The notes beneath the pieces were generated by a model. That model did not search any database. It saw only the letters and a list, made by a program, of their open reading frames with translations, and had not been told where the DNA came from. Position numbers and translations under genes: made by a program. Source: Catellatospora bangladeshensis (GTDB lineage: Bacteria > Actinomycetota > Actinomycetes > Mycobacteriales > Micromonosporaceae). Taken from it: a DNA stretch of 63,735 nucleotides. Positions 1 to 63,735 of this stretch are shown here, piece after piece (position 1 is the first letter of the stretch; each line of letters begins with the position of its first letter). The stretch spans positions 1 through 63,735 of the forward strand of contig NZ_BONF01000018.1 of NCBI RefSeq assembly GCF_016862575.1. Direction: 5' to 3'.

Positions 1-157
1 GGCCCTTCGACCGGCGTGCCGGCATGCCGCACTCCGGACCCCGGCGTGCCTGCTCATCAGCGGTGATTAGATCAACGACCGGGCTGAGCGGCCCGTCGGC
101 GACCCCGATGACAGCCAGGCCGTCGAGGCCCAGCAGCCGGGTCGTACCATCTTCCAT
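1..157 (-). CDS. ISL3-type transposase, N-terminal fragment cut by window edge
   Basis: Reading the minus strand from the ATG at 157 gives about 52 residues that run off the window start. The segment contains LLGLDGLAVIGVADG and then LITADEQARRGPECG, the usual opening of ISL3-family transposases: a beta-rich start followed by the first Cys pair of the N-terminal zinc ribbon. The family call rests on this short stretch only. The catalytic DDE domain lies outside the window, so whether the element is intact cannot be judged. No terminal inverted repeat could be assigned between 157 and the next gene. Confidence 0.55.
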   Translation of the reverse strand, partial: MEDGTTRLLGLDGLAVIGVADGPLSPVVDLITADEQARRGPECGMPARRSKG

Positions 158-359
158 GCCCGCGGCTCTTCACTTGTGATCGACTTGCGTAGACAACAAG
201 ATGATCACCGAGAGCTGCGGGCAAGGACGCGGCGAGTAGCGTCACCGCCTGCGATTTCTGTACCAAGCCGATGACCGGGCAGAGCGCGTGTCCGCAGCTG
301 GTTCCGGCGGATAGCAGGTCGGCGCTGACTCGGCCGGCTGGCGGTGGCCTGCGGGCTCG

Positions 360-923
360 TCAGCCGCTGCTGCGCCCTTCGAGCTTGTCAATCGTAGCGA
401 GCAGATCGCGAGCCTTGGCGCGGAGCCGCCGCAGGTCCAGATCATCACCCTGCTTCTGCAATGGCCGGTCATCGCCGGACAGCAGTTCCTGTAGACCTAG
501 GTAGCTCTCCTTGGCCTGCTCCGGCGGGCTGGGCGCGCTCAGCGCCTTATGCATCAGCGCCGCTTCGATTACCGCGATCAACGGCAGGTTTTCCAGCAGC
601 GCGATCAGGTGCATGTACTCCACGAGCACCGTCGGCAGCCGGATCCCGACCGGCGTCTTCTCCCCCGTGATATCGGGCAGACTCTCCGCCAGGCTCACCT
701 GCCGCTCCCGCGGCTGGTCCATGTTCTTGATCCGTTGACGCCGGCGCATGTTGCCCAGCACTTCGTCTTTGGTGACCGGACCGCGCCCAGGTTCGTAGGC
801 CAGTGGCTCGGCTTCCCCCGGCATCGCCGGACCGTCGACGTGCACTCTCGGCTCCTCTGCGCGTGGCAGATTTATCCGCCGCGCGTGCACCTTTGAGCCG
901 TCCCCGTCGGCACCTCTCGCCAT
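360..923 (-). CDS. Hypothetical protein, helical C-terminus
   Basis: An open frame of 187 residues with no family I recognise. The N-terminal 60 residues are charged and look disordered. The middle (GIRLPTVLVEYMHLIALLENLP) is hydrophobic and helical, and the last 50 residues are rich in Leu, Arg, Asp and Glu, as in a short coiled coil. There is no signal peptide. The ATG at 923 has GGAG only two bases upstream, so an internal start is possible. It is divergent from the exporter at 1148 across about 220 bases. Coding potential is reasonable, function unknown. Confidence 0.5.
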   Translation of the reverse strand: MARGADGDGSKVHARRINLPRAEEPRVHVDGPAMPGEAEPLAYEPGRGPVTKDEVLGNMRRRQRIKNMDQPRERQVSLAESLPDITGEKTPVGIRLPTVLVEYMHLIALLENLPLIAVIEAALMHKALSAPSPPEQAKESYLGLQELLSGDDRPLQKQGDDLDLRRLRAKARDLLATIDKLEGRSSG

Positions 924-1147
924 ATCTCCGCCAAGATGGGTATCGTCGTGTTTGTCTAGCAGTAGTCAGCAGATGTTAGGCGCGCGGCGGGCACGCAGGC
1001 AACAGACGCGCTGCAACATTCAGCGATCATCGCCTGCCTAACTGCCGCGACCATGACCACTCTTACTCTTGACGCCCGAGAACGCACCGCGACCACGTGC
1101 AACTGCAGCCGGGTTCAACTAGACATAGCCGTGTCAACGGAGGACCG

Positions 1148-2122
1148 ATGCCCACCCCTGGGACAACCAGCCACCGCTCACCGTACGGCGTCGGAGTCGC
1201 CTGCTGCGCCGTCGCGATGGTTGTGCTCGGAGGCTCGGTGCAAGCCAGCACTGCCCTGGCCGACTACCCGACCGCCACTGCCCAAGCGGCACGCTACGCC
1301 CTTGCCGCAACGGCCCTGCTGGCCACGCTGGCTACAACCCGGACGCCCGCCGTGCGCGTTCACATCCGCGACTGGCTGGGCCTGGCGCTCATGGCCGGTC
1401 TGGGTCTGGCCGGATTCAACCTGTCGCTCATGACCGCGCTACGCCACGCCGACGCCCCGATCGTGGCCGCGATCGTCGGCTGCGTCCCACTAGGCTTGGC
1501 TGCAGTCGCACCGATACTGGCCCGACGCATGCCTACACCACGCACGCTCGCCGCCGCCGCGCTCGTCGTCACAGGCACCACCCTCGTACACGGCGCTGGC
1601 ACCGCCTCCGTCATGGGGGTCGCCGCAGCGGTACTGGCCATGACCTGTGACGTCGTGTTCACTCTGCTGGCAGCGCGACTCACTCCCCGCCTCGGCGCAC
1701 TACGGGTAAGTACGTACAGCTGTACGCTCGCAGTGCCGATGCTTGTCTGCGTCGCCGCTGCCACCGGCGAGGGCGCAGCGTTGCGGCAGCCAACCCTCGC
1801 CGAGGTGGGCGTCGTCGGCTTTCTGGGGGTCGTACTGACCGCGGGCATGTTCCTCGCCTGGTTTCATGGCGTCAGCGTCCTCGGCGCCGACGCTGCGGGG
1901 CTCTTCATAGCGCTGGTGCCGATGACCGCCATCGCGGCGGCCGCAATCTCCGAGGGCGCGCCGCCCGAGCCCGAGTCGATGCTCGGTGCCGCTGCGGTCG
2001 CGGCCGGGCTTTTCACCGGGCTGCTGCGGCCGACTTCTGCTCCGCGGCCATACCCAGCAGGCTCCCGCCCGGGTGTGGTAGCACTCCCCAGGCCGACGCT
2101 GATTCCGGTCCGGGCGCTGTGA
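1148..2122 (+). CDS. EamA/DMT-family transporter
   Basis: A 324-residue polytopic membrane protein with about ten hydrophobic segments in the two-fold repeat arrangement of drug/metabolite transporters (EamA, RhaT-like), which usually export small metabolites. The first half contains AGFNLSLMTALRHADAPIVA, typical of the EamA helix 3-4 region. The start chosen is the ATG at 1148 because GGAGG lies at 1139-1143. An upstream in-frame ATG has no such site. The last 35 residues are a Pro/Arg-rich cytosolic tail. The substrate cannot be inferred. Confidence 0.85.
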   Translation: MPTPGTTSHRSPYGVGVACCAVAMVVLGGSVQASTALADYPTATAQAARYALAATALLATLATTRTPAVRVHIRDWLGLALMAGLGLAGFNLSLMTALRHADAPIVAAIVGCVPLGLAAVAPILARRMPTPRTLAAAALVVTGTTLVHGAGTASVMGVAAAVLAMTCDVVFTLLAARLTPRLGALRVSTYSCTLAVPMLVCVAAATGEGAALRQPTLAEVGVVGFLGVVLTAGMFLAWFHGVSVLGADAAGLFIALVPMTAIAAAAISEGAPPEPESMLGAAAVAAGLFTGLLRPTSAPRPYPAGSRPGVVALPRPTLIPVRAL

Positions 2123-2332
2123 GCCCGTCAACCCGTCAGGCCCGGCCGATACAGGAAGCCGAGAACTGATCTTCCTGCCCAGAAACGCCTCGTGGCACGC
2201 TTCAAGCTCAGGCTCATTTCACAAGTCCAGGTCGCCGGGTGGGCTGGTAACCCCCATGTTCGGCGACATCGGCGGACAGATTGAGCATGTTCACAATCAT
2301 CCATTCTTCCCATCGCTCTTCTTGGATGATTG

Positions 2333-2728
2333 TCACGAGGCAGCCAGCATCACCTGGAAGAGCCGCGCATGGTCACTCCATCGCTCCAGGTCAAGTGGTG
2401 CGACGAGGCCATCACTCATGATGGCGAGGACGTCCTGGCTGGAGTAGCCCTCGCCCTCCCATCGCGAGCCGAGCTACGATGCGAGGCTTTGGAAGCGGGC
2501 ATCGCTCCATCCCTTCTTCGCCTGGCCTCTGATGGCGATGCCGAAGGCAGCCTCCATAAAGGCGAGCTCGTCACGGTCACCCTCGGGCAGACTGTCCGGG
2601 AGGGCACGGGCGGAATCTTTGTCCCCGATTATTTGATACCAGATCCACAATCCCATCAGTGTGCGAATATCCGAGGCTCTCAGCATCCCGAGATCATCGC
2701 GTCGCGCTTTATTCGTCCGCTTGAACAT
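2333..2728 (-). pseudogene. Unknown gene interrupted by an in-frame TAG
   Basis: The minus frame from ATG 2728 reads 84 residues (MFKRTNKARRDDL through GWSDARFQSLAS) and meets TAG at 2474-2476. The same frame then continues for 46 well-formed residues (LGSRWEGEGYSSQDVL through LFQVMLAAS) to TGA at 2333. Composition and codon use look the same on both sides, so this reads as one gene of about 131 codons with a nonsense mutation. Alternatively the first part alone is a shorter protein. Family not recognised. GC content is lower than in neighbouring genes, which suggests acquired DNA beside the integrase. Confidence 0.45.
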
Positions 2729-2881
2729 GCCCGGACCGCCTGTTGGGTTATACGAGCGGAGTTGCTTCCGATGCAACTGATGCGCACATTCGGTGACAAC
2801 TGGAATCGGCCGCACGAGTGACCATCACGCACCCGTTAGCTTGGATTAAAGAGGTCGTAGCGGTACTAACGACGCAATGTT

Positions 2882-4015
2882 GTGTTTAATGCAATCATGC
2901 AGGAGCTCGCTGCCTCGATCGTGGCCCCCAACTTGTTGCCGTCATCGGGGGTTGTGTTTCTAGACCCGGCGCCGGCGACGCTGGAGGCCATGCTGGAGGG
3001 CTGGTCTCGGCAGCAGCGGGTGCGGTTCTTGAAGGCGGAGACCATCCGGCGGCGCGTGGACCTGGTGAGGCGGCTGTCGCGTTTTGCCAATCAGTACCCG
3101 TGGGAGTGGAGCGCGTCGGAGGTCGAGGCGTTCGTTGATCACTTGCGGGGTGGGCCGAAGCCGATCGTGTACTCGACGGCGAGGGCCTACCTCAACGGCA
3201 TCCAGTTGTTCCTGGAGTACGTCACCGATCCGCGCTACGAGTGGCAGCAGCTGTGCGAGGAGCGGTTCGGGCGTGCTCCGCAGCAGGTTCTGGGCGAGTG
3301 GAACACCATTGCGCACGTCTCGGAGTACGAGGGCCGGCCGGGTCGGCGTCCGTTGACCTATGACGAGGTCCAGGCGTTGTTCGATGCCGCGGATGGGCGT
3401 GTCGAGGTGATCAGGTCTCGGGGCCGCAAAGGCGGGCTGGCCGCGCAGCGGGACTCGGCGATGCTCAAGGCCGTGTATGCGTTCGGGCTGCGGCGGCGGG
3501 AGGCGTGGGGTCTGGATCTGGCCGATCTTCGTCGCAATCCGCGGGTGCCGGACTTCGGTGAGTTCGGCGCGGTGCTGGTGCGCTGGGGCAAGTCGTCTCG
3601 GGGCAGCCCGCCCAAGCGCCGCACGGTGTTGCTGGTGCCGGAGATGGACTGGATCGTCGCGGTGCTGCGGCAGTGGCTGGACGAAGTGCGGCCCAGGTTT
3701 CAGCCTGCTGGCCTTGCCGCGTTGTGGGTCAATGAGCGCCATGAGCGGGTGTCGTGGCGCAGCCTCAACGACGCGTTCGTCGCGGCCCGGGAGGCGGCTG
3801 GGCTTGACCCGGTCCTGGACCTGCACTGTCTGCGGCACTCCTACGTCACTCACTTGATCGAGTTCGGGTATCCCGAGCGGTTCGTGCAGGAGCAGGTCGG
3901 CCACGCCTATGCCTCCACCACCGCGTTGTACACCGGGGTGTCCGACGAGTACCGCAACCGGCTGTTGACCCGTGCGCTTCAAGCACGGGGACCGAACCTG
4001 TGGGAGGCGTTGTGA
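2882..4015 (+). CDS. Tyrosine recombinase/integrase
   Basis: A 377-residue phage-integrase-family recombinase that cuts and rejoins DNA through a phosphotyrosine. The N-terminal SAM-like core-binding domain spans about residues 30-150 and the catalytic domain 155-365. All active-site residues are visible: Arg204 in FGLRRREAWGLD, a Lys near 236-245, His315 and Arg318 in LHCLRHSY, His341 in VGHAYAST and Tyr350 in ALYTGVS. The GTG at 2882 gives this length; an ATG at 2897 is an equal alternative. Its stop overlaps the next start as GTGA, so it is translationally coupled to the HTH gene. No attachment site was identified. Confidence 0.93.
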   Translation: MFNAIMQELAASIVAPNLLPSSGVVFLDPAPATLEAMLEGWSRQQRVRFLKAETIRRRVDLVRRLSRFANQYPWEWSASEVEAFVDHLRGGPKPIVYSTARAYLNGIQLFLEYVTDPRYEWQQLCEERFGRAPQQVLGEWNTIAHVSEYEGRPGRRPLTYDEVQALFDAADGRVEVIRSRGRKGGLAAQRDSAMLKAVYAFGLRRREAWGLDLADLRRNPRVPDFGEFGAVLVRWGKSSRGSPPKRRTVLLVPEMDWIVAVLRQWLDEVRPRFQPAGLAALWVNERHERVSWRSLNDAFVAAREAAGLDPVLDLHCLRHSYVTHLIEFGYPERFVQEQVGHAYASTTALYTGVSDEYRNRLLTRALQARGPNLWEAL

Positions 4016-4338
4016 CCGGTGGGTTTGCCATTTCCTGGCATCTGCGGCTGCGGATGGCCGAGAAGGGCATGTACGCCACGACGGAGCTGGTGCCGCTGCT
4101 GGCCGAGCGCGGCGTTGACTTGTCCCGTGAGCAGGTGTTCCGGCTGGTGACCCAGCCTCCGCAGCGGCTGAGCATGGACACCCTGGCGGCGTTGTGCGAC
4201 ATCCTCGGTTGCACGCCCAACGATCTGATCGAAGTGCAGCCGGTGCAGGCTGCGGTGCGTAAGGCGGTGGGCGAGGTCGACCGGTCCGGTCCGCCGCCAG
4301 TGCGGCGGACCGCCATTCGTCGACCGGCAGCCGAATGA
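4012..4338 (+). CDS. Small helix-turn-helix protein of the integrase trio
   Basis: A protein of 108 residues with an XRE/Cro-like helix-turn-helix over roughly residues 15-75. The pattern (SWHLRLRMAEKGMYATTEL, then LSREQVFRLVTQPPQRLSMD, then LAALCDILGCTPNDLI) matches the HTH_26/Cro-C1 fold. The start is GTG 4012, overlapping the integrase stop by three bases; its own stop overlaps the next ATG as ATGA. Such coupling suggests fixed stoichiometry with the integrase and the zinc-ribbon protein. It may act as an excisionase-like architectural factor or as a repressor of the cassette, which is inference. Confidence 0.85.
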   Translation: MTGGFAISWHLRLRMAEKGMYATTELVPLLAERGVDLSREQVFRLVTQPPQRLSMDTLAALCDILGCTPNDLIEVQPVQAAVRKAVGEVDRSGPPPVRRTAIRRPAAE

Positions 4339-6626
4339 CCAAGGAGGCACTCGTTGGCGCGATGCGCCAGCGGGTGCTCGACCGGCTCAGTGCCTGCCTG
4401 CCCGGCCTGGCCCAGGTTGACGCCGTCCGGCTGGTCGCGGCGGCCAACGCGGACAAGCGCCGCGGTCTGCGGGAGCTCGATGCGTTTCTGCAGCGCGGGC
4501 TCGACGTCCTGGTGTCGGCATCGTCCGACACGCCGCCGGGCGCGTTTCGGCTTCTGGTGCTGCTGGAGGGCGAGGGCCATCCAGTACGGGTGCCGGTCTG
4601 CGCCGAGTGCGGCCTGCGGCGGACGCATCTGCCTGGGCGCGGCGGTCGTGGTCGCGTGTGCCAGAGCTGCGTGGCCAAGGCACGGGCCCGCCCGTGCGCG
4701 CGGTGCGGGCAGACCCGACCCGTAGCCGTGATCGAGCCGGAAGGTCCGCTGTGCCATCCGTGCCGTGACCGGGATCCGCGTCGGCACGAGCCGTGTTCGC
4801 GATGCGGTCGAGCCCGGCGGGTCAACGGTCGACTTGCGGATGGGTCGCCGCTGTGCAGCACGTGCCATGGCAAGCCGGTCCACATCTGTGCTGAGTGTGG
4901 GCGGGTCGATAAGGTCGCACGTCGCGGGCCGGACGGGCCGTTGTGCCCGCCCTGCTACGAGCGCGGCGGGCGGCAGCCGCGCCGTTGCGGCCACTGCGGC
5001 CGGACGGGGCGGATTTCCGTGCGCGGTCGCGACGGCGGCCCGGACCTGTGCCGGCGCTGCAACCGGCAACCCGTGGTGGAGTGTGCTGGTTGCAAGCGGC
5101 TTCGACCCTGCGCCTTCGCGGCCACGGCGCGGCCGCTATGCGTGTCGTGCCGGCCGAGACGTGCCACGCCATGTGCCCGGTGCGGCACAAGCTGCCAGCC
5201 CGCCGCCCGTTGGCCCATAGGTGGGGTCTGCCGCCACTGTTACCGCCACGCCCGCGCCAACCCGTCGCCTTGCCCTTCCTGCGGCAAAGTACGCGTGCTC
5301 GTCGCGGCCGATTTCCGAGGCCGCGACGTGTGTGGGCCGTGCGCCGGTACCACGATCGACTACACATGCCGTACCTGCGGGCAAGCCGAGGAACGATACC
5401 GGCACGGCGAATGCGTCCGGTGCGTCGCGCGATCAAAGCTGGAAGACCAGTTCCGCAGGCCTGACGGATCTGTTCCGGCGGAGCTCACGCCGCTGCTGGC
5501 GGCGCTTGCCGCAGCGCATCGGCCGCGTTCGGTGCTGGCATGGGTCGAGCGTGGTGACGGCAGTGCGGCACTGCTACGTGACCTTTTGCGATCCGGTTGC
5601 GCTATCACGCATGAGGCCCTCGATGCCGCAACGCGGCAGCAAGCCGCTGCCGCACTACGTGAGATGCTCGTCCACGCCGGTGTCCTGCCCCGCCGCGACG
5701 AGCAACTCGAGCGGCTGGCTCCCTGGCTGAGCCGGACCCTGTCCACCGCACCCGCCCATCACCGGCAGGTGTTGCGCGCCTACGGCAACTGGTCGGTACT
5801 GAGGCGTGCCAGGCTGCGCGCGGACAGGACCCGGTTCACCGCCGCCAGCGCGCGCAACGCCCGCCTCAAAGTCTCCACAGCTCTGACGTTCCTGCGTTGG
5901 CTCGACACGACCGACCTCACCCTCAAGCGGGCTCGCCAGGCACACGTCGACACATGGATAGAGGACGGCGGCCTCAATCGGCGGCTTCTCGGCGGCTTCC
6001 TCACATGGGCCAGCCGGAGAGGACTGGCCCAGAAGCTGTCCGTCGCCGCGATCACCCCGTCTGGGCCCGACCTGTCCATGACCGAAGACCAGAGGTGGGC
6101 GCTGCTCGACCGCCTCCTGCACGACACGACGATCTCCGTCGACGTCCGGACGGCCGCGTCGCTGCTGCTGATCTACGGCCTGCCGGTCACGTTCATCGCG
6201 ACCCTGACCACCGACAATGTCACCACCAGCAGCGGCAAGCACTTCCTGCAGGTCAAGGAACATCGTACGCAGCTGCCGCCCGCCGTCGCCGCCCTGATCA
6301 CGCAAGCCGCGTCCGCAGCGCGCACCTCGTCGCTGGTCGGGCGCGCTGTGCCCGGCACCCCGTGGCTGTTTCCCGGTCGCCTGGCGGGTCGGCCCATCTC
6401 GGCAGCCGCCCTGTGCCAAAGACTGCGCCAGCACGGAATCCGAATTCGCCGTGCGCGCAACTCCGCACTGATCAGCTTGGCTGAGGACCTGCCCGCGCCG
6501 GTATTGAGCAAGATCCTCGGGATCAGCATCACGGCTGCGATCAGATGGACGCGCTACGCCAGGCGGGACTGGCTCGGCTTCGTCGGCGAACGCGCTGCGT
6601 CGGCCGCGAGCCGGTCACAGCGATGA
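4335..6626 (+). CDS. Nine-zinc-ribbon protein with degenerate recombinase-like domain
   Basis: A 763-residue protein. Residues 89-363 hold eighteen CxxC pairs whose odd-numbered members start at 89, 121, 154, 185, 218, 250, 280, 313 and 345. These form nine zinc-ribbon units with a 30-33 residue period. Residues 460-750 look like a tyrosine recombinase: LLLIYGLPVTFIATLTTDNV occupies the position of the first catalytic Arg box, and RRARNSALISLAEDLPAPVL that of the HxxR helix. The catalytic set is lost: Arg to Pro, His to Arg, second His to Ile, Tyr to Trp, with only one Arg kept. The likely role is DNA or target recognition for the active integrase upstream. Some relatives are probably annotated as XerD-like or Fis-family proteins. 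Confidence 0.8.
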   Translation: MTKEALVGAMRQRVLDRLSACLPGLAQVDAVRLVAAANADKRRGLRELDAFLQRGLDVLVSASSDTPPGAFRLLVLLEGEGHPVRVPVCAECGLRRTHLPGRGGRGRVCQSCVAKARARPCARCGQTRPVAVIEPEGPLCHPCRDRDPRRHEPCSRCGRARRVNGRLADGSPLCSTCHGKPVHICAECGRVDKVARRGPDGPLCPPCYERGGRQPRRCGHCGRTGRISVRGRDGGPDLCRRCNRQPVVECAGCKRLRPCAFAATARPLCVSCRPRRATPCARCGTSCQPAARWPIGGVCRHCYRHARANPSPCPSCGKVRVLVAADFRGRDVCGPCAGTTIDYTCRTCGQAEERYRHGECVRCVARSKLEDQFRRPDGSVPAELTPLLAALAAAHRPRSVLAWVERGDGSAALLRDLLRSGCAITHEALDAATRQQAAAALREMLVHAGVLPRRDEQLERLAPWLSRTLSTAPAHHRQVLRAYGNWSVLRRARLRADRTRFTAASARNARLKVSTALTFLRWLDTTDLTLKRARQAHVDTWIEDGGLNRRLLGGFLTWASRRGLAQKLSVAAITPSGPDLSMTEDQRWALLDRLLHDTTISVDVRTAASLLLIYGLPVTFIATLTTDNVTTSSGKHFLQVKEHRTQLPPAVAALITQAASAARTSSLVGRAVPGTPWLFPGRLAGRPISAAALCQRLRQHGIRIRRARNSALISLAEDLPAPVLSKILGISITAAIRWTRYARRDWLGFVGERAASAASRSQR

Positions 6627-6741
6627 CCACCTCCCACACAACCGGCTCGAGCCGTGGTGTGTTGACCGCTGACGACCCGCACCGGGCCGCACGGGCGTCT
6701 GCTGCAGGCCGAGGACCAGTGACCAGAGGAACGGGACAGGC

Positions 6742-6771
6742 GGCAGGGCGGGGCGAGCGCCCCACCCTGCC
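6742..6771 (-). terminator. Terminator hairpin of the M4-M28 protease gene
   Basis: Two 14-base arms separated by two bases, paired throughout on the minus-strand transcript with one G-U. It lies 7 bases past the stop of the protease gene. There is no U-tract, as is common in high-GC actinomycetes. Confidence 0.7.
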
Positions 6772-6778
6772 GTTGAAC

Positions 6779-9700
6779 TTAGCCGACCTGCAGGGTCACG
6801 TCGTCCAGCACGAAGCTGGTCTGCAGGTAGGCGTCCTCGGTGCCGGTGAAGGTCAGCGTGACCGTCTGGCCGGCGTACGCGCCGAGGTTGACCGTGCGCT
6901 GGGTGTAGCCCGCCGCCGCGTTCACGTTGGACAGCGTCACCAGGGTGGTGCCGCCAGCCTTGATCGTGAACGTGTCGTAGGCGACCGCCCCGTACTCGTC
7001 AGTGTCGATGTGCAGCCAGTAGTTCAGCACCGCGCTGGTGCAGCCCGACGGGATGGTGACGGTCTGGCTGATGGCCTCGGTCGCGGTGTAGCCGTAGCCG
7101 CTGAGCCACGCGTACCGGGTGCCGCTGCGCGGCACCTGCCCGATAGAGGTGCCGATCGCGCCGGTGGAGCCGGTCCACGGCGAGGTGCCGGTCTCGAACC
7201 CGCCGTTGAGGATCAGCTGGGCGGCGGTGCAGCCGCCCGGCCCGCCGGGCACGGTCAGCGTGTACGTGGTGCTGTGCGTCGCCGAACCCGAGCCGGTGAT
7301 GGTGATGGTGTAGGTGCCGCCGGCCACCGACGAGCCGACCGAGATGGTGGCGGTCGACGAGCTGCCGGAGGTCACCGACGCCGGGCTGAACGAGACCGTC
7401 ACGCCCGTGGGGGCGCCGCTGGCGGTCAGGTTCACCGTCTGGGCGCTGCCCGAGGTGGTGGCGGTGCCGACGGTGGTCGTGGTGCTGGACCCCGCGTTCA
7501 CGGTGCCCGACGCGGGGCTGGCCGAGATCGAGAAGTCGTCGGTCGGGGTGGACGTGCCGACGGCCCGGTTCCACAGCGTGTAGGCGATGCCGTCGGCGGC
7601 CCGGTCCAGGCCGGTGGCGTTGATGTTGCTGGTGGTGTCGCACGACGAGTGGTAGCAGGAGTCGTACGCCTGACCGGCGGTGCCGCCCCACTTCGACGCC
7701 TGGGCCGAGGTCTTGGTGGCGCTGGCGCCCATGGCGTAGCCGGAGGTCGGGATGCCCGCGTTCTGGAACGAGTAGTCGTCGGAGCGACCCTGGCCCTCGA
7801 CGTTCTCCTCCGGCTGCAGGCTGAGGCTGTCCCAGTACGCCTTCATCGGCTGCGACGCGGTCGAGCTGATGTTGTTGATGAAGTAGCCGCCGTTCTTCGA
7901 CCCGATCATGTCGAAGTTGTAGTAGGCCTTGATCGCGGTCCGCTGGGTGCTGGTGAGGGAGTTGACGTAGAACTTCGAGCCGTTGAGGCCCTGCTCCTCG
8001 TCGGTCCACCAGCCGAAGCGGACCTTGTTCAGCATGGTCGGGTTCTGCGCGGCGAGCGCGAGGGCGACCTCGAGCAGCGCCGCCGAGCCGGAGCCGTTGT
8101 CGTTGATGCCGGGACCGGCCGAGACGCTGTCCAGGTGGGCGCCGAACATGTAGACGTTGCTGGCGTTGCCGCCGGGCCACTCGGCGATCAGGTTCGGGCC
8201 GGCGCCGCTGGTGCAGCCCGAGGTGCAGGGCTGCTCGGTGACGGTGAAGCCGGCGGTCTGCAGCTTGCCCTTGACGTAGGCCACCGACTGCAGGTAGCCC
8301 TGGCCGGTCGAGCGGCGGTTGCCGCCGTTGTTGGTGGCGATGGTGTTGAGCTGGGTCAGGTGCGCCTGCACGTTGGACACGCTGATGTCCGGGGCGGTGC
8401 CGCCGGGGGTGCCGCCGTTGACCGTCAGCGTGTACTGGGCCGTGTGGGTGACCGACCCGGTGCCGGTCACGGTGATGGTGTACGTGCCCGCAGCCGCACT
8501 GGACGTGGTCGCCACCGTCATCGTGGAGCTGTTGCCCGACGTCACCGACGTCGGGCTGAACGACACGGTGACCCCCGACGGGGCACCCGAGGAGGTCAGC
8601 GACACGGTCTGGGCGCTGCCGGAGACGGTCGCGGTGTTGACCGTCGCGGTGACCGAGGAGCCCGCGTTGACGCTGCCCGAGGTGGGGCTGACCGAGACGG
8701 AGAAGTCGGTGCTGGAACCGGTGCAGGTCGGGTCACCGGTCTGGGCCGGGACCGCGACCGCGTTCCACGCGTCCTTGGTCCGATTGAACAGGACGCACGA
8801 GGAGTCCAGGTTCTTCGCGGCGGTCAGGGTCGCGGTGCGGTACTTCTTGTGGGTCATGCCGGAGGTCTTCAGCAGCATGCCGCCGTAGAAGATCTTTCCG
8901 GCGGACTGGATGCCCACGCCGGTGACCGACGACGGGCCGCCCGAGCAGATGGGGCTGTTCGGCTTGCCGCCGCCCGGCGCGCTGCCCTCGGCGAGCAGGT
9001 AGAACCAGTGGTTGAGCGGACCTGCGGCCGCGTGTACCTCCGTGTTCGGGATCGACGAGGAGTAGCAGTTCGGGTGGCCGCCGACCAGCGACGGGTTGTA
9101 CATGTTGCGGATCGGGCCGTCGCCGACGAGGTCGATCTCCTCACCGACCAGGTAGTCGGGTTCGTCGTAGGCGCTGGACTGGTTGGCGTATGCCTCGGTC
9201 AGGGCGCCGAAGATGTCGCCGGTGGCTTCGCCGAGGCCGGCCTCGGAGCTGGTGCCGCCGGGGGTGTTCTGGTCGAGGCCGTGGCCGAACTCGTGGCCCA
9301 CCACGTCCATTGAGGAGATCCAGTTGCCCGCCTGGTTCTTGCCGATGGTGATCGTCGAGCCGTCCCAGTAGGCGTTCTGCTCGTTGAGGCCCACCTTGAT
9401 GGGCCAGCTGCCGCCGTTGCCGTTGTGGCCGTTGCGGCCCAGCCAGCTCGACAGCATGTCCCATTCCTTCTGCGCCGAGTACAGGGCGTCGACGCAGCCG
9501 GTCTCCTTGCTGGTGCCCACGCCGTTGCCCCAGCTGTCGTCCGGGCCGGAGAAGACGGTGTTGGTGCTGTAGTCCTGGCAGTTCAGGCCGGAGCGGGTGG
9601 TGTCGCGCAGGTAGTACGTGCTGCCCGACTGCGACGTGGTGATCGTCAGCGGACTGGGCCCGTTCCACTTGCCGGTGCCGGAGCCCGCCGCGGCGTCCTC

Positions 9701-10288
9701 CTGCTTGGCCAGCACCTGGCCGGTGCGCGCGTCCACGAAGACGTGCAGGTGGCTGGGCGCCGAGGCGGTGCGTCCGGCGACGACGACCTCCCATGCGAGG
9801 CGGGCGGTGCTGTCCTTGACGTGCACCACCAGGGTGCGCGACTCGACCCGGTCGACCTTCGCGAGCAGGCTCTTGGCGGTCTGCTCGGCACGGTCGACGG
9901 CGACGGTCGGCACCACCGACACGTTGATCTTCGTCTTGGTGGCGGCGGAGATCGCCCGGATCGCACCCTTGCCGTCGGCGAGCACGGCGGCGTCGCCGCC
10001 GACCACCGGCAGGCCCCGGTAGGTGCGTGTGTAGGCGATGGAGAACAGCCCGTCGACCCACGGGATCACCATGCGCCGGTCGTACTGCTCGAAGGGGCCC
10101 TTGGCCAGCGCGTCGTGACCGCCGTCGGCCGCCCGGTCGGCCGCGGAGATCGCCAGCGACAACGGGCTCTGCGCCACCGCGGGCGCAGGCGGCGGGGTGG
10201 CCGCGGTCGACGGGGCGGCCACCCCGGTCACGGCGCCCAGGGCGAACAGAACCACGGCAGCGGCCGCCGCGGCATTATTTCGATACAT
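6779..10288 (-). CDS. Secreted dual metalloprotease: M4 endopeptidase fused to M28 aminopeptidase
   Basis: A 1169-residue exported protein. Order of parts: signal peptide (1-30), FTP/PepSY-type propeptide (about 50-200), M4 thermolysin-like domain (205-520), a roughly 98-residue Ser/Thr/Gly-rich beta domain (527-625), M28 aminopeptidase domain (635-910), a second copy of the beta domain (917-1014) and a C-terminal jelly-roll-like module (1020-1169). M4 ligands are visible as HEFGH (332-336) and Glu354 in GEATGD. M28 metal ligands are His718 (GAHLDSV), Asp730, Glu765 in TDEEQG, Asp793 and His880, as in the Streptomyces griseus aminopeptidase type. One polypeptide would both cut proteins internally and trim N-termini outside the cell. 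The ATG has GGAAGGA upstream. Confidence 0.93.
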
Positions 10289-10441
10289 CGCAATCCTTCC
10301 GCCGGGCTGGGGTTAAGGGGGTGGCCGCAGGACCCGGGTTAGCGGGGTGTCCGGCAGCCGGTGACAGCTCGGCTTTGGCGACGACCTTAGGCAAGGCGGA
10401 GGCTGGCCGAAATCAGGGCAACCCCTTGTCCTGGCGCACAA

Positions 10442-10456
10442 TGCACCTCGGGTGCA
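10442..10456 (+). promoter_or_regulatory. Palindrome overlapping the LuxR-ATPase start
   Basis: TGCACC-TCG-GGTGCA is a perfect 6+3+6 palindrome that overlaps the GTG at 10452 and sits 11 bases before the in-frame ATG at 10467. It could be an operator or a small hairpin controlling initiation. No clear ribosome site precedes either start. Confidence 0.35.
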
Positions 10457-13199
10457 TCATGATCCGATGGCAGACTTCCCGACGGTGACGAGTGCGTTCC
10501 AGCAGCCGCCTGGCAACCTGCTGCCAGTGATACCGGCCGAGGTGTACCGCACCCGACGGGTCGTGCTGTTCGGGCCACCCGGCATCGGCAAGACCACCGC
10601 AGCCGGTGTCCTCGGGCAGCAACTGAACCTGCCCGTCGTGCGTCTGGCCCCAGGCCCGCAAGACAGCCGGATCCCCCACGCCGCACTGCTCGAACTCGCG
10701 CTCGCCCTGCAGCCCCAGCCTGGCGCCCAGAAGCTGGCGGCAGGGCTCGACGACGCCGCAGAGCCCGGCTCGGTCGATCACACGAAGACCGCCCTGCGGC
10801 TGCGCCGGCTGACCGCCGCACTGCTGCGCGACACACCGCCCCTGACGCTGCTGGTGGACAACGCCCAGTGGCTGGACCCGGCCAGCGCGGCCATCTTGCG
10901 CTGGGCCCTGCGCATGGCCCCGAACCTTCCCGTCATCGCGGCCGAACGCACGTGGCATCCCGGGGCCGCAGGCCACTGGTGCGGGGAGGACCCATGCACC
11001 GTGCGCATCCCCGCGATGACGGCCGAGCAGATCGCGGCCCTGCTGTCGCCGTACCGGCTGTCCGCCAACCAGGTCACCCAGGCCCACACCCGCAGCGGCG
11101 GAAACCCGGCCCTGGCCCTGGCACTGGCCGGGGCCCACGACCGTACCGCGAACATGTCGGCCACTCGGGGTCCCGAAGGCGACCCGTTGCTCCCCTCGGC
11201 GGCCCGAAGACTGGTGGGCGAATGGCTGGGAACCGTGTCGGCCGACGTCCAGCACCTGTTGACATTCGCCGCGCTCGACGATCAGCCCGACCTCGTACTG
11301 CTGAGCCGCCTCGCCGGTCCGGCCGCCGAGAGCCTCCTGGCCGAGGCCGAGGCAGCCGGACTGATCGACATCGGGCAGCCCGACGGGAAGATCCGGTTCA
11401 CCGCCGCCGCGATCGGCGCAGAACTCGCGGCCCGGCCGCCAGCGGCCGCACGCAGGCTCCTGCACACCCGCCTGGCCGAAGCCAGCCACGACAGCGTCCG
11501 CCGGGACCGTCACACCACGCTGGCAGCCGACACCACCGACCCGCAGTCGGCCTACCACGCCGCCCGCGCCGCCGCCCGCGCCAGGCTGCGCGGACAACAC
11601 GCACTAGCGGCCGAACTGTCGCTGCTCGCCGCCGAACGCACCCCGCACGCCGACACCGATCTGCTCACCGAACGGGCGCTGACCGCCGTCCGCGACGCCG
11701 CGCACTGCGGCGACCTGCTCCGCGGCCAGATCGCGGTCCGCCTCGTCCTGCACCACGACAGCAGCCCCGCCCAACGCGTCAACGCCCTCATCACCCTGAT
11801 CGACTCAGGCGGACAGCACCTGCACAGCGCCGACGAACTGTTCGCCGACGCACTCCACGAGGCGGCCGACCAGCCGGACCTGACCGCGCAGATCCTCATC
11901 CGCCAGGCGATCTGGGCCAACGTCAACGAAGGCAACCCCGGCCGGGCATGCGCCCTGGCCGCCCAGGCCGCCAGCCTGGCCCGGACCGCCGGCGACACCG
12001 CCACCACCGCCATGGCCCTCACCATGCAGGCCCGCGTCCAACGCATCCTCGGCCACCCCGAAGCCCAGACAACGCTCCGCCACGCCCTGTCCCTGCCACG
12101 CAGCACACACATCCCCGTCAACGCCACACCCGAACAGCTCAGTGCCCGCCACGCCCTCTTCGACGACCACCTGGACGAAGCCCGCAACGCCCTGCTGCCA
12201 CTGCTTGTCGAAGCGGAGCGGTCGGGAGACGCCGAGGGCACCGTCGACATCCTGCGCAGCCTCGCCGAAGTCGAGATCCGCGCCGGACGATGCGCACGTG
12301 CCCTGAACTACGCCGACCGAGCCCAGTCGCTGACAGACGGCGCGGGCCTGGACCCCGGACCGGCGTGCTACACCTCCGCACTCGTCGAAGGCATCGCCTC
12401 GCACACCGACTCCGCCCTCGCGCACGCACGCCGCGGGGCCGACACCGCCCGCCGGGAGGACAACAAGGTCTTCCTCTCCCGGAACCTCTTCGCCCTCGGA
12501 CACCTTCTGCTGGTCACCGGCCATCCGAAAGAAGCCCTGCAAGCGCTGGAGGAGGTCCGGACACTTGAGACCCGGCAGCAGGTCCGCGACCCATCCGTCC
12601 TGCGCTGGCACGCCGACCTCGCCGAAGCCCTCATCTGCCTCGGCCACCTCGACCAAGCCCGAGACCTGCTGACCGAAACCCGGCGCACCGCTACCGACCT
12701 GGGGAGAAGCTCCGTCCTGCCCGCGCTCGAACGCTCCCAGGCACTCCTGGACGCCACCCTGGGCGACTATAACGCAGCCGCCCAGCGCCTCACCGACGCA
12801 GCCGACCACCTCCACCACCTGCCCATCGAACGCGGCCGGACCCTGCTGGCACTCAGCCACACCGAACGACGCGGGCGCCGCCGCGCCAGCGCCCGCACCG
12901 CCGCGCAGAGCGCCGCCGAGCTTTTCAACACCCACCAGGCACACCCCTGGAACGAAGCCGCCATCCGAACCCTCCACCGGCTGGACCCCGCCCGCACGCA
13001 CCGCGACACGCTCCCGCGCCTCACCACCGCCGAACAGCGCTGCGCGGAGCTCGCCGCCAGCGGAGCGAGCAACCGCGACATCGCCACAGCCCTCACCATC
13101 AGCGTCAAAACAGTCGAAGCGAACCTCACCCGCGTCTACCGGAAACTCGGCCTCCACTCACGCATCCAACTCGCACACGCTGTCATCCCCGGCACATAA
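10452..13199 (+). CDS. LuxR-family ATP-binding transcriptional regulator (LAL type)
   Basis: A large regulator of 915 residues. It has an AAA/STAND-like ATPase with Walker A GPPGIGKTT (41-49) and Walker B LTLLVDNAQWLD (about 135-146). A long Ala/Leu/Arg-rich helical-repeat region (TPR-like, about 370-840) follows, and a C-terminal LuxR helix-turn-helix (TTAEQRCAELAASGASNRDI, then TVEANLTRVYRKLGL). Such proteins activate target promoters upon ligand-driven ATPase switching, often for secreted enzymes or secondary metabolites. It is divergent from the protease gene, 163 bases away, so regulation of that protease is plausible but unproven. The start is GTG 10452 or ATG 10467. Confidence 0.9.
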   Translation: MHHDPMADFPTVTSAFQQPPGNLLPVIPAEVYRTRRVVLFGPPGIGKTTAAGVLGQQLNLPVVRLAPGPQDSRIPHAALLELALALQPQPGAQKLAAGLDDAAEPGSVDHTKTALRLRRLTAALLRDTPPLTLLVDNAQWLDPASAAILRWALRMAPNLPVIAAERTWHPGAAGHWCGEDPCTVRIPAMTAEQIAALLSPYRLSANQVTQAHTRSGGNPALALALAGAHDRTANMSATRGPEGDPLLPSAARRLVGEWLGTVSADVQHLLTFAALDDQPDLVLLSRLAGPAAESLLAEAEAAGLIDIGQPDGKIRFTAAAIGAELAARPPAAARRLLHTRLAEASHDSVRRDRHTTLAADTTDPQSAYHAARAAARARLRGQHALAAELSLLAAERTPHADTDLLTERALTAVRDAAHCGDLLRGQIAVRLVLHHDSSPAQRVNALITLIDSGGQHLHSADELFADALHEAADQPDLTAQILIRQAIWANVNEGNPGRACALAAQAASLARTAGDTATTAMALTMQARVQRILGHPEAQTTLRHALSLPRSTHIPVNATPEQLSARHALFDDHLDEARNALLPLLVEAERSGDAEGTVDILRSLAEVEIRAGRCARALNYADRAQSLTDGAGLDPGPACYTSALVEGIASHTDSALAHARRGADTARREDNKVFLSRNLFALGHLLLVTGHPKEALQALEEVRTLETRQQVRDPSVLRWHADLAEALICLGHLDQARDLLTETRRTATDLGRSSVLPALERSQALLDATLGDYNAAAQRLTDAADHLHHLPIERGRTLLALSHTERRGRRRASARTAAQSAAELFNTHQAHPWNEAAIRTLHRLDPARTHRDTLPRLTTAEQRCAELAASGASNRDIATALTISVKTVEANLTRVYRKLGLHSRIQLAHAVIPGT

Positions 13200-13839
13200 A
13201 TAACGACCTATCGCAACGGCTCCCAGAGGGACCCGCGTCCGATCCGGGACACGCACACCCCGCCACGTTCACCGCGGCGCTGGTCGGCACCGCGGCGGCA
13301 GCCCGGCAGGCCATCGCGTCCAACATCGGCAACGGTTTACCGGGTGAAGTCGTCCTCGGACGAGGACCGACCGCTGCTCGTCGGCGGACGCCACGGCCTC
13401 CGCTCTGGCGAAGGCAAGCCTTACCCGCCGGCCACGGCAACCGCAATTCCCGGCATCCGGAGACGCCCGGTGCTCTCGGGTTTTATCGTCGGCAGCGCGC
13501 GTCTCGCAGACGCCAGCACGGTCCGCTCATGTGGATGGCGAAAGGGCGCGATGTGTCCAGTCTTCAGGAGGTCATAGCGGTGCTGATCCCGGGCCGCCGT
13601 AGCAGGCGCACTCCTCACGATCTCGCGACCGGACATCAAGCAGGTGAGCCTTACGCCGGAGGTCGGGACGGGACCTGGAATACCAGCGGCAGATATCCCA
13701 TCTAGTGAACGCCGCGCTGAGCCTCTGCACCAGCCTGTTCGCGCGGGTGCCGTAGGCGGCGTGAGTGAGCCAGGCGAGGGCGACCTGTGCGCGCAGGTCG
13801 AGGGAATACCGCAGATTCCGAATATATACGCTCCGCCAG
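13200..13839 (+). other. Intergenic stretch without a supported gene
   Basis: Open frames exist on both strands, the longest reading minus 13572-13877 (101 codons), but none has a convincing ribosome site or recognisable domain. The stretch may hold decayed DNA between the regulator and the beta-propeller gene. Confidence 0.4.
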
Positions 13840-14571
13840 CTACACCGCGTATCCGGTCGTGGCGACGGTGCTGACAACGGTCATCGTTGCGGTGTCGATC
13901 GTCACGACATCAAAGCCCACAGCGACGTACGCCCGGCTGTCATCGGGCGAGAGCGCGATCCCCGCCGTCTGGTCATTGAAACGCAGCCGGGTCACCGCGC
14001 CAGAGACTGTGTCCACCCTGTTCACACTCAAGCTGAATGGGTTTGTCGTGTACAGGTGGCGGCCATCGGCTGAGAGCGCCATGCCCAGGACGCCGTCTGC
14101 GCCGGAGAATGCGCCCAGCGGGGTTAACGTGTTGGTGCTCGTGTCTATCACCGAGATCGGACCGCTGCGCAGATTCCCAACGAACACTTTCGAACCATCA
14201 CGGGCGGCGGCGATGCTCACCGGCTCAATGCCCACGGCCACGTTTGCGAGAGGGGTGTTCGAGGCCGTGTCGATCACGGTGACGGTGTTGCTGCCCGAAC
14301 ACGCCACATACGCTCGCATGCCGTCCGGGCTAAGTGCGATCGCGACCGGCTGGTCCCCCACGGCGATGGCACCCGCTATCTGCTCGGTCAGCGGGTCGAT
14401 GAGCACAACCTTGGCGTTGTTCGCGTCCGTCGCGTACAGGACCGGCCGGGGTGCCACTGTCTCGGCGGCCGCCGTGTCTGCAAAGCCGGTCACGAGGCTG
14501 CACACGATTGCCAGCATCGACAGGGAGATCCCGACGGGACGCCGGGCCCTCCTCAACCCACACGCTTTCAT
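13840..14571 (-). CDS. Secreted YVTN-type beta-propeller repeat protein
   Basis: 243 residues. A signal peptide ends near ADTAAAE (about residue 36). About five YVTN/SMP30-like blades follow, each with the pattern ALSPDGxxAYVA then VxVIDTAxN (for example SPDGMRAYVACSGSNTVTVI and SPDDSRAYVAVGFDVVTID). Complete propellers of this family usually have seven blades, so this one is short. The C-terminus (TTGYAV) ends mid-blade, consistent with truncation or a naturally small form. Function is unknown; members often bind surface partners. Confidence 0.75.
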   Translation of the reverse strand: MKACGLRRARRPVGISLSMLAIVCSLVTGFADTAAAETVAPRPVLYATDANNAKVVLIDPLTEQIAGAIAVGDQPVAIALSPDGMRAYVACSGSNTVTVIDTASNTPLANVAVGIEPVSIAAARDGSKVFVGNLRSGPISVIDTSTNTLTPLGAFSGADGVLGMALSADGRHLYTTNPFSLSVNRVDTVSGAVTRLRFNDQTAGIALSPDDSRAYVAVGFDVVTIDTATMTVVSTVATTGYAV

Positions 14572-15073
14572 CTCTGCGCCTTCCCGCGAACGTTAGCCTT
14601 GCCAGCGTGTGGTGAGGCCAACCGTTGCCAACACTGAACGAATTCAAGCGCTAACACAGGGCACAACACATCGCGGGACAGTGCAGCACCAATCGACAGC
14701 CGGGCACCGGGCCTTTCCGATCAAACAGTCGAGTCTGACCGCCGCCGCCGCGACAGACCCGATCAGCTGAACCCTTTCGAGTAGGGCACGCTGCCCGATC
14801 CGCATCCGATGGAGCCAACCGGAGACCATCGGTTCCCAACGGGCTGGCGGCACGTCAACGGCATAAGCCGGCAGGTTCTGACTCTTCCCCACCCGTGCCG
14901 GGGCGGTCGGGTGGCCGACTGCGGTCAGCATGGGCACTGCAGATGGTTCTGCAGCTGCGCCTGCGCCACGACCGGCACGATGCCGATCTACGGCGCGGTC
15001 GCGACGCGGCGACGGATGGGACCCAGCCTTTGTGTTGGCCAGGTGGGGACGCCCGGTCAGTAGTTGCCGGCGG
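14572..15073 (-). other. Intergenic stretch, no supported gene
   Basis: A minus frame 14644-14937 (97 codons) is open but lacks a ribosome site and recognisable domain. Nothing else stands out between the propeller gene and the arsenic block. Confidence 0.35.
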
Positions 15074-15484
15074 TCAGCGGTTGGGCAGCAGGTCCTTGAC
15101 GAGGGCTTGGACGCGGTCGCGGATCTCGTCGCGGATCAGGCGCACGGCGTCGATGCCCTGGCCCGCTGGGTCGTCGAGCTTCCAGTCCTCGTGGCGCTGG
15201 CCGGGGAAGTACGGGCAGACGTCGCCGCATCCCATCGTGACCACCACTGACGACGCTTCGGAGTCCTCCGGGGTGAGGATCTTCGGGCTCTGGCCGGTGA
15301 TGTCGATGCCGACCTCGGCCATCGCGTCGACCGCGACGGAGTTGATCTGGTCGGCGGGAGCCGACCCTGCGGAGCGGACCTCGACACTGTCGCCGGCGAG
15401 GTGGCGAAGCCAGCCGGCGGCCATCTGGGAGCGGCCGGCGTTGTGCACGCACACGAACAGCACACTCGGCTTCTTGTCAGTCAT
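15074..15484 (-). CDS. arsC: Arsenate reductase, low-molecular-weight phosphatase type
   Basis: 136 residues with the LMW-PTP P-loop CVHNAGRS; nucleophile Cys12. Further cysteines lie in TMGCGDVCPYFPG, and DDPAGQG provides the general-acid Asp loop. Actinobacterial members reduce arsenate to arsenite using mycothiol or thioredoxin; which one cannot be told here. AGGAGAG precedes the ATG. It is the last gene of the arsR-aquaporin-arsC operon, so the arsenite it produces can leave through the channel encoded just upstream. Confidence 0.92.
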   Translation of the reverse strand: MTDKKPSVLFVCVHNAGRSQMAAGWLRHLAGDSVEVRSAGSAPADQINSVAVDAMAEVGIDITGQSPKILTPEDSEASSVVVTMGCGDVCPYFPGQRHEDWKLDDPAGQGIDAVRLIRDEIRDRVQALVKDLLPNR

Positions 15485-15602
15485 CGCGCTCTCCTGCTGT
15501 GGCGATCGGGTCTTGGGTGAGGTGTCGCCCGGGGGCGTCGGTGTCGTCGTGGACGGCCCGTCTGGCCGCCGACGCGGCGGCGGTCGGGACGGTGCAGCTC
15601 AT
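15477..15602 (-). CDS. Coupled 41-codon frame between aquaporin and arsC
   Basis: A short frame beginning MSCTVPTAAASAARRAVHDD and ending TAGERDD. Its ATG overlaps the aquaporin stop as ATGA and its TGA overlaps the first codons of arsC, so ribosomes could pass through all three frames. No domain is visible. It could be a real small protein or only a coupling leader for arsC, which also has its own AGGAGAG site. Confidence 0.45.
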   Translation of the reverse strand: MSCTVPTAAASAARRAVHDDTDAPGRHLTQDPIATAGERDD

Positions 15603-16336
15603 GGCACGGCCGCGACCGGCACGGGCGTCTCGGTCTGGAACGCGGCGGCGGATTGGGGGCGGGGGTAGAGCACGGCGGCCAGGCTCAGGCCGATCAGTGC
15701 GCCGATGATCTGTGCGGCGACGAATCCGGGCACCGAGCCGGGTGAGATGCCGGCGAAGGTGTCGGTGAACGCCCGGCCGATGGTGATGGCGGGGTTGGCG
15801 AAGCTGGTGGAGCTGGTGAACCAGTACGCCGCGCCGATGTAGGCCGCGACCGCCGGCGCGGCCAGCGCGCCGCGGCCGGTGCGCACCAGCGCGAAGATGA
15901 GCAGGAGCAGACCGGCGGTGGCGATGGTCTCGCCGAGCCACAGGTGCGTGTCGCTGCGGTCTTTGACCGACAGGCCCTGGCTCACGCCGAACATCGCGTT
16001 GGCCAGCACCGAACCGGTGATCGCGCCGACTGTCTGGACGGCGATGTAGGCCACGGTGTCGCCGCCGGTCAGGGCGCCGGGTTCGCGGCGGCCTGTCCAC
16101 CATGCGGCGACGGTCACGACGGGGTTGAAGTGTGCGCCGGAGACCGGGCCGAGGATCAGGATCAGCACGGCCAGGGCGAACACGGTCGCGGTCGAGTTCT
16201 CGAGCAGCTGCAGGCCGCCGTCGTGCGGCGACAGCGTGGTGGCCATGATCCCGGAGCCGACGACGGCGGTCACGAGCAGCATCGCGCCGAGGAACTCGGC
16301 GAGCAGGCGGCGGGGCAGCGTTGCGGGCATCAGCAT
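15599..16336 (-). CDS. Aquaglyceroporin (MIP family) in ars operon, AqpS-like
   Basis: 245 residues and six membrane segments with two half-helix motifs: HFNPVVT in the first half and FANPAIT in the second, so the first NPA box is NPV. MIP channels placed between arsR and arsC are known to let arsenite flow out down its gradient (AqpS in Sinorhizobium). This fits the context because no ACR3 or ArsB pump is present. The start overlaps the arsR stop by 7 bases, indicating coupling. Confidence 0.88.
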   Translation of the reverse strand: MLMPATLPRRLLAEFLGAMLLVTAVVGSGIMATTLSPHDGGLQLLENSTATVFALAVLILILGPVSGAHFNPVVTVAAWWTGRREPGALTGGDTVAYIAVQTVGAITGSVLANAMFGVSQGLSVKDRSDTHLWLGETIATAGLLLLIFALVRTGRGALAAPAVAAYIGAAYWFTSSTSFANPAITIGRAFTDTFAGISPGSVPGFVAAQIIGALIGLSLAAVLYPRPQSAAAFQTETPVPVAAVP

Positions 16337-16647
16337 TCCCGACGGTTGCCGGAGCTGGCTCGGGCGCGCGCGGCCAGGTCGGTCAGGTGAGCGGCCGCCG
16401 CTTCGAGGGCGTCGGCGTTGAGGTGGTAGTAGGTGTAGCGGCCGTACGGTTCGGCCTTGACCACTCCTGCGTGGCGTAGGGCGCGCAGGTGGTTGGAGAT
16501 GTTCGGCTGGGTCAGGCCCAGGTCGTCGACGAGGTGGCAGGTGCAGGCGGGGCCTGCGGCGAGGGCGTCGACGATCGCGGCGCGGGCCGGGTCTGCCAGC
16601 AGCCGCACCACCTCCCCCGGCGCATCACCGGAAACTGATATCACCAC
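16330..16647 (-). CDS. arsR: ArsR-family repressor, first gene of aquaporin-arsC operon
   Basis: 105-residue winged-helix regulator: LLADPARAAIVDALAAG, the recognition segment LTQPNISNHLRALRHAG and wing GRYTYYHL. A CTC pair (ACTCHLVDDL) lies at the position where arsenic-sensing ArsR proteins carry their ELCVCDL-like ligands. It starts with GTG near 16647 without a strong ribosome site. It most likely represses its own operon until arsenite binds. Confidence 0.9.
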   Translation of the reverse strand: MVISVSGDAPGEVVRLLADPARAAIVDALAAGPACTCHLVDDLGLTQPNISNHLRALRHAGVVKAEPYGRYTYYHLNADALEAAAAHLTDLAARARASSGNRREC

Positions 16648-16729
16648 GTGCTTATGAGACCTGGCGACCGGTCAGCCCGTCAACTTGCCGATCATGAACA
16701 TTCGGTGGCGGGCGCTGCGCGGACGCAGG

Positions 16730-17086
16730 TCACGCAGCCGGTGCGACATCGAGCAGCGCGGACAGGGCAGCCAGCCGCGGCCGGTTGGCGCGGTACCAGA
16801 CCCAGGTGCCGCGGCGGTCGGACTCGACCAGGCCCGCCTCGCGCAGGACTTTCAGGTGATGGGAGATGGTCGGGCCGGTCAGGTCGAAGGCCGGGGTGAG
16901 GTCGCAGACGCAGGCCTCTCCCCCGTCGGCGGAGGCGATCATCGACATCAGCTGCAGGCGTACGGGGTCGCCGAGAGCCTTGAACGAGGCGGCCAGGTCG
17001 GCGGCGGCCTCGGCGGGCACGGCCGAGGTGGCCAGCGGCGCGCAGCACACGTCAGGTTCCAGGACGGTGAGCGTCTGTTTCGACAT
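16730..17086 (-). CDS. arsR: ArsR-family repressor with extra N-terminal cysteine pair
   Basis: 118 residues. The winged helix includes LGDPVRLQLMSMIAS, LTGPTISHHLKVLREAG and GTWVWYRA. Cysteines occur as EACVCDL before the recognition helix and as DVCCAP near residue 14, a possible three-coordinate As(III) or other metal site. AAGGG precedes the ATG. It lies upstream of and in the same direction as the aquaporin operon, about 80 bases from its arsR, and is divergent from another ArsR gene at 17194. Confidence 0.9.
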   Translation of the reverse strand: MSKQTLTVLEPDVCCAPLATSAVPAEAAADLAASFKALGDPVRLQLMSMIASADGGEACVCDLTPAFDLTGPTISHHLKVLREAGLVESDRRGTWVWYRANRPRLAALSALLDVAPAA

Positions 17087-17151
17087 GCCCTTAGGTTGAC
17101 AGATCTCGAAGCAGGCGGCAATGCGGCTTGTCGCAGGTCACCCACCACCGT

Positions 17152-17180
17152 ATCATCGTTTATCGGCGATAAACGATGAT
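17152..17180 (+). promoter_or_regulatory. ArsR-type operator, perfect 13-bp palindrome
   Basis: ATCATCGTTTATC and GATAAACGATGAT flank GGC, a perfect inverted repeat between the two divergent ArsR genes at 17086 and 17194. Its AT-rich core and position just upstream of the GGAG at 17184 make it the probable operator of the arsR-arsN1 pair. Confidence 0.75.
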
Positions 17181-17193
17181 GTTGGAGATGTCC

Positions 17194-17523
17194 ATGGAAG
17201 AACTCCTCGACCGCGAGGTCGCACAGCGGTACGCGTCATGGTTCCGGGCATTGGCCGACCCGACCCGGATCCAGATCGCCGAGCTGCTCGCCCGCCGCCG
17301 TGAGCCGATGTCCGTCGGGCAGATCACCGCCGCGGTCGGGATGGCCCAGTCGACCGTCTCCCAGCACCTGAAGATCCTGGCCGAGGTCCGGTTCGTGCTG
17401 GTGGAGCCGTCGGGCAACGCCAACCTGTACCGGATCAACGACAAGTGCCTGGAGTGCTTCCCCACCGCCGCCGACGTGGTCATGGGTCGGCCGGTCGCCT
17501 CCCCCGGGCAGACGCCGTGCTGA
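17194..17523 (+). CDS. arsR: ArsR-family repressor coupled to an ArsN-type acetyltransferase
   Basis: 109 residues from ATG 17194, chosen because GGAG lies six bases upstream. An earlier ATG at 17176 falls inside the palindromic operator. Winged helix: FRALADPTRIQIAELLARR, recognition helix MAQSTVSQHLKILAEV, wing SGNANLYRIN. Cysteines sit at the C-terminus (DKCLECF), a site pattern unlike the other ArsR proteins here. The stop overlaps the next start. Confidence 0.9.
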   Translation: MEELLDREVAQRYASWFRALADPTRIQIAELLARRREPMSVGQITAAVGMAQSTVSQHLKILAEVRFVLVEPSGNANLYRINDKCLECFPTAADVVMGRPVASPGQTPC

Positions 17524-18020
17524 CCATCCGGCCGATGACGCCCGCCGACGCCGGCGCGGTGCTGGCGATCTACCAGCTGGGGATCGACACCGGCAACGCC
17601 ACCTTCGACACCAGCGCACCCACCTGGCAGGCGTTCGACACCGGGCGCCGGCCCGATCATCGCCTGGTCGCCTGCGACGAGGGTGGTCGTGTGCTCGGAT
17701 GGGTCGCCGTCAGCAGCGTCTCGGCGCGGCCGGCCTACGCCGGGGTGGTCGAGCACAGCGTCTACGTCCATCCCGACGCCCGCGGCAGGGGTGTGGGCCG
17801 GGCGCTGCTGGAAGCGCTGATCGCCTCGACCGAGGCGGCCGGGATCTGGACGATCCAGTCCGGCGTCTTCCCCGAGAACACCGCCAGCCTGGCCCTGCAC
17901 GAGCGGGCCGGATTCCGGGTCGTCGGAGTACGCCAGCGGCCGGCCTGCCTGCACGGAGTATGGCGCGATGTCGTGGCGATCGAGCGGCGCAGCGCGGTGG
18001 CGGGCACCACACCAGGCTGA
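17517..18020 (+). CDS. arsN1: GNAT N-acetyltransferase, ArsN1 type
   Basis: 167 residues of the GNAT fold with the acetyl-CoA loop VYVHPDARGRGVGRALLEAL and a final domain FPENTASLALHERAGFRVVG. This is the phosphinothricin-acetyltransferase-like group to which ArsN1 belongs. ArsN1 acetylates the organoarsenical antibiotic arsinothricin. The assignment leans on the position behind an arsR gene within an arsenic block; phosphinothricin or another amine is the alternative substrate. The GTG start at 17517 overlaps the arsR stop. Confidence 0.8.
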   Translation: MLTIRPMTPADAGAVLAIYQLGIDTGNATFDTSAPTWQAFDTGRRPDHRLVACDEGGRVLGWVAVSSVSARPAYAGVVEHSVYVHPDARGRGVGRALLEALIASTEAAGIWTIQSGVFPENTASLALHERAGFRVVGVRQRPACLHGVWRDVVAIERRSAVAGTTPG

Positions 18021-18021
18021 G

Positions 18022-18072
18022 TTGACATGTTTCTAAGTAGGCGGCACTCTAAACAAGTCGCTTAGAGAAACA
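18022..18072 (+). promoter_or_regulatory. Promoter/operator ahead of the flavoprotein operon
   Basis: TTGACA at 18022-18027 is a good -35 element. Overlapping it is a broken inverted repeat, TGTTTCTAAG (18028-18037) against CTTAGAGAAACA (18061-18072), and inside it CTCTAA/TTAGAG. The AT content is far above its surroundings. It probably binds one of the ArsR proteins. Confidence 0.5.
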
Positions 18073-18093
18073 TCGAAACAAGGAGCTTCCGTC

Positions 18094-18261
18094 ATGCTCG
18101 CCCTGATCCGCCGCGCCGCCGCAGCCCGCGCCGCCCGCATCGCCGCCACCACCACCTACTGCGAGCAGTGCCCCGAACCGGTCTGCACCGCCGCCTGCCG
18201 TGCCGAAGCCGCGCGCACCCGCGGCCACGAGCACGCCGCCGCCGTCGGCTTCCGCATCTGA
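18094..18261 (+). CDS. Small four-cysteine protein (55 aa) preceding the flavoprotein
   Basis: The ATG at 18094 is preceded by AGGAG at 18081. The product has a basic, Ala/Arg-rich N-terminal helix, then TTYCEQCPEPVCTAAC (Cys23, 26, 31, 35) and a polar C-terminus ending VGFRI. The CxxCx4Cx3C spacing could hold a metal or As(III). It is the first gene behind the inducible-looking promoter and lies 33 bases ahead of the flavoprotein. I do not recognise the family. A metallochaperone or an arsenic-binding helper for the flavoprotein is a guess from context. Confidence 0.7.
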   Translation: MLALIRRAAAARAARIAATTTYCEQCPEPVCTAACRAEAARTRGHEHAAAVGFRI

Positions 18262-18294
18262 CGCCCCGACCCGACCACACCGCAGGAGAACAGC

Positions 18295-19701
18295 ATGAAC
18301 CCGCACAGCACCCTCCCGGTCGCCGTGATCGGCGCCGGCCCGGTCGGCCTGGCCGCCGCCGCCCACCTGGCCGAACGCGGCCTGGACTTCGTCGTCCTGG
18401 AAGCCGGCAACGGGCCCGCCGCGGCGATGAGCAGCTGGGGCCACGTACGGGTGTTCAGCCCGTGGCGGTTCAACATCGACGCCGCCGCCCGCCGCCTGCT
18501 CGAAGCCGACGGCTGGATCGCACCCAACCCCGAAGACCTCCCGCTCGGCTCCCAGATCGTCACCGACTACCTCGCCCCGCTGACCAAGCTGCCCGCCCTG
18601 GCCGGCCGCGTCCGCTACGGCGCCGAGGTCATCGCGATCAGCCGTGACGGCCTCGACCGCCTGCGCTCCACCGGACGCGAGGACAGCCCGTTCCTCATCC
18701 GGCTCGCCGACGGGCAGGAACTGACCGCCCGCGCGGTCATCGACGCCTCCGGCACCTGGCCCACCCCCAACGTGATCGGCGGATCCGGCCTGCCCGCCCA
18801 CGGCGAGGCCGACGCCGCCGCCGCGTTCATCGACACTGCGCTGCCCGACGTGCTCGGCACCGACCGCGACCGGTTCGCCGGCAAGCACACCCTCGTCGTC
18901 GGTGCCGGGCACTCCGCCGCCAACACCCTGCTCGCCCTCGCTCAGCTCGCCACCGAAGCACCGGGCACGAAGGTGAGCTGGGCGATCCGCACGGGTGCGG
19001 CGACCCGCACCTACGGCGGTGGCGACGCCGACGCCCTGCCCGCCCGCGGCGCGCTGGGCTCACGGGTCCGGGCCCTGGTCGACTCCGGCGCCATCACCCT
19101 GCACTCCGGGTTCTCGGTGCGTTCCATCGCCGTCGACGGCGAGCAGGTGGCTGTGACCGCCCGCAGCGGCGCGACCGTCACCGCCGACCGGATCGTGTCG
19201 GCCACCGGGTTCCGGCCCGACCACACCATCGCCGCCGAGCTGCGCCTGGACCTCGACCCGATCATGGGATCCACCCGGGCCCTGGCGCCGCTGATCGACC
19301 CGAACCAGCACTCGTGCGGCACCGTGCCGCCGCACGGCGTCGACGAGCTCACCCACCCCGAACCGGACTACTTCGCCATCGGCGCCAAGTCATACGGCCG
19401 GGCTCCGACGTTTCTCATGGCCACCGGCTACGAGCAGGCACGCTCCGTCGTCGCCGCGCTGGCCGGGGACTGGGAGGCCGCCCGCGACGTCCAGCTGGAG
19501 CTGCCCGAGACCGGGGTGTGCTCGTCGGCGGCCGCGCTCGGCGCCGACGACGCCGAGTCGTGCTGCGGAACTCCGGCGCCGCAGGCGGTCGAAGCGCCCC
19601 GCGGCCTGGCGACGGGTGTCGCCGGTGGGCTGCTGACCCTGCCGGTCGTCCAGCCCGTCGCCGAGCAGGCCGGCACCGGTGGCGGCTGCTGCGGCAGCTG
19701 A
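18295..19701 (+). CDS. ArsO-like FAD-dependent oxidoreductase with cysteine-rich tail
   Basis: 468 residues. The FAD Rossmann motif is GAGPVGLAAAAHLAERG (14-30) and the NAD(P) motif VVGAGHSAANTLLALA lies near 200. FSPWRF and ATGFRPDHT are typical of flavin monooxygenase/thioredoxin-reductase-like enzymes found in ars operons and called ArsO. The C-terminal 60 residues add ESCCGTP and the terminal GGGCCGS, vicinal Cys pairs suited to dithiol redox or As(III) binding. Its reaction on arsenicals is not established. The next gene overlaps its end. Confidence 0.82.
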   Translation: MNPHSTLPVAVIGAGPVGLAAAAHLAERGLDFVVLEAGNGPAAAMSSWGHVRVFSPWRFNIDAAARRLLEADGWIAPNPEDLPLGSQIVTDYLAPLTKLPALAGRVRYGAEVIAISRDGLDRLRSTGREDSPFLIRLADGQELTARAVIDASGTWPTPNVIGGSGLPAHGEADAAAAFIDTALPDVLGTDRDRFAGKHTLVVGAGHSAANTLLALAQLATEAPGTKVSWAIRTGAATRTYGGGDADALPARGALGSRVRALVDSGAITLHSGFSVRSIAVDGEQVAVTARSGATVTADRIVSATGFRPDHTIAAELRLDLDPIMGSTRALAPLIDPNQHSCGTVPPHGVDELTHPEPDYFAIGAKSYGRAPTFLMATGYEQARSVVAALAGDWEAARDVQLELPETGVCSSAAALGADDAESCCGTPAPQAVEAPRGLATGVAGGLLTLPVVQPVAEQAGTGGGCCGS

Positions 19702-20965
19702 GGTGACCACCACCGCCGACCGTGCCGCCGCCCCCGCCCGGGGCGGCGGCACTGCCGCATCCGACCGCCGGCTGATCGCCGTGCTCGCGATCACCGCCAC
19801 CGTCGGCTACGGCGTGCTGTTCTACACCTTCTCCGTCGTCGTCGCCCCGATCGCCGCCGACCTGCACACCACCACCACGACCGTCACCGGCGCGTACACC
19901 CTCAGCGTCCTGGTCGCCGCCGCGGTCGCCGTGCCCGTCGGCCGCTACCTCGACCGCCGCCCCGCCCGCGGCCTCATGACAGTCACCGCCGCGCTCGGCT
20001 CCGCCGCGGTCGCCGGGCTGTCACGGGCCACCGCCTTATGGCAGGTCTACGCCGCGTTCGTCCTCATCGGCATCGCCGCAGCCGCCAGCCTCTATGAAGC
20101 CGGGTTCACCGTCGTCGTCCACCAGCTCGGCGCCGCACGCCGCGCCGGGGCGGTCCTGACCATCACCATCGTCGGCGGACTGGCCTCCACCATCTTCATC
20201 CCGGCCACCGGCTGGCTGAACCACGCGTACGGGTGGCGGACCGCGCTGATCATCCTCGCCGGACTCCACGCCGCGATCACCATCACCGGACATGCCCTTG
20301 CCATCCCCGCCACCGCACCGGCGGCTGCCGCCAGAGGGCACGACACACCGCCGCCCGCACGCATCACTCGCCGGTTGCTGCGCGATCGCGGATTCTGGCT
20401 GCTGATCGTGGCGTTCGTCGCCCACGGCGCGGCGACCTCCGCCGTCAGCGTCCACCTCGTCAGCTACCTCACCCACATCGGCCACCCCGCCACCACCGCC
20501 GCGACGATCGCCGGGATGCTCGGCGCGCTGTCGGTCACCGGCCGCATCGCCGCCACCGCCGCCACCCGCCGCTGGCAGATCACCACCACGACCGCGGCGG
20601 TGTTCGCCCTGCAGGCCACGGCCGCAGCCGCCCTGCCGTGGCTCGGCGCAACCGTCGCGGGCGCCGTGACCTGCGTCGCCGCGTTCGGCCTCGGATTCGG
20701 CGTCGGCACCATCGCCCGCCCGGCCATCGTGGTCCAGCGATACGGAGCCACCGACTACGGCACGATCTCCGGCACCCTCACCGTTCCGCTCACGCTCGCC
20801 AAAGCCGCAGCACCCCTCGCCGCAGCCGGCCTCAGCGCGAACGTTCTCATGGCCACGGTCGCTCTACTCTGCCTGGCCGGAGCCTTGGCCCTACGGCTGC
20901 CGACCCCTATGACGGCAGTCGTCGGCGATGCATCCCGGCCCGGGCCTGCACCCGAGGACGGCTGA
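19679..20965 (+). CDS. MFS transporter of the arsenic block
   Basis: Up to 428 residues with twelve membrane segments, in the monocarboxylate-porter/OFA-like style of the major facilitator superfamily (VPVGRYLDRRPARG loop 2-3 motif). The GTG at 19679 overlaps the flavoprotein by 23 bases; GTG 19703 just after its stop is equally possible, and neither has a strong ribosome site. MFS proteins in ars operons (ArsJ, ArsK) export arsenicals. Co-translation with the flavoprotein suggests it removes that enzyme's product, which is inference. Confidence 0.85.
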   Translation: MAAAAAAEVTTTADRAAAPARGGGTAASDRRLIAVLAITATVGYGVLFYTFSVVVAPIAADLHTTTTTVTGAYTLSVLVAAAVAVPVGRYLDRRPARGLMTVTAALGSAAVAGLSRATALWQVYAAFVLIGIAAAASLYEAGFTVVVHQLGAARRAGAVLTITIVGGLASTIFIPATGWLNHAYGWRTALIILAGLHAAITITGHALAIPATAPAAAARGHDTPPPARITRRLLRDRGFWLLIVAFVAHGAATSAVSVHLVSYLTHIGHPATTAATIAGMLGALSVTGRIAATAATRRWQITTTTAAVFALQATAAAALPWLGATVAGAVTCVAAFGLGFGVGTIARPAIVVQRYGATDYGTISGTLTVPLTLAKAAAPLAAAGLSANVLMATVALLCLAGALALRLPTPMTAVVGDASRPGPAPEDG

Positions 20966-21009
20966 CCCGGCAACCGAGGCCGGGGTACGGCTGACCAGCA
21001 GCCGTCCTC
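20954..21009 (+). terminator. Stem-loop after the MFS gene
   Basis: GAGGACGGCTG (20954-20964) pairs with CAGCCGTCCTC (20999-21009), 11 perfect pairs with a 34-base loop that begins at the stop codon. It may end the flavoprotein operon before the ArsR-ArsC gene. Confidence 0.45.
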
Positions 21010-21045
21010 CGGCTTCGTTCAGCCCCGGGTCCGATCAGCCAGGTG

Positions 21046-21063
21046 CATCAAATCAATTTGATG
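21046..21063 (+). promoter_or_regulatory. Operator of the ArsR-ArsC fusion gene
   Basis: CATCAAAT-CA-ATTTGATG is a perfect 8+2+8 palindrome at the start of the ArsR-ArsC gene. It overlaps the ATG at 21061. It resembles autoregulatory ArsR sites of the ATCAA/TTGAT type and would block initiation when bound. Confidence 0.75.
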
Positions 21064-21831
21064 TATCCTGGCGGGGTGGTGGTACGTCCTGCTCGAACAC
21101 AGGCGCCAGGGTTTCTGCGGGCGGTCGGGCATCCGCTGCGCTGGCAGCTGCTGACCGAACTCGCCGTCAGCGACCGGCGCGTACATGAGCTGACGACGAT
21201 GCTCGACCAGCCGCAGAACCTGGTCTCCTACCACCTCGCACAGCTGCGCGCCGCAGGCCTCGTGACCGGCCGCCGCAGCAGCGCTGACGGCCGCGACACC
21301 TACTACCGCCTCGACCTCGCCTTGTGCGCGGCCCAGCTGGCCGCCACCGGCAGCGCCCTGCACCCCGCGCTCGGCCTGGTCCGCCCCTCGGCACCAAGCA
21401 CCCCGGTGGCCGGGCGGGTGCTGTTCCTGTGCACCGGCAACAGCTCCCGCTCGCAGATGGCAGAGGCGCTGCTACGCCAGCGCACCGCCGGATCGGTCGC
21501 CGTGTTCAGCGCGGGCAGCCAGCCCAAACCCGTCCACCCGCACGCGATCGCGGTCATGGCCGCCCACGGCATCGACCTGAGCACCGCACAGCCCAAGCAC
21601 CTCGACGTCTTCGCCGGCACACGTTTCGACCACGTCATCACCGTCTGCGACCGGCTCCGGGAGACCTGCCCGCAGCTGCCCGCCCGGCGCACCGCCCACT
21701 GGAGCATCCCCGACCCGGCCCGCGACCCCGGCGGCTACCCGGCATTCGAACGCGTCGCCGCCGAACTCGCCGAACGCGTGGGCTTTCTGATCCACGCCCT
21801 GACCGAACCGCAGCCACTGGAGGCATCATGA
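21061..21831 (+). CDS. ArsR-ArsC fusion: repressor domain plus LMW-phosphatase arsenate reductase
   Basis: About 256 residues. The first 100 form an ArsR winged helix (LRAVGHPLRWQLLTELAV, recognition segment NLVSYHLAQLRAAGL, wing GRDTYYRLD). From about residue 120 an LMW-PTP arsenate reductase follows, with P-loop CTGNSSRSQ and the acid loop IPDPARDPGG. ArsR-ArsC fusions are known in actinobacteria. One protein may both sense arsenic and reduce arsenate. Starts at GTG 21043, ATG 21061 and GTG 21076 all lie in or beside the operator. The end overlaps the VOC gene as ATGA. Confidence 0.88.
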   Translation: MYPGGVVVRPARTQAPGFLRAVGHPLRWQLLTELAVSDRRVHELTTMLDQPQNLVSYHLAQLRAAGLVTGRRSSADGRDTYYRLDLALCAAQLAATGSALHPALGLVRPSAPSTPVAGRVLFLCTGNSSRSQMAEALLRQRTAGSVAVFSAGSQPKPVHPHAIAVMAAHGIDLSTAQPKHLDVFAGTRFDHVITVCDRLRETCPQLPARRTAHWSIPDPARDPGGYPAFERVAAELAERVGFLIHALTEPQPLEAS

Positions 21832-22220
21832 ACAGCCACGACGACCCGACCGTGCACGTCCGCTACCTCGTCGACGACGTACAGGCCGCCGTCGACTTCT
21901 ACACCACCCACCTCGGCTTCACCCTCGGCACACACTTCCCGCCCGCGTTCGCCGACGTCCGGCGCGGCAACCTGCGCCTGCTGCTGTCCGGGCCGCAGAG
22001 CTCGGCCGGGCGGCCCATGCCCGACGGGCGCACCCCGCAACCCGGCGGCTGGAACCGCATCCACCTCATCGTCGACGACATCGACACCGAATCCGCCCGG
22101 CTGCGCGCCGCCGGCGTGCGCTTCCGCAACGAGATCATCTCCGGGCCCGGCGGCCGCCAGACCGTGTTCGACGACCCCGCCGGAAACCCCGTCGAGCTGT
22201 TCCAGCCAGCCCAGCACTAA
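21828..22220 (+). CDS. VOC (glyoxalase/bleomycin-resistance) family protein
   Basis: 130 residues with the two beta-alpha-beta modules of the vicinal-oxygen-chelate fold (VHVRYLVDDVQAAVDFYTTH ... NRIHLIVDDIDTESARL ... FDDPAGNPVELFQ). Members are metal-dependent lyases, dioxygenases or drug-binding proteins. The C-As lyase ArsI is a VOC protein in ars operons, but it needs a vicinal Cys pair, and this protein has no cysteine, so that role is unlikely. Translation is coupled to the ArsR-ArsC gene. Confidence 0.85.
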   Translation: MNSHDDPTVHVRYLVDDVQAAVDFYTTHLGFTLGTHFPPAFADVRRGNLRLLLSGPQSSAGRPMPDGRTPQPGGWNRIHLIVDDIDTESARLRAAGVRFRNEIISGPGGRQTVFDDPAGNPVELFQPAQH

Positions 22221-22359
22221 GCCCGGACGAGTTCCGGCACCCCCGCACCACGACACACCACGACGTCACGCGTGGCGTCATCGGCGGTTAACCGCAGGTT
22301 CAACCCGGCCGGGCAGGCTGCCAGCGCCACACCGCCCACGCCACACCCCGAGGACACGC

Positions 22360-23514
22360 ATGACCGACCATCACGACCCGCCACGCCCGTTGCGCGAGGT
22401 CGGGTCCGTGTTCCTCAAACTCGGCACCATCGGCTTCGGTGGACCCGCCGCCCACATCGCGATGATGCGTGAAGAGGTGGTCCGCCGCCGCGGGTGGACC
22501 ACCGACGCCCACTTCCTCGACCTGGTCGGCGCCGTCAACCTGATACCCGGGCCGAACTCCACCGAGCTGGCCATCCATCTCGGTTATGACCGCGCCCGCT
22601 GGAAAGGCCTGGTCACCGCCGGCGTGTGCTTCATCGCCCCGGCCTTCCTGATAGTGCTCGCCCTGTCCTGGGCCTACGACCGCTACGGGACGACCCCCGC
22701 CGCAGCCAACCTGCTCTACGGCATCAAACCGGTCGTGGTGGCGATCGTCATCTGGGCGCTGATCGGTCTGCTGCGTACCGCGGTCAAAGACATCGTCACG
22801 GCGACCGCCGCGGTCGCGGCGCTGGCGGCATACCTGCTGGGCGTCAACGAACTCGCCGTCCTCGCCGTGGGCGGCCTGCTGGTGACGGCCGCCCGCACCC
22901 GGTCCGCCTGGTGGCCGCGCGGCGGTGACGGCGCGATGTCGGTCCTGCCTCCGGCGCTGCTGGCCGCACCGCTGCTGCCCGACCCCACCACAGGACAGCT
23001 GGCGCGGTTGTTCCTCGCCTTCCTCAAGATCGGGTCGGTGCTGTACGGCAGCGGCTACGTCCTGCTGGCGTTCCTGCGCGGCGACTTCGTGCAGCGTCTG
23101 GGCTGGCTCACCGAAAGCCAGCTGCTCGACGCCATCTCCATCGGCCAGGTCACGCCCGGTCCCGTGTTCACCACCGCCACGTTCATCGGCTACCAGATCG
23201 CCGGCCTGCCCGGCGCGATCGCCGCCACCTTGGGGGTCTTCCTGCCGTCGTTCCTGTTCGTCGCGCTGCTCACCCGCATCGTCGTGAAGATTCGCAACCG
23301 GGCCTGGTCAGCCGGGTTCCTCGACGGCGTCAACGCCACCGCACTGGCGCTGATGGCAGGCGTCACCGTCCAGCTCGGCCGCACCGCGCTCATCGACCCG
23401 CTCACCGTCGCCGTCGCGGCCGTCACCCTGATCCTGCAGTGGCGCGCCAAGAGCAACACGGCCTGGTACATCGCCGGCGGGGCCGCCATCGGCCTCGCTC
23501 ACATGGTCCTGTGA
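22360..23514 (+). CDS. chrA: Chromate transporter ChrA, two-domain form
   Basis: 384 residues, two homologous CHR domains. The first has FLKLGTIGFGGPAAHIAMM and NLIPGPNSTELAIHLG; the second has FLKIGSVLYGSGYVLLAFLR and ISIGQVTPGPVFTTATFIGY. The paired GFGGP and TPGP signatures identify ChrA, a chromate efflux carrier of the inner membrane. It reads in the same direction as the arsenic genes and extends the resistance island to chromium. No dedicated ChrB regulator is present. Confidence 0.93.
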   Translation: MTDHHDPPRPLREVGSVFLKLGTIGFGGPAAHIAMMREEVVRRRGWTTDAHFLDLVGAVNLIPGPNSTELAIHLGYDRARWKGLVTAGVCFIAPAFLIVLALSWAYDRYGTTPAAANLLYGIKPVVVAIVIWALIGLLRTAVKDIVTATAAVAALAAYLLGVNELAVLAVGGLLVTAARTRSAWWPRGGDGAMSVLPPALLAAPLLPDPTTGQLARLFLAFLKIGSVLYGSGYVLLAFLRGDFVQRLGWLTESQLLDAISIGQVTPGPVFTTATFIGYQIAGLPGAIAATLGVFLPSFLFVALLTRIVVKIRNRAWSAGFLDGVNATALALMAGVTVQLGRTALIDPLTVAVAAVTLILQWRAKSNTAWYIAGGAAIGLAHMVL

Positions 23515-23692
23515 CTCGCACTACGCGTGAAGTCGCCGCACGACTCTCCCGCCGACGCGCCCGAGCCTCGGGCCTGCCGGAAGCCGCCGTCAGCGACGTG
23601 GCACAGTCAGCCGACGGCCGCCTGGGACCAGGCGAGGGTCGGCGGCGAGCGCGTTTCGGGGCCATGGCCGGGGAAACGGCCTGCTGTGGCGG

Positions 23693-24208
23693 CTATGCGG
23701 GCGCGGGCCGGGTTCTGCGGTAGCCGTGGGTGGTCAGGCCGCGTGGTTTGAACACCGCCAGCGCGGTCGCTGCCAGCAGGACGACGATGGCGGCGGCGGC
23801 GTCGGCGACGAGTTGGACCTGCATCCCGTGGAGGCCGCCTGCGGCGATCATGGTGGTGGCCGTGGGGTCGGCCAGGCGGCCGATGGGCTGGGTGTGCAGC
23901 AGTAGCAGGCCGGTGGCGGGGATGGTGAGGACGAGCTTGGCGATGACCCACCAGTGGCGGATCAATCCCCAGGTGGTGCCGAGGGACTGGATGACGCCGG
24001 TCGTGAACGAGGCCAGGGCCAGGGGAACGATGACGGCCCAGGTGATCACGTCGGCGGCCAGGTAGAGGGCGTGGGCGCGAGCCGGGTCGGTGCTGTTCAG
24101 GCCGGCCACGGCGACGGCGAGGAAGGCGGTCACGGCGCCGAGCCAGCCCAGTGAGGTGGTGACGTGCACGGTGAGGGCGGTCTTGCGCAGCCGTGGCGGC
24201 ATGGGCAT
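23693..24208 (-). CDS. Integral membrane protein, DUF2269-like
   Basis: 171 residues with four hydrophobic segments (VTTSLGWLGAVTAFLAVAVA, a second near 55-75, WWVIAKLVLTIPATGLLLL and AAAAIVVLLAATALAVF). This arrangement matches small DUF2269-type membrane proteins. Its ATG overlaps the stop of the 47-residue gene as TGATG. Both are divergent from the TetR gene and likely under its palindrome. Function unknown. Confidence 0.72.
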   Translation of the reverse strand: MPMPPRLRKTALTVHVTTSLGWLGAVTAFLAVAVAGLNSTDPARAHALYLAADVITWAVIVPLALASFTTGVIQSLGTTWGLIRHWWVIAKLVLTIPATGLLLLHTQPIGRLADPTATTMIAAGGLHGMQVQLVADAAAAIVVLLAATALAVFKPRGLTTHGYRRTRPAPA

Positions 24209-24351
24209 CAGTTGCCGCCGTGGGACGGGCTGTTGCCGGTCAGATGGATGGCGATGAACGCTGCGGCCAGGATCAGGACGACCAGCGCTGAGATCTTGAC
24301 CCAGCGGGGCGTCCTGGGCGCTCGGTCATCGACGGCGCGCGGCTCGGTCAT
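24208..24351 (-). CDS. 47-aa single-span membrane protein
   Basis: A short gene with GGAGG nine bases before its ATG. The product has a polar N-terminus, one membrane helix (ISALVVLILAAAFIAIHL) and a short tail ending SHGGN. It is translationally coupled to the four-span membrane protein that follows. The pair probably works together in the membrane. No family recognised. Confidence 0.65.
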   Translation of the reverse strand: MTEPRAVDDRAPRTPRWVKISALVVLILAAAFIAIHLTGNSPSHGGN

Positions 24352-24414
24352 GGCTGGTTCCCTCCGGTCGTGGCAGTCGGACGGGCGAGGTTGCCGTCTC
24401 AGCGCAGACTTTAA

Positions 24415-24450
24415 CGATACACAGTGTCTTAGACAAGACGTTGTGTATCG
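24415..24450 (+). promoter_or_regulatory. TetR operator, 36-bp near-palindrome
   Basis: CGATACACA at one end matches TGTGTATCG at the other, and inside lie GTCTT and AAGAC around a four-base centre. It sits between the TetR gene (24478) and the divergent membrane pair (24351), so one site can control both directions. Confidence 0.8.
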
Positions 24451-24477
24451 CCTCTCTACGCCTCGTACAATCGTCAG

Positions 24478-25047
24478 GTGCCGAAGCTGTGGGACGCCAC
24501 GATCGACGCGCACCGCAACGCGGTGCGCGAGGCGGTGCTGGACGCCACCGCCGGCCTGGCAGCCGCGCACGGGGTGGCTTCGGTGACGATGTCGCAGATC
24601 GCCGAGGCGGCCGGCATCGGCCGGGCGACGCTGTACAAGTACTTCCCGGACGTCGAGTCGATTCTGCGGGCCTGGCACGAACGGCAGGTCGGCGCGCACC
24701 TGCACCAGCTTCAGGCAGTGCGCGAGCAGGCCGGCGACCCAGGCCGGGCACTGGTCACGGTGCTGGAGACGTACGCCCGCATCTGCCAGGCGCAGCACGG
24801 CGGCGACGTGGCTGCGATGCTGCATCAGGGCCCGCACATGGCCCACGCCCACCAGCACCTGCAGACGCTGGTCGCACAGCTGCTCGCCGACGGCGTGCGC
24901 ACTGGCGACGTACGCGACGACGTACCCGCGCCGGAGCTGGCCGGGTTCTGCCTCAACGCCCTGCGCGCAGCCGCCAGCCTGACTTCGAAAGCGGCGCTCA
25001 GCCGGCTCGTCGCCGTCACCCTCGCCGGCCTGCGCCCACCTGCCTGA
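24478..25047 (+). CDS. TetR-family transcriptional regulator
   Basis: 189 residues from a GTG. The N-terminal helix-turn-helix is canonical (ASVTMSQIAEAAGIGRATLY followed by KYFPDVESIL). The C-terminal ligand domain carries several His residues (HQGPHMAHAHQHLQ), perhaps a metal or effector pocket. The 36-bp operator lies directly upstream. Likely targets are itself and the divergent membrane pair. Confidence 0.92.
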   Translation: MPKLWDATIDAHRNAVREAVLDATAGLAAAHGVASVTMSQIAEAAGIGRATLYKYFPDVESILRAWHERQVGAHLHQLQAVREQAGDPGRALVTVLETYARICQAQHGGDVAAMLHQGPHMAHAHQHLQTLVAQLLADGVRTGDVRDDVPAPELAGFCLNALRAAASLTSKAALSRLVAVTLAGLRPPA

Positions 25048-25270
25048 TCCGACACGACCGCAGCGGCCGCCGCCACAACCAGCCCACCTCCGATATCGCA
25101 AAGTCAGTCGATGCGTCGATCGCCGTCGCGGCTCAACCGCAGCCTGACGGTGCGTAACATCGCCGCAGCTCAGCGAAGTTTTCCTGGCCTCAGGTTGAAA
25201 CCGGCTCGCCTTATTTCCTAGGGTTGGTGGCCAACTGCCGCGTACGCCTGGTTGCACCCCTTGCGACCCC

Positions 25271-25321
25271 GCGGCGGTCACCGCCGCCGGGCCCACCCTC
25301 CGACCGCCTGGCTGCGGTCGG
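25271..25321 (+). promoter_or_regulatory. Two tandem hairpins in the leader of the NlpC/P60 gene
   Basis: GCGGCG/CGCCGC with a five-base loop (25271-25287) is followed by CCGACCGC/GCGGTCGG with a six-base loop (25300-25321). The second ends five bases before the AAAGGAGA ribosome site. Cell-wall hydrolase genes in actinobacteria often have structured leaders. I could not match this one to the c-di-AMP riboswitch. Confidence 0.35.
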
Positions 25322-25337
25322 CGGCAAAGGAGATCCG

Positions 25338-26354
25338 GTGTCCCCCCTCCATACCGCGTCGCGCCCGCTCGCGCGGGTGCTGCTCGTGGTGGCAGCTTTG
25401 ACGGCCGGACTGCTCGCAGCAGTCCCCGCGCACGCCGAACCGACCCCCGCTGAGATCGAAGCCCAGCTCACCGAAGCGTGGAACAAGCTCGAACCGGTGA
25501 TCGAGGAGTACAACCACGTCCACTCCGAGCTCAACAAACTGAAGAATAAGGCCGCGACCCTGGACGCGAAGCTCGCGCCGCTGCGGCTCACGGTCCAGGT
25601 CAGCCGCGCCCGGGTCGGCGCCATCGCGGCCGAGTACTACAAAGGCAGCCGCACCCAGGAAATCAACTCGCTGCTGTCCACGGGGTCACCTGCGCAGTTC
25701 GCCCAGCAGCTGTCGATCCTGACGCAGCTGGCGCACTCCAAGCAGCAGGAGATCGCCAAGACTACCGAGGTAAAGGCCGAGTTCGACCGCCAGAAGGCCG
25801 AGCTGGACCAGATCATCGCCGACCAGGCGAAGAAGGACGCCGACATGGCGGCGAAGAAGAAGGCCATCGAAGCCGACCTGCAGCGGCTCGCGGACCTGCG
25901 GCAGAAGGCATATGGCAGCGGCGGCCCGGGCGGTTCGCTGAAGATCGGCAACCTGTGCCCCGTGCCCGCGCTCGGCACGCAGGACAACACGTCCAGCAAG
26001 GGCAACACCGCGGCGCTCGCCGCGTGCAAGCAGATCTCCAAGAAGTACGTGTTCGGATCCAACGGCCCGGACACCTTCGACTGCTCGGGCCTGACCCAGT
26101 GGGCGTGGGCGAAGGCGGGCGTGGAGCTGACCCACTACACCAAGGCCCAGTGGACCGAGGGCAAGCGGGTGAGCACCCCCATCGTCGGCGATCTGGTCTT
26201 CTTCTACCCGAACGACAACCTGCACCACATGGGCATGTACGTCGGGAAGGTCAACGGCAGAAAGGTGATGGTCCACGCGCCGCACACCGGCGACGTCGTG
26301 CGCATGCAGTACATCGACGTCATGCCCCTGGCCGGCTACGTACGCCCGAGCTGA
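25338..26354 (+). CDS. Secreted NlpC/P60 peptidoglycan hydrolase
   Basis: 338 residues from GTG 25338, chosen for the AAAGGAGA eight bases upstream. The signal peptide ends at VPAHA-EP. Residues 35-190 form a long coiled coil rich in Lys, Glu and Ala. The C-terminal NlpC/P60 domain has catalytic Cys in DTFDCSGLTQWAW, His in HHMGMYVG and a third residue in VHAPHTGD. Such RipA/PcsB-like enzymes cut stem peptides of the cell wall; the coiled coil usually keeps them inactive until recruited. A strong terminator follows. Confidence 0.93.
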   Translation: MSPLHTASRPLARVLLVVAALTAGLLAAVPAHAEPTPAEIEAQLTEAWNKLEPVIEEYNHVHSELNKLKNKAATLDAKLAPLRLTVQVSRARVGAIAAEYYKGSRTQEINSLLSTGSPAQFAQQLSILTQLAHSKQQEIAKTTEVKAEFDRQKAELDQIIADQAKKDADMAAKKKAIEADLQRLADLRQKAYGSGGPGGSLKIGNLCPVPALGTQDNTSSKGNTAALAACKQISKKYVFGSNGPDTFDCSGLTQWAWAKAGVELTHYTKAQWTEGKRVSTPIVGDLVFFYPNDNLHHMGMYVGKVNGRKVMVHAPHTGDVVRMQYIDVMPLAGYVRPS

Positions 26355-26381
26355 CCAGCGCTCGCACGCGCCTCACCAGGG

Positions 26382-26425
26382 CCGAGAGGCTGCTGACGGA
26401 GAGATTCCCGTCAGCCGCCTCTCGG
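26382..26425 (+). terminator. Long hairpin between convergent genes
   Basis: Arms of 18 bases (CCGAGAGGC-T-GCTGACGG against its complement with one mismatch) and an 8-base loop. It lies between the NlpC/P60 gene and the convergent P-type ATPase gene and can end both transcripts. Confidence 0.85.
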
Positions 26426-26455
26426 TATGGGCAGTTGCTCGCGGCCTGAGCCGGC

Positions 26456-29035
<2,580 letters not shown>

Positions 29036-29075
29036 CGCAGGCTCCCCAGTCTGTGTTTCTCGATCAACTTCAAAC

Positions 29076-29092
29076 ATACCCCGAGGGGGTAC
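29076..29092 (-). promoter_or_regulatory. CsoR-type operator of the P-type ATPase gene
   Basis: The site contains TACCCCGAGGGGGTA, matching the TACCC-n5-GGGTA palindrome repeated through the copper block. It sits directly ahead of the CPD ATPase gene. Confidence 0.75.
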
Positions 29093-29132
29093 CTTTCACG
29101 GTCGTGTTTTCTGCATGGCACCCATGCGGGTG

Positions 29133-29167
29133 GGTGGTGGGACGCCTCTGTGCGGCGTCCCACCACC
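29133..29167 (-). terminator. Terminator of the CopZ-MFS operon
   Basis: GGTGGTGGGACGCC and its exact complement flank a seven-base loop, 14 perfect pairs, four bases beyond the MFS stop. Confidence 0.85.
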
Positions 29168-29171
29168 TGGG

Positions 29172-30620
29172 TCAGCCGCGGAGGGCTGCTTCGGCCTCGG
29201 GGACGTGCTGGGTGTCGGTGGGCGGCTGCGGTGCCGCCGACCGGGCGGTGCGAAGGGTCGTCGCTGCCAGGACTGCCGCGAGTGCGGCCAGGGCGGCGGC
29301 GCCGGTGAACGCGGCGGTGAATCCTTCGGTCAGCGCGTGCGGGTCGCCGAGGGCGCCGGCCCCATAGGAGGCGGCCACGGCGGTCATCGCGGCCAGGCCG
29401 AGCGCCGATCCGACCTGGTAGCTGGTGTTGACCAGGCCGGAGGCCAGTCCGCCCTCCGTCGGCGGGGCGGCCGAGATGGCGGTGCCCAGTGACGGGATGA
29501 ACGCCAGCGCCATGCCGATCGCGGCGACGAGCGTGGCGGGCAGGACGTCGGCGGTGTAGGTGCCGCCGGGGCGGGCCGAGGCCAGCCAGCCGATGCCTGC
29601 GGCCAGGATCGCCAGTCCGGTGACCGTGGTGGCCTTCGGGCCGAAACGGGCGATGACCCGCGGGGCGAGCACGATCATGGCGGCCATGATGAGCACCGTC
29701 ATGGGCAGCAGCGCGGCTCCGGCGGGAAGTGCGGCGTAGCCGAGGACCTGCTGCAGGTAGAGGTTGAGGAAGAACCACATCGGGATCCATGCGGCGCCCA
29801 GCAGGGCCTGGGCGAGGTTGGCCGGTGCGAGGTTCGGTGCGCGCAGCAGCGACAGGCGCAGCAGCGGCGCCTTGCGCACGCCCTGGATGATCACGAAGGT
29901 GGCCAGCAGGGCGGTCGCGGTGCCGAGCACGGCCCAGGTGATCGGTGAGGTCCAGCCGTGTTCGGGTGCGGCGACGATGCCGTAGACGAGGGCGGCCAGG
30001 CCGGTGGTGACGGTGATCGCGCCTGCCCAGTCGATGCGGCCGCGGGTACGGGCGCCGGCGGGCATGAGCGCGGGGGCGGCGATGATCGCGGCGATGGCGA
30101 CGGGGATGTTGAGGTAGTAGATCCAGGGCCAGGACAGGTACTGGGTGATGGCGCCGCCGAGGAACACTCCGGCGGTGCCGCCTGCCGGCGCGGCCGCGCC
30201 GTACAGGGCCAGTGCGCGGGTCAGTTCGCGGGGGTCGGCGCCGAACAGCATCATCAGCAGGGTCAGCGACGACGGGGCGATCAGTGCCGCGCCGGCGCCC
30301 TGGACGGCGCGGGCGGCCAGTTCGACGCCGACGGTGCCCGCGGCGCCGGCTGCCGCGGAGCCGGCCAGCAGGATCGCCCAGCCGGTGACGAACATGCGGC
30401 GGGCGCCGAACAGGTCGGACAGGCGGCCGCCGAGCAGCAGCAGGCCGCCGAAGGCCACGACATAGGCGTTGAACACCCAGGACAGGTTCTGCTGGGTGAA
30501 GTCCAGGTCGGCCTGGATGTGGGGCAGGGCCACGCCGATGATCGACGTGTCCATGATGACCATGAACTGTGCGGTGGCGATGAGGCCGAGGGCCCACCAG
30601 CGCCGCGTTGGCGTTGACAT
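29172..30620 (-). CDS. MFS drug/metal exporter, DHA2 (EmrB/QacA) type
   Basis: 482 residues, fourteen membrane segments. Signatures of the 14-helix DHA2 family are present: MDTSIIGVALPHIQADL in helix 1, GGRLSDLFGARRMF in loop 2-3, and RAVQGAGAALIAPSSL in helix 4. It follows copZ by 43 bases on the same strand, behind CsoR-type sites. Its substrate may therefore be a copper complex, or a toxic compound made worse by copper. Proton-driven export is the family norm. Confidence 0.9.
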   Translation of the reverse strand: MSTPTRRWWALGLIATAQFMVIMDTSIIGVALPHIQADLDFTQQNLSWVFNAYVVAFGGLLLLGGRLSDLFGARRMFVTGWAILLAGSAAAGAAGTVGVELAARAVQGAGAALIAPSSLTLLMMLFGADPRELTRALALYGAAAPAGGTAGVFLGGAITQYLSWPWIYYLNIPVAIAAIIAAPALMPAGARTRGRIDWAGAITVTTGLAALVYGIVAAPEHGWTSPITWAVLGTATALLATFVIIQGVRKAPLLRLSLLRAPNLAPANLAQALLGAAWIPMWFFLNLYLQQVLGYAALPAGAALLPMTVLIMAAMIVLAPRVIARFGPKATTVTGLAILAAGIGWLASARPGGTYTADVLPATLVAAIGMALAFIPSLGTAISAAPPTEGGLASGLVNTSYQVGSALGLAAMTAVAASYGAGALGDPHALTEGFTAAFTGAAALAALAAVLAATTLRTARSAAPQPPTDTQHVPEAEAALRG

Positions 30621-30663
30621 TTCCGTGTCCTCTCACGTGCCGGCGTGGTTGGCCGGCCGGGGT

Positions 30664-30921
30664 CTAGGGGTGTGCGGTGTAGCCGGCGGCGGTGACGGCC
30701 GCGGTGATCGCGGCGGCCGATGCGGGGCCGGTGACGGTCAGGGTGGCGGTGGCCAGGTCGACGGTGGCGTCGGTGACCCCGGGCACGGCGCGCACCGCGG
30801 TGGCCACGCGGGCGGCGCACGAGCCGCAGGTCATGCCGGAGACGGCGAATGCACGGCCGGTGATCACGCCGTCGGTGGCGGCAGGGGTGGTGGTGCAGGT
30901 ACCGCTGTCGCAGCAGCCCAT
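30664..30921 (-). CDS. copZ: Copper chaperone CopZ with extra N-terminal cysteines
   Basis: 85 residues. An HMA fold with Cu(I) site GMTCGSC and the usual beta-alpha-beta pattern to the C-terminus (AAGYTAHP). The N-terminus adds MGCCDSGTC, three further cysteines not found in minimal CopZ. Divergent from csoR and first gene of the CopZ-MFS operon. It likely hands Cu(I) to an exporter or to CsoR. Confidence 0.92.
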   Translation of the reverse strand: MGCCDSGTCTTTPAATDGVITGRAFAVSGMTCGSCAARVATAVRAVPGVTDATVDLATATLTVTGPASAAAITAAVTAAGYTAHP

Positions 30922-30938
30922 GAGAGATCCCTCCTCAT

Positions 30939-30997
30939 ATACCCATACCCCCTATGGGTATCGGCTCGGCGGAACGCTAGCATACCCCCCAGGGGTT
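30939..30997 (+). promoter_or_regulatory. Two CsoR-type operators between copZ and csoR
   Basis: ATACCCATA-CCCCC-TATGGGTAT (30939-30961) contains TACCCCCTATGGGTA. A second site, TACCCCCCAGGGGTT, lies at 30983-30997. They occupy the divergent promoter region and would give CsoR control of both itself and copZ. Confidence 0.8.
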
Positions 30998-31013
30998 TGG
31001 CTACACTGGTTTC

Positions 31014-31328
31014 ATGACGACGCAAGCGCACACTCCCCAGGCGGCCACGACACGCGGTTACACCGCGAGCAAGGACCAGCTGCTGACGCGCATCCGCCGT
31101 ATCGAGGGCCAGGTGCGCGGCATCGAGAAGATGGTCGAGGACGACCGGTACTGCATCGACGTGCTCACCCAGATCTCGGCCATCCAAGCGGCGCTGGACA
31201 AGGTCGGCCTGGGCCTGCTCGACGGCCACGCCCGCCATTGCATGCAGCACGGTGCCGAGGAAGGCCGCGGCGACGAGATGGCCACCGAGCTGATGGCCGC
31301 GGTCGGCCGGTTGATGAAGCGAGGCTGA
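31014..31328 (+). CDS. csoR: Copper-sensing repressor CsoR
   Basis: 104 residues of the all-helical CsoR/RcnR family. The Cu(I) triad C-H-C is complete: Cys47 in DDRYCIDVL, His72 and Cys76 in DGHARHCMQ. The DNA-facing segment LLTRIRRIEGQVRGIEKMV is also typical. It represses by binding GC-rich palindromes and releases them on Cu(I) binding. Six candidate sites lie within 4 kb. Confidence 0.95.
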   Translation: MTTQAHTPQAATTRGYTASKDQLLTRIRRIEGQVRGIEKMVEDDRYCIDVLTQISAIQAALDKVGLGLLDGHARHCMQHGAEEGRGDEMATELMAAVGRLMKRG

Positions 31329-31330
31329 CC

Positions 31331-31360
31331 GGGCGGGCGCCGACAGACCGGCGCCCGCCC
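31331..31360 (+). terminator. Bidirectional terminator between csoR and the DUF305 gene
   Basis: GGGCGGGCGCCG pairs perfectly with CGGCGCCCGCCC across a six-base loop, between two convergent genes. Confidence 0.85.
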
Positions 31361-31367
31361 CTCCGTG

Positions 31368-31973
31368 TCACTTCAGCCGGTCGAGGACCTGCTGCAGCGT
31401 GGCGATCTCCGCGGTCTGGGTCTTCTCGATCGTGGCCGCCAGGGCCTTGGCGTCGGCGTCGGCGCCCTGGGCCTGCTCGGTCCTGGCCATCTGGACCGCG
31501 CCCTGGTGGTGGGCGATCATCATGCGGACGAACTCGCGGTCGAACGCGGTGCCGGTCAGGTTCTCCAGGGAGCCCATCTGCTCCTCGGTCATCATGCCGG
31601 GCATGCCGTCGCGCATGCCGCCCATCGGTGCGGCGGTCGGCTGGCCCCAGGCGCTCAGCCAGCCTTTCATCGTCTCGATCTCCGGACCCTGCGCGGTCTT
31701 GATCTGCATGGCCAGCTGCTGGACCTGCGGGTCGCTGGCGCGGGTCCCGGCGAACTCGGCCATGCGGACGGCCTGCTCGTGGTGCGGGATCATCATCTGT
31801 GCGAACGACACGTCGGCGGTGTTGAAGTTCGCGCCGGCGGGCACGGACGCCATCGGCATGTCGTGGCCACCGCCCGGGTTGTGCGGGGTGCTGGAGCCGC
31901 AGCCGGCCGCGGTCAGCACGGCGGCGGCAAGACCGGCCAGTGCGAAGTTTCGCAGCAGCGTATTTACGGACAT
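31368..31973 (-). CDS. DUF305 lipoprotein, copper block
   Basis: 201 residues. Signal peptide with lipobox LTAAGCGSS; Cys near residue 25 would be lipidated. The DUF305 domain has two matching halves, each with a Met/His pattern: FAQMMIPHHEQAVRMAEF and FVRMMIAHHQGAVQMART, joined by a Met-rich linker (PMGGMRDGMPGMM). DUF305 proteins are ferritin-like and are often found with copper genes; His/Met clusters suggest extracytoplasmic copper binding. The start MSVN is preferred because AAAGG lies upstream. It forms an operon with the DUF6153-like gene. Confidence 0.9.
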   Translation of the reverse strand: MSVNTLLRNFALAGLAAAVLTAAGCGSSTPHNPGGGHDMPMASVPAGANFNTADVSFAQMMIPHHEQAVRMAEFAGTRASDPQVQQLAMQIKTAQGPEIETMKGWLSAWGQPTAAPMGGMRDGMPGMMTEEQMGSLENLTGTAFDREFVRMMIAHHQGAVQMARTEQAQGADADAKALAATIEKTQTAEIATLQQVLDRLK

Positions 31974-32052
31974 GTTGAAGCCTTTCATCGGTGTCTCGGA
32001 TGGAGTGCATGAGCAGCAGACGGCGCGGCCCGAGTGGGACCGCCCGTGGCCG

Positions 32053-32472
32053 CTATGTCCGAGATACCGACAGCCGGGCAAGGCGCAGGCGAAGCGGCGG
32101 CGGGTCCGGCGGACCACGCGACACCGCCCTGGCGACCCGCAGCCCGGCCAGGGCGAGCAGGCCAGCCAGGCGCAGCCGTATCCGCAGCGCGACGAACGCC
32201 ACGAGGACAAGCACGGACAGCACCGCCAGGCAGACGCTGAACACATGCCATCCCGTGTGCCGGCAGCCGTGGCAGTCGCCATCGTCGGCGATGGGCGTCA
32301 CCGCGATGAGCCCCTGGCCGGCCGGCGCGTGTATCGCGGGGACAGGCTGTGCGTGATGGGGGCCGGTGGCGTGGCGGCTGTGTGCGCCGTGACCGAAGGT
32401 GTGCATGATCGCGAGCCCGAACAGCACTGCCAGCAGCAGTGCCCGCGGGACGGCGCGGCGCACACCGGTCAT
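32053..32472 (-). CDS. His-rich membrane protein, DUF6153-like
   Basis: 139 residues from ATG 32472 (GGGGGAG upstream). A first membrane helix (ALLLAVLFGLAIMHTFGHG) is followed by an extracytoplasmic His/Pro-rich loop with HATGPHHAQP and CHGCRH, then a second helix (FSVCLAVLSVLVLVAFVAL) and a basic Arg/Leu tail. The layout fits small actinobacterial proteins of the DUF6153 type, which I recall only by pattern. It is first in the operon before the DUF305 lipoprotein, behind a CsoR-type site. Confidence 0.7.
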   Translation of the reverse strand: MTGVRRAVPRALLLAVLFGLAIMHTFGHGAHSRHATGPHHAQPVPAIHAPAGQGLIAVTPIADDGDCHGCRHTGWHVFSVCLAVLSVLVLVAFVALRIRLRLAGLLALAGLRVARAVSRGPPDPPPLRLRLARLSVSRT

Positions 32473-32554
32473 CACTCCCCCACCGTATCGACACGTCGGT
32501 GACTCGCAGGGCCGGCCAGCGACCCCGAGCAGACTGCCACGCCCGCCGGCCCCC

Positions 32555-32571
32555 ATACCCGCCGGGGGTAC
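32555..32571 (-). promoter_or_regulatory. CsoR-type operator ahead of the DUF6153-DUF305 operon
   Basis: TACCCGCCGGGGGTA at 32556-32570 fits the TACCC-n5-GGGTA pattern and lies 84 bases upstream of the minus-strand start at 32472. Confidence 0.7.
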
Positions 32572-32689
32572 CGTGGGGGTGTTGCGGCCTTCTGAACTGC
32601 ATGTCCGCCTCTCGGCACCGGCCACTGCGCGGCAGGCAGCGCGCGCACCTCGGCTGGGTGTGACGTGAACCATCCACTTCCCCTACACA

Positions 32690-32740
32690 AACCCCTGGGG
32701 GGTATGCTACGGTCGGCCTTGAGATACCCCACAGGGGTAT
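32690..32740 (+). promoter_or_regulatory. Two CsoR-type operators ahead of copZ-copA
   Basis: AACCCCTGGGGGGTA (32690-32704) and TACCCCACAGGGGTA (32725-32739), 20 bases apart, just before the GAGGAGGG ribosome site of copZ. The second is a perfect palindrome. Confidence 0.8.
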
Positions 32741-32760
32741 AGTGGCGAGGAGGGATCGCG

Positions 32761-32973
32761 ATGGAGACCGTATACACCGTCAAGGGCATGACCTGCGGGC
32801 ACTGCGTCAACTCGGTCAGCGCCGAGATCAGCAAGCTCGACGGCGTGACCGGTGTGCAGGTCGACCTGGCCGGCGGCGCGGTCACCGTGTCCAGCGCCGG
32901 CGCCCTCGACGAGGCCGCGGTCGCCGCGGCGGTCGACGAGGCAGGCTACGAACTGGTCGGAGCACGGTCATGA
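32761..32973 (+). CDS. copZ: Copper chaperone CopZ
   Basis: 70 residues, a minimal HMA domain with GMTCGHC, closer to the classical CopZ length than the other copy in this block. The intervening residue in the metal site is His (CGHC) rather than Ser. AGGAGGG precedes the ATG. Its TGA overlaps the ATG of the secreted protein that follows, which in turn overlaps copA, so three proteins are made in tandem. Confidence 0.94.
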   Translation: METVYTVKGMTCGHCVNSVSAEISKLDGVTGVQVDLAGGAVTVSSAGALDEAAVAAAVDEAGYELVGARS

Positions 32974-33935
32974 ACACCCCGCTCAAGCTGAGCCTGTTCG
33001 GGCTCGGGCTGGCCGCGGTGTTCGCAGCGTCGTACGGGGCCGGCTACCTGGCCGGCCCCTCCCCCGCTACGGCACCCGCCGGCCACCAGAGCACCTCACA
33101 CGCAACCCACGACACCGCCGGCCCGCAGAACAGCACGGCTGAGGTGCCCGGCGGGCTTCAGGTCGCCCAGGACGGCTACCGCCTGCAGCCGCTGTCGACG
33201 CAGCTGTCGACCGCGCAGCCGCAGCCGCTGCGGTTCCGGATCCTCGGACCCGACGGCGCCCCGGTCACCGCCTACACCCCGACCCACGACAAGGACCTGC
33301 ACCTGATCGTGGTCCGCCGGGACCTGGCCGGCTTCCAGCACGTGCACCCCACCCTGGGCGCCGGCGGCGTCTGGGAGATCCCGCTGCACGCCGGTGCAGG
33401 CCCCGGGCAGTACCGGCTGTTCGCCGACTTCCAGCCCACCGCCCGCAGCCAGGGCCTGACGCTCGGCGTCGACCTGCCCGCACCGGGGGCGTACCAACCG
33501 GCGCCGCTGCCGGCCGCCGCCCGCACCGCGACAATCGACGGCTACACGGTCACCCTCGACGGCGACCTGGTCCCGGGCACCTCGTCGAAGCTGACGCTGA
33601 CCGTGACCAAGGACGGCAAGCCGGTCACCGACCTGCAGCCTTACCTGGCCGCCTACGGCCACCTGGTCGCGCTGCGCGACGGCGACCTGGCCTACCTGCA
33701 CGTGCACCCCGACGGCGAACCCGGCGACGGCCGCACCACCGCCGGACCGCAGATCGTCTTCCACGCCGAGGTCCCCTCAGCCGGCGCCTACCGGCTGTTC
33801 CTGGACTTCCAGCACAACGGCGTCGTGCGCACCGCGGCCTTCACCGCCGCAGCCGGAACGGCGGCCCCTGCCGCGCCGGCACCGCCCAGTCCCACGCCTG
33901 CGCCAAGCCCCACCCACGGCCACGGAGGGCACTGA
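32970..33935 (+). CDS. Secreted or membrane-anchored two-repeat His protein between copZ and copA
   Basis: 321 residues. An N-terminal signal anchor ([19 protein letters not shown]) is followed by two similar beta-rich domains. Each has a histidine cluster after a hydrophobic strand: [13 protein letters not shown] in the first and [13 protein letters not shown] in the second. Each ends in [10 protein letters not shown] or [10 protein letters not shown]. This resembles YtkA/cupredoxin-like sandwich domains. The tail is Pro/Ala-rich and ends HGHGGH. Copper binding outside the membrane, at the exit of the CopA pump, is a reasonable inference. ATGA and TGATG overlaps join it to both neighbours. 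Confidence 0.8.
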
Positions 33936-36193
33936 TGAGCACCGACAGCAAACCCCTGGTCCTGGCGACCCAGCAGATCGAACTCGCCATCGGCGGCATG
34001 ACCTGCGCCTCCTGCGCCGCCCGGATCGAGAAGAAACTCAACCGCATGGACGGCGTCACCGCGACCGTCAACTACGCCACCGAGAAGGCGTCGGTCAGCT
34101 TCCCGGACACCGTATCCACCGACGACCTGATCGCCACCGTCGAGGCCACCGGCTACACCGCGGTCGTACCGGTCACCGAGCCGCAGGCCGGCACGGCTGA
34201 GGCCGAGCCCGCCGACGAGCTCGCGGGCCTGCGCCGCAGGCTGTGGACGTCGCTGGTGCTCGCGGTACCCGTCGTCGTCCTCGCCATGGTCCCCGCGTGG
34301 CAGTTCACCAACTGGCAGTGGCTGTCGCTGATGCTGGCCGCCCCGGTCGTCGTCTACGGCGGTGCGCCGTTCCACCGCGCCGCCTGGGTGAACCTGCGCC
34401 ACGGCGCCGCGACGATGGACACCCTCATCTCCGTCGGCACCCTGGCGGCGTTCGGGTGGTCGCTGTGGGCACTGTTCTTCGGCACCGCCGGACAGCCCGG
34501 CATGACCCATCCGTTCACGCTGTCGATCTCCCGCAGCGACGGCGCGGGCAACATCTACCTCGAGGTCGCCGCCGCGGTCACGGTGTTCATCCTGGCGGGC
34601 CGGTTCTTCGAGGCCCGGTCCAAGCGCCGCGCGGGTGCCGCCCTGCGGGCGCTGCTGGAGCTGGGCGCCAAGGACGTCACGGTGCTGCGCGACGGCCGCG
34701 AGCAGCGCATCCCGACCGGGCAGCTGGCGGTGGGCGACCTGTTCGTCGTCCGGCCCGGCGAGAAGATCGCCACCGATGGCGTCGTCGACGACGGCGCGTC
34801 GGCGGTGGACGCGTCGATGCTGACCGGGGAGTCCGTGCCCGTCGAGGTCGCCACCGGGGACACGGTCGTGGGTGCGACGGTCAACGTCGGCGGCCGCCTG
34901 ATCGTGCGAGCGACCCGGATCGGCGCGGACACGCAGCTCGCGCAGATGGCGCGGCTGGTCGAGCAGGCCCAGACCGGCAAGGCCGCCGTACAGCGGCTGG
35001 CCGACCGGATCTCGGCGGTGTTCGTGCCGATCGTCATCGCCCTCGCGGTGGCGACGCTGGGCTTCTGGCTGGGCACCGGCAACGGGGCCGCGGCGGCGTT
35101 CACCGCCGCGGTCGCCGTGCTGATCATCGCGTGCCCGTGCGCGCTGGGCCTGGCCACGCCGACGGCACTGCTGGTAGGCACCGGCCGAGGCGCCCAGCTG
35201 GGCATCCTGATCAAGGGCCCGGAGGTGCTGGAGTCGACACGCAAGGTGGACACCGTCGTACTGGACAAGACCGGCACCGTCACCACGGGCCGCATGACGC
35301 TGGTCGACGTGGTCACCGCCGGGGACGTCAGCAGGCAGCAGGCGCTACGGCTGGCCGGAGCGGCCGAGGCCGCCTCGGAGCACCCGATCGCGCAGGCGAT
35401 CGCCGCGGCCGCCGCCGAAGCCGGCGACGTGCCCGCTGTCACCGGATTCGCCAACACGCAAGGGCTGGGCGTGACCGGCACCGTCGACGGCACGGCCGTC
35501 GTGGTGGGCCGGGCTGCGCTGCTGGCCCAGCACGGCCTGCCCGTGCCCGCCGAGCTCGACACCGCCCGGCAGGCCGCCGAGCAGGCCGGACGCACCGCGG
35601 TGCTCGCCGGCTGGGACGGCCGGGCCAGGGCGCTGTTCGCCGTCGCCGACGTGGTCAAGCCGACCAGCGCCGCGGCGATCGAAGGCCTGCGCGCGCTGGG
35701 GCTCACCCCGGTGCTGCTGACCGGCGACAACACCACCGTCGCCCACGCCATCGCGGCCGAGGTCGGCATCACCGAGGTCGTCGCCGAGGTCCTGCCGTCG
35801 GGCAAGGTCGACGTCGTCAAGCGCCTGCAGGAGCAGGGCAAGGTCGTGGCGATGGTGGGCGACGGCGTCAACGACGCCGCCGCACTCGCCCAGGCCGACC
35901 TGGGCCTGGCCATGGGCACCGGCACCGACGCGGCCATCGAGGCAGCCGACCTCACCCTGGTGCGCGGCGACCTGCTGGCGGCGGTCGACGCGATCCGGCT
36001 GTCCCGCCGGACCCTGTCCACGATCAAGACGAACCTGTTCTGGGCTTTCGCCTACAACGTGGCCGCCCTGCCGCTGGCGGCGCTGGGCCTGCTCAACCCG
36101 ATGATCGCCGGTGCGGCGATGGCGCTGTCGTCGGTGTTCGTCGTCTCCAACAGCCTGCGGCTGCGCGGCTTCAAGGCTGTCACCACCCACTGA
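33935..36193 (+). CDS. copA: Copper-exporting P1B-1 ATPase CopA
   Basis: 752 residues. One N-terminal HMA domain ([16 protein letters not shown]), eight expected membrane helices, TGESVPVE actuator, CPC at residues 400-402 ([13 protein letters not shown]), phosphorylated Asp444 in DKTGTVTTG, and [16 protein letters not shown] in the hinge. All hallmarks of Cu(I) exporters are intact. The ATG overlaps the previous stop (TGATG). Control is through the CsoR-type sites upstream of copZ. A strong hairpin follows. Confidence 0.96.
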
Positions 36194-36202
36194 CGGCCCC
36201 TC

Positions 36203-36237
36203 CCGGTGGCGTCGCCCGAGCCGGGCGGCGCCACCGG
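36203..36237 (+). terminator. Terminator after copA
   Basis: CCGGTGGCG-T-CGCCCG pairs with its complement (one mismatch) across a three-base loop, ten bases beyond the copA stop. Confidence 0.8.
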
Positions 36238-36263
36238 CCCACGTCTTTCGAGAGGGCACATCG

Positions 36264-36689
36264 ATGACCACCTCCGCCGCCGCGAGGTGCCGGGTCGTGC
36301 TGTGCCGCGGCTGCTGCTGCGGCACCACCGGCAAACACCCCGACACCGACCACCAGCAGCAAGCCGACCAGCTCGCCGACGCCGAAGGCGTGGCACTGCT
36401 GGTGACCGAATGCCTTGGCAACTGCGAGCGGAGCAATACCCTCGTGGTGCTGCCCTCGGCTGCCGGTCGTGCCGCAGGCGGGACCGTGACATGGTTCGGG
36501 CGAATCCTCGACCCGGCCCTGACCCAGGCCGTGGCCGACTGGGCCGCCGGCGGCGGCCCCGGACTGGCCGAGCTTCCGGTGCTGCTGCGCCCGCATGTGC
36601 AGCCACCCGGCCGGCACCTGGCCAAGGGCGGCGATGCGGACGCGATCACCGCAGCCGGACACCCGGCGGTGCTGGAGCCGACTGCCTAG
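36264..36689 (+). CDS. Thioredoxin-like (2Fe-2S) ferredoxin domain protein
   Basis: 141 residues. The N-terminus has VLCRGCCCGTTGKHP and, about 30 residues on, TECLGNCERSN. The spacing of Cys groups followed by CLGxC matches the thioredoxin-fold 2Fe-2S ferredoxin family. GAGAGGG precedes the ATG. It may donate electrons to an unknown enzyme. It is separated from copA by a terminator, so co-regulation is uncertain. Its stop overlaps that of the convergent TetR gene. Confidence 0.75.
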   Translation: MTTSAAARCRVVLCRGCCCGTTGKHPDTDHQQQADQLADAEGVALLVTECLGNCERSNTLVVLPSAAGRAAGGTVTWFGRILDPALTQAVADWAAGGGPGLAELPVLLRPHVQPPGRHLAKGGDADAITAAGHPAVLEPTA

Positions 36690-37321
36690 GCACGTGCCGT
36701 CGCGGCACCGGTGCCGCCCGACGCCGTTCGGGCGGCACCGGCATGCGGCGCGACCGCCGGGCGGGCGGCGGCGCGCACGCCCGGCACCACCAGCGCGCGG
36801 AACATCCGGTCGACCTCCTGCGGGGTGTTGCCAGTGTCGCTGTCGAGCCACCACCGCAGCAGCGACAGGTACGCCCCGGTCACGAACCCGACCAGCGCCT
36901 CGGTGGGCACCGCGAGCATCTCGTGTGGGTCTGAGGGCAGGTCGGCGCGTACGACGTCGGCCAGGACGGCCTGCGCCTGGTGCAGCACCGGTGCGCCCGC
37001 AGGTCCGGCGAACAGCGCCCGCGCCAGGGGCTGGTGTGCGTGGACGTGGCTGAACACGTTGAGGCTGTGCGGCAGTAGCCGACCGGCGGCCGGCCCGCAG
37101 GCGGGCTGTTCGACGGCGGCGCGAAAGGCAGCCAACCCGTCGGCGAGCAGGCCGGCTTTGTCGGTGTAGTGGTTGTAGAAGGTGGAGCGGCCGACGTCGG
37201 CGCGGTCGATGACGTCGGCCACGGTGATCGCGTCGAACGGTTTGTCAGCCATCAGGGCCAGCAGGGCGTCAAGGAGGGCTCTGCGCGTGCGCCGCACTCG
37301 CCGGTCAGGTGTGGTGACCAT
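36686..37321 (-). CDS. TetR-family transcriptional regulator
   Basis: 211 residues from ATG 37321 (GGAGCGAGAAG upstream). Helix-turn-helix DAITVADVIDRADVGRSTFY then NHYTDKAGLL, and a C-terminal domain of the TetR_C type with LVGFVTGAYLSLLRWWLDSD. It is divergent from the metallo-hydrolase gene at 37501. In the 180-base gap, GCTGTT-CAGA-AACAGC (37436-37451) is a candidate binding site. Confidence 0.9.
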   Translation of the reverse strand: MVTTPDRRVRRTRRALLDALLALMADKPFDAITVADVIDRADVGRSTFYNHYTDKAGLLADGLAAFRAAVEQPACGPAAGRLLPHSLNVFSHVHAHQPLARALFAGPAGAPVLHQAQAVLADVVRADLPSDPHEMLAVPTEALVGFVTGAYLSLLRWWLDSDTGNTPQEVDRMFRALVVPGVRAAARPAVAPHAGAARTASGGTGAATARA

Positions 37322-37500
37322 CTTCTCGCTCCGATCGTGGACAGTGCGGCAGCCGGTGTCCAGTTCCGCATGCTCTGGCCGAAGCTGATTCTTGCCCGTC
37401 GGCCCGTCACCGTATTGGCTACCGATTATGGACACGCTGTTCAGAAACAGCCACACCGTCCAGGTTCCGGTCCGTACCTGACACCGTCCGAGGAGGCGCC

Positions 37501-38421
37501 TTGTCCACGCTCACCGTCCCAGACAGCCAACCCGCGGCCATCGCTGTCGGTCGGCGCACCGTGGTGCCACTGGTCGAGGCGGTCGGGCCCGCGCTGCCCG
37601 CACGGGCCACGTTCCCGCACCTGCCGGCAGCCGACCTTCGCGCCTTACTGGACTCCTGTGGCGACGACTACTGCGACGACACCCGCACGCATCTGCGGAT
37701 GGCGTCGCAGGGTTTCGCGATCCTCGGCGCCGGCCGGGTCATCATCGTCGACACCTGCCTCGGCGGGCCCAAACCCGCCCTAGCGCAGCCACGGCCCGGG
37801 TTCGACTCCCAGTGGCTGGCGGCTCTGGCAGCCGCAGGCGTGAAGCCCGCCGACGTCGACACGGTCGTCAACACCCACCTTCATCACGACCACATCGGCT
37901 GGAACACCGTCCTGACGGGCGGCCGCTTGCGGCCGACGTTCACTGCGGCGAGGTATCTGATCACCGGTGCGGAGTACGCGCACGCCACGGCAGGCAGCCC
38001 CCGGCGGCACATCGCCGACGGCGTCCTGCCTGTGCAGGCCGCCGGGCAACTGGACCTGGTGGACCTCGACACGCGCATCGACGACGACGTGCGTCTGGTG
38101 CCCGCGCCCGGCCACACCCCGGGCCACGTCGCAGTGGAGATCAGCAGCCAGGGACAGACCGCGCTGCTTGCCGCGGACCTCATCCACCACCCGCTTCAGC
38201 TGATCCGCCCCGAGATCTCCACCGCGCTGTGCCACGACCCCGCCGCCTCGTCGGCAAGCCGCCGGCGTGTCCTCGAACGCTACGCCGACACCGGGGCCCT
38301 CATCCTGTTCACACACCTGATGTCAGCCGTGCGCATCGGCCGCGACGTCGCAGGCGGCTTCGCTGTTCTGCCGCCGGTGTCGCGCGGCGCGGCGTTGCCG
38401 TCGCCGCGCAGAGGTTCGTGA
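37501..38421 (+). CDS. Metallo-beta-lactamase-fold hydrolase
   Basis: 306 residues from a TTG start, supported by AGGAGG four bases upstream. Zinc motif THLHHDHIGWN (about 122-132), downstream His in GHTPGHVAVE, Asp in AADLIHHP and final His in FTHLM. This is the general MBL fold of lactonases and glyoxalase-II-like enzymes. No further substrate clue is visible. Divergence from the TetR gene suggests that regulator responds to its substrate. Confidence 0.9.
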   Translation: MSTLTVPDSQPAAIAVGRRTVVPLVEAVGPALPARATFPHLPAADLRALLDSCGDDYCDDTRTHLRMASQGFAILGAGRVIIVDTCLGGPKPALAQPRPGFDSQWLAALAAAGVKPADVDTVVNTHLHHDHIGWNTVLTGGRLRPTFTAARYLITGAEYAHATAGSPRRHIADGVLPVQAAGQLDLVDLDTRIDDDVRLVPAPGHTPGHVAVEISSQGQTALLAADLIHHPLQLIRPEISTALCHDPAASSASRRRVLERYADTGALILFTHLMSAVRIGRDVAGGFAVLPPVSRGAALPSPRRGS

Positions 38422-38543
38422 CCCTGCGATCGCATCGCCCACCGCACGCAGTCCCGCCGACACATCGGTAGATGTCGAAAACCCCGCGCAGGCCGACATT
38501 TTGCTGATTAGGTAGTCGGGGAAACGCTGCAAGGAGGGTCGCG

Positions 38544-39176
38544 ATGGCACGTTCGACCGCCCGTGGGCTGCTGACACTGGCCGCGGCTGCGCTGATCGGG
38601 ACGACAGTGGCCGGATGCGCCGGCACCCAAGCCCAGCAGCCACCCCCGGCGGTCGTGCAGCCGAGCCCGACGCAGCAGTTCAACGACACCGACGTCCAGT
38701 TCGCCCAGCAGATGATCGCCCATCACCAGCAGGCGCTGATGATGGCGCAGATGGCCGCGGGCAGGGCGGCCAGTGCCCAGGTCAAGCAGCTCGCGGCGCA
38801 GATCGGCCAGGAACAGGCACCCGAGATCGAACAGATGAGCGCCTGGCTGACCCAATGGGGCAAGCCGGTGCCGTCGATGGGCCCCGGAATGACCATGCCG
38901 TCGATGCCGCCGATGGGCCCGGGGGCGATGCCGTCGATGCCGGCGATGCCTGACATGGGACAGATGAACGACATGACCGGCGAGCAGTTCGACAACATGT
39001 TCCTGCAGATGATGATCGCCCACCACCAGGGCGCCGTCGAGATGGCCAAAGCCGAGATCGCCAACGGCGCGAACCCGGCCGCCAAGGAACTGGCCCAGAA
39101 GATCGAGACCAGCCAGACCGCACAGATCGAGCAGATGCGGCAGTTGCTCGGCGCCACCCCGAGCCCCACCAGCTGA
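38544..39176 (+). CDS. DUF305 lipoprotein with Met-rich linker
   Basis: 210 residues. Lipobox TVAGCAG near residue 26. Two DUF305 halves with VQFAQQMIAHHQQALMMAQM and FLQMMIAHHQGAVEMAKAEI, separated by about 50 residues extremely rich in Met, Pro and Gly (MPSMPPMGPGAMPSMPAM). Met clusters are typical Cu(I) ligands of extracytoplasmic proteins. AAGGAGGG precedes the ATG. A paralogue lies in the copper block at 31368. No CsoR-type site was found here. Confidence 0.9.
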   Translation: MARSTARGLLTLAAAALIGTTVAGCAGTQAQQPPPAVVQPSPTQQFNDTDVQFAQQMIAHHQQALMMAQMAAGRAASAQVKQLAAQIGQEQAPEIEQMSAWLTQWGKPVPSMGPGMTMPSMPPMGPGAMPSMPAMPDMGQMNDMTGEQFDNMFLQMMIAHHQGAVEMAKAEIANGANPAAKELAQKIETSQTAQIEQMRQLLGATPSPTS

Positions 39177-39264
39177 CGCACCATGGCCGTGCGGCCCGGA
39201 ACGCCCGATGCGGGGTCCGGGCCGGAGCGTCGCCGGAGCACGCGGGACCGGCCATGGTGCGTCA
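39174..39264. repeat. 91-base nested inverted repeat, terminator or miniature element
   Basis: Outer arms of 16 perfect bases, TGACGCACCATGGCCG at 39174-39189 and its complement at 39249-39264. Within the loop a second perfect pair, CGGCCCGGA (39192-39200) and TCCGGGCCG (39216-39224). The left arm begins with the stop codon of the DUF305 gene. It may be a large terminator or a small inserted element with terminal repeats. Confidence 0.7.
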
Positions 39265-39380
39265 TAGCGGTGCCCAGTGGCGGTGTCGGCCCGGTCAGGC
39301 GAGTGGGATGCGGTGATCTATCCCCAGGGGCACACCGGCCGCGGAAGACCACCCATGGAGATCACCTCTTTCGGCCGTAG

Positions 39381-39941
39381 CTACCCGGAGGCAGACCAGC
39401 TCCGCAGCGCCTCACGCGCGTCGGTGGTGAGCTGGTGAGCCTCGCCGAGCAGCTGGCCGGCCTCCTCGGCGAGCCGGTTCATCAGCTCGTACGCCTGCTC
39501 GCGCTCACCGGCGTTGTGCAGCGCGTGCGCGTAGGCGTACTCCGTCATGAGCACGTGGAAGTGGCCGGGCCCGTAGCCGGTGTAGGCGGTCTCGACCGCC
39601 CTGCGCATGGAGTCCAGGCCGGCCGCGGTGTCACCGGCCTTGATCTGCCATTCGCCCATGTTGCCCAGCCCGTAGACGACGAAGCTCCAGCCGGTCTCCG
39701 CCTGCTCCGCCTGGGCGAACTCCAGCAGCTCGGACCAGCACCGCACCCCCTCCGCCGGGCCGTCCACCCGAGGCCGCCAGACCGCCTCCTCGAAACGCGC
39801 GGACAGGGTCAGGATCGCCGCCCCGGCGCCGGCACCGGTGTAAACCTGGCCGACTGCCGCGAGCAGCGCCGCCATCCCTGCGACCGCGGCCAGTGCCCAC
39901 CAGTTGCGTACGCTTCGCCACCAGCCGCGCATCGGCCGCAT
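39381..39941 (-). CDS. Membrane-anchored TPR-like protein
   Basis: 186 residues if started at ATG 39941; longer frames reach 40025. One membrane helix (WALAAVAGMAALLAAVGQVY) near the N-terminus, then helical repeats of tetratricopeptide character (YGLGNMGEWQIKAGDTAAGL, MTEYAYAHALHNAGEREQAY) to the end. No signal peptidase site is clear. The start is poorly defined for lack of a ribosome site. Probable protein-protein interaction role outside the membrane. Confidence 0.65.
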   Translation of the reverse strand: MRPMRGWWRSVRNWWALAAVAGMAALLAAVGQVYTGAGAGAAILTLSARFEEAVWRPRVDGPAEGVRCWSELLEFAQAEQAETGWSFVVYGLGNMGEWQIKAGDTAAGLDSMRRAVETAYTGYGPGHFHVLMTEYAYAHALHNAGEREQAYELMNRLAEEAGQLLGEAHQLTTDAREALRSWSASG

Positions 39942-40071
39942 GACGGCGAGTGTCTCGTGATTGGACCGAAGACGCCACCGGCCGCGCGGGCCTTGTTCCG
40001 AACCGGCTCGGGAGCTGCTCCTCAAGCAGGTCGATGGGCGCCGGACCTCGACGGCCGGGCTGTCACCGCGG

Positions 40072-41028
40072 TCAGAAGGTGGCGATCGGGTTGACCGGAC
40101 TGCCAGAGGTTCCGGCGAAGCGGACCGGCGCGACCGCGAGCTGGAAGTCCCACTGGCCGAGTTCGGCGGCCGTCGCCGCGCACGCCTCCAGGTCGCAGTT
40201 GTCGAGCATCCACAGACCCATGGCGACGAGGCTCACGGCGTGAACCGGCATCAGCACGTCTGCGTAGCCCGACGGCTGAACGTCCTGGGGAGTGTCCGCG
40301 CCGATCAGCGCGACCCCCCGTTCGTGCAGCCACGGCAGGCAGGACGCGTGCCAGCCGGCCTGCGCGAACCCGTCGACCACACCGCCCTCGTGCCGGAAGC
40401 GGCCGAAGCCGGTCCGCAGGAGCACCGCGTCGCCGGGCCGCACCCGCACACCCTGGCGGCGCTCGGCCTCCTCAAGGTCATCGGGATGCACGCCCTGCCC
40501 CGGCTCCAGCCACGGCACATCCCGGACCGCCGCGACGTCCAGCAGGACACCCCGCGTGACGATCCCGTTCGCCGCCGCCGTGACGGCCGCCCACGCCGAT
40601 CCCGTCGCGCCGTCGACCAGCGAGTGCGACCGCCCGTTGTACATCATCCCGTCCCAGAAGATGTGGCACGGCGAGTCGAGGTGGGTGATCGTGTTGCCGT
40701 GGAACGAGATTTGGAGCTGCTCGGATGAGAAGCCCCACCGCCGGTCGGCGTGGAAGGCGGCCACCGGCATGTTCTCGGCCCCGGGCATGTCGGCGGCGCA
40801 CGGGCAGGCCGTCGTCGACCGTTCCATCTCCTGCGGCACGGTGATCTCCCACGCGCACGACACGCTCCTGCCGTGGCGCACGGCCCGCGCCGCCGCCGCC
40901 CGCACGTCGTCGGTGATGTGGTTCAGGGTGCCGCACTCGTCGTCGTCACCCCACCGCCCCCAGTTCGACAGCGTGTTGAAGTACCCGAGCACGTCGTCCT
41001 GTGTGGGCATCGGTCGGTCAGCCGTCAT
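40072..41028 (-). CDS. Cyclase family hydrolase (kynurenine-formamidase fold)
   Basis: 318 residues. The family metal motif HxDxxxH appears as THLDSPCHIFWDG. Other signatures are the substrate loop GDDDECGTLNHI and ALIGADTPQDVQP. Members hydrolyse amides or lactone-like rings with a bound Zn or Mn. The ATG at 41028 starts MTADRPMPTQDD. It stands alone on this strand with no recognisable pathway partners. Confidence 0.88.
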   Translation of the reverse strand: MTADRPMPTQDDVLGYFNTLSNWGRWGDDDECGTLNHITDDVRAAAARAVRHGRSVSCAWEITVPQEMERSTTACPCAADMPGAENMPVAAFHADRRWGFSSEQLQISFHGNTITHLDSPCHIFWDGMMYNGRSHSLVDGATGSAWAAVTAAANGIVTRGVLLDVAAVRDVPWLEPGQGVHPDDLEEAERRQGVRVRPGDAVLLRTGFGRFRHEGGVVDGFAQAGWHASCLPWLHERGVALIGADTPQDVQPSGYADVLMPVHAVSLVAMGLWMLDNCDLEACAATAAELGQWDFQLAVAPVRFAGTSGSPVNPIATF

Positions 41029-41190
41029 CGCAGCATCGACTCCTCGGCTCACGGGCTTGGGGGCGCGCGAGGGCGGGCCGTCCCGCCCTCCTTCGGCATG
41101 CCGCGGCACGCACCTGGGCTGACATGACACTACAACCGCGGTCGGCAGCCGGCCGGTCAGCGGCCACCGGCGGTTCAGCGGACCTGGCGA

Positions 41191-41706
41191 TCAGACCAGG
41201 TTGACCATCTTGTACCCCGAGTAACGGCACTTGCGGATGAGGACCAGCTCGGCGGAGACAGTCAGCTGCTGCATGGCGCCGAAATCACTGAACTTGGTGA
41301 ACGACGACGCTGTGGACGCCGCCTCGGCGAGGTCGCTCAGGGCCACCTTGACCTCGGGGTCGGCCACCCTGTCGGCGGCTTCGCCGAACTTCGCGGACAC
41401 GGTGCGGAACATCGGCTCCAGCGCCTGCAGCTCCTTGGCCACCGCCGCCGTGTCGCCGCGCTGCTCGGCTTCGAAGCCGCGCTGGATGTGCGCCTGCGTC
41501 TGCTTGTTCAGGGTGGCGTACAGGCCGTCGGCCGCCTCGCAGGCGAAAGCGATACTGGCGACGGCGTCCGCCGCGGCGCTGCCGGCGGGGGCCGTGGGGG
41601 CGGGGGCGTCGGCGGAGGCCACGGCCTGTGGCTGTGCCTGGTCACCGCAGGCTGCGGCACCCGCCACGACGACGGCGAGCAGCATGAAGAAGGCGGTACG
41701 GCGCAT
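41191..41706 (-). CDS. Putative lipoprotein, helical
   Basis: 171 residues. Signal sequence MRRTAFFMLLAVVVAGAAACGD with lipobox GAAAC, then an Ala/Pro linker and an all-helical domain (about 55-165) containing two Cys (FACEA and RKCRYS) that could pair. AGGAG lies before the ATG. Family not recognised; probably attached to the outer face of the membrane. Confidence 0.75.
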   Translation of the reverse strand: MRRTAFFMLLAVVVAGAAACGDQAQPQAVASADAPAPTAPAGSAAADAVASIAFACEAADGLYATLNKQTQAHIQRGFEAEQRGDTAAVAKELQALEPMFRTVSAKFGEAADRVADPEVKVALSDLAEAASTASSFTKFSDFGAMQQLTVSAELVLIRKCRYSGYKMVNLV

Positions 41707-41859
41707 ACGGGAGGCTCCTGGACGGCGCACCCCGGCGCACCGTCCGGACAAGACGGATAGCACCGCCGCACGATAGTTGATCGTGGCGATCGGCGGCAAC
41801 GTGAAGCCCCCGAGCTGATGCGCCGGTTCGGCGGACTACCAGTCAACGTGGTTCGTGCG

Positions 41860-43101
41860 TCACAAGTAGCGGGAGGCAGCGGTCAGCGCCCGTACGCGTT
41901 CCGTGGCGATCGCGCGCTGGTACACCTCGGCGATCCGTTCGGCCGTGTGCGCCCAGGTGTATCCGGCCCGCACGATCGACCCGGCCGCCTGGCCGTAGCG
42001 CAGCCGCCGCAGCGGATCGCCGAGCAGCCCGCGCAGCGCCCCGGCGAGCCCGTCGAGGTCGTGCGGCACCACCAGCTCACCCGTCAACCCGGCGCGGACC
42101 GAGTCGGTCAGGCCGCCGACGGCGTACGCCACGACGGGGATCTGGCAGGCCATGGCCTCCAGCGGGGTGATGCCGAACGGCTCGTAGTCCGGCGTGCAGG
42201 CCACCACGTCGGCCGAGCGGTACAGGTCCGGCATCCCCGCCTGGGGCACGCCGCCGAGCAGGCGCACCCGGTCGCCGAGGCCGAGCCGTGCGATCAGCGC
42301 GGTCAGGCGCTGCGCCTCCGGGTCCGCGGCCAGCCGGTCGGCAGGCGGGCCGCCCGCGATGACCAGCTCGGCGTCCGGTACCCGCACCATGGCCTCGATC
42401 AGGTCGGCGAAGCCTTTGCGCGGCACGAGCCGGCCGACGCTGAGCACCCGGCGGGGCCGCGCGCCGTGCGCCGACCAGCCGTCAGCAGGCGAGAACGTGA
42501 CGGTGTCGACGCCCGACGGCACCGTCTCGATCTTGCCACGATGGAAGCCGTACCCGAGCAGCTCGGTGATCTCGTCGGAGCACTGGGCGATGATCCTGGC
42601 CGCGGCGTTGCCGACGGCCCGCTCCAGCTCGATGCGCCGGGGCGGGCTGGTGTCGGCGGCGCCCTGCATCCGCCGCTTGACCGACCCCAGCGCGTGGTAC
42701 GTGACCACGTACGGCCGGTCGTGGCGGTGGGCGGCGTCCATGGCGGCCAGGCCGCTCATCCAGAAGTGGGCGTGCACCACGTCGGGATCGAACCCGGAGC
42801 GGTGCCAGGAGCGCACCAGCCAGTCCGCGAAGGCGCCCATGTAGGGCAGCAGGTCGTCCTTGGGGATCTCCTCCGGAGGCCCGACCGGCACATGCTCCAC
42901 GGTGTAGCCGTCGGCCACACGCACGACGGGCTCGGCGTCGGGGCGGTCGCGGCGGGTGTACACCCGCACCTCGTGACCGCCCCGCACCAGCGCCCCCGCG
43001 AGCCGGGCCACGTGGACGTTCTGGCCGCCGGCATCGACGCCGCCCAGGGCGGCGAGCGGACTGGCGTGTTCGGAGATCAGCGCGGCGCGCAGCTTCCTCA
43101 T
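41860..43101 (-). CDS. Glycosyltransferase family 4
   Basis: 413 residues, GT-B fold. The N-terminal donor-side loop GGVDAGGQNVHVARLAGALV is typical of sucrose-phosphate-synthase-like GT4 enzymes. The C-terminal domain has VGRLVPRKGFADLIEAM and the nucleotide-sugar motif DYEPFGITPLEAMA (E-x7-E). It transfers a sugar from an NDP donor to an unknown acceptor. It lies downstream of the PAS/STAS genes on the same strand, 66 bases from the PAS reading frame. Confidence 0.92.
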   Translation of the reverse strand: MRKLRAALISEHASPLAALGGVDAGGQNVHVARLAGALVRGGHEVRVYTRRDRPDAEPVVRVADGYTVEHVPVGPPEEIPKDDLLPYMGAFADWLVRSWHRSGFDPDVVHAHFWMSGLAAMDAAHRHDRPYVVTYHALGSVKRRMQGAADTSPPRRIELERAVGNAAARIIAQCSDEITELLGYGFHRGKIETVPSGVDTVTFSPADGWSAHGARPRRVLSVGRLVPRKGFADLIEAMVRVPDAELVIAGGPPADRLAADPEAQRLTALIARLGLGDRVRLLGGVPQAGMPDLYRSADVVACTPDYEPFGITPLEAMACQIPVVAYAVGGLTDSVRAGLTGELVVPHDLDGLAGALRGLLGDPLRRLRYGQAAGSIVRAGYTWAHTAERIAEVYQRAIATERVRALTAASRYL

Positions 43102-43167
43102 CCCGCACCCCCTCGACGAAGGCAGGACGGAGAAGTACCCAGGCTGGACATCGCGAAACGGTGCAGG

Positions 43168-44180
43168 TCAGGCTGCGGTGCCGACCGGCTCCATGATCAG
43201 CATGACACCGGAGGTCACGCCGTCGGGAGCCAGCGCGACACACGTCACCCGGACGTCGATGCGGTGGCCGTGCCGGTCGCCGGCGGCCATGTGCGCCGTC
43301 CGGCTGGGGCCGATCACCCCGCTCACGACCGGCAGCCGGAGCACCTCGCCGATCATGGAGGCCAGCCGCCCGGCGGGCAGCCCGGCATCGAGGTTGTGTA
43401 GCCCTCGGCCCACGGCCTCCTCCCGCCGCAGCCCCCACAAATGCTCGGCCCGCCGGTTCCAGACCCGGACCACCAGCTCCCTGTCCAGCACCGCGACCCC
43501 GGCCCGCAGCCCGGCCAGCAGCGCGTCGAGGAACGCGTTCGCCTCGCCCAGCTCGGCCGAGCTGTCGCGCAGCCGGTCGCTGACCAGGCGCAGCTCGTCG
43601 CCGGCGGACTGGAGTTCGCTGTTCAGGGTCTCCAGCTCCTCGTTGGTGGACTGGAGCTCCTCGCTGACGACCTCCAGCTCCTCGACCGTGCAGGTCAGTT
43701 CCTCGTCGGCGGTCTCCCGGCGCTCGTTCATCGACCGTAGCTGCTCGTAGGCGACGTCGAGCCGCACGTCGGCGCGCCCGAGCTCGTCCTGGAGCCGCCG
43801 CGCCGCGGTCACGTCGTGAACGACAGCGCCACCCCGAGCAGCCTCAGGTCGACGTCGATGAGCGGCGCGAGCCGGATGTCGAGGCGCACGGCGGCGGCAC
43901 CGGCGCGTTCGTACTCGACCTCGTTCATCCACACGACACGGCGGTCCAGCTCCACCGCCGCGATCGGCAGGCGCAGCTCCAGCGGGCGGCAGACGACGTC
44001 CAGCTCCCCGAAGGGCTGGCCCGTGTCCCGCGCCGGCACGCCGAACAGCGCCTCCGCGCGGCGGTTGGCCATCGCCACGAGGCCGTCGGGGGTGACCACG
44101 ATCTGCGCCACGCTGGCCGACATGAACGCCTCGTCGCGCACGCTGTCGAGCGCGCCCGTGGCCCCTGCCTTTCCTGCCAC
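43168..44180 (-). pseudogene. PAS-coiled-coil-PAS protein split by a one-base frameshift
   Basis: From GTG 44180 (GAGGAGG six bases upstream) the frame reads a PAS-like domain (SASVAQIVVTPDGLVAMANR) to DLRLLGVALSFTT and stops at 43809. The next frame resumes exactly there as HDVTAARRLQDELGRAD, then the coiled coil EVVSEELQSTNEELETLNSE and a second PAS (VAVLDRELVVRVWNRRAEHL). Together they match the PAS tail of CheB/CheR hybrid sensors, where the joint reads SFxDVT. Loss of one base near 43819 explains the split. It could be a real mutation or a sequencing error. Without it the protein would have about 337 residues. Confidence 0.75.
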
Positions 44181-44265
44181 GGCGAACCTCCTCACCGAGG
44201 CGACGGCTCCGCGCTCCTCACTTGCCATTCTGCGCCTGCCTGCTCCCCGCGGACCCGTTCGTGAC

Positions 44266-45033
44266 CTAACGGACGGCGCTCTGCCTGCCGGGTTCGGATC
44301 GGCTCAGGGTCGCCCAGACGACCTTTCCGTCCACCGTGCGGGTGACGCCCCAGCCGCCGGCCAGCACGGCCACCACCGCGAGCCCGCTGGCCGGTGGACC
44401 GGTCCGGGCGACGACCTCGGCCAGGTCGCCGGTGCCGAAGTCGCGGACGGCGACGTGCAGGTAACGCGTGCGGCAGCGCAGGTGCAGCTCGAACGGCGTA
44501 TGGGCGTGCCGTACGGCGTTGGCGACCAGCTCGCTGCAGATCTGCCGCGCGGTGGCGGTCACCGGCTCGGGCACTGCCCACTGCGCGCAGCACGTCTCCA
44601 CGAGCCTTCGCGCCTGCGCCACCGCCTGCGGCTCGCTCGCGAAGTGCGCGACCTGGGCGCCGACTCCGGCCGGCTGCTCGGCGGCCACGCGGGCTTGGCT
44701 CTCGGTGGAGCAGACGGTCAGGTGCTCGCCGATGCGGAGCACGCGCAACGCACCGGCCACCTCCGGCGCGGCGCCGAACAACACCACGCGGCAGCCCGGC
44801 CACGCATCTGCCTGCCTGAGCACCGCGGGGAACACCGCGAGATGAACCTCGTCAATCACCTGTAACCCGGACAAATCGACCAGCAGTGCGCCCGGGCCTT
44901 CGGCGAGTGCTTTCAGCAGCATCGTCCTCATGCGCGTGTACCCGGCCAGATCCAGCCGACCCTCCGCCCGGACCGTGAGCACAGGACCCGGCACGGCGGA
45001 TGCAATGTCGGGATTCGTAAGTTTCGTTCCCAT
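44266..45033 (-). CDS. STAS domain fused to anti-sigma-type HATPase
   Basis: 255 residues. Residues 15-115 form a STAS domain (LLVDLSGLQVIDEVHLAVFP), with Glu-Val in place of the usual phosphorylated Ser-Thr. Residues 140-250 are a HATPase_c domain of the RsbW/SpoIIAB type with the N box ICSELVANAVRHA and the G1 box VRDFGTG. Antagonist and kinase are usually separate proteins; here they are one chain. The neighbouring free STAS protein is the probable phosphorylation target. AAGG precedes the ATG at 45033. Confidence 0.85.
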   Translation of the reverse strand: MGTKLTNPDIASAVPGPVLTVRAEGRLDLAGYTRMRTMLLKALAEGPGALLVDLSGLQVIDEVHLAVFPAVLRQADAWPGCRVVLFGAAPEVAGALRVLRIGEHLTVCSTESQARVAAEQPAGVGAQVAHFASEPQAVAQARRLVETCCAQWAVPEPVTATARQICSELVANAVRHAHTPFELHLRCRTRYLHVAVRDFGTGDLAEVVARTGPPASGLAVVAVLAGGWGVTRTVDGKVVWATLSRSEPGRQSAVR

Positions 45034-45152
45034 GGCCCTTGCCTTCCACTGAGCCCGGTTCGCCTCTGCAGAGGGGCGCAACGTGGAAGCCACCGGTGGC
45101 GCGTCATGGTCTTCGGTAGAAGTACCCGACGGCGAGCCGGTGAAACGCGTCC

Positions 45153-45545
45153 CTACCGCCGGGGCGGCTCCGCCCCACCCGGAGGCTCGGCGAGCCCGCC
45201 CCGGATACCGGGTGCCTCATCGGCCTCCTCCGGCGCACCGAGCACGTCCAGCACACCGGTGATGCTCAGCACCCGCGCCACCCAGTCGTGGGCGTTCTTC
45301 ACCCGCAGGCGGTGCCCTATCTGCTCGGCCGCCCGGTACCCCTCGAAGAGCGCACGCACGCCCGTCGAGTCGATGAAGGTCACCTCCGCGAGGTCCACCA
45401 CGACCGGGTCCCCCAGCTTCACCGCATCTCGCAGCTCAGCGACGAGCAGGTCGCACACGGCGAGGTCGATCTCGCCGCGGACGGCGACATCGACACCGTC
45501 CGGGCCTGGTCGGCAGCGGACCTCGAATGCGGGAGTGCCGGACAC
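45153..45545 (-). CDS. Anti-sigma-factor antagonist (STAS)
   Basis: 130 residues. The STAS core includes VDVAVRGEIDLAVCDLLVAE and the phosphorylation site DLAEVTFIDSTGVRALFEG, with Ser-Thr intact. The C-terminal 25 residues are Glu/Pro/Gly-rich. It likely binds a sigma-controlling kinase, perhaps the STAS-HATPase fusion just downstream. No sigma factor gene is in the window. Confidence 0.9.
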   Translation of the reverse strand: MSGTPAFEVRCRPGPDGVDVAVRGEIDLAVCDLLVAELRDAVKLGDPVVVDLAEVTFIDSTGVRALFEGYRAAEQIGHRLRVKNAHDWVARVLSITGVLDVLGAPEEADEAPGIRGGLAEPPGGAEPPRR

Positions 45546-45557
45546 AGTCCCATAGTG

Positions 45558-46620
45558 TCATGCCGTTGCAGTGGAGTGAGCTCTAGTGAGCACTCGTGTT
45601 GCAGTCGGCCGACGGTCCCCGTCTGACCCACCGGGCGGGTGGTGCGGGGTGGTCGTTTCACAGCCACCTGCCACCACGAGGGTGGACTTAAGGTCGGCTC
45701 CACGGCCGTTTAACGTCTCCCAGCCACTCCGGGCGACGTACTGCTGCAGGTTGATCGCGGCGTTCAGATCACGGTCCAAGCGCAGGCCGCAGTGCTCGCA
45801 GGTGTAGGTCCGTTCCCGCAGGCGCAGTTTGGGTTTCACTGCGCCGCAGGACGAACAGGTCTTCGAGGAGGCGAACCAGCGGTCGGCGGTGATCAGGCGG
45901 CCGCCGTTCCAGGTGGTCTTGTATTCGAGGTGCCGGCGCAGGGTGGCCCACCCGGCGTCGGCGATGTGCCGGGCCAGGCGCCGGTTGCGGATCATCCCGG
46001 CGACGTTGAGGTCCTCGACCACGATCGTGCCGTAGGTGCCGGCCAGGGACGAGGTGAGTTTGTGCAGGCCGTCGGCGCGCAGGTTCGCGACCCGGGCGTG
46101 TGCGCGGGCCAGGCGGGCTTTGGCCTGCTGCCAGCGCCGGGACGGCTGCCGGCCGGTGCGCCGGTCGGGACCTTGCCGGCGGGACATGGTCCGGGCCGCG
46201 GCGCGCAGCCGCCCAGCAGCGGCGGCCAGATGGCGGGGGTTGGGCACGACCTGCCCGGTCGACAGCACCGCCAGGTTGCTGATACCGACGTCGACACCGA
46301 CCGTGCGCGGCGGATACGCGGGGGTGCGGATGGTGCGGGTGACCTGCACGGTGAACGACACATGCCAGCGCCCACCCGTGTGCCGGACGGTGGCCGACAT
46401 GATCCGGGCCGTGCCCGCCTGCAGGCAGCTGCTCACCGTCCAGGCCGTAGGTGCGTTCGGCGGCGCGCTGGCCGAGGTTGGCGCGCACCGCCGCCAGGGC
46501 CCAGTTGAACGCGAACCGGTCCGCACCGGCATGGCGGTGCAGGTCACGGTCCTGGGCCGGGGTCGGGTCCAGGGCGAACCGGTACGCCTGCACCACCACA
46601 CCACCAGCCACATCGGACAC
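45558..46620 (-). pseudogene. tnpB: IS605/IS200-type TnpB with internal deletion and frameshift
   Basis: The start at 46620 reads VVQAYRFALDPTPAQDR through RANLGQRAAERTYGLDGEQL in one frame. The next frame then begins near LQAGTARIMSATVRHTGGRW, with about 100 residues of the usual N-terminal half missing. The RuvC core remains: VGVDVGISNLAVL, VVEDLNVAG, DRDLNAAINL, with the zinc ribbon CSSC...CEHC. The joint is near 46423-46432. TnpB is an RNA-guided nuclease of transposons. This copy cannot be translated whole, and no tnpA partner lies beside it. Confidence 0.8.
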
Positions 46621-46772
46621 GCGAGCAGGCTAGGCGACCCGTACGACAAGACCGCCATCGCACGCAGACATCGACCGGGCCGAGCACGCCAGCGCACGCT
46701 GGAGCACACCAAAGCTCACTCAACCACCAGCAGTTGGATACCCCTGTGCCGACCCGCATGACGCCGACCCGA

Positions 46773-47954
46773 TCAGGGCTGCAGCAGGACCTTGACGACG
46801 CCGTCCTTCTTCTCCTGGAACTGCTGGTAGGCGATCGGCGCCGCGGACAGCGGCACGCGGTGGCTCGCGAAGCTCTCCACGCCCAGCGGGTCGGCGTCGG
46901 TGAGCAGCGGCAGGATGTCGTCCACCCAGCGGCGCACGTTCGCCTGGCCCATCCGGAGCTGGATCTGCTTGTCGAACAGCGTCAGCATCGGCAGCGGGTC
47001 GGCCATGCCCCCGTACACGCCGATGATCGAGATGGTGCCGCCGCGGCGGACCGCCTCGATGGCCAGGTCCAGCGCGGCCAGCCGGTCCACCCCGGCGGTC
47101 TCCATGATCTTGGCCGCCCACGCGTCCGGCAGGATGCCTACCATCTGCTGCACCGCCTTGGTCGTCGGCGACCCGTGGGCCTCCATGCCGACGGCGTCGA
47201 TCACCGAGTCCGGGCCGCGGCCGCCGGTCAGCTCCCGGATCGCGGTCAGCACCTCGTCACGGTCGTGCAGGTCCAGCGCCTCGACGCCGCGGGCCAGGGC
47301 CCGGTCACGGCGTTCGGCCACCGGGTCCACTCCGATGACCCGGCCCGCGCCGCGGTGCAGCGCGATCCGGGCGCACATGTCGCCGATCGGGCCGAGGCCG
47401 AGCACGAGCAGCGTGCCGCCGTCGGGGATCGCGGCGTACTCGACCGCCTGCCAGGCCGTCGGCAGCACGTCGGACAGGTACACGAACCGGTCGTCGGGCG
47501 GGCCGACCGGGACCGTGATCGGGCCGTACTGCGCCTGCGGGACCCGCAGGTACTCGGCCTGGCCGCCGGGGACGCGCCCGTAGAGGCGGGTGTAGCCGAA
47601 CAGCGCCGCGCCCATGCCCTCCTCGCGCACCTGGGTCGTCTCGCACTGGGTCTGCAGCCCCTGCGCGCACATCCAGCAGCCGCCGCAGGCGATCTGGAAC
47701 GGCACCACCACCCGGTCGCCGGGCTTGAGCCGGGTGACCTGCGGGCCGACCTCCTCCACGATGCCCATCGGCTCGTGGCCGAGGATGTCGCCCTCCGTCA
47801 TGAACGGGCCCAGCACCTCGTACAGGTGCAGGTCGGAGCCGCAGATGCCACTCGAGGTGACCCTGATGACCGCGTCCGTCGGTTCCTGGATCACCGGGTC
47901 GTCGACCGTGTCCACGCGAACGTCACGCTTGCCGTGCCACACCACTGCCTTCAT
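46773..47954 (-). CDS. Zinc-dependent alcohol/formaldehyde dehydrogenase
   Basis: 393 residues of the medium-chain dehydrogenase family. Catalytic zinc ligands: Cys in SSGICGSDLH and GHEPMG. Structural-zinc-type cysteines: ACGGCWMCAQGLQTQC. The NAD loop is VLGLGPIGDMCARIAL. It resembles glutathione-independent formaldehyde dehydrogenases with a long insertion near the C-terminus. Small aldehydes or alcohols are the likely substrates. The DUF2795 gene is 81 bases upstream on the same strand. Confidence 0.92.
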   Translation of the reverse strand: MKAVVWHGKRDVRVDTVDDPVIQEPTDAVIRVTSSGICGSDLHLYEVLGPFMTEGDILGHEPMGIVEEVGPQVTRLKPGDRVVVPFQIACGGCWMCAQGLQTQCETTQVREEGMGAALFGYTRLYGRVPGGQAEYLRVPQAQYGPITVPVGPPDDRFVYLSDVLPTAWQAVEYAAIPDGGTLLVLGLGPIGDMCARIALHRGAGRVIGVDPVAERRDRALARGVEALDLHDRDEVLTAIRELTGGRGPDSVIDAVGMEAHGSPTTKAVQQMVGILPDAWAAKIMETAGVDRLAALDLAIEAVRRGGTISIIGVYGGMADPLPMLTLFDKQIQLRMGQANVRRWVDDILPLLTDADPLGVESFASHRVPLSAAPIAYQQFQEKKDGVVKVLLQP

Positions 47955-48035
47955 GAGCCCAATCCCCTGTCGTCGTCCCGGTACGCGGCGCGGCCGGGCG
48001 CGCTGTCACTCGCGCCCGGCCGCGCCTGTGCCCCC

Positions 48036-48365
48036 TCAGAAGCGCTGCTCGACCTCCAGGCCGAGCGCCTGCCACAGTTCCCGCGTGTTGGCGAAGGTGC
48101 GCCCGCGCTCCAGCAGCCCGAGGGACTCCATCACCTCGTCCGGAGCGTCGCTGCGCACCGCCGTCTCGGTGAGGTCCTCGGTCGTCGCCGGGAACGTCGC
48201 CAGCGAGACGTGCTCGCCGATGCGGGCGCGCAGCTCGCGCCGGTCCGGGTCGGTCTCGTCGCCGGTCACGACGCCGTCGCGGCCGGGAGTGTCCCAGGAC
48301 CGCCGGTCGAGGTCGTCCTCGATCGGGTCGCCGAGCTGCCTGCTGCCATACGGTGTGTGCGTCAT
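48036..48365 (-). CDS. DUF2795 domain protein
   Basis: 109 residues from ATG 48365. The C-terminal half carries the DUF2795 pattern (APDEVMESLGLLERGRTF ... TRELWQALG). The N-terminal part is acidic (DPIEDDLDRRSWDT). Such small proteins are common in actinobacteria and unstudied. Divergent from the molybdopterin oxidoreductase with a 95-base gap. Confidence 0.75.
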   Translation of the reverse strand: MTHTPYGSRQLGDPIEDDLDRRSWDTPGRDGVVTGDETDPDRRELRARIGEHVSLATFPATTEDLTETAVRSDAPDEVMESLGLLERGRTFANTRELWQALGLEVEQRF

Positions 48366-48460
48366 GCGGTACAACATTCCCCCACTTCGCCCCATGAAAC
48401 CTGTACGCCTTGTTTGCCGGAAAGGTGCCGGGGGCAAGGTACAGGCCGGAGGTGGTCGCC

Positions 48461-50827
48461 ATGGCCGACCGCATCAGCGACATCTGGGGCGCCCGTACGC
48501 CGTACGCCGCCGGGCAGGAGTGGCCCGTCCGGGTCGACGAGCAGCTCGCACCGGACGCCGACCCCGGCCGGGTGCGCTGGGTGCCGTCGGCCTGCGTGCT
48601 GTGCAGCAACGGCTGCGGCTGCGACATCGCGGTCCAGGACGGGCGGATGGTCGGCGTACGCGGCCACGCCGCCGACCGGATCAGCCACGGCCGGCTCGGC
48701 CCCAAGGGCCTGTTCGCCGGCTGGCAGGCGGCCTCCGCGCCCGACCGGCTGCGCCGCCCCCAGGTCCGGCGCGGCGGCCGGCTCGTGGAGACCAGCTGGG
48801 ACGAGGCGATGGGCCTGCTCACGGCCACCTCGCGGCGGCTGCTCGACGAGGGCGGCCCGCTCACCCACGGCTTCTACACCACCGGCCAGCTGTTCCTGGA
48901 GGAGTACTACACACTCGGCGTCATCGGCAAGGCCGGGCTCGGCACCCCGCACATGGACGGCAACACCCGGCTGTGCACCGCCACCGCCGCCGCGGCGCTG
49001 AAGGAGACCTTCGGCTGCGACGGCCAGCCCGGCTCCTACGCCGACGTGGACAGCGCCGACGCGATCTTCCTGTATGGCCACAACGTCGCCGAGACGCAGA
49101 CCGTGCTCTGGGCGCGCATCCTCGACCGGCTGGCCGGACCCGACCGGCCCGCGCTGGTCTGCGTGGACCCGCGCCGCACCAACGTCGCCGACGCCGCCGA
49201 GGTGCACCTGCCGATCCGGCCCGGCACCAACGTGGCGCTGCTCAATGCGCTCATCCACGAGGTCATCCGCACCGGCGCGGTCGAGTCCGGCTACGTCGCC
49301 GCGCACACGGTCGGCTTCGACGAACTGGCCCGCACCGCGGCCGCGTACCCGCCGGAGGAGGCCGCCCGGATCTGCGACGTGCCCGCCGCCGACATCCGCC
49401 GCGCCGCGGAGATCTTCTGCCACGCCCCACGCGTGCTGTCCACCGTGCTGCAGGGCGTCTACCAGTCCCACCAGGCCACCGCCGCCTCGTGCCAGGTCAA
49501 CAACCTGCACCTGCTGCGCGGCATGCTGGGCCGCCCCGGCTGCGGCCTGCTCCAGATGAACGGCCAGCCCACCTCCGAGAACACCCGCGAATGCGGCGCC
49601 GACGGCGACCTGCCCGGCTTCCGCAACTGGGCCAACCAGACCCACATCGGCGAACTGGCCAAGCTGTGGCGGGTCGACCCGATGGTGATCCCGCACTGGG
49701 CCGAACCCACCCACGCCATGCAGATCATCCGGTACGCCGAGCAGGGCTCCATCCGGCTGCTGTGGATCGTCGGCACCAACCCGGTGGTGACCCTGCCCGA
49801 CGTCGCCCGCATCCGGCGGCTGCTCGCCGCCGAGCAGCTGTTCGTCATCGCGCAGGACTGCTTCCCCACCGAGACCACCGAGCTGGCCGACCTGGTGCTG
49901 CCCGCCGCCATGTGGGGCGAGAAGGAGGGCACGTTCACCAACACCGACCGGACCGTGCACCACAGCGGCAAAGCCGTCGACCCGCCCGGTGAGGCCCGCG
50001 CCGACCTCGACATCTTCCTCGACTACGCGCACCGCATGGACCTGCGCGACCGCGACGGCGGGCCGCTGATCCGCTGGACCGACCCCGAGGGCGCGTTCAC
50101 GGCCTGGCAGGAGTGCAGCCGCGGCCGCCCCTGCGACTACACCGGGCTCAGCTACGCCCGGCTGCGCGAAGGCCCCGTCCAGTGGCCGTGCGACGACGCC
50201 CGGCCCGGCGGCACCGAGCGCCTCTACACCGACGGCTTCTTCCCGACCCGCGCCGAGCAGTGCGAGACCTACGGCCACGACCTGCTCACCGGCGCGGCCG
50301 TCACACCCGAGCAGTACGCGCTGCTGCGCCCCGACGGCCGGGCCGTGCTCAAGGCGGCCCACTACCTGCGGCCCGACCTCGGCGCCGGCGACTTCCCGCT
50401 GCTGCTGACGACCGGCCGGACTGCGTACCACTTCCATACCCGCACCAAGACCGCGCGGGCCCCGCACCTGAACGCGGCCGCACCCGCGCCCTGGGTGGAG
50501 GTCAGCACCGCCGACGCCGCCGAACTCGGCCTTGCCGAAGGCGACCTCGCCCTGGTCGAGTCGGCCCGCGGCGCGGTGCGGCTGCCCGTGCGCATCGCGC
50601 GGGGCCGCCCCGGCGTGGTGTTCATCCCGTTCCACTACGGCTGGTGGGACGACCCCGCCGACCCGCACCGGGCCGCCAACGAACTCACCGAGACCGCCTG
50701 GGACCCGGTCTCCAAACAGCCGCAGTTCAAACTCGCGGCGGTACGCCTCAGCCGCGCCGGACCCGACGACGGCACCGCCCCGGCACCCGCGCAGACCGCC
50801 TCGGCGGCCGCCGGCAGGGAGGGCTGA
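48461..50827 (+). CDS. Molybdopterin oxidoreductase, nitrate reductase/formate dehydrogenase-like
   Basis: 788 residues from ATG 48461 (GGAGG upstream). An N-terminal iron-sulfur motif CVLCSNGCGCDIAV, the Mo-ligand region GNTRLCTATAAAAL with Cys, the long catalytic domain (GQPTSENTRECGADGD, LLWIVGTNPVV) and a C-terminal molydop-binding domain (LLLTTGRTAYHFHT). The fourth cluster ligand, normally GRLCxKG, is GRLGPKG here, so the 4Fe-4S site lacks its usual last Cys. The substrate cannot be told; nitrate and formate are the family choices. A small gene follows after three bases. Confidence 0.88.
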   Translation: MADRISDIWGARTPYAAGQEWPVRVDEQLAPDADPGRVRWVPSACVLCSNGCGCDIAVQDGRMVGVRGHAADRISHGRLGPKGLFAGWQAASAPDRLRRPQVRRGGRLVETSWDEAMGLLTATSRRLLDEGGPLTHGFYTTGQLFLEEYYTLGVIGKAGLGTPHMDGNTRLCTATAAAALKETFGCDGQPGSYADVDSADAIFLYGHNVAETQTVLWARILDRLAGPDRPALVCVDPRRTNVADAAEVHLPIRPGTNVALLNALIHEVIRTGAVESGYVAAHTVGFDELARTAAAYPPEEAARICDVPAADIRRAAEIFCHAPRVLSTVLQGVYQSHQATAASCQVNNLHLLRGMLGRPGCGLLQMNGQPTSENTRECGADGDLPGFRNWANQTHIGELAKLWRVDPMVIPHWAEPTHAMQIIRYAEQGSIRLLWIVGTNPVVTLPDVARIRRLLAAEQLFVIAQDCFPTETTELADLVLPAAMWGEKEGTFTNTDRTVHHSGKAVDPPGEARADLDIFLDYAHRMDLRDRDGGPLIRWTDPEGAFTAWQECSRGRPCDYTGLSYARLREGPVQWPCDDARPGGTERLYTDGFFPTRAEQCETYGHDLLTGAAVTPEQYALLRPDGRAVLKAAHYLRPDLGAGDFPLLLTTGRTAYHFHTRTKTARAPHLNAAAPAPWVEVSTADAAELGLAEGDLALVESARGAVRLPVRIARGRPGVVFIPFHYGWWDDPADPHRAANELTETAWDPVSKQPQFKLAAVRLSRAGPDDGTAPAPAQTASAAAGREG

Positions 50828-50830
50828 ACC

Positions 50831-51289
50831 GTGCACATCGCCACCTACCTCGGACTGCTGCACGGCGGGGAGAACGCGCTCGCCGACACCTACGACGTGG
50901 TGCGCACCGGCCACGCCGACGAGGCCGGGATCGCCCACACCTGTCGGCTGCTCGCCGCGCAGTGCCGCGCGCATGTGAACGCGCTGGCGCCGATCGTCGA
51001 GCGCTACGGCGAGCACCGCGAGGACGAGCCGGACCGGCTGCACGCCGAAGCGCTGCCGGAGGCCCGTACCGGCGGCGTGGGTCTGCTGCGCGACCTGCAG
51101 GACCTGCTGCTGCTCGCCACGCTCGTGGACTGCAGCTGGACCGCCGTGTGCCAGGCCGCGCAGGCGCTGCACGACCATGAGCTGATCGCCGTGGTCGCCG
51201 CCTGCCAGGGCGAGACCAAGGTCCAGCAGGGCTGGCTCACCACCCAGCTCAAGGCCGCCGCACCCCAGGCGCTACTGGTCGCCAGGTGA
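50831..51289 (+). CDS. Helical companion protein of the molybdopterin enzyme
   Basis: 152 residues from GTG 50831, three bases after the oxidoreductase stop. All-helical, with HIATYLGLLHGGENALADTY at the start, conserved-looking His/Glu/Cys residues (THLDxC-like HTCRLLAAQCRAH, DCSWTAVCQAAQALHDHELI) and no signal peptide. The size suggests a ferritin-like four-helix bundle, or a chaperone for cofactor insertion. Its last 219 bases are repeated at 54431-54649 with 95 percent identity. Confidence 0.75.
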   Translation: MHIATYLGLLHGGENALADTYDVVRTGHADEAGIAHTCRLLAAQCRAHVNALAPIVERYGEHREDEPDRLHAEALPEARTGGVGLLRDLQDLLLLATLVDCSWTAVCQAAQALHDHELIAVVAACQGETKVQQGWLTTQLKAAAPQALLVAR

Positions 51290-51347
51290 AGCACGGACTC
51301 TTCAAGCACGCCAGACCGAGATTCTCTACCCCCAAGGTTCGCTGCTT

Positions 51348-51716
51348 GTGGGACCATCGAGCGTGCCTGAACTGCGAGAACATGCCGGTCGTCACTATGC
51401 CCTGGTGTTCCACTACGCCCTAAGTGACGATGCCTGGTGTGTGGAACTGAGCGAGGCGAGGCCAGTTGCGAAGCCGCGGGTTGACGTCCCGGGTGCGCTT
51501 ACGCACGTGCATGGACCCGCGTTCATAGTCGCCATGGTGCCCGACGAAGATCCGGACCTGGAGCCGACCATCCACATCCGCGCTCAGGACGAGCGGGTTG
51601 TCCCGTTCGAGATCATGCGCTGGTTCATGGAGGAAGCCTCCGACCAAGTGGCCCGCTGCCGCGCGGCTATGGCGGCTGAGTTCGGCTCCAGCGACCATTC
51701 CCATCCGTCTTCTTGA
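51348..51716 (+). CDS. Hypothetical protein
   Basis: 122 residues from GTG 51348, or a shorter form from GTG 51363. The composition is balanced, mixed alpha/beta: a strand-rich middle (GPAFIVAMVPDEDPDLEPTI) and a helical C-terminus (FEIMRWFMEEASDQVARCRA). No signal sequence or recognised family. No ribosome site is clear. Confidence 0.55.
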   Translation: MGPSSVPELREHAGRHYALVFHYALSDDAWCVELSEARPVAKPRVDVPGALTHVHGPAFIVAMVPDEDPDLEPTIHIRAQDERVVPFEIMRWFMEEASDQVARCRAAMAAEFGSSDHSHPSS

Positions 51717-51906
51717 GCTAGCGCAGGACGCGCGTTCCTTGGGAACTGGGTCGCCATCGCGCGGAACATACACAAAATGATCTAGAGCGCGATCCAGGTT
51801 CGTCGAGCAAAAGCGCCAAGTCCGGCGGGCTGGTGCCCACGATTGACGAACCCCTTCCGCGGGTTGATGAGCGCCAGGCCGTCGCCAGGCCGTCGGAGGT
51901 CAATGG

Positions 51907-52014
51907 GTGACCACCAATGACGACCAACGTTGCCAGCGTTCGCGCTGGCAGAAAGCCCGACGCCTCACCTCGCGGCAGGCTGCCGGGCTGGCCCATCAGT
52001 TCAACGCCAAGTGA
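51907..52014 (+). CDS. Possible 35-codon gene
   Basis: GTG 51907 follows GGAGG by seven bases and opens a frame of 35 codons, very basic, with RWQKARRLTSRQAAGLAHQF in the middle. It could be a small protein or the remnant of a larger gene. Support is the ribosome site only. Confidence 0.3.
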   Translation: MTTNDDQRCQRSRWQKARRLTSRQAAGLAHQFNAK

Positions 52015-52768
52015 CACGTGGGCCTTCAAAGCTCATATGCCGAGCATCGACGGCGCTGTCGAAACTTTCCTCACGAGGGTCAAGGCGGCCGCAAGCGGCC
52101 GCGCCGGGGCCCCAGGGGCACCGGGCCGACACGCCAGCCTTCGGCGCGCGCCGTCCCTGACCCCGGACCCCGGCAGCCAGATGCAGACGCCACACCACGA
52201 CAGGGAAGACCGACCGCGACCAGGCGAAACGGGTAGCCGCAGGTCAGCGTCTGATCAGTGCTGCTGATGATCGGAGCGGCTGTCGCCGCGATGCTAGTCA
52301 GCGACGTGAAGCGGCAGAGCGCGCCGGAGATGATCAGGCTTGGGGGACCGCTCGGCGAGATGATTTGATCCTTTGTCGTCAAGATGATCACGATTGTGAA
52401 GATCGTTTGATGATGATTTTTATAATCAATTTGTCGTACTCAAGCCGGACTACATCCCCGTAGCTCCCGCCGCTGACACTCGTGCGGCCTGCCGCCTTCA
52501 AGGCGAAGACCTTGGGGCTCCGCCCCAAACCCCGGCCCGACGCTCGGGGATCGGCAAGATCCCCTCGGCCAGTCGCCACAGGTAAGCACAGGCTGGGGCC
52601 ACTCCGTACCTGCCACTCCAAGATTCTTTCTGAACGCCTACGGCAGAAAGAATCTTGAAGCCTCGATAGGTACTCCGGACCCCACCCTGCGCTTAGGCAG
52701 AGCCCGCCAGTCCGAGGGGATCAGCTCTCTGCCAGCAGGCGCACAAGATCGTGTTACGGCCGTACCGA
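52015..52768. other. Intergenic region with AT-rich island, no supported gene
   Basis: The stretch 52340-52440 has a GC content far below the rest (runs such as TGATGATGATTTTTATAATC). It is followed by short hairpins, including TTGGGGC-TCC-GCCCCAA at 52512-52528. Frames here lack domains and ribosome sites. Confidence 0.45.
52620..52656. terminator. Perfect AT-rich hairpin
   Basis: AAGATTCTTTCTG and its exact complement flank an 11-base loop. It lies 112 bases past the stop of the minus-strand gene at 52769, so it could end that transcript. The AT-rich arms are unusual here and may instead mark a foreign element. Confidence 0.45.
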
Positions 52769-53227
52769 TCAACGAGTGGAAACGAGGTAGTTGACCATCG
52801 CGACCATAAGCAAACAGAGACCAATAACACCCATAAGCCTGGGCAAGATGAGCACAACGTCCTCGCTCGCGTAACCACTCTCGGTTGCCATGCGCTCGGG
52901 AGCGTCACGGTCGTACGACAGAGGTATGGCCTCACCGACGGCGATCTCTGGCGCACCAAAGTTCAGCGCCATTGCCTTAACCTCCACCGTGCGAACGTCA
53001 GCCAGGTACCGGATTGTTAACCGCAACTCCTTCGCTGCCCTGCTCATGCGCAGATCATCGCGGTCGACAACCGTGCCGACGGTTTGAATTCCACCGTCGC
53101 GCCGGTCCTCGATCACATCGTCCAGGTAGAAGTACAGGCCGACGGCGAAGGCCAAGAACAGACTGCCGATGATCACCAACCGCAGAGAACGTGCTGTACC
53201 CGACGATAGCGCCATCGCCTCACCCAT
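52769..53227 (-). CDS. Two-helix membrane protein, DUF3592-like
   Basis: 152 residues. A membrane helix near the N-terminus (LRLVIIGSLFLAFAVGLYFY) and one at the C-terminus (LMGVIGLCLLMVAMVNYLV) enclose a soluble beta domain with GTVVDRDDLR and IPLSYDRDAPERMA. This layout is typical of DUF3592 proteins. The start may be 53227 or 53215. Function unknown. Confidence 0.7.
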   Translation of the reverse strand: MGEAMALSSGTARSLRLVIIGSLFLAFAVGLYFYLDDVIEDRRDGGIQTVGTVVDRDDLRMSRAAKELRLTIRYLADVRTVEVKAMALNFGAPEIAVGEAIPLSYDRDAPERMATESGYASEDVVLILPRLMGVIGLCLLMVAMVNYLVSTR

Positions 53228-53483
53228 CTACGTTCATGATCATCTAACGCCCGATTTTAGTACAGCAGCGATGTACAGCAACCCTGACGCCCGCACCCAG
53301 CCGTGTTCGACCCCGAGCCTGCCGAGAACATCGTCTACAGCCGCTGCCGACCTTGTCGCCAGTAATCCGTAGGTCCAGGGTCGGCAGTAGGAAGTCGTGG
53401 AAGCGGAGTTAGGCGTTCACTCGTCGTCGTAGCGATCCACCCATCCCGCAACACGTCAAGATCCAGCATTACGCTGACCTGTT

Positions 53484-53954
53484 GTGACAGACACGCTGAT
53501 CGGCCTTGACCTCGTCCCCTGGGCTCACATCCGGTCGAGCAGCCTGAACAACTCGCTCGAAGTGCCGCTGCAGTTGCGCCGACTCGCCGAGGAGGTCGAC
53601 GGCGTTCCCGAGCAATGGGCCGACAGGTTGCACCAGCTCGTCGTGCACGAACACTCAGCCTGCATCGTCCAGAGCGCCGAGTATGTGGCTCCGTTCCTGG
53701 TCGGCTTGTGTTCATCAGACCGGCCGGCAGTAGTCCGCCAGTCGCTCCTTCTACTCATCGACCTAACCACTGAGCCGTTTCACCCCGAGATCACCCACGG
53801 CAACTCCGGAGTGCACGAACGGACGCAGCGGGCCATCCGAGCCGGTCGAGGTGACTACCTGCGGTTACTCAACGCCCCAGATCGAGGGACGCGGCAAGCA
53901 GCCTTAGACCTACTGAATGTGCTTGACGAGTGTGATGCCGAGGTCAACGGGTGA
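53484..53954 (+). CDS. HEAT-repeat-like hypothetical protein
   Basis: 156 residues from a GTG. Helical repeats resembling HEAT motifs (VAPFLVGLCSSDRPAVVRQSLLLLIDL, in pieces, and YLRLLNAPDRGTRQAALDLL). Small HEAT proteins of this size occur as immunity or scaffold proteins, but no toxin partner is seen. Ends in ECDAEVNG. Confidence 0.6.
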   Translation: MTDTLIGLDLVPWAHIRSSSLNNSLEVPLQLRRLAEEVDGVPEQWADRLHQLVVHEHSACIVQSAEYVAPFLVGLCSSDRPAVVRQSLLLLIDLTTEPFHPEITHGNSGVHERTQRAIRAGRGDYLRLLNAPDRGTRQAALDLLNVLDECDAEVNG

Positions 53955-54174
53955 CACTGCGATCAGAGTTACCAACCGGTGTCCGAAGCCGTCCCGTCAT
54001 GTTCCCGTGAACAGTCGTAGAGGGCCGGACTCAGCCGGACTCAGCCGCCCCCTCGTTGCGGCGGCCTACGCTGAGCGTGCGATCGGCATCCTTTTGTGGA
54101 CAGTGACGTTAGTCGATGGGTCGGATGATGTTGATTGATGCGCATGCTGCCGCTGGCGGCCTGGGCCAACCCGC

Positions 54175-54350
54175 CTACCACAGGCCCAGTTCCTGCCGAA
54201 GTCGAAGACGTAGGCGAACTGCTCGCCCGGCGCCAGCCGGTTCAGCTTCGTGGTGGGGCTGTCGATTCTGCCGTCGGGGCGTCGCCGTCCCACTGATCCA
54301 GGCCGGTGACGCCGGTGCCGTCGGCCAGGGTGAACATGTGCTTGTGGGCT
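54175..54350 (-). pseudogene. Fragment of a pRiA4b ORF-3-like (IS1096 passenger type) gene
   Basis: On the minus strand HKHMFTLADGTGVTGLDQW reads in one frame. KLNRLAPGEQFAYVFDFGRN continues in another frame, as in the central part of plasmid pRiA4b ORF-3 family proteins. A frameshift lies near 54260. No start or end of the gene remains. Confidence 0.55.
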
Positions 54351-54417
54351 GACGCGGATGCTGCGGTCGCCGGGCAGCTGTGCCAGACCGGCGGTGAAGT
54401 TCGCGATCGCGCCCTTG
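54351..54417 (-). pseudogene. 67-base copy of part of the short-chain dehydrogenase gene
   Basis: 64 of 67 bases equal 57550-57616, an internal part of the short-chain dehydrogenase gene, in the same orientation. It directly abuts the pRiA4b-like fragment on one side. On the other it lies 13 bases from a copy of another gene end. Confidence 0.75.
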
Positions 54418-54430
54418 CCGGAGTCCCACC

Positions 54431-54649
54431 GGCAGCGTGCGTATGCTGCGGGACCTGCAGGACCTGCTGCTGCTTGCCACGCTGGTGGACTGCAGCTGGA
54501 CCGCCGTGTGCCAGGCCGCGCAGGCCCTGCACGACCATGAGCTGATCGCCGTGGTCGCCGCCTGCCAGGCCGAGACCAAGGTCCAGCAGGGCTGGCTCAC
54601 CACCCAGCTCAAGGCCGCCGCACCCCAGGCGCTGCTGGTCGCCAAGTGA
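54431..54649 (+). pseudogene. Duplicated 3' end of the helical companion gene
   Basis: 219 bases match 51071-51289 without gaps, with 10 differences (95 percent identity), including the stop codon. The first 80 codons of the parent gene are absent. A start codon (ATG 54443) and frame remain (DLQDLLLLATLVDCSWTAVC), but no ribosome site belongs to it. Confidence 0.85.
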
Positions 54650-54727
54650 ACGGTGGTGATCAAGGGCAGACGCCCGGCTACCCCATACCGTTCGGCAAGC
54701 CCGGTCTGGCCACGGATGGCAAACGGA

Positions 54728-55327
54728 TCAGAGCCCTGACGGGTGGTCGGACAGCCAGTCGCGGTAGCGGTGCTTCAGCTCATCGCGCTGCTCGCGCGTC
54801 GGCAGGACGACGTCGGCCCCACCGTCGTACGGGTGGTAGAGCCAGCGCAGGTCCAGGGGCGCGACCATGACGTTCGCGAGTTCGTCGTCGGCGACGGCTC
54901 GTAGCAGTCCGTCGACGCAATGGGGTGTCCACTGCAACGCCTCGACGTAGAGCTGATGGCAGGTCCGGTACTCCGGATCTTCGGGGTCTTCCACGAACGT
55001 TCGCCAGTGGTGTGCCCGAGGTGCGACCTCCGCACGCCGCGGCCACCGCTGAGGTGTGAGTTCTTCCGTGTCGGTCCACTCGGTGGTGATGACGAGGACC
55101 AGCGGCCCGGCTCCCAGCTGGTCGAGAACGGTGTAATGCCGTTCGAGCACCGTGCCGTACTCGTCTTCGTTCTCGGGATAACGCTTGGAACCGGGCAAGC
55201 TGTGGAACCTGACCCACCGATCCGGGTAGTGCGAGCGCAGCAGGTACGCCATCGGCGGGCACTCCGGCCACTGTTGCTCCCACAGGTCGGTCAGAGCCTG
55301 CGGTCGCGGGTACCGACTGGAGATCAT
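54728..55327 (-). CDS. DUF3885 domain protein
   Basis: 199 residues. The DUF3885 pattern is visible at both ends: RSHYPDRWVRFHSLPGSKRY in the N-terminal half, and LRWLYHPYDGGADVVLPTRE then WLSDHPSGL at the C-terminus. Soluble, no signal. Function unknown in the family. It is divergent from the DUF2510 protein. Confidence 0.8.
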   Translation of the reverse strand: MISSRYPRPQALTDLWEQQWPECPPMAYLLRSHYPDRWVRFHSLPGSKRYPENEDEYGTVLERHYTVLDQLGAGPLVLVITTEWTDTEELTPQRWPRRAEVAPRAHHWRTFVEDPEDPEYRTCHQLYVEALQWTPHCVDGLLRAVADDELANVMVAPLDLRWLYHPYDGGADVVLPTREQRDELKHRYRDWLSDHPSGL

Positions 55328-55436
55328 CGTGCAGTTCTACCGCACCCGGAAGCCACGGATTGTGGGGACCGGGCGGGCGACATGGATCGGACGGATACCG
55401 CTAGGCTCCTGCTCCACGCGAGGACCAGGAGAGCAC

Positions 55437-55964
55437 ATGACGGAGTCGCCACCAGCCGGGTGGTACCCCGGCGCCGACGACTACCTGCGCTACTGGACCG
55501 GCGAACGCTGGTCGGACCACACCGCCCCAGCCGGCCGGGCGCTACCGCCACCGAATCCCTCGGCGCAAGTAGCCTCCGGGACACCCCGGTCCAGCATCGC
55601 CCGGATTCTGATCAGCGCCGTGATCCTCGGATCGCTGACGATCCTCGCCAACCGTGCCGCCCAGTGGGGACTTGCCGCGCTGTCGTTGCCGAGCCACGGC
55701 GTACTGCGCGACTGGGGCGCGCTCGGACTGCTCGCCCTCGTGCTGTGCCTGCCCGCGGCCCGAGTCGGCTACCGCAAACGGGATGCCATGCTGCTGCTCA
55801 TCCCGTTCTACAGCTTCTTCCTGGCCTGCCGGATCGTCTGGCGGATCGCTTACCTGCCCTTCGCGGACTGGCTGCCCCGCGAGGAAGACGCCGCCAACTG
55901 GCGGCAGGTCCCGCACCCCACGCTGCCCGGCGAACTGCTGTATGCCCGAATTCGGCGGGAGTGA
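55437..55964 (+). CDS. DUF2510 membrane protein
   Basis: 175 residues from ATG 55437 (AGGAGAG upstream). The N-terminus is a DUF2510 module (PAGWYPGADDYLRYWTGERW). Three membrane segments follow (IARILISAVILGSLTILA, WGALGLLALVLCLPAARV, MLLLIPFYSFFLACRIVW), and the tail is cytosolic. DUF2510 is a short WW-like domain common in actinobacterial membrane proteins. Confidence 0.8.
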   Translation: MTESPPAGWYPGADDYLRYWTGERWSDHTAPAGRALPPPNPSAQVASGTPRSSIARILISAVILGSLTILANRAAQWGLAALSLPSHGVLRDWGALGLLALVLCLPAARVGYRKRDAMLLLIPFYSFFLACRIVWRIAYLPFADWLPREEDAANWRQVPHPTLPGELLYARIRRE

Positions 55965-56138
55965 GCGACCTGAACCTGGTGGCAGCAGCGAGCGCTCGGA
56001 GCCGTACTTCGGCCATCATCGCGTCGGTCTGGTCCTGACCGGTGCGGCCAGCGGATGAATGGCGCCGTCGGTTTTGTCTGGCTCTGCCGAACTAGGATGA
56101 CCGCGCGGCCAGGCGCCGTGGGCGGGGAGACGGGGAAC

Positions 56139-56705
56139 ATGTCCTGGATCGAGGAGGTCCTGCGTCGGCGGCGCCGGCGACGGACGTGGGGCCGGATCGC
56201 GATGGTGCTGGCGCTCGTGACTCCACTTGCCCTCCACCTCGGCTGGCCGTACTGGGAGCAGTACCGAAGCAGGCAAGAAGCGGAAACGAACGCGGCAGCC
56301 CTTCAGGAATACGAGGCAGTGGTGCGTCCGGCGGTTCGTGCCCTGTTGGCATACGACTACCGCGACTTCGACGGCGCGGTAGCGCGTGGACAGGCCTTCC
56401 TTACCGGCCCGTTCGCCGCCGAGTACCCGGCCGCCATGGCGTCATTGCGCACGACCGCATTCGTGGAGCAGGCCGTGGTCACCGTCGACGACCCTACTTT
56501 GGTCATCAACGAGCGCGGGCGACACCGGTCTGAGGTGACGGCCTTCGTGACGCAGCGACGGCGCTCGAACCGCCTGGCCGGGGTCGAGATCGCCTATTGC
56601 CGGGTCCTGGTCACCCTGGAACGTGCCGGCTCGGGCTGGAAGGTGGCACGGTTCGTCATCACGCCGAATTCGACGGTAGAGATCTCGCCTGCCGCCGTGC
56701 CATAA
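56139..56705 (+). CDS. Mce-associated-like membrane protein
   Basis: 188 residues from ATG 56139 (GGGGAGA upstream). An Arg-rich start (RRRRRRTWGR), one membrane helix (IAMVLALVTPLALHLGW), then an extracytoplasmic domain with DYRDFDGAVARGQAFLTGPF and WKVARFVITPN, similar to the NTF2-like domains of Mce-associated proteins. No mce operon is present, so it is probably an isolated relative. Confidence 0.6.
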   Translation: MSWIEEVLRRRRRRRTWGRIAMVLALVTPLALHLGWPYWEQYRSRQEAETNAAALQEYEAVVRPAVRALLAYDYRDFDGAVARGQAFLTGPFAAEYPAAMASLRTTAFVEQAVVTVDDPTLVINERGRHRSEVTAFVTQRRRSNRLAGVEIAYCRVLVTLERAGSGWKVARFVITPNSTVEISPAAVP

Positions 56706-56794
56706 CCTGTCGCCCACTCACGTGCCCCCTGCCGGGTCGACTGCAACCCGCCACTACCGCAGACGATCACTGCCATCGAAGACTGGACGCGCCG

Positions 56795-57115
56795 GTGACT
56801 TCGCAGAGCCCCTCCCACCTCAGCCCCGACGAGGTTCGCCAAGCCCCGTCGTATCCGCGGATGCTGACCGCGGCACGGGTGTACGCCGCCGCGATGGCCG
56901 GTTTCCTGCTGACTGCCTGCCTCATCGCCGCGGCCGGCGTGCGGGTGTGGACCTACCCGCTGATCGCGGCGATCGTGCTGGCCTGGATAGCCGGAGCCGT
57001 GCTGGCCCGTGGCGCGTTTCAGGCGCTCGAAGACGAACTCGGCGCCAACCCCCGCTCGGCCGCGGTCATCGCCTCGGCGCAGGATCTTCTCCGCTCCCGC
57101 CGGTCCGAGGGCTGA
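56795..57115 (+). CDS. Small two-helix membrane protein
   Basis: 106 residues from GTG 56795. Two membrane segments (VYAAAMAGFLLTACLIAAAG and WTYPLIAAIVLAWIAGAVLA) and a soluble C-terminus rich in Arg and Ser (SAQDLLRSRRSEG). No family recognised. Confidence 0.6.
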   Translation: MTSQSPSHLSPDEVRQAPSYPRMLTAARVYAAAMAGFLLTACLIAAAGVRVWTYPLIAAIVLAWIAGAVLARGAFQALEDELGANPRSAAVIASAQDLLRSRRSEG

Positions 57116-57127
57116 CGCGTCGTTCGA

Positions 57128-57313
57128 TCAGGTGCCGTGGGGCTCGCCTGCCGCGTCGGCGTCCGGCTCCTGCGCCCCGCCCGAGGGAGGGTCGACGAAC
57201 ATGCCCGGTGTCTGGCCGAGCTGCTGGCGGCGGCGCAGTTCGGCCGCGGACACCCGCTCCTCGGCCTCCTTCGGCGCACGCTCGTCCTGGTCCGGAAGAC
57301 GTTCCTCACTCAT
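57128..57313 (-). CDS. Small acidic protein upstream of no clear partner
   Basis: 61 residues with GGAAGGAG before the ATG. Strongly charged, with a predicted short helix (EAEERVSAAELRRRQQLG) and a Pro/Gly/Asp-rich tail. It lies 26 bases after the short-chain dehydrogenase stop on the same strand, so the two probably share a transcript. Family unknown. Confidence 0.65.
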   Translation of the reverse strand: MSEERLPDQDERAPKEAEERVSAAELRRRQQLGQTPGMFVDPPSGGAQEPDADAAGEPHGT

Positions 57314-57339
57314 CGTGCTGTCTCCTTCCGAGAGTTCCG

Positions 57340-58173
57340 TCAGAGGATCGGCTTGCCGCCGGTGACCGGGACCATCGCACCGGAGATGTAGCTGGCCTCG
57401 TCCGAGGCGAGCAGCACGAACACCGGCGCGACCTCCTTGGGCTGACCCGGGCGGCCCAGCGGGGTGTTCTTGCCGAACTCCTTGACGTGCTCGGGCGGCA
57501 TCGTCGAGGGGATCAGCGGCGTCCAGATCGGGCCGGGCGCCACGCTGTTGACGCGGATGCCGCGGTCGCCGAGCAGCTGCGCCAGACCGGCGGTGAAGTT
57601 CGCGATCGCGCCCTTGGTCGTCGCGTACGGCAGCAGTGTGGGCCGGGGCATGTCGGAGTTCACCGAAGCGGTGTTGATGATCGAGGCGCCCTCGCCCAGG
57701 TGCGGCAGGGCGGCTTTGACCAGTCGGAACATCGCGGTGATGTTGAGGTCGAAGGTGTGCTGCCACTCTTCGTCGGGGATCTCCTCGACGCTTTCGTGGG
57801 TCATCTGGTACGCCGCGTTGTTGACCAGCACGTCGATGCCGCCGAGTTCGCGTACCGCGGTGTCGATCAGTGCCTCGCACTGCTCACGCCCGGACAGGTC
57901 GCCGGGCACCAGCACGGCCCTGCGGCCGGCGTCCTCGACCAGCTTGCCGGTCTCCTGGGCGTCCTCGTGCTCGTTCAGGTAGCCGATGACCACGTCGGCG
58001 CCTTCGCGCGCGAACGCGATGGCGGTGGCGCGGCCGATGCCGCTGTCGCCGCCGGTGATCACGGCGCGCTTGCCCGACAGGCGGCCGTGGCCCTGGTAGC
58101 TGTCCTCGCCGTGATCCGGCTTGTGCTCCATCTCCTGGAGCGTGCCGGGCGGCTGCTGCTGGGGCTCGGACAT
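57340..58173 (-). CDS. Short-chain dehydrogenase, general-stress type
   Basis: 277 residues. NAD(P) motif TGGDSGIGRAT and catalytic SVNSDM ... YATTKGA with the Tyr-x3-Lys pair. The N-terminal extension (QQPPGTLQEMEHKPDHGEDS) is typical of Gsp39/YdaD-like SDRs induced by stress in Bacillus. Substrate unknown, probably a small alcohol or sugar. Part of its coding region (57550-57616) is copied at 54351. Confidence 0.92.
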   Translation of the reverse strand: MSEPQQQPPGTLQEMEHKPDHGEDSYQGHGRLSGKRAVITGGDSGIGRATAIAFAREGADVVIGYLNEHEDAQETGKLVEDAGRRAVLVPGDLSGREQCEALIDTAVRELGGIDVLVNNAAYQMTHESVEEIPDEEWQHTFDLNITAMFRLVKAALPHLGEGASIINTASVNSDMPRPTLLPYATTKGAIANFTAGLAQLLGDRGIRVNSVAPGPIWTPLIPSTMPPEHVKEFGKNTPLGRPGQPKEVAPVFVLLASDEASYISGAMVPVTGGKPIL

Positions 58174-58305
58174 GTTCGTGCGCCTCCTCGGGTCCGGCGG
58201 TCGGCGCGCACGCGGGCGCGGCGATCGCTCGCTGACGTCCTCGATAAGCGCATGCCCGGCGATCGACCTGCGGAAACCCAGACCGGGACATTCCCGGCCG
58301 GAGGA

Positions 58306-58716
58306 TCAGGAATGCCGGCAGTGTGCCGCGTGGCCGCCGGGTCCGCTTTGCCCGCAGCTCGGGCAGCTCTCGCCCATGATCATGCGGTGCGAGACGAGCA
58401 GGGCCTCGTGCACGAGCCGGCGCCCGGCGGCCGTGCCCCGCCGGAACTCGCTGTCGGCGGCCCGGGCCCCGTCGTACGGGATGTGCACCGGCTCCCGGCT
58501 CCGCCCGGCGGCCATCGCCGCGATCCGGGCCACCAGCTCCTGCTCCACGAGACGGCCGTGCGTCAGGCCCGCCCGGTACTCGGGGCCTGCCTCGCTTTCG
58601 GCCTCGGGCGGCGCGGTGTTCTCGTAAGCCAGGCATGCGAACAGGTGGACGATCTGCGCGACGTCCTCGCCGTAAGGGGCGGGCCGGCCGGTGCCCGCGT
58701 CGCCGGAGTGGCTCAT
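58306..58716 (-). CDS. Hypothetical protein with C-terminal zinc-knuckle-like motif
   Basis: 136 residues. Helical body (VAQIVHLFACLAYENTAPPE, VEQELVARIAAMAAGRSREP) and a C-terminal CPSCGQSGPGGHAAHC, a CxxC...HxxxC cluster fit to bind one zinc. No family recognised. It is in line with the ArsR gene upstream on the same strand, 37 bases apart. Confidence 0.6.
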   Translation of the reverse strand: MSHSGDAGTGRPAPYGEDVAQIVHLFACLAYENTAPPEAESEAGPEYRAGLTHGRLVEQELVARIAAMAAGRSREPVHIPYDGARAADSEFRRGTAAGRRLVHEALLVSHRMIMGESCPSCGQSGPGGHAAHCRHS

Positions 58717-58753
58717 CGCGGCCGCCCGGAAAGGGCACGGCCGGGAGTGACGG

Positions 58754-59098
58754 CTAGGAGCGGCCGCCGGTCTGCGCGGCGCGCAGGTCGTCGAGCAGCC
58801 CGACCTGGCTGGACAGCACCTCGGTGAGGATGCGCCGGGCGACCGCGAGCAGCTCCGCGACCTGCGGGCTGACCAGGGAGTAGTAGACCGTCGAGCCTTC
58901 CTTGCGGGTCACGACGAGGTTCATCTTGCGCAGGACGGCCAGCTGCTGGGACAGGTGTGCCGACTCCAGGCCGACCTCCGGCAGCATCTCGCCGACCGAG
59001 TGCTCGCGCTCGGAGAGCAGCTCCAGCACGCGGATGCGGGCGGGGTGCCCGAGCACCTTGAAGAACTCTGCCTTGACCTGATACAGCGGCCTTGTCAC
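58754..59098 (-). CDS. ArsR-family regulator without metal-binding cysteines
   Basis: 114 residues from a GTG. Winged helix FKVLGHPARIRVLELLSERE, recognition segment LESAHLSQQLAVLRKMNLVV, wing GSTVYYSL. It has no Cys, so it does not sense thiophilic metals in the ArsR manner; it resembles the redox or small-ligand branch. The overlapping palindromes at 59210-59239 lie about 110 bases upstream. Confidence 0.88.
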   Translation of the reverse strand: MTRPLYQVKAEFFKVLGHPARIRVLELLSEREHSVGEMLPEVGLESAHLSQQLAVLRKMNLVVTRKEGSTVYYSLVSPQVAELLAVARRILTEVLSSQVGLLDDLRAAQTGGRS

Positions 59099-59209
59099 CG
59101 GTCCACCCCCTTCTCCGCAGCAAACCGTACCCGTCCGCGCGGGGGGTATGCGGGCGGGCGGTCCGGCGGGTCATCGCGCTGAGTGTCCGCGACACCGCCC
59201 CAGAATACA

Positions 59210-59239
59210 CAACTTAGGAAGTTGCTAAAGTTAGCAACT
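59210..59239. promoter_or_regulatory. Two overlapping palindromes between ArsR and MerR genes
   Basis: CAACTT-AGG-AAGTTG (59210-59224) overlaps AGTTGCTAA-AG-TTAGCAACT (59220-59239). Both are perfect and AT-rich. They lie upstream of the ArsR gene and just beyond the end of the MerR gene, so they probably control the ArsR transcript. Confidence 0.65.
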
Positions 59240-59254
59240 ATCATGCCCGGGAGG

Positions 59255-59647
59255 TCACCCTTCGGGCATCGCGGTGAGCAGCTCGGTCGCCACGGTGATG
59301 AGCTGATTCGCGCGCACGGCGAGCGTCGTGGCCAGGCCGTGCGCGGAGCCGGCGGCCGACTCGGCGAGCTGGCGCAGCGCCGCCAGGTCGGCGTCCAGCC
59401 GGGCCAGCGCGGCGGCCAGGTCCGCTCCCCCGGCACGCAGCTGGGTGGCGATCTCCTCCAGGCCCATGCCGGACGCTTCCAGCCGCTGGATGGTGGCGAT
59501 CTGCTCGGCGGCCGCCGGGTCGTAGAGCCGGAACCCGCCGGAGGTACGCGACGCCGGGCTGATCAAGCCCAGGTTGGTGTAGAAGTCGACGGTGCGGTTG
59601 CTGACGCCTGCCGCGGTCGCGAGTTCACCGATCCGCATCAACGCCAT
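59255..59647 (-). CDS. MerR-family regulator
   Basis: 130 residues from ATG 59647 (AGAGG upstream). N-terminal MerR helix-turn-helix with wing (MRIGELATAAGVSNRTVDFY, LGLISPASRTSGGFRLYD), then a long dimerisation coiled coil and no cysteine-rich metal loop. It is divergent from the CorC pair at 59787. Confidence 0.88.
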   Translation of the reverse strand: MALMRIGELATAAGVSNRTVDFYTNLGLISPASRTSGGFRLYDPAAAEQIATIQRLEASGMGLEEIATQLRAGGADLAAALARLDADLAALRQLAESAAGSAHGLATTLAVRANQLITVATELLTAMPEG

Positions 59648-59786
59648 GACCAGCCTCTTTTCAGCAACCATACAGTTTCACGTGTTAGTGTCGCGCCGTG
59701 GATGAGCATAGCCCGGGCCCACTGGCCCGGCACCTGTCCAAACCGGCCGCCCGGCCGCACACCACGTCTGGGGTGCTGGCGCAGCC

Positions 59787-61106
59787 GTGCTGATCGTCAC
59801 CGGCTTGGCGCTGATCGTCGCGCTGACCGCCGCCACCGCCTACTTCGTCGCGCAGGAGTTCGCCTACGTCGCCGCCGACCGCGGCGTCCTGCGCAAGGAG
59901 GCCGACGGCGGCGATCCCGCCGCACAGCGCGCCCTCAAAGTCACCGGCCGGCTGTCGTTCATGCTGTCCGGCGCGCAGCTCGGCATCACCGTCACCGCAC
60001 TGCTGGCCGGCTACGTCGCCGAGCCGTACCTCGGCGCCGGGCTCGCACCGCTGCTGCAGGCCGTCGGCCTGCCCGAAAGCGCCAGCCTGTCCGTCTCGGT
60101 ACTGCTCGCACTGCTGGTCGCCACCGTCGTGCAGATGGTCCTCGGCGAGCTGGCCCCCAAGAACCTCGCCATCACCCGCCCCGAGGCGCTCGCCCGGTGG
60201 CTGTCCCGGTCCACACTGATCTACCTTGCCGTGGCCGGGCCGCTGATCCGGGTGTTCGACGCCGCCGCCAACCGGCTGCTGCGCTCCATCGGCATCGAGC
60301 CGATCGAGGAGCTGCCGCAGGGCGCCACCCGCGAAGACCTGGAGCAGATCGTCGCCGAGGCGCGCGACGGCGGGCACCTCGACGCCGACACCGCCGCGCT
60401 GCTCGACTCCGGCCTGGACTTCCGCCTGCTCACCGCGGGCGAGGCGATGGTGCCGCGCGTCGACGTCGTCGTCATGTCCGCCGCCGACCCCGCCTCCCGC
60501 CTCGTGGAGCTGCTCGGCACCGGCCACTCCCGCTTCCCCGTGATCGGCGCGGGCCTCGACGACGTACTCGGCGTGGTGTCGATCTCCGAAGTGCTCGCGG
60601 TGCCCGCGCACGCCCGCGCGGTAACCCCCGTCGCCTCGATCGCCGTGGCGCCCGTCGTCGTGCCCGCCGCGGTCACCCTTCCCACGGTGCTGGAACGGCT
60701 ACGCGCCGAACATCGCCAGCTCGCCATCGTCGCCGACGAATACGGCGGCTTCGCCGGGGTCATCAGCCTCGAGGACGTCGCCGAGGAGCTGGTCGGCCCC
60801 ATCCGCGACGAGGACGACCTGCCCGAGGCCCGGCCGCACGCCCAGCCCGACGGATCGTGGCTGGTGCCCGGCCGCTGGCGCATCGACCAGATCGCCGACG
60901 CCACCGGCATCGAACTGCCCGGCGACGACGTCTACGACACCGTCTCCGGCCTGATCCTGCACCGGCTCGGCCGGGTCACCACCCGCGGCGACGCCGTCGA
61001 CGTCGACACCGCCGCGCCCGAAGGCGGCGTCCGGCTCACCGTGCTCGAGGTACACCGCCACGTCCCGGTCAGCGTCCGGGTCGAGCCGCTCAGGCGGCAG
61101 CCGTGA
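59787..61106 (+). CDS. CNNM/CorC-family (HlyC/CorC) membrane protein
   Basis: 439 residues from GTG 59787. A DUF21/CNNM membrane domain (1-190) with LSFMLSGAQLGITVTALLAGY and GELAPKNLAITRPE. A CBS pair (200-330) follows, with AMVPRVDVVVM and IVADEYGGFAGVISLEDVAEE, and a CorC_HlyC domain at the end (DGSWLVPGRWRIDQIADATG). Such proteins move or sense Mg2+ or other divalent ions. Its stop overlaps the start of a sister gene. Confidence 0.93.
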   Translation: MLIVTGLALIVALTAATAYFVAQEFAYVAADRGVLRKEADGGDPAAQRALKVTGRLSFMLSGAQLGITVTALLAGYVAEPYLGAGLAPLLQAVGLPESASLSVSVLLALLVATVVQMVLGELAPKNLAITRPEALARWLSRSTLIYLAVAGPLIRVFDAAANRLLRSIGIEPIEELPQGATREDLEQIVAEARDGGHLDADTAALLDSGLDFRLLTAGEAMVPRVDVVVMSAADPASRLVELLGTGHSRFPVIGAGLDDVLGVVSISEVLAVPAHARAVTPVASIAVAPVVVPAAVTLPTVLERLRAEHRQLAIVADEYGGFAGVISLEDVAEELVGPIRDEDDLPEARPHAQPDGSWLVPGRWRIDQIADATGIELPGDDVYDTVSGLILHRLGRVTTRGDAVDVDTAAPEGGVRLTVLEVHRHVPVSVRVEPLRRQP

Positions 61107-62173
61107 ACACCACGACCGCCCTGACCGTGTCGGCGCTGCTGCTCGCGCTCAACGGCTTCTTCGTCGCCGCGGAGTTCGCCCTGGTCGCCTCCAAACGGCA
61201 CCGCCTGCAGCAGTACGCCGACACCGGATCGCGCGCCGCGCGGGCCGCCATCGCCGGCACCCGCGAACTGTCGCTGATGCTCGCCGGAGCGCAGCTCGGC
61301 ATCACGCTGTGCTCACTGGGCCTGGGGGCGCTGGCAAAACCGGCACTGGCCGACGTGCTCGACCCGCTGCTGGCCGCCGCCGGGCTGCCCGAGCAGGCCA
61401 GCTACGTCATCGCGTTCCTGCTGGCCCTGGCCCTGGTCGTGTTCCTGCACATGGTCGTCGGCGAGATGGCGCCCAAGTCCTGGGCGATCTCACACCCCGA
61501 ACGGTCCGCGCTGGTGCTGGCGCTGCCGTTCCGGGCCTTCGCCCGGCTGGCCCGCCCGGCGCTGGCCGCGCTCAACGCGTTCGCCAACGCCAGCCTGCGG
61601 CTGTTCAAGGTCAAGCCGGTCGACGAGCTGGCACAGGCGCACGGCCCCGCCGAGCTGCAGATGCTGCTGTCGGCGTCCGCCGAGCACGGCACGCTGCCCC
61701 CCGCCGACGAGCGGCTGCTGTCGGCGATGCTCACCCTCAACAACACCACCGTCGACTCGGTGATGATCCCGCCCGCCCGGATCGTCACCGTCGACCGCCA
61801 CGCCAGCGCCGCCCTGGTCGAGCACACCGCCCGCGAACGCGGCCGCTCGCGGCTGGCCGTGACCGGCCCCGCCGGGGCGATCACCGGCATCGTGCACGTA
61901 CGCGACGCGCTGAAGGCCACCACCGCCGGGCTCGACCTGACCGCCGGCGAGCTGGCCACCCCGCCGCACCGGCTGCGGCCCGGACAGAGCGTCATGTCGG
62001 CGATCCGCGGCATGCGCGAACACCGCGCCCAGGTCGCCCTGGTCACCGACGGCGCGAACACGGTCGGGCTGGTCGCGCTGGAAGATCTGCTGGAACAGGT
62101 CATCGGCCAGTTCGACGACGAGACCGACCCCATCATCGCCACCCACCTGTCCACCCAGCACACTCGCCGCTAG
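61103..62173 (+). CDS. CNNM/CorC-family membrane protein lacking the CorC_HlyC tail
   Basis: 356 residues from GTG 61103 overlapping the previous stop. The same DUF21 domain (LSLMLAGAQLGITLCSLGLG, GEMAPKSWAISHPE) and a CBS pair (VDSVMIPPARIVTVDRHASA ... VGLVALEDLLEQVIGQFDDE). It ends at about the CBS domains, so it is shorter than its partner. Tandem unequal CorC pairs are common in actinobacteria and probably form heterodimers. Confidence 0.92.
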   Translation: MNTTTALTVSALLLALNGFFVAAEFALVASKRHRLQQYADTGSRAARAAIAGTRELSLMLAGAQLGITLCSLGLGALAKPALADVLDPLLAAAGLPEQASYVIAFLLALALVVFLHMVVGEMAPKSWAISHPERSALVLALPFRAFARLARPALAALNAFANASLRLFKVKPVDELAQAHGPAELQMLLSASAEHGTLPPADERLLSAMLTLNNTTVDSVMIPPARIVTVDRHASAALVEHTARERGRSRLAVTGPAGAITGIVHVRDALKATTAGLDLTAGELATPPHRLRPGQSVMSAIRGMREHRAQVALVTDGANTVGLVALEDLLEQVIGQFDDETDPIIATHLSTQHTRR

Positions 62174-62202
62174 CGGGTGCGTCAACCAACGGAAGGACCC
62201 TG

Positions 62203-63342
62203 ATGGTCTTCAAGAAACTGCTCGCCGGGCTCGGCCTGGGCGGCGTCGAGGTCGACACTGTCCTGTCCCCGCAACCGGCGGTCCCGGGCGGGCAGCTGCA
62301 CGGGCAGGTCAACCTCCGCGCCAAGTCCGACACCGACATCACCGCGATCTGGCTCCTGCTCGTCGCCAACACCCCGTTCGGCGAGGTGGAGCTGGGCCGC
62401 CAGCAGGTCGCCGCCGGGATGCGGGTCGCCGGCGGGCAGACGCCGTCGGTGCCGTTCGCGCTCGCCGTGCCCGCCTTCGTGCCGTTCACGGCGCTGTACG
62501 GCAAGGGCCTGCCGGGCGGCGGCGTCGGCGTGCGCACCGAGGTGCAGGTCGCGCCGGGCAGCGCCAAGGGCGACTGGGACCCGGCCCGGCTGGACGCCTC
62601 CCCCGCGCACCAGCAGATCATCGACGCGCTGGGCACCATCGGCTGCCGGTTCGTGCGCAACGAGCTGCGGCCCGGCGCGAGCGCAGGGCTGCCCGTGCCA
62701 GTGGCGCAGGCGGTCACGTTCTACGCGCCGATCCCGGAGGGGCAGCAGCCCGGCCCGCACATCCCGCAGCTGACCTTCACCTTCACCGCAGCCGGGGAGA
62801 CGCTGGTCGTGCTCGCCGAGCTGACCTCGCGGCCCGGCAGCGCCGACCGGCACGAGCTGTCACCGGCCGACGTCGCGGGGCTGTCCGCCGAGGGCGGCTG
62901 GATCGCCGAGGTCGACCGTTGGGTCACCACGGTGCTCGACAAGCTCGGCCAGGCTCCGGCCGCCGCGCCGGGCTCGTTCATGCAGCCCGCGCCCGCGCAG
63001 CCGTACGGCCACACGCCCGGCTACGGCCAGCCCGGCTACGGGCACGCCGCCAAGGGTTACGCCTACGGCGGGCACGGCCACCACGGGTACTCCGGGTACA
63101 AGTACGGCGGCTACCACGGCAAGCCGAGCATGGCCGGGGCGGTCGCGGCGGGCGTGGGCGGCGCGGCACTGGGCTTCCTCGGTGGCATGGTCATCGGCGA
63201 CATGATCAGCGACGCGTTCGAGCCGGACATCGCCGAGGCGATCGAGGACCCGGCTGCCGCCGCGGAAGACTTCGCCGGATACGACGACGGCGGCTTCGGC
63301 TTCGACGACGGCGGCGGCGGCGGCGACTTCGGCGAGTTCTGA
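62203..63342 (+). CDS. spo0M: Spo0M (SpoOM) family protein with Gly/His/Tyr-rich tail
   Basis: 379 residues from ATG 62203 (GGAAGGA upstream). Arrestin-like Spo0M core from VFKKLLAGLGLGGVEVDTVL to about residue 250, including PGGQLHGQVNLRAKSDTDIT. The C-terminus adds a Tyr/Gly/His-rich segment (HGHHGYSGYKYGGYHGKP), a glycine-zipper-like helix (VAAGVGGAALGFLGGMVIGD) and an acidic Gly tail. Spo0M controls sporulation in Bacillus; the role in actinobacteria is not settled. Confidence 0.9.
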   Translation: MVFKKLLAGLGLGGVEVDTVLSPQPAVPGGQLHGQVNLRAKSDTDITAIWLLLVANTPFGEVELGRQQVAAGMRVAGGQTPSVPFALAVPAFVPFTALYGKGLPGGGVGVRTEVQVAPGSAKGDWDPARLDASPAHQQIIDALGTIGCRFVRNELRPGASAGLPVPVAQAVTFYAPIPEGQQPGPHIPQLTFTFTAAGETLVVLAELTSRPGSADRHELSPADVAGLSAEGGWIAEVDRWVTTVLDKLGQAPAAAPGSFMQPAPAQPYGHTPGYGQPGYGHAAKGYAYGGHGHHGYSGYKYGGYHGKPSMAGAVAAGVGGAALGFLGGMVIGDMISDAFEPDIAEAIEDPAAAAEDFAGYDDGGFGFDDGGGGGDFGEF

Positions 63343-63371
63343 GCCGCGATTAGCCACCGCTGATGCGTTCC

Positions 63372-63409
63372 TTCAACTCCTGGGTCGTGCCTGCGACCCA
63401 CGAGTTGAA
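63372..63409 (+). terminator. Hairpin after spo0M
   Basis: TTCAACTC-C-TGGGTCG pairs with its complement (one mismatch) around a six-base loop, 30 bases after the stop. Confidence 0.75.
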
Positions 63410-63563
63410 GCGGTACTACCGATGCCCGATTTCGGGCTAGAGGTGAACGCTTCCTGCCAGCACATGGGGCGCGTTGGAACCTCGCAGGCGTCGGCAGCTG
63501 ATGGCGACATTTGACGACGGCTTGTGCCCCGCAGGTGCCCCGGCGTCCGTGGGATGATCGCTC

Positions 63564-63735
63564 ATGTCCTGTGACGTATGCGGCCGTCAGATGCAAGCGA
63601 TGTACCAGTCTTCCCGTAAGACCGAATGGGTGTGCCGCTGGTGCTACGCGACGACGCACGTGGGCATCTATCCCGGAGAGGTGCTTCGTCCGCCGTACAG
63701 CTACAGGGTGTGGGAACGGGCGAACGTTGACGACC
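63564..63735 (+). CDS. Small zinc-ribbon protein, cut by window end
   Basis: The ATG at 63564 starts 57 codons that run out of the window. CDVCGRQMQAMYQ and EWVCRWCYATTH give two CxxC pairs about 20 residues apart, a single zinc ribbon. The rest (PYSYRVWERANVDD) is polar. No family can be named from this length. Confidence 0.55.
   Translation, partial: MSCDVCGRQMQAMYQSSRKTEWVCRWCYATTHVGIYPGEVLRPPYSYRVWERANVDD

Follow-up and report, generated by a model that had tools for sequence, protein, structure and literature searches.

A probable Tsy-type transposon with a predicted inactive TnsF-like protein in Catellatospora bangladeshensis

The window, the whole stretch of 63,735 nucleotides that was analysed, contains a mobile element that is best explained as a Tsy-type transposon, an explanation that is probably correct. 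The element combines an active-looking tyrosine recombinase (YRec), a small HTH protein and a TnsF-like protein that would read the target but is catalytically dead. The overlapping genes for these proteins make up an operon at the left end of the element, with cargo behind it. The features are as follows.

2750..13841, forward strand: whole mobile element, 11,092 bp in the window, the same block with differing flanks at five places
2762..2776, forward strand: terminal palindrome TTGCTTCCGATGCAA, with the left element end exactly 12 nt ahead of it
2880..2894, forward strand: second, weaker palindrome, differing from the family pattern at 4 positions, immediately ahead of the integrase ATG at 2897
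2882-6626, forward strand: whole operon of overlapping integrase, HTH protein and TnsF-like protein genes, in this order; the left end of the mobile element
2882..4015, forward strand: tyrosine recombinase (YRec), active-looking
4000..4338, forward strand: small Cro/C1-type HTH protein (PF13443), start probably GTG 4012
4335..6626, forward strand: TnsF-like protein, a zinc-ribbon array followed by an inactive tyrosine-recombinase fold
about 4599-5423, forward strand: zinc-ribbon array of the TnsF-like protein, nine ribbons
about 5742-6620, forward strand: inactive tyrosine-recombinase fold of the TnsF-like protein
6779..10288, reverse strand: cargo, M4 plus M28 peptidase
10452..13199, forward strand: cargo, AAA-LuxR regulator
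13803..13841, forward strand: 39-nt right terminus, GGAATACCGC...CCAGCT

The original prediction, an overlapping operon of an integrase, an HTH protein and a nine-ribbon zinc protein, was confirmed at 2882-6626. The integrase conserves the catalytic residues and looks active, as had been proposed, and the third protein joins nine ribbons to an inactive tyrosine-recombinase domain. The catalytic Tyr (position 738/739) was absent from all relatives scored (0 of 50 members of A1 and 0 of 39 locus proteins that have a letter at this position, from 51 and 41 given, respectively) and, judged from sequence, none of the TnsF-like proteins scored is active. The third protein could not be aligned by sequence with the integrase of the same trio (hhalign probability 0.2%), so the positions of the lost residues rest on an alignment with XerD, which stops at profile position 703, later positions being read by eye, and partly on the known recombinase motif. 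Most other matches in the profile search that gave the XerD alignment were zinc-binding or cytochrome proteins.

A search of plasmid records with the third protein gave 49 matching records at E up to 1, of which two were examined, and led to a TnsF-like gene that follows tniQ in Acinetobacter tns operons. This gene was taken to encode TnsF because its place and length fit the published description (PMC10293859). Against TnsF of the Tn6022 type, the form used for comparison, BLASTP gave E 8e-13 over the zinc array and a profile comparison gave 99.7% and E 1.5e-25. The zinc array was the best-matched part (E 2.1e-20), and the C-terminal part alone gave 89.5% and E 2e-6. On this evidence the third protein is a TnsF homologue, with zinc fingers and a recombinase fold, and the homology makes the trio Tsy-like. 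Tandem core-binding domains are reported for TnsF (PMC10293859); in the third protein, two helical parts had no sequence similarity to each other (hhalign probability 0.5%).

The 2023 description of Tsy is based on a single reconstituted system, and the paper includes 1,099 TnsF homologues (Faure et al. 2023, PMC10293859). As described there, Tsy consists of YRec, an HTH protein and a TnsF that has zinc fingers at its N terminus as well as a recombinase domain, with a GIY-YIG nuclease as an optional component, and it inserts in comM, leaving the target gene split around the element, with cargo behind the operon. The YRec-HTH-TnsF order, the zinc-finger TnsF, the cargo behind the operon and the split target gene are all shared with the elements examined here, as is a target made up of DNA encoding a conserved protein motif. 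No GIY-YIG nuclease was found among the window ORFs scanned. The Zoogloea Tsy donor had ends of 135 bp and 39 bp, with 20 bp of the 39-bp end2 sufficing, and its circle junction was AATCCCAGTC/AAGTTCTGAT (PMC10293859). The cloned 39-bp end2 can be set beside the 39-nt right motif found here, and the Zoogloea terminus CCCAGTC beside CCAGnn in five of eight elements, with only ten bases per Zoogloea end compared. The main difference is that catalysis by both YRec and TnsF is essential in Zoogloea (PMC10293859), whereas the TnsF-like protein here appears to be inactive. In addition, the targets identified here are not comM, the hosts are Actinobacteria and there are up to nine ribbons.

A catalytically inactivated TnsF is found in Tn6022, which is Tn7-like (PMC10293859), and its zinc array and recombinase-like part are homologous to those of the third protein. 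The Tn6022 protein differs in working with TnsABC-TniQ, neither of which was found among the window ORFs scanned (small ORFs in part), and in lacking the end of the catalytic domain, which is still folded here. The claim that no such partner was known did not hold, as Tsy shares the operon and an inactivated TnsF is known from Tn6022. Among the open-licence literature matches listed, there was no report of a stand-alone Tsy-type element with a catalytically dead TnsF.

The dead zinc-ribbon partner could plausibly act in targeting, given its homology to TnsF, an experimentally shown target selector that binds comM target DNA, selects the target and is required for transposition (PMC10293859). 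Alternatively, YRec alone might pick the target and the dead protein would be an accessory or directionality factor, filling the inactive positions of the tetramer and limiting exchange to one strand. Recombinase-like proteins without the catalytic motif (Tfp, GinC) do belong to the SE and GInt elements, beside two active recombinases, and GInt recombination requires each of its four genes (PMC10214605, PMC5385486); in the elements examined here, only one type of subunit is predicted to be able to cut. The target binding and selection by the homologue TnsF, and a zinc array that is the part best matched to it, argue against this alternative, which we regard as doubtful but as the one to be taken most seriously.

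The SE and GInt elements resemble those studied here in having a terminal operon with a gene for a recombinase-like protein that lacks the catalytic motif, in carrying cargo and in multi-protein recombination. They differ in their two active recombinases, and the 6-bp footprint left by SEs and by Tn554 (PMC10214605) is absent here. Tn554 and RIT elements have several recombinase genes in a row, and Tn554 generates no target duplication (PMC10214605). However, two or three of their recombinases are active (three in RIT), compared with one here. Tn554 and RIT elements are not known to have a zinc-ribbon partner.

The four other copies of the window element are 12,111-12,116 bp long with 93-99% DNA identity and shared ends, and were found in Catellatospora and Hamadaea at four further sites; the window copy is short of about 1 kb internally, between 13313 and 13339. 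The third gene was matched in six of 11 Catellatospora genomes (by a short piece only in two of the six), including C. coxensis, C. sichuanensis and C. tritici. A common 12.1-kb block is present in C. coxensis and C. sichuanensis, and most of it in the window, with flanks that differ on both sides among the three. The copy in Hamadaea tsunoensis, which is 97% identical to the window and 99% identical to C. coxensis, is in a different location, and a second Hamadaea genome has the element at yet another place. The ends are base-identical between copies, with ATACGAGCGGAG beginning at the left boundary and CGCCAGCT finishing at the right boundary. A search of four Hamadaea genomes, the two carriers among them, found no empty site for either Hamadaea copy. 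A homologue of the M4/M28 peptidase (93%) was found without the trio in another Catellatospora genome.

Across the family, element lengths range from 3,734 bp (trio only) to 12.1 kb. Many copies are on plasmids, as the third protein matches 253 of 72,556 plasmid records, and the operon could in principle be carried passively by a plasmid or some larger conjugative element. However, in trio-only units of 3.7-4.0 kb the element ends directly adjoin the operon, and the unit of 3,734 bp is present in two copies in one genome, making such a passenger role very improbable. A viral origin was also considered and found no support: the 50,697 phage records gave no match, and no hit was confirmed in viral contigs (P0003 as sole query). 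The suggestion that the trio is a self-mobilising cassette stood in part. One element occupies five sites, a relative has real empty sites and the ends are exact, but the trio alone is not the full mobile unit in the window, where the element runs to 13841 with its cargo. The elements have clearly moved recently.

Comparison of empty and filled sites for attachment repeats, put forward with the original prediction as a check, revealed an exact insertion without target duplication in Rhodococcus. The element in plasmid pDJL1 (L056) splits a LigD gene, and intact LigD genes were found on pR8L1, where the left flank is 99.4% identical to pDJL1, and on pdjl-6-2, where the right flank is 98.9% identical. 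The empty LigD of pR8L1 reads GAATACCGCGAG^TACACCGG, and the pDJL1 junctions hold these two halves with no base lost or doubled. The intact genes are true empty sites. In pYLC1, an operon 95% identical to that of pDJL1 but with different cargo interrupts a further LigD copy at the same codon, with one extra base at the right junction relative to pDJL1. The elements in C. coxensis and C. sichuanensis are in the same codon of two different ATP-dependent DNA ligase genes; the old ligase tail lies past the right end of the element, which provides a new tail. Both rejoined ligases were gap-free at the junction when compared with 12 of 13 matching loci from the set L161-L180, the 13th match ending before the junction. 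For one Streptomyces site, the empty counterpart is 84-86% identical, and the exact insertion point was set by the end rules. No 6-bp footprint was found at the right junction, either at the empty LigD site or in the rejoined ligases.

Using these end rules, both ends were located in eight distinct elements. At the left, the element starts 12 nt before a TTGCATCnGATGCAA-like palindrome, and at the right all eight have a 39-nt motif, (G/C)GAATA(C/G)CGCA.... In five of them the terminus is CCAGnn; L056 and L091, both from Rhodococcus, have CCGGnn, and L055 has CCAACA. The right motif was found behind 14 of 40 loci, including Streptomyces, Rhodococcus and other nearer relatives, in a set where some contigs stop too early and the right ends of distant clades, which may be different, were not located. 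A right-end candidate in L092 was not used because it is without CCAG, and one in L058, ending CCAGGCA and one base off the rule, was retained among the 16 insertion points. Inverted repeats (CTCCGC/GCGGAG) at the ends of the window element, seen by eye and in its family only, were dropped.

The family elements have a second palindrome near the integrase start and, in the close relative L090, the pattern is at the same place as the window site at 2880..2894, which is likely to be an operator. When a 390-nt stretch spanning the integrase start and the sequence ahead of it was scanned for palindromes with up to 4 mismatches, at least one was found in 25 and at least two in 23 of 27 distinct elements, which are homologous and hence not 27 independent cases. 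In control windows, located downstream of the integrase and mostly coding, the counts were 38/536 and 1/536, respectively. The scan omitted the duplicates L033, L034, L051 and L126 and integrases weaker than E 1e-80.

Whether the three genes occur together had been named as a further check. All three were present in 34 of 40 loci chosen via the third gene, though these 34 are not all independent (four are one element, two are another and a few have a split gene), and the other six contained pieces only. The 40 loci were fetched by good matches rather than sampled at random, and include six of the 253 matching plasmid records. In the reverse search from the integrase, 13 of 101 family genomes matched at E 1e-40 or better, and the HTH and zinc proteins were behind the integrase in 13 of 14 distinct places, the exception being a 141-residue match. 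This co-inheritance, together with homology to a target selector that is required for transposition, makes it unlikely that the HTH protein and the third protein are mere regulators of the integrase acting outside recombination, like the phage proteins SroF, MrpR and YopR.

Insertions in the same codon of homologous genes were found in five pairs. The genes interrupted encode an ATP-dependent DNA ligase (C. coxensis, C. sichuanensis), HATPase_c_2 proteins, where both ORFs depart from the Pfam profile at 124, LigD (pDJL1, pYLC1), phage integrases, both departing from PF00589 at 140, and ISL3 transposases, at profile positions 63 and 67 (the same codon by count with the left ends). M23 peptidase genes were upstream of two further elements and one element divides a putative Tn3 transposase (read by eye), while the upstream ORFs of L051, L134, L092 and L096 had no Pfam match at E 1e-4. 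None of the target genes identified (ligase, LigD, HATPase, M23 peptidase, transposase and integrase) is comM. The same-codon pairs indicate that different clades home on different conserved coding motifs. No base consensus remained at the 16 insertion points after correction, with C at +4 in 12 of the 16 (p 0.0023 for the single position, 0.29 corrected). Of the window element's five copies, three lie outside ligase genes, and this element is looser in its targets.

In the mechanism proposed for a Tsy-type transposon of this kind, YRec would cut and rejoin DNA at both element ends and at the target, a role assigned because its catalytic residues are conserved; the roles of the other two proteins are suggested by homology and anatomy. 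The HTH protein probably binds both palindromes of the pair, one at the left end and one overlapping the integrase start, from where it would regulate the operon and help to shape the complex at the ends. The TnsF-like protein would grip target DNA via the zinc ribbons and the inactive recombinase domain, bend it and recruit YRec to sequences coding for a conserved protein motif. The element, whose cargo lies between the operon and the right end, inserts precisely with no duplication of the target, presumably via a circular intermediate. One active recombinase would presumably be enough, possibly by exchanging one strand before replication, the scheme proposed for SEs.

More tentatively, these elements may form an extensive Tsy branch within the actinobacteria that moves by means of one active recombinase only, in which TnsF would be a pure protein reader with a variable array (about 3 to 9 or more ribbons) and each clade would have its own gene family, addressed by conserved-motif DNA. 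This could be an intermediate state before a Tn7-like takeover of an inactive TnsF. Natural elements built on the Tsy plan have moved though their TnsF is inactive. Target selection is thereby uncoupled from catalysis, and the suggested evolution of a recombinase into a target selector (from Tsy to Tn6022) can be put to the test. The same-codon insertions in ligase, LigD, HATPase, ISL3 transposase and integrase genes suggest protein-programmed, duplication-free integrases with varied addresses.

On the S. hygroscopicus plasmid pSHJG1 (locus L055, 1-2968 and 7557-11259), a second gene set resembling the integrase, HTH and zinc-ribbon protein trio was found a few kb upstream of the trio, and comprises genes for an integrase, an XRE regulator and a hypothetical protein, with the gene order of the trio. 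The Rhodococcus sp. YL-1 plasmid pYLC1 (locus L183) carries two such operons, back to back on opposite strands:

1-3218, minus strand, integrase-HTH-hypothetical protein operon
3865-7551, plus strand, integrase-HTH-hypothetical protein operon

Within Catellatospora, a second, distant element consisting only of the trio, with a third protein 36% identical, was present in C. sichuanensis:

L037 (G005:C32) 7227-11187, reverse complement, trio-only element downstream of an M23 peptidase gene

C. tritici carries a degenerate relative of the window element (L036 9878-17023). Its left part was not found, but the 39-nt right end is retained and is preceded by other sequence.

To the right of the window element, the end of a beta-propeller ORF (window 13840-14571, minus strand) coincides with the junction, and the window copy may therefore either interrupt this ORF or merely follow its stop codon. 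Near the Streptomyces element (L057), the match of an oppositely oriented ligase gene to its homologue breaks off at position 13408, possibly a second insertion scar.

The third proteins of four distant relatives (L131, L132, L133 and L136) contain only six CxxC pairs, and the length of the zinc array therefore varies approximately threefold.
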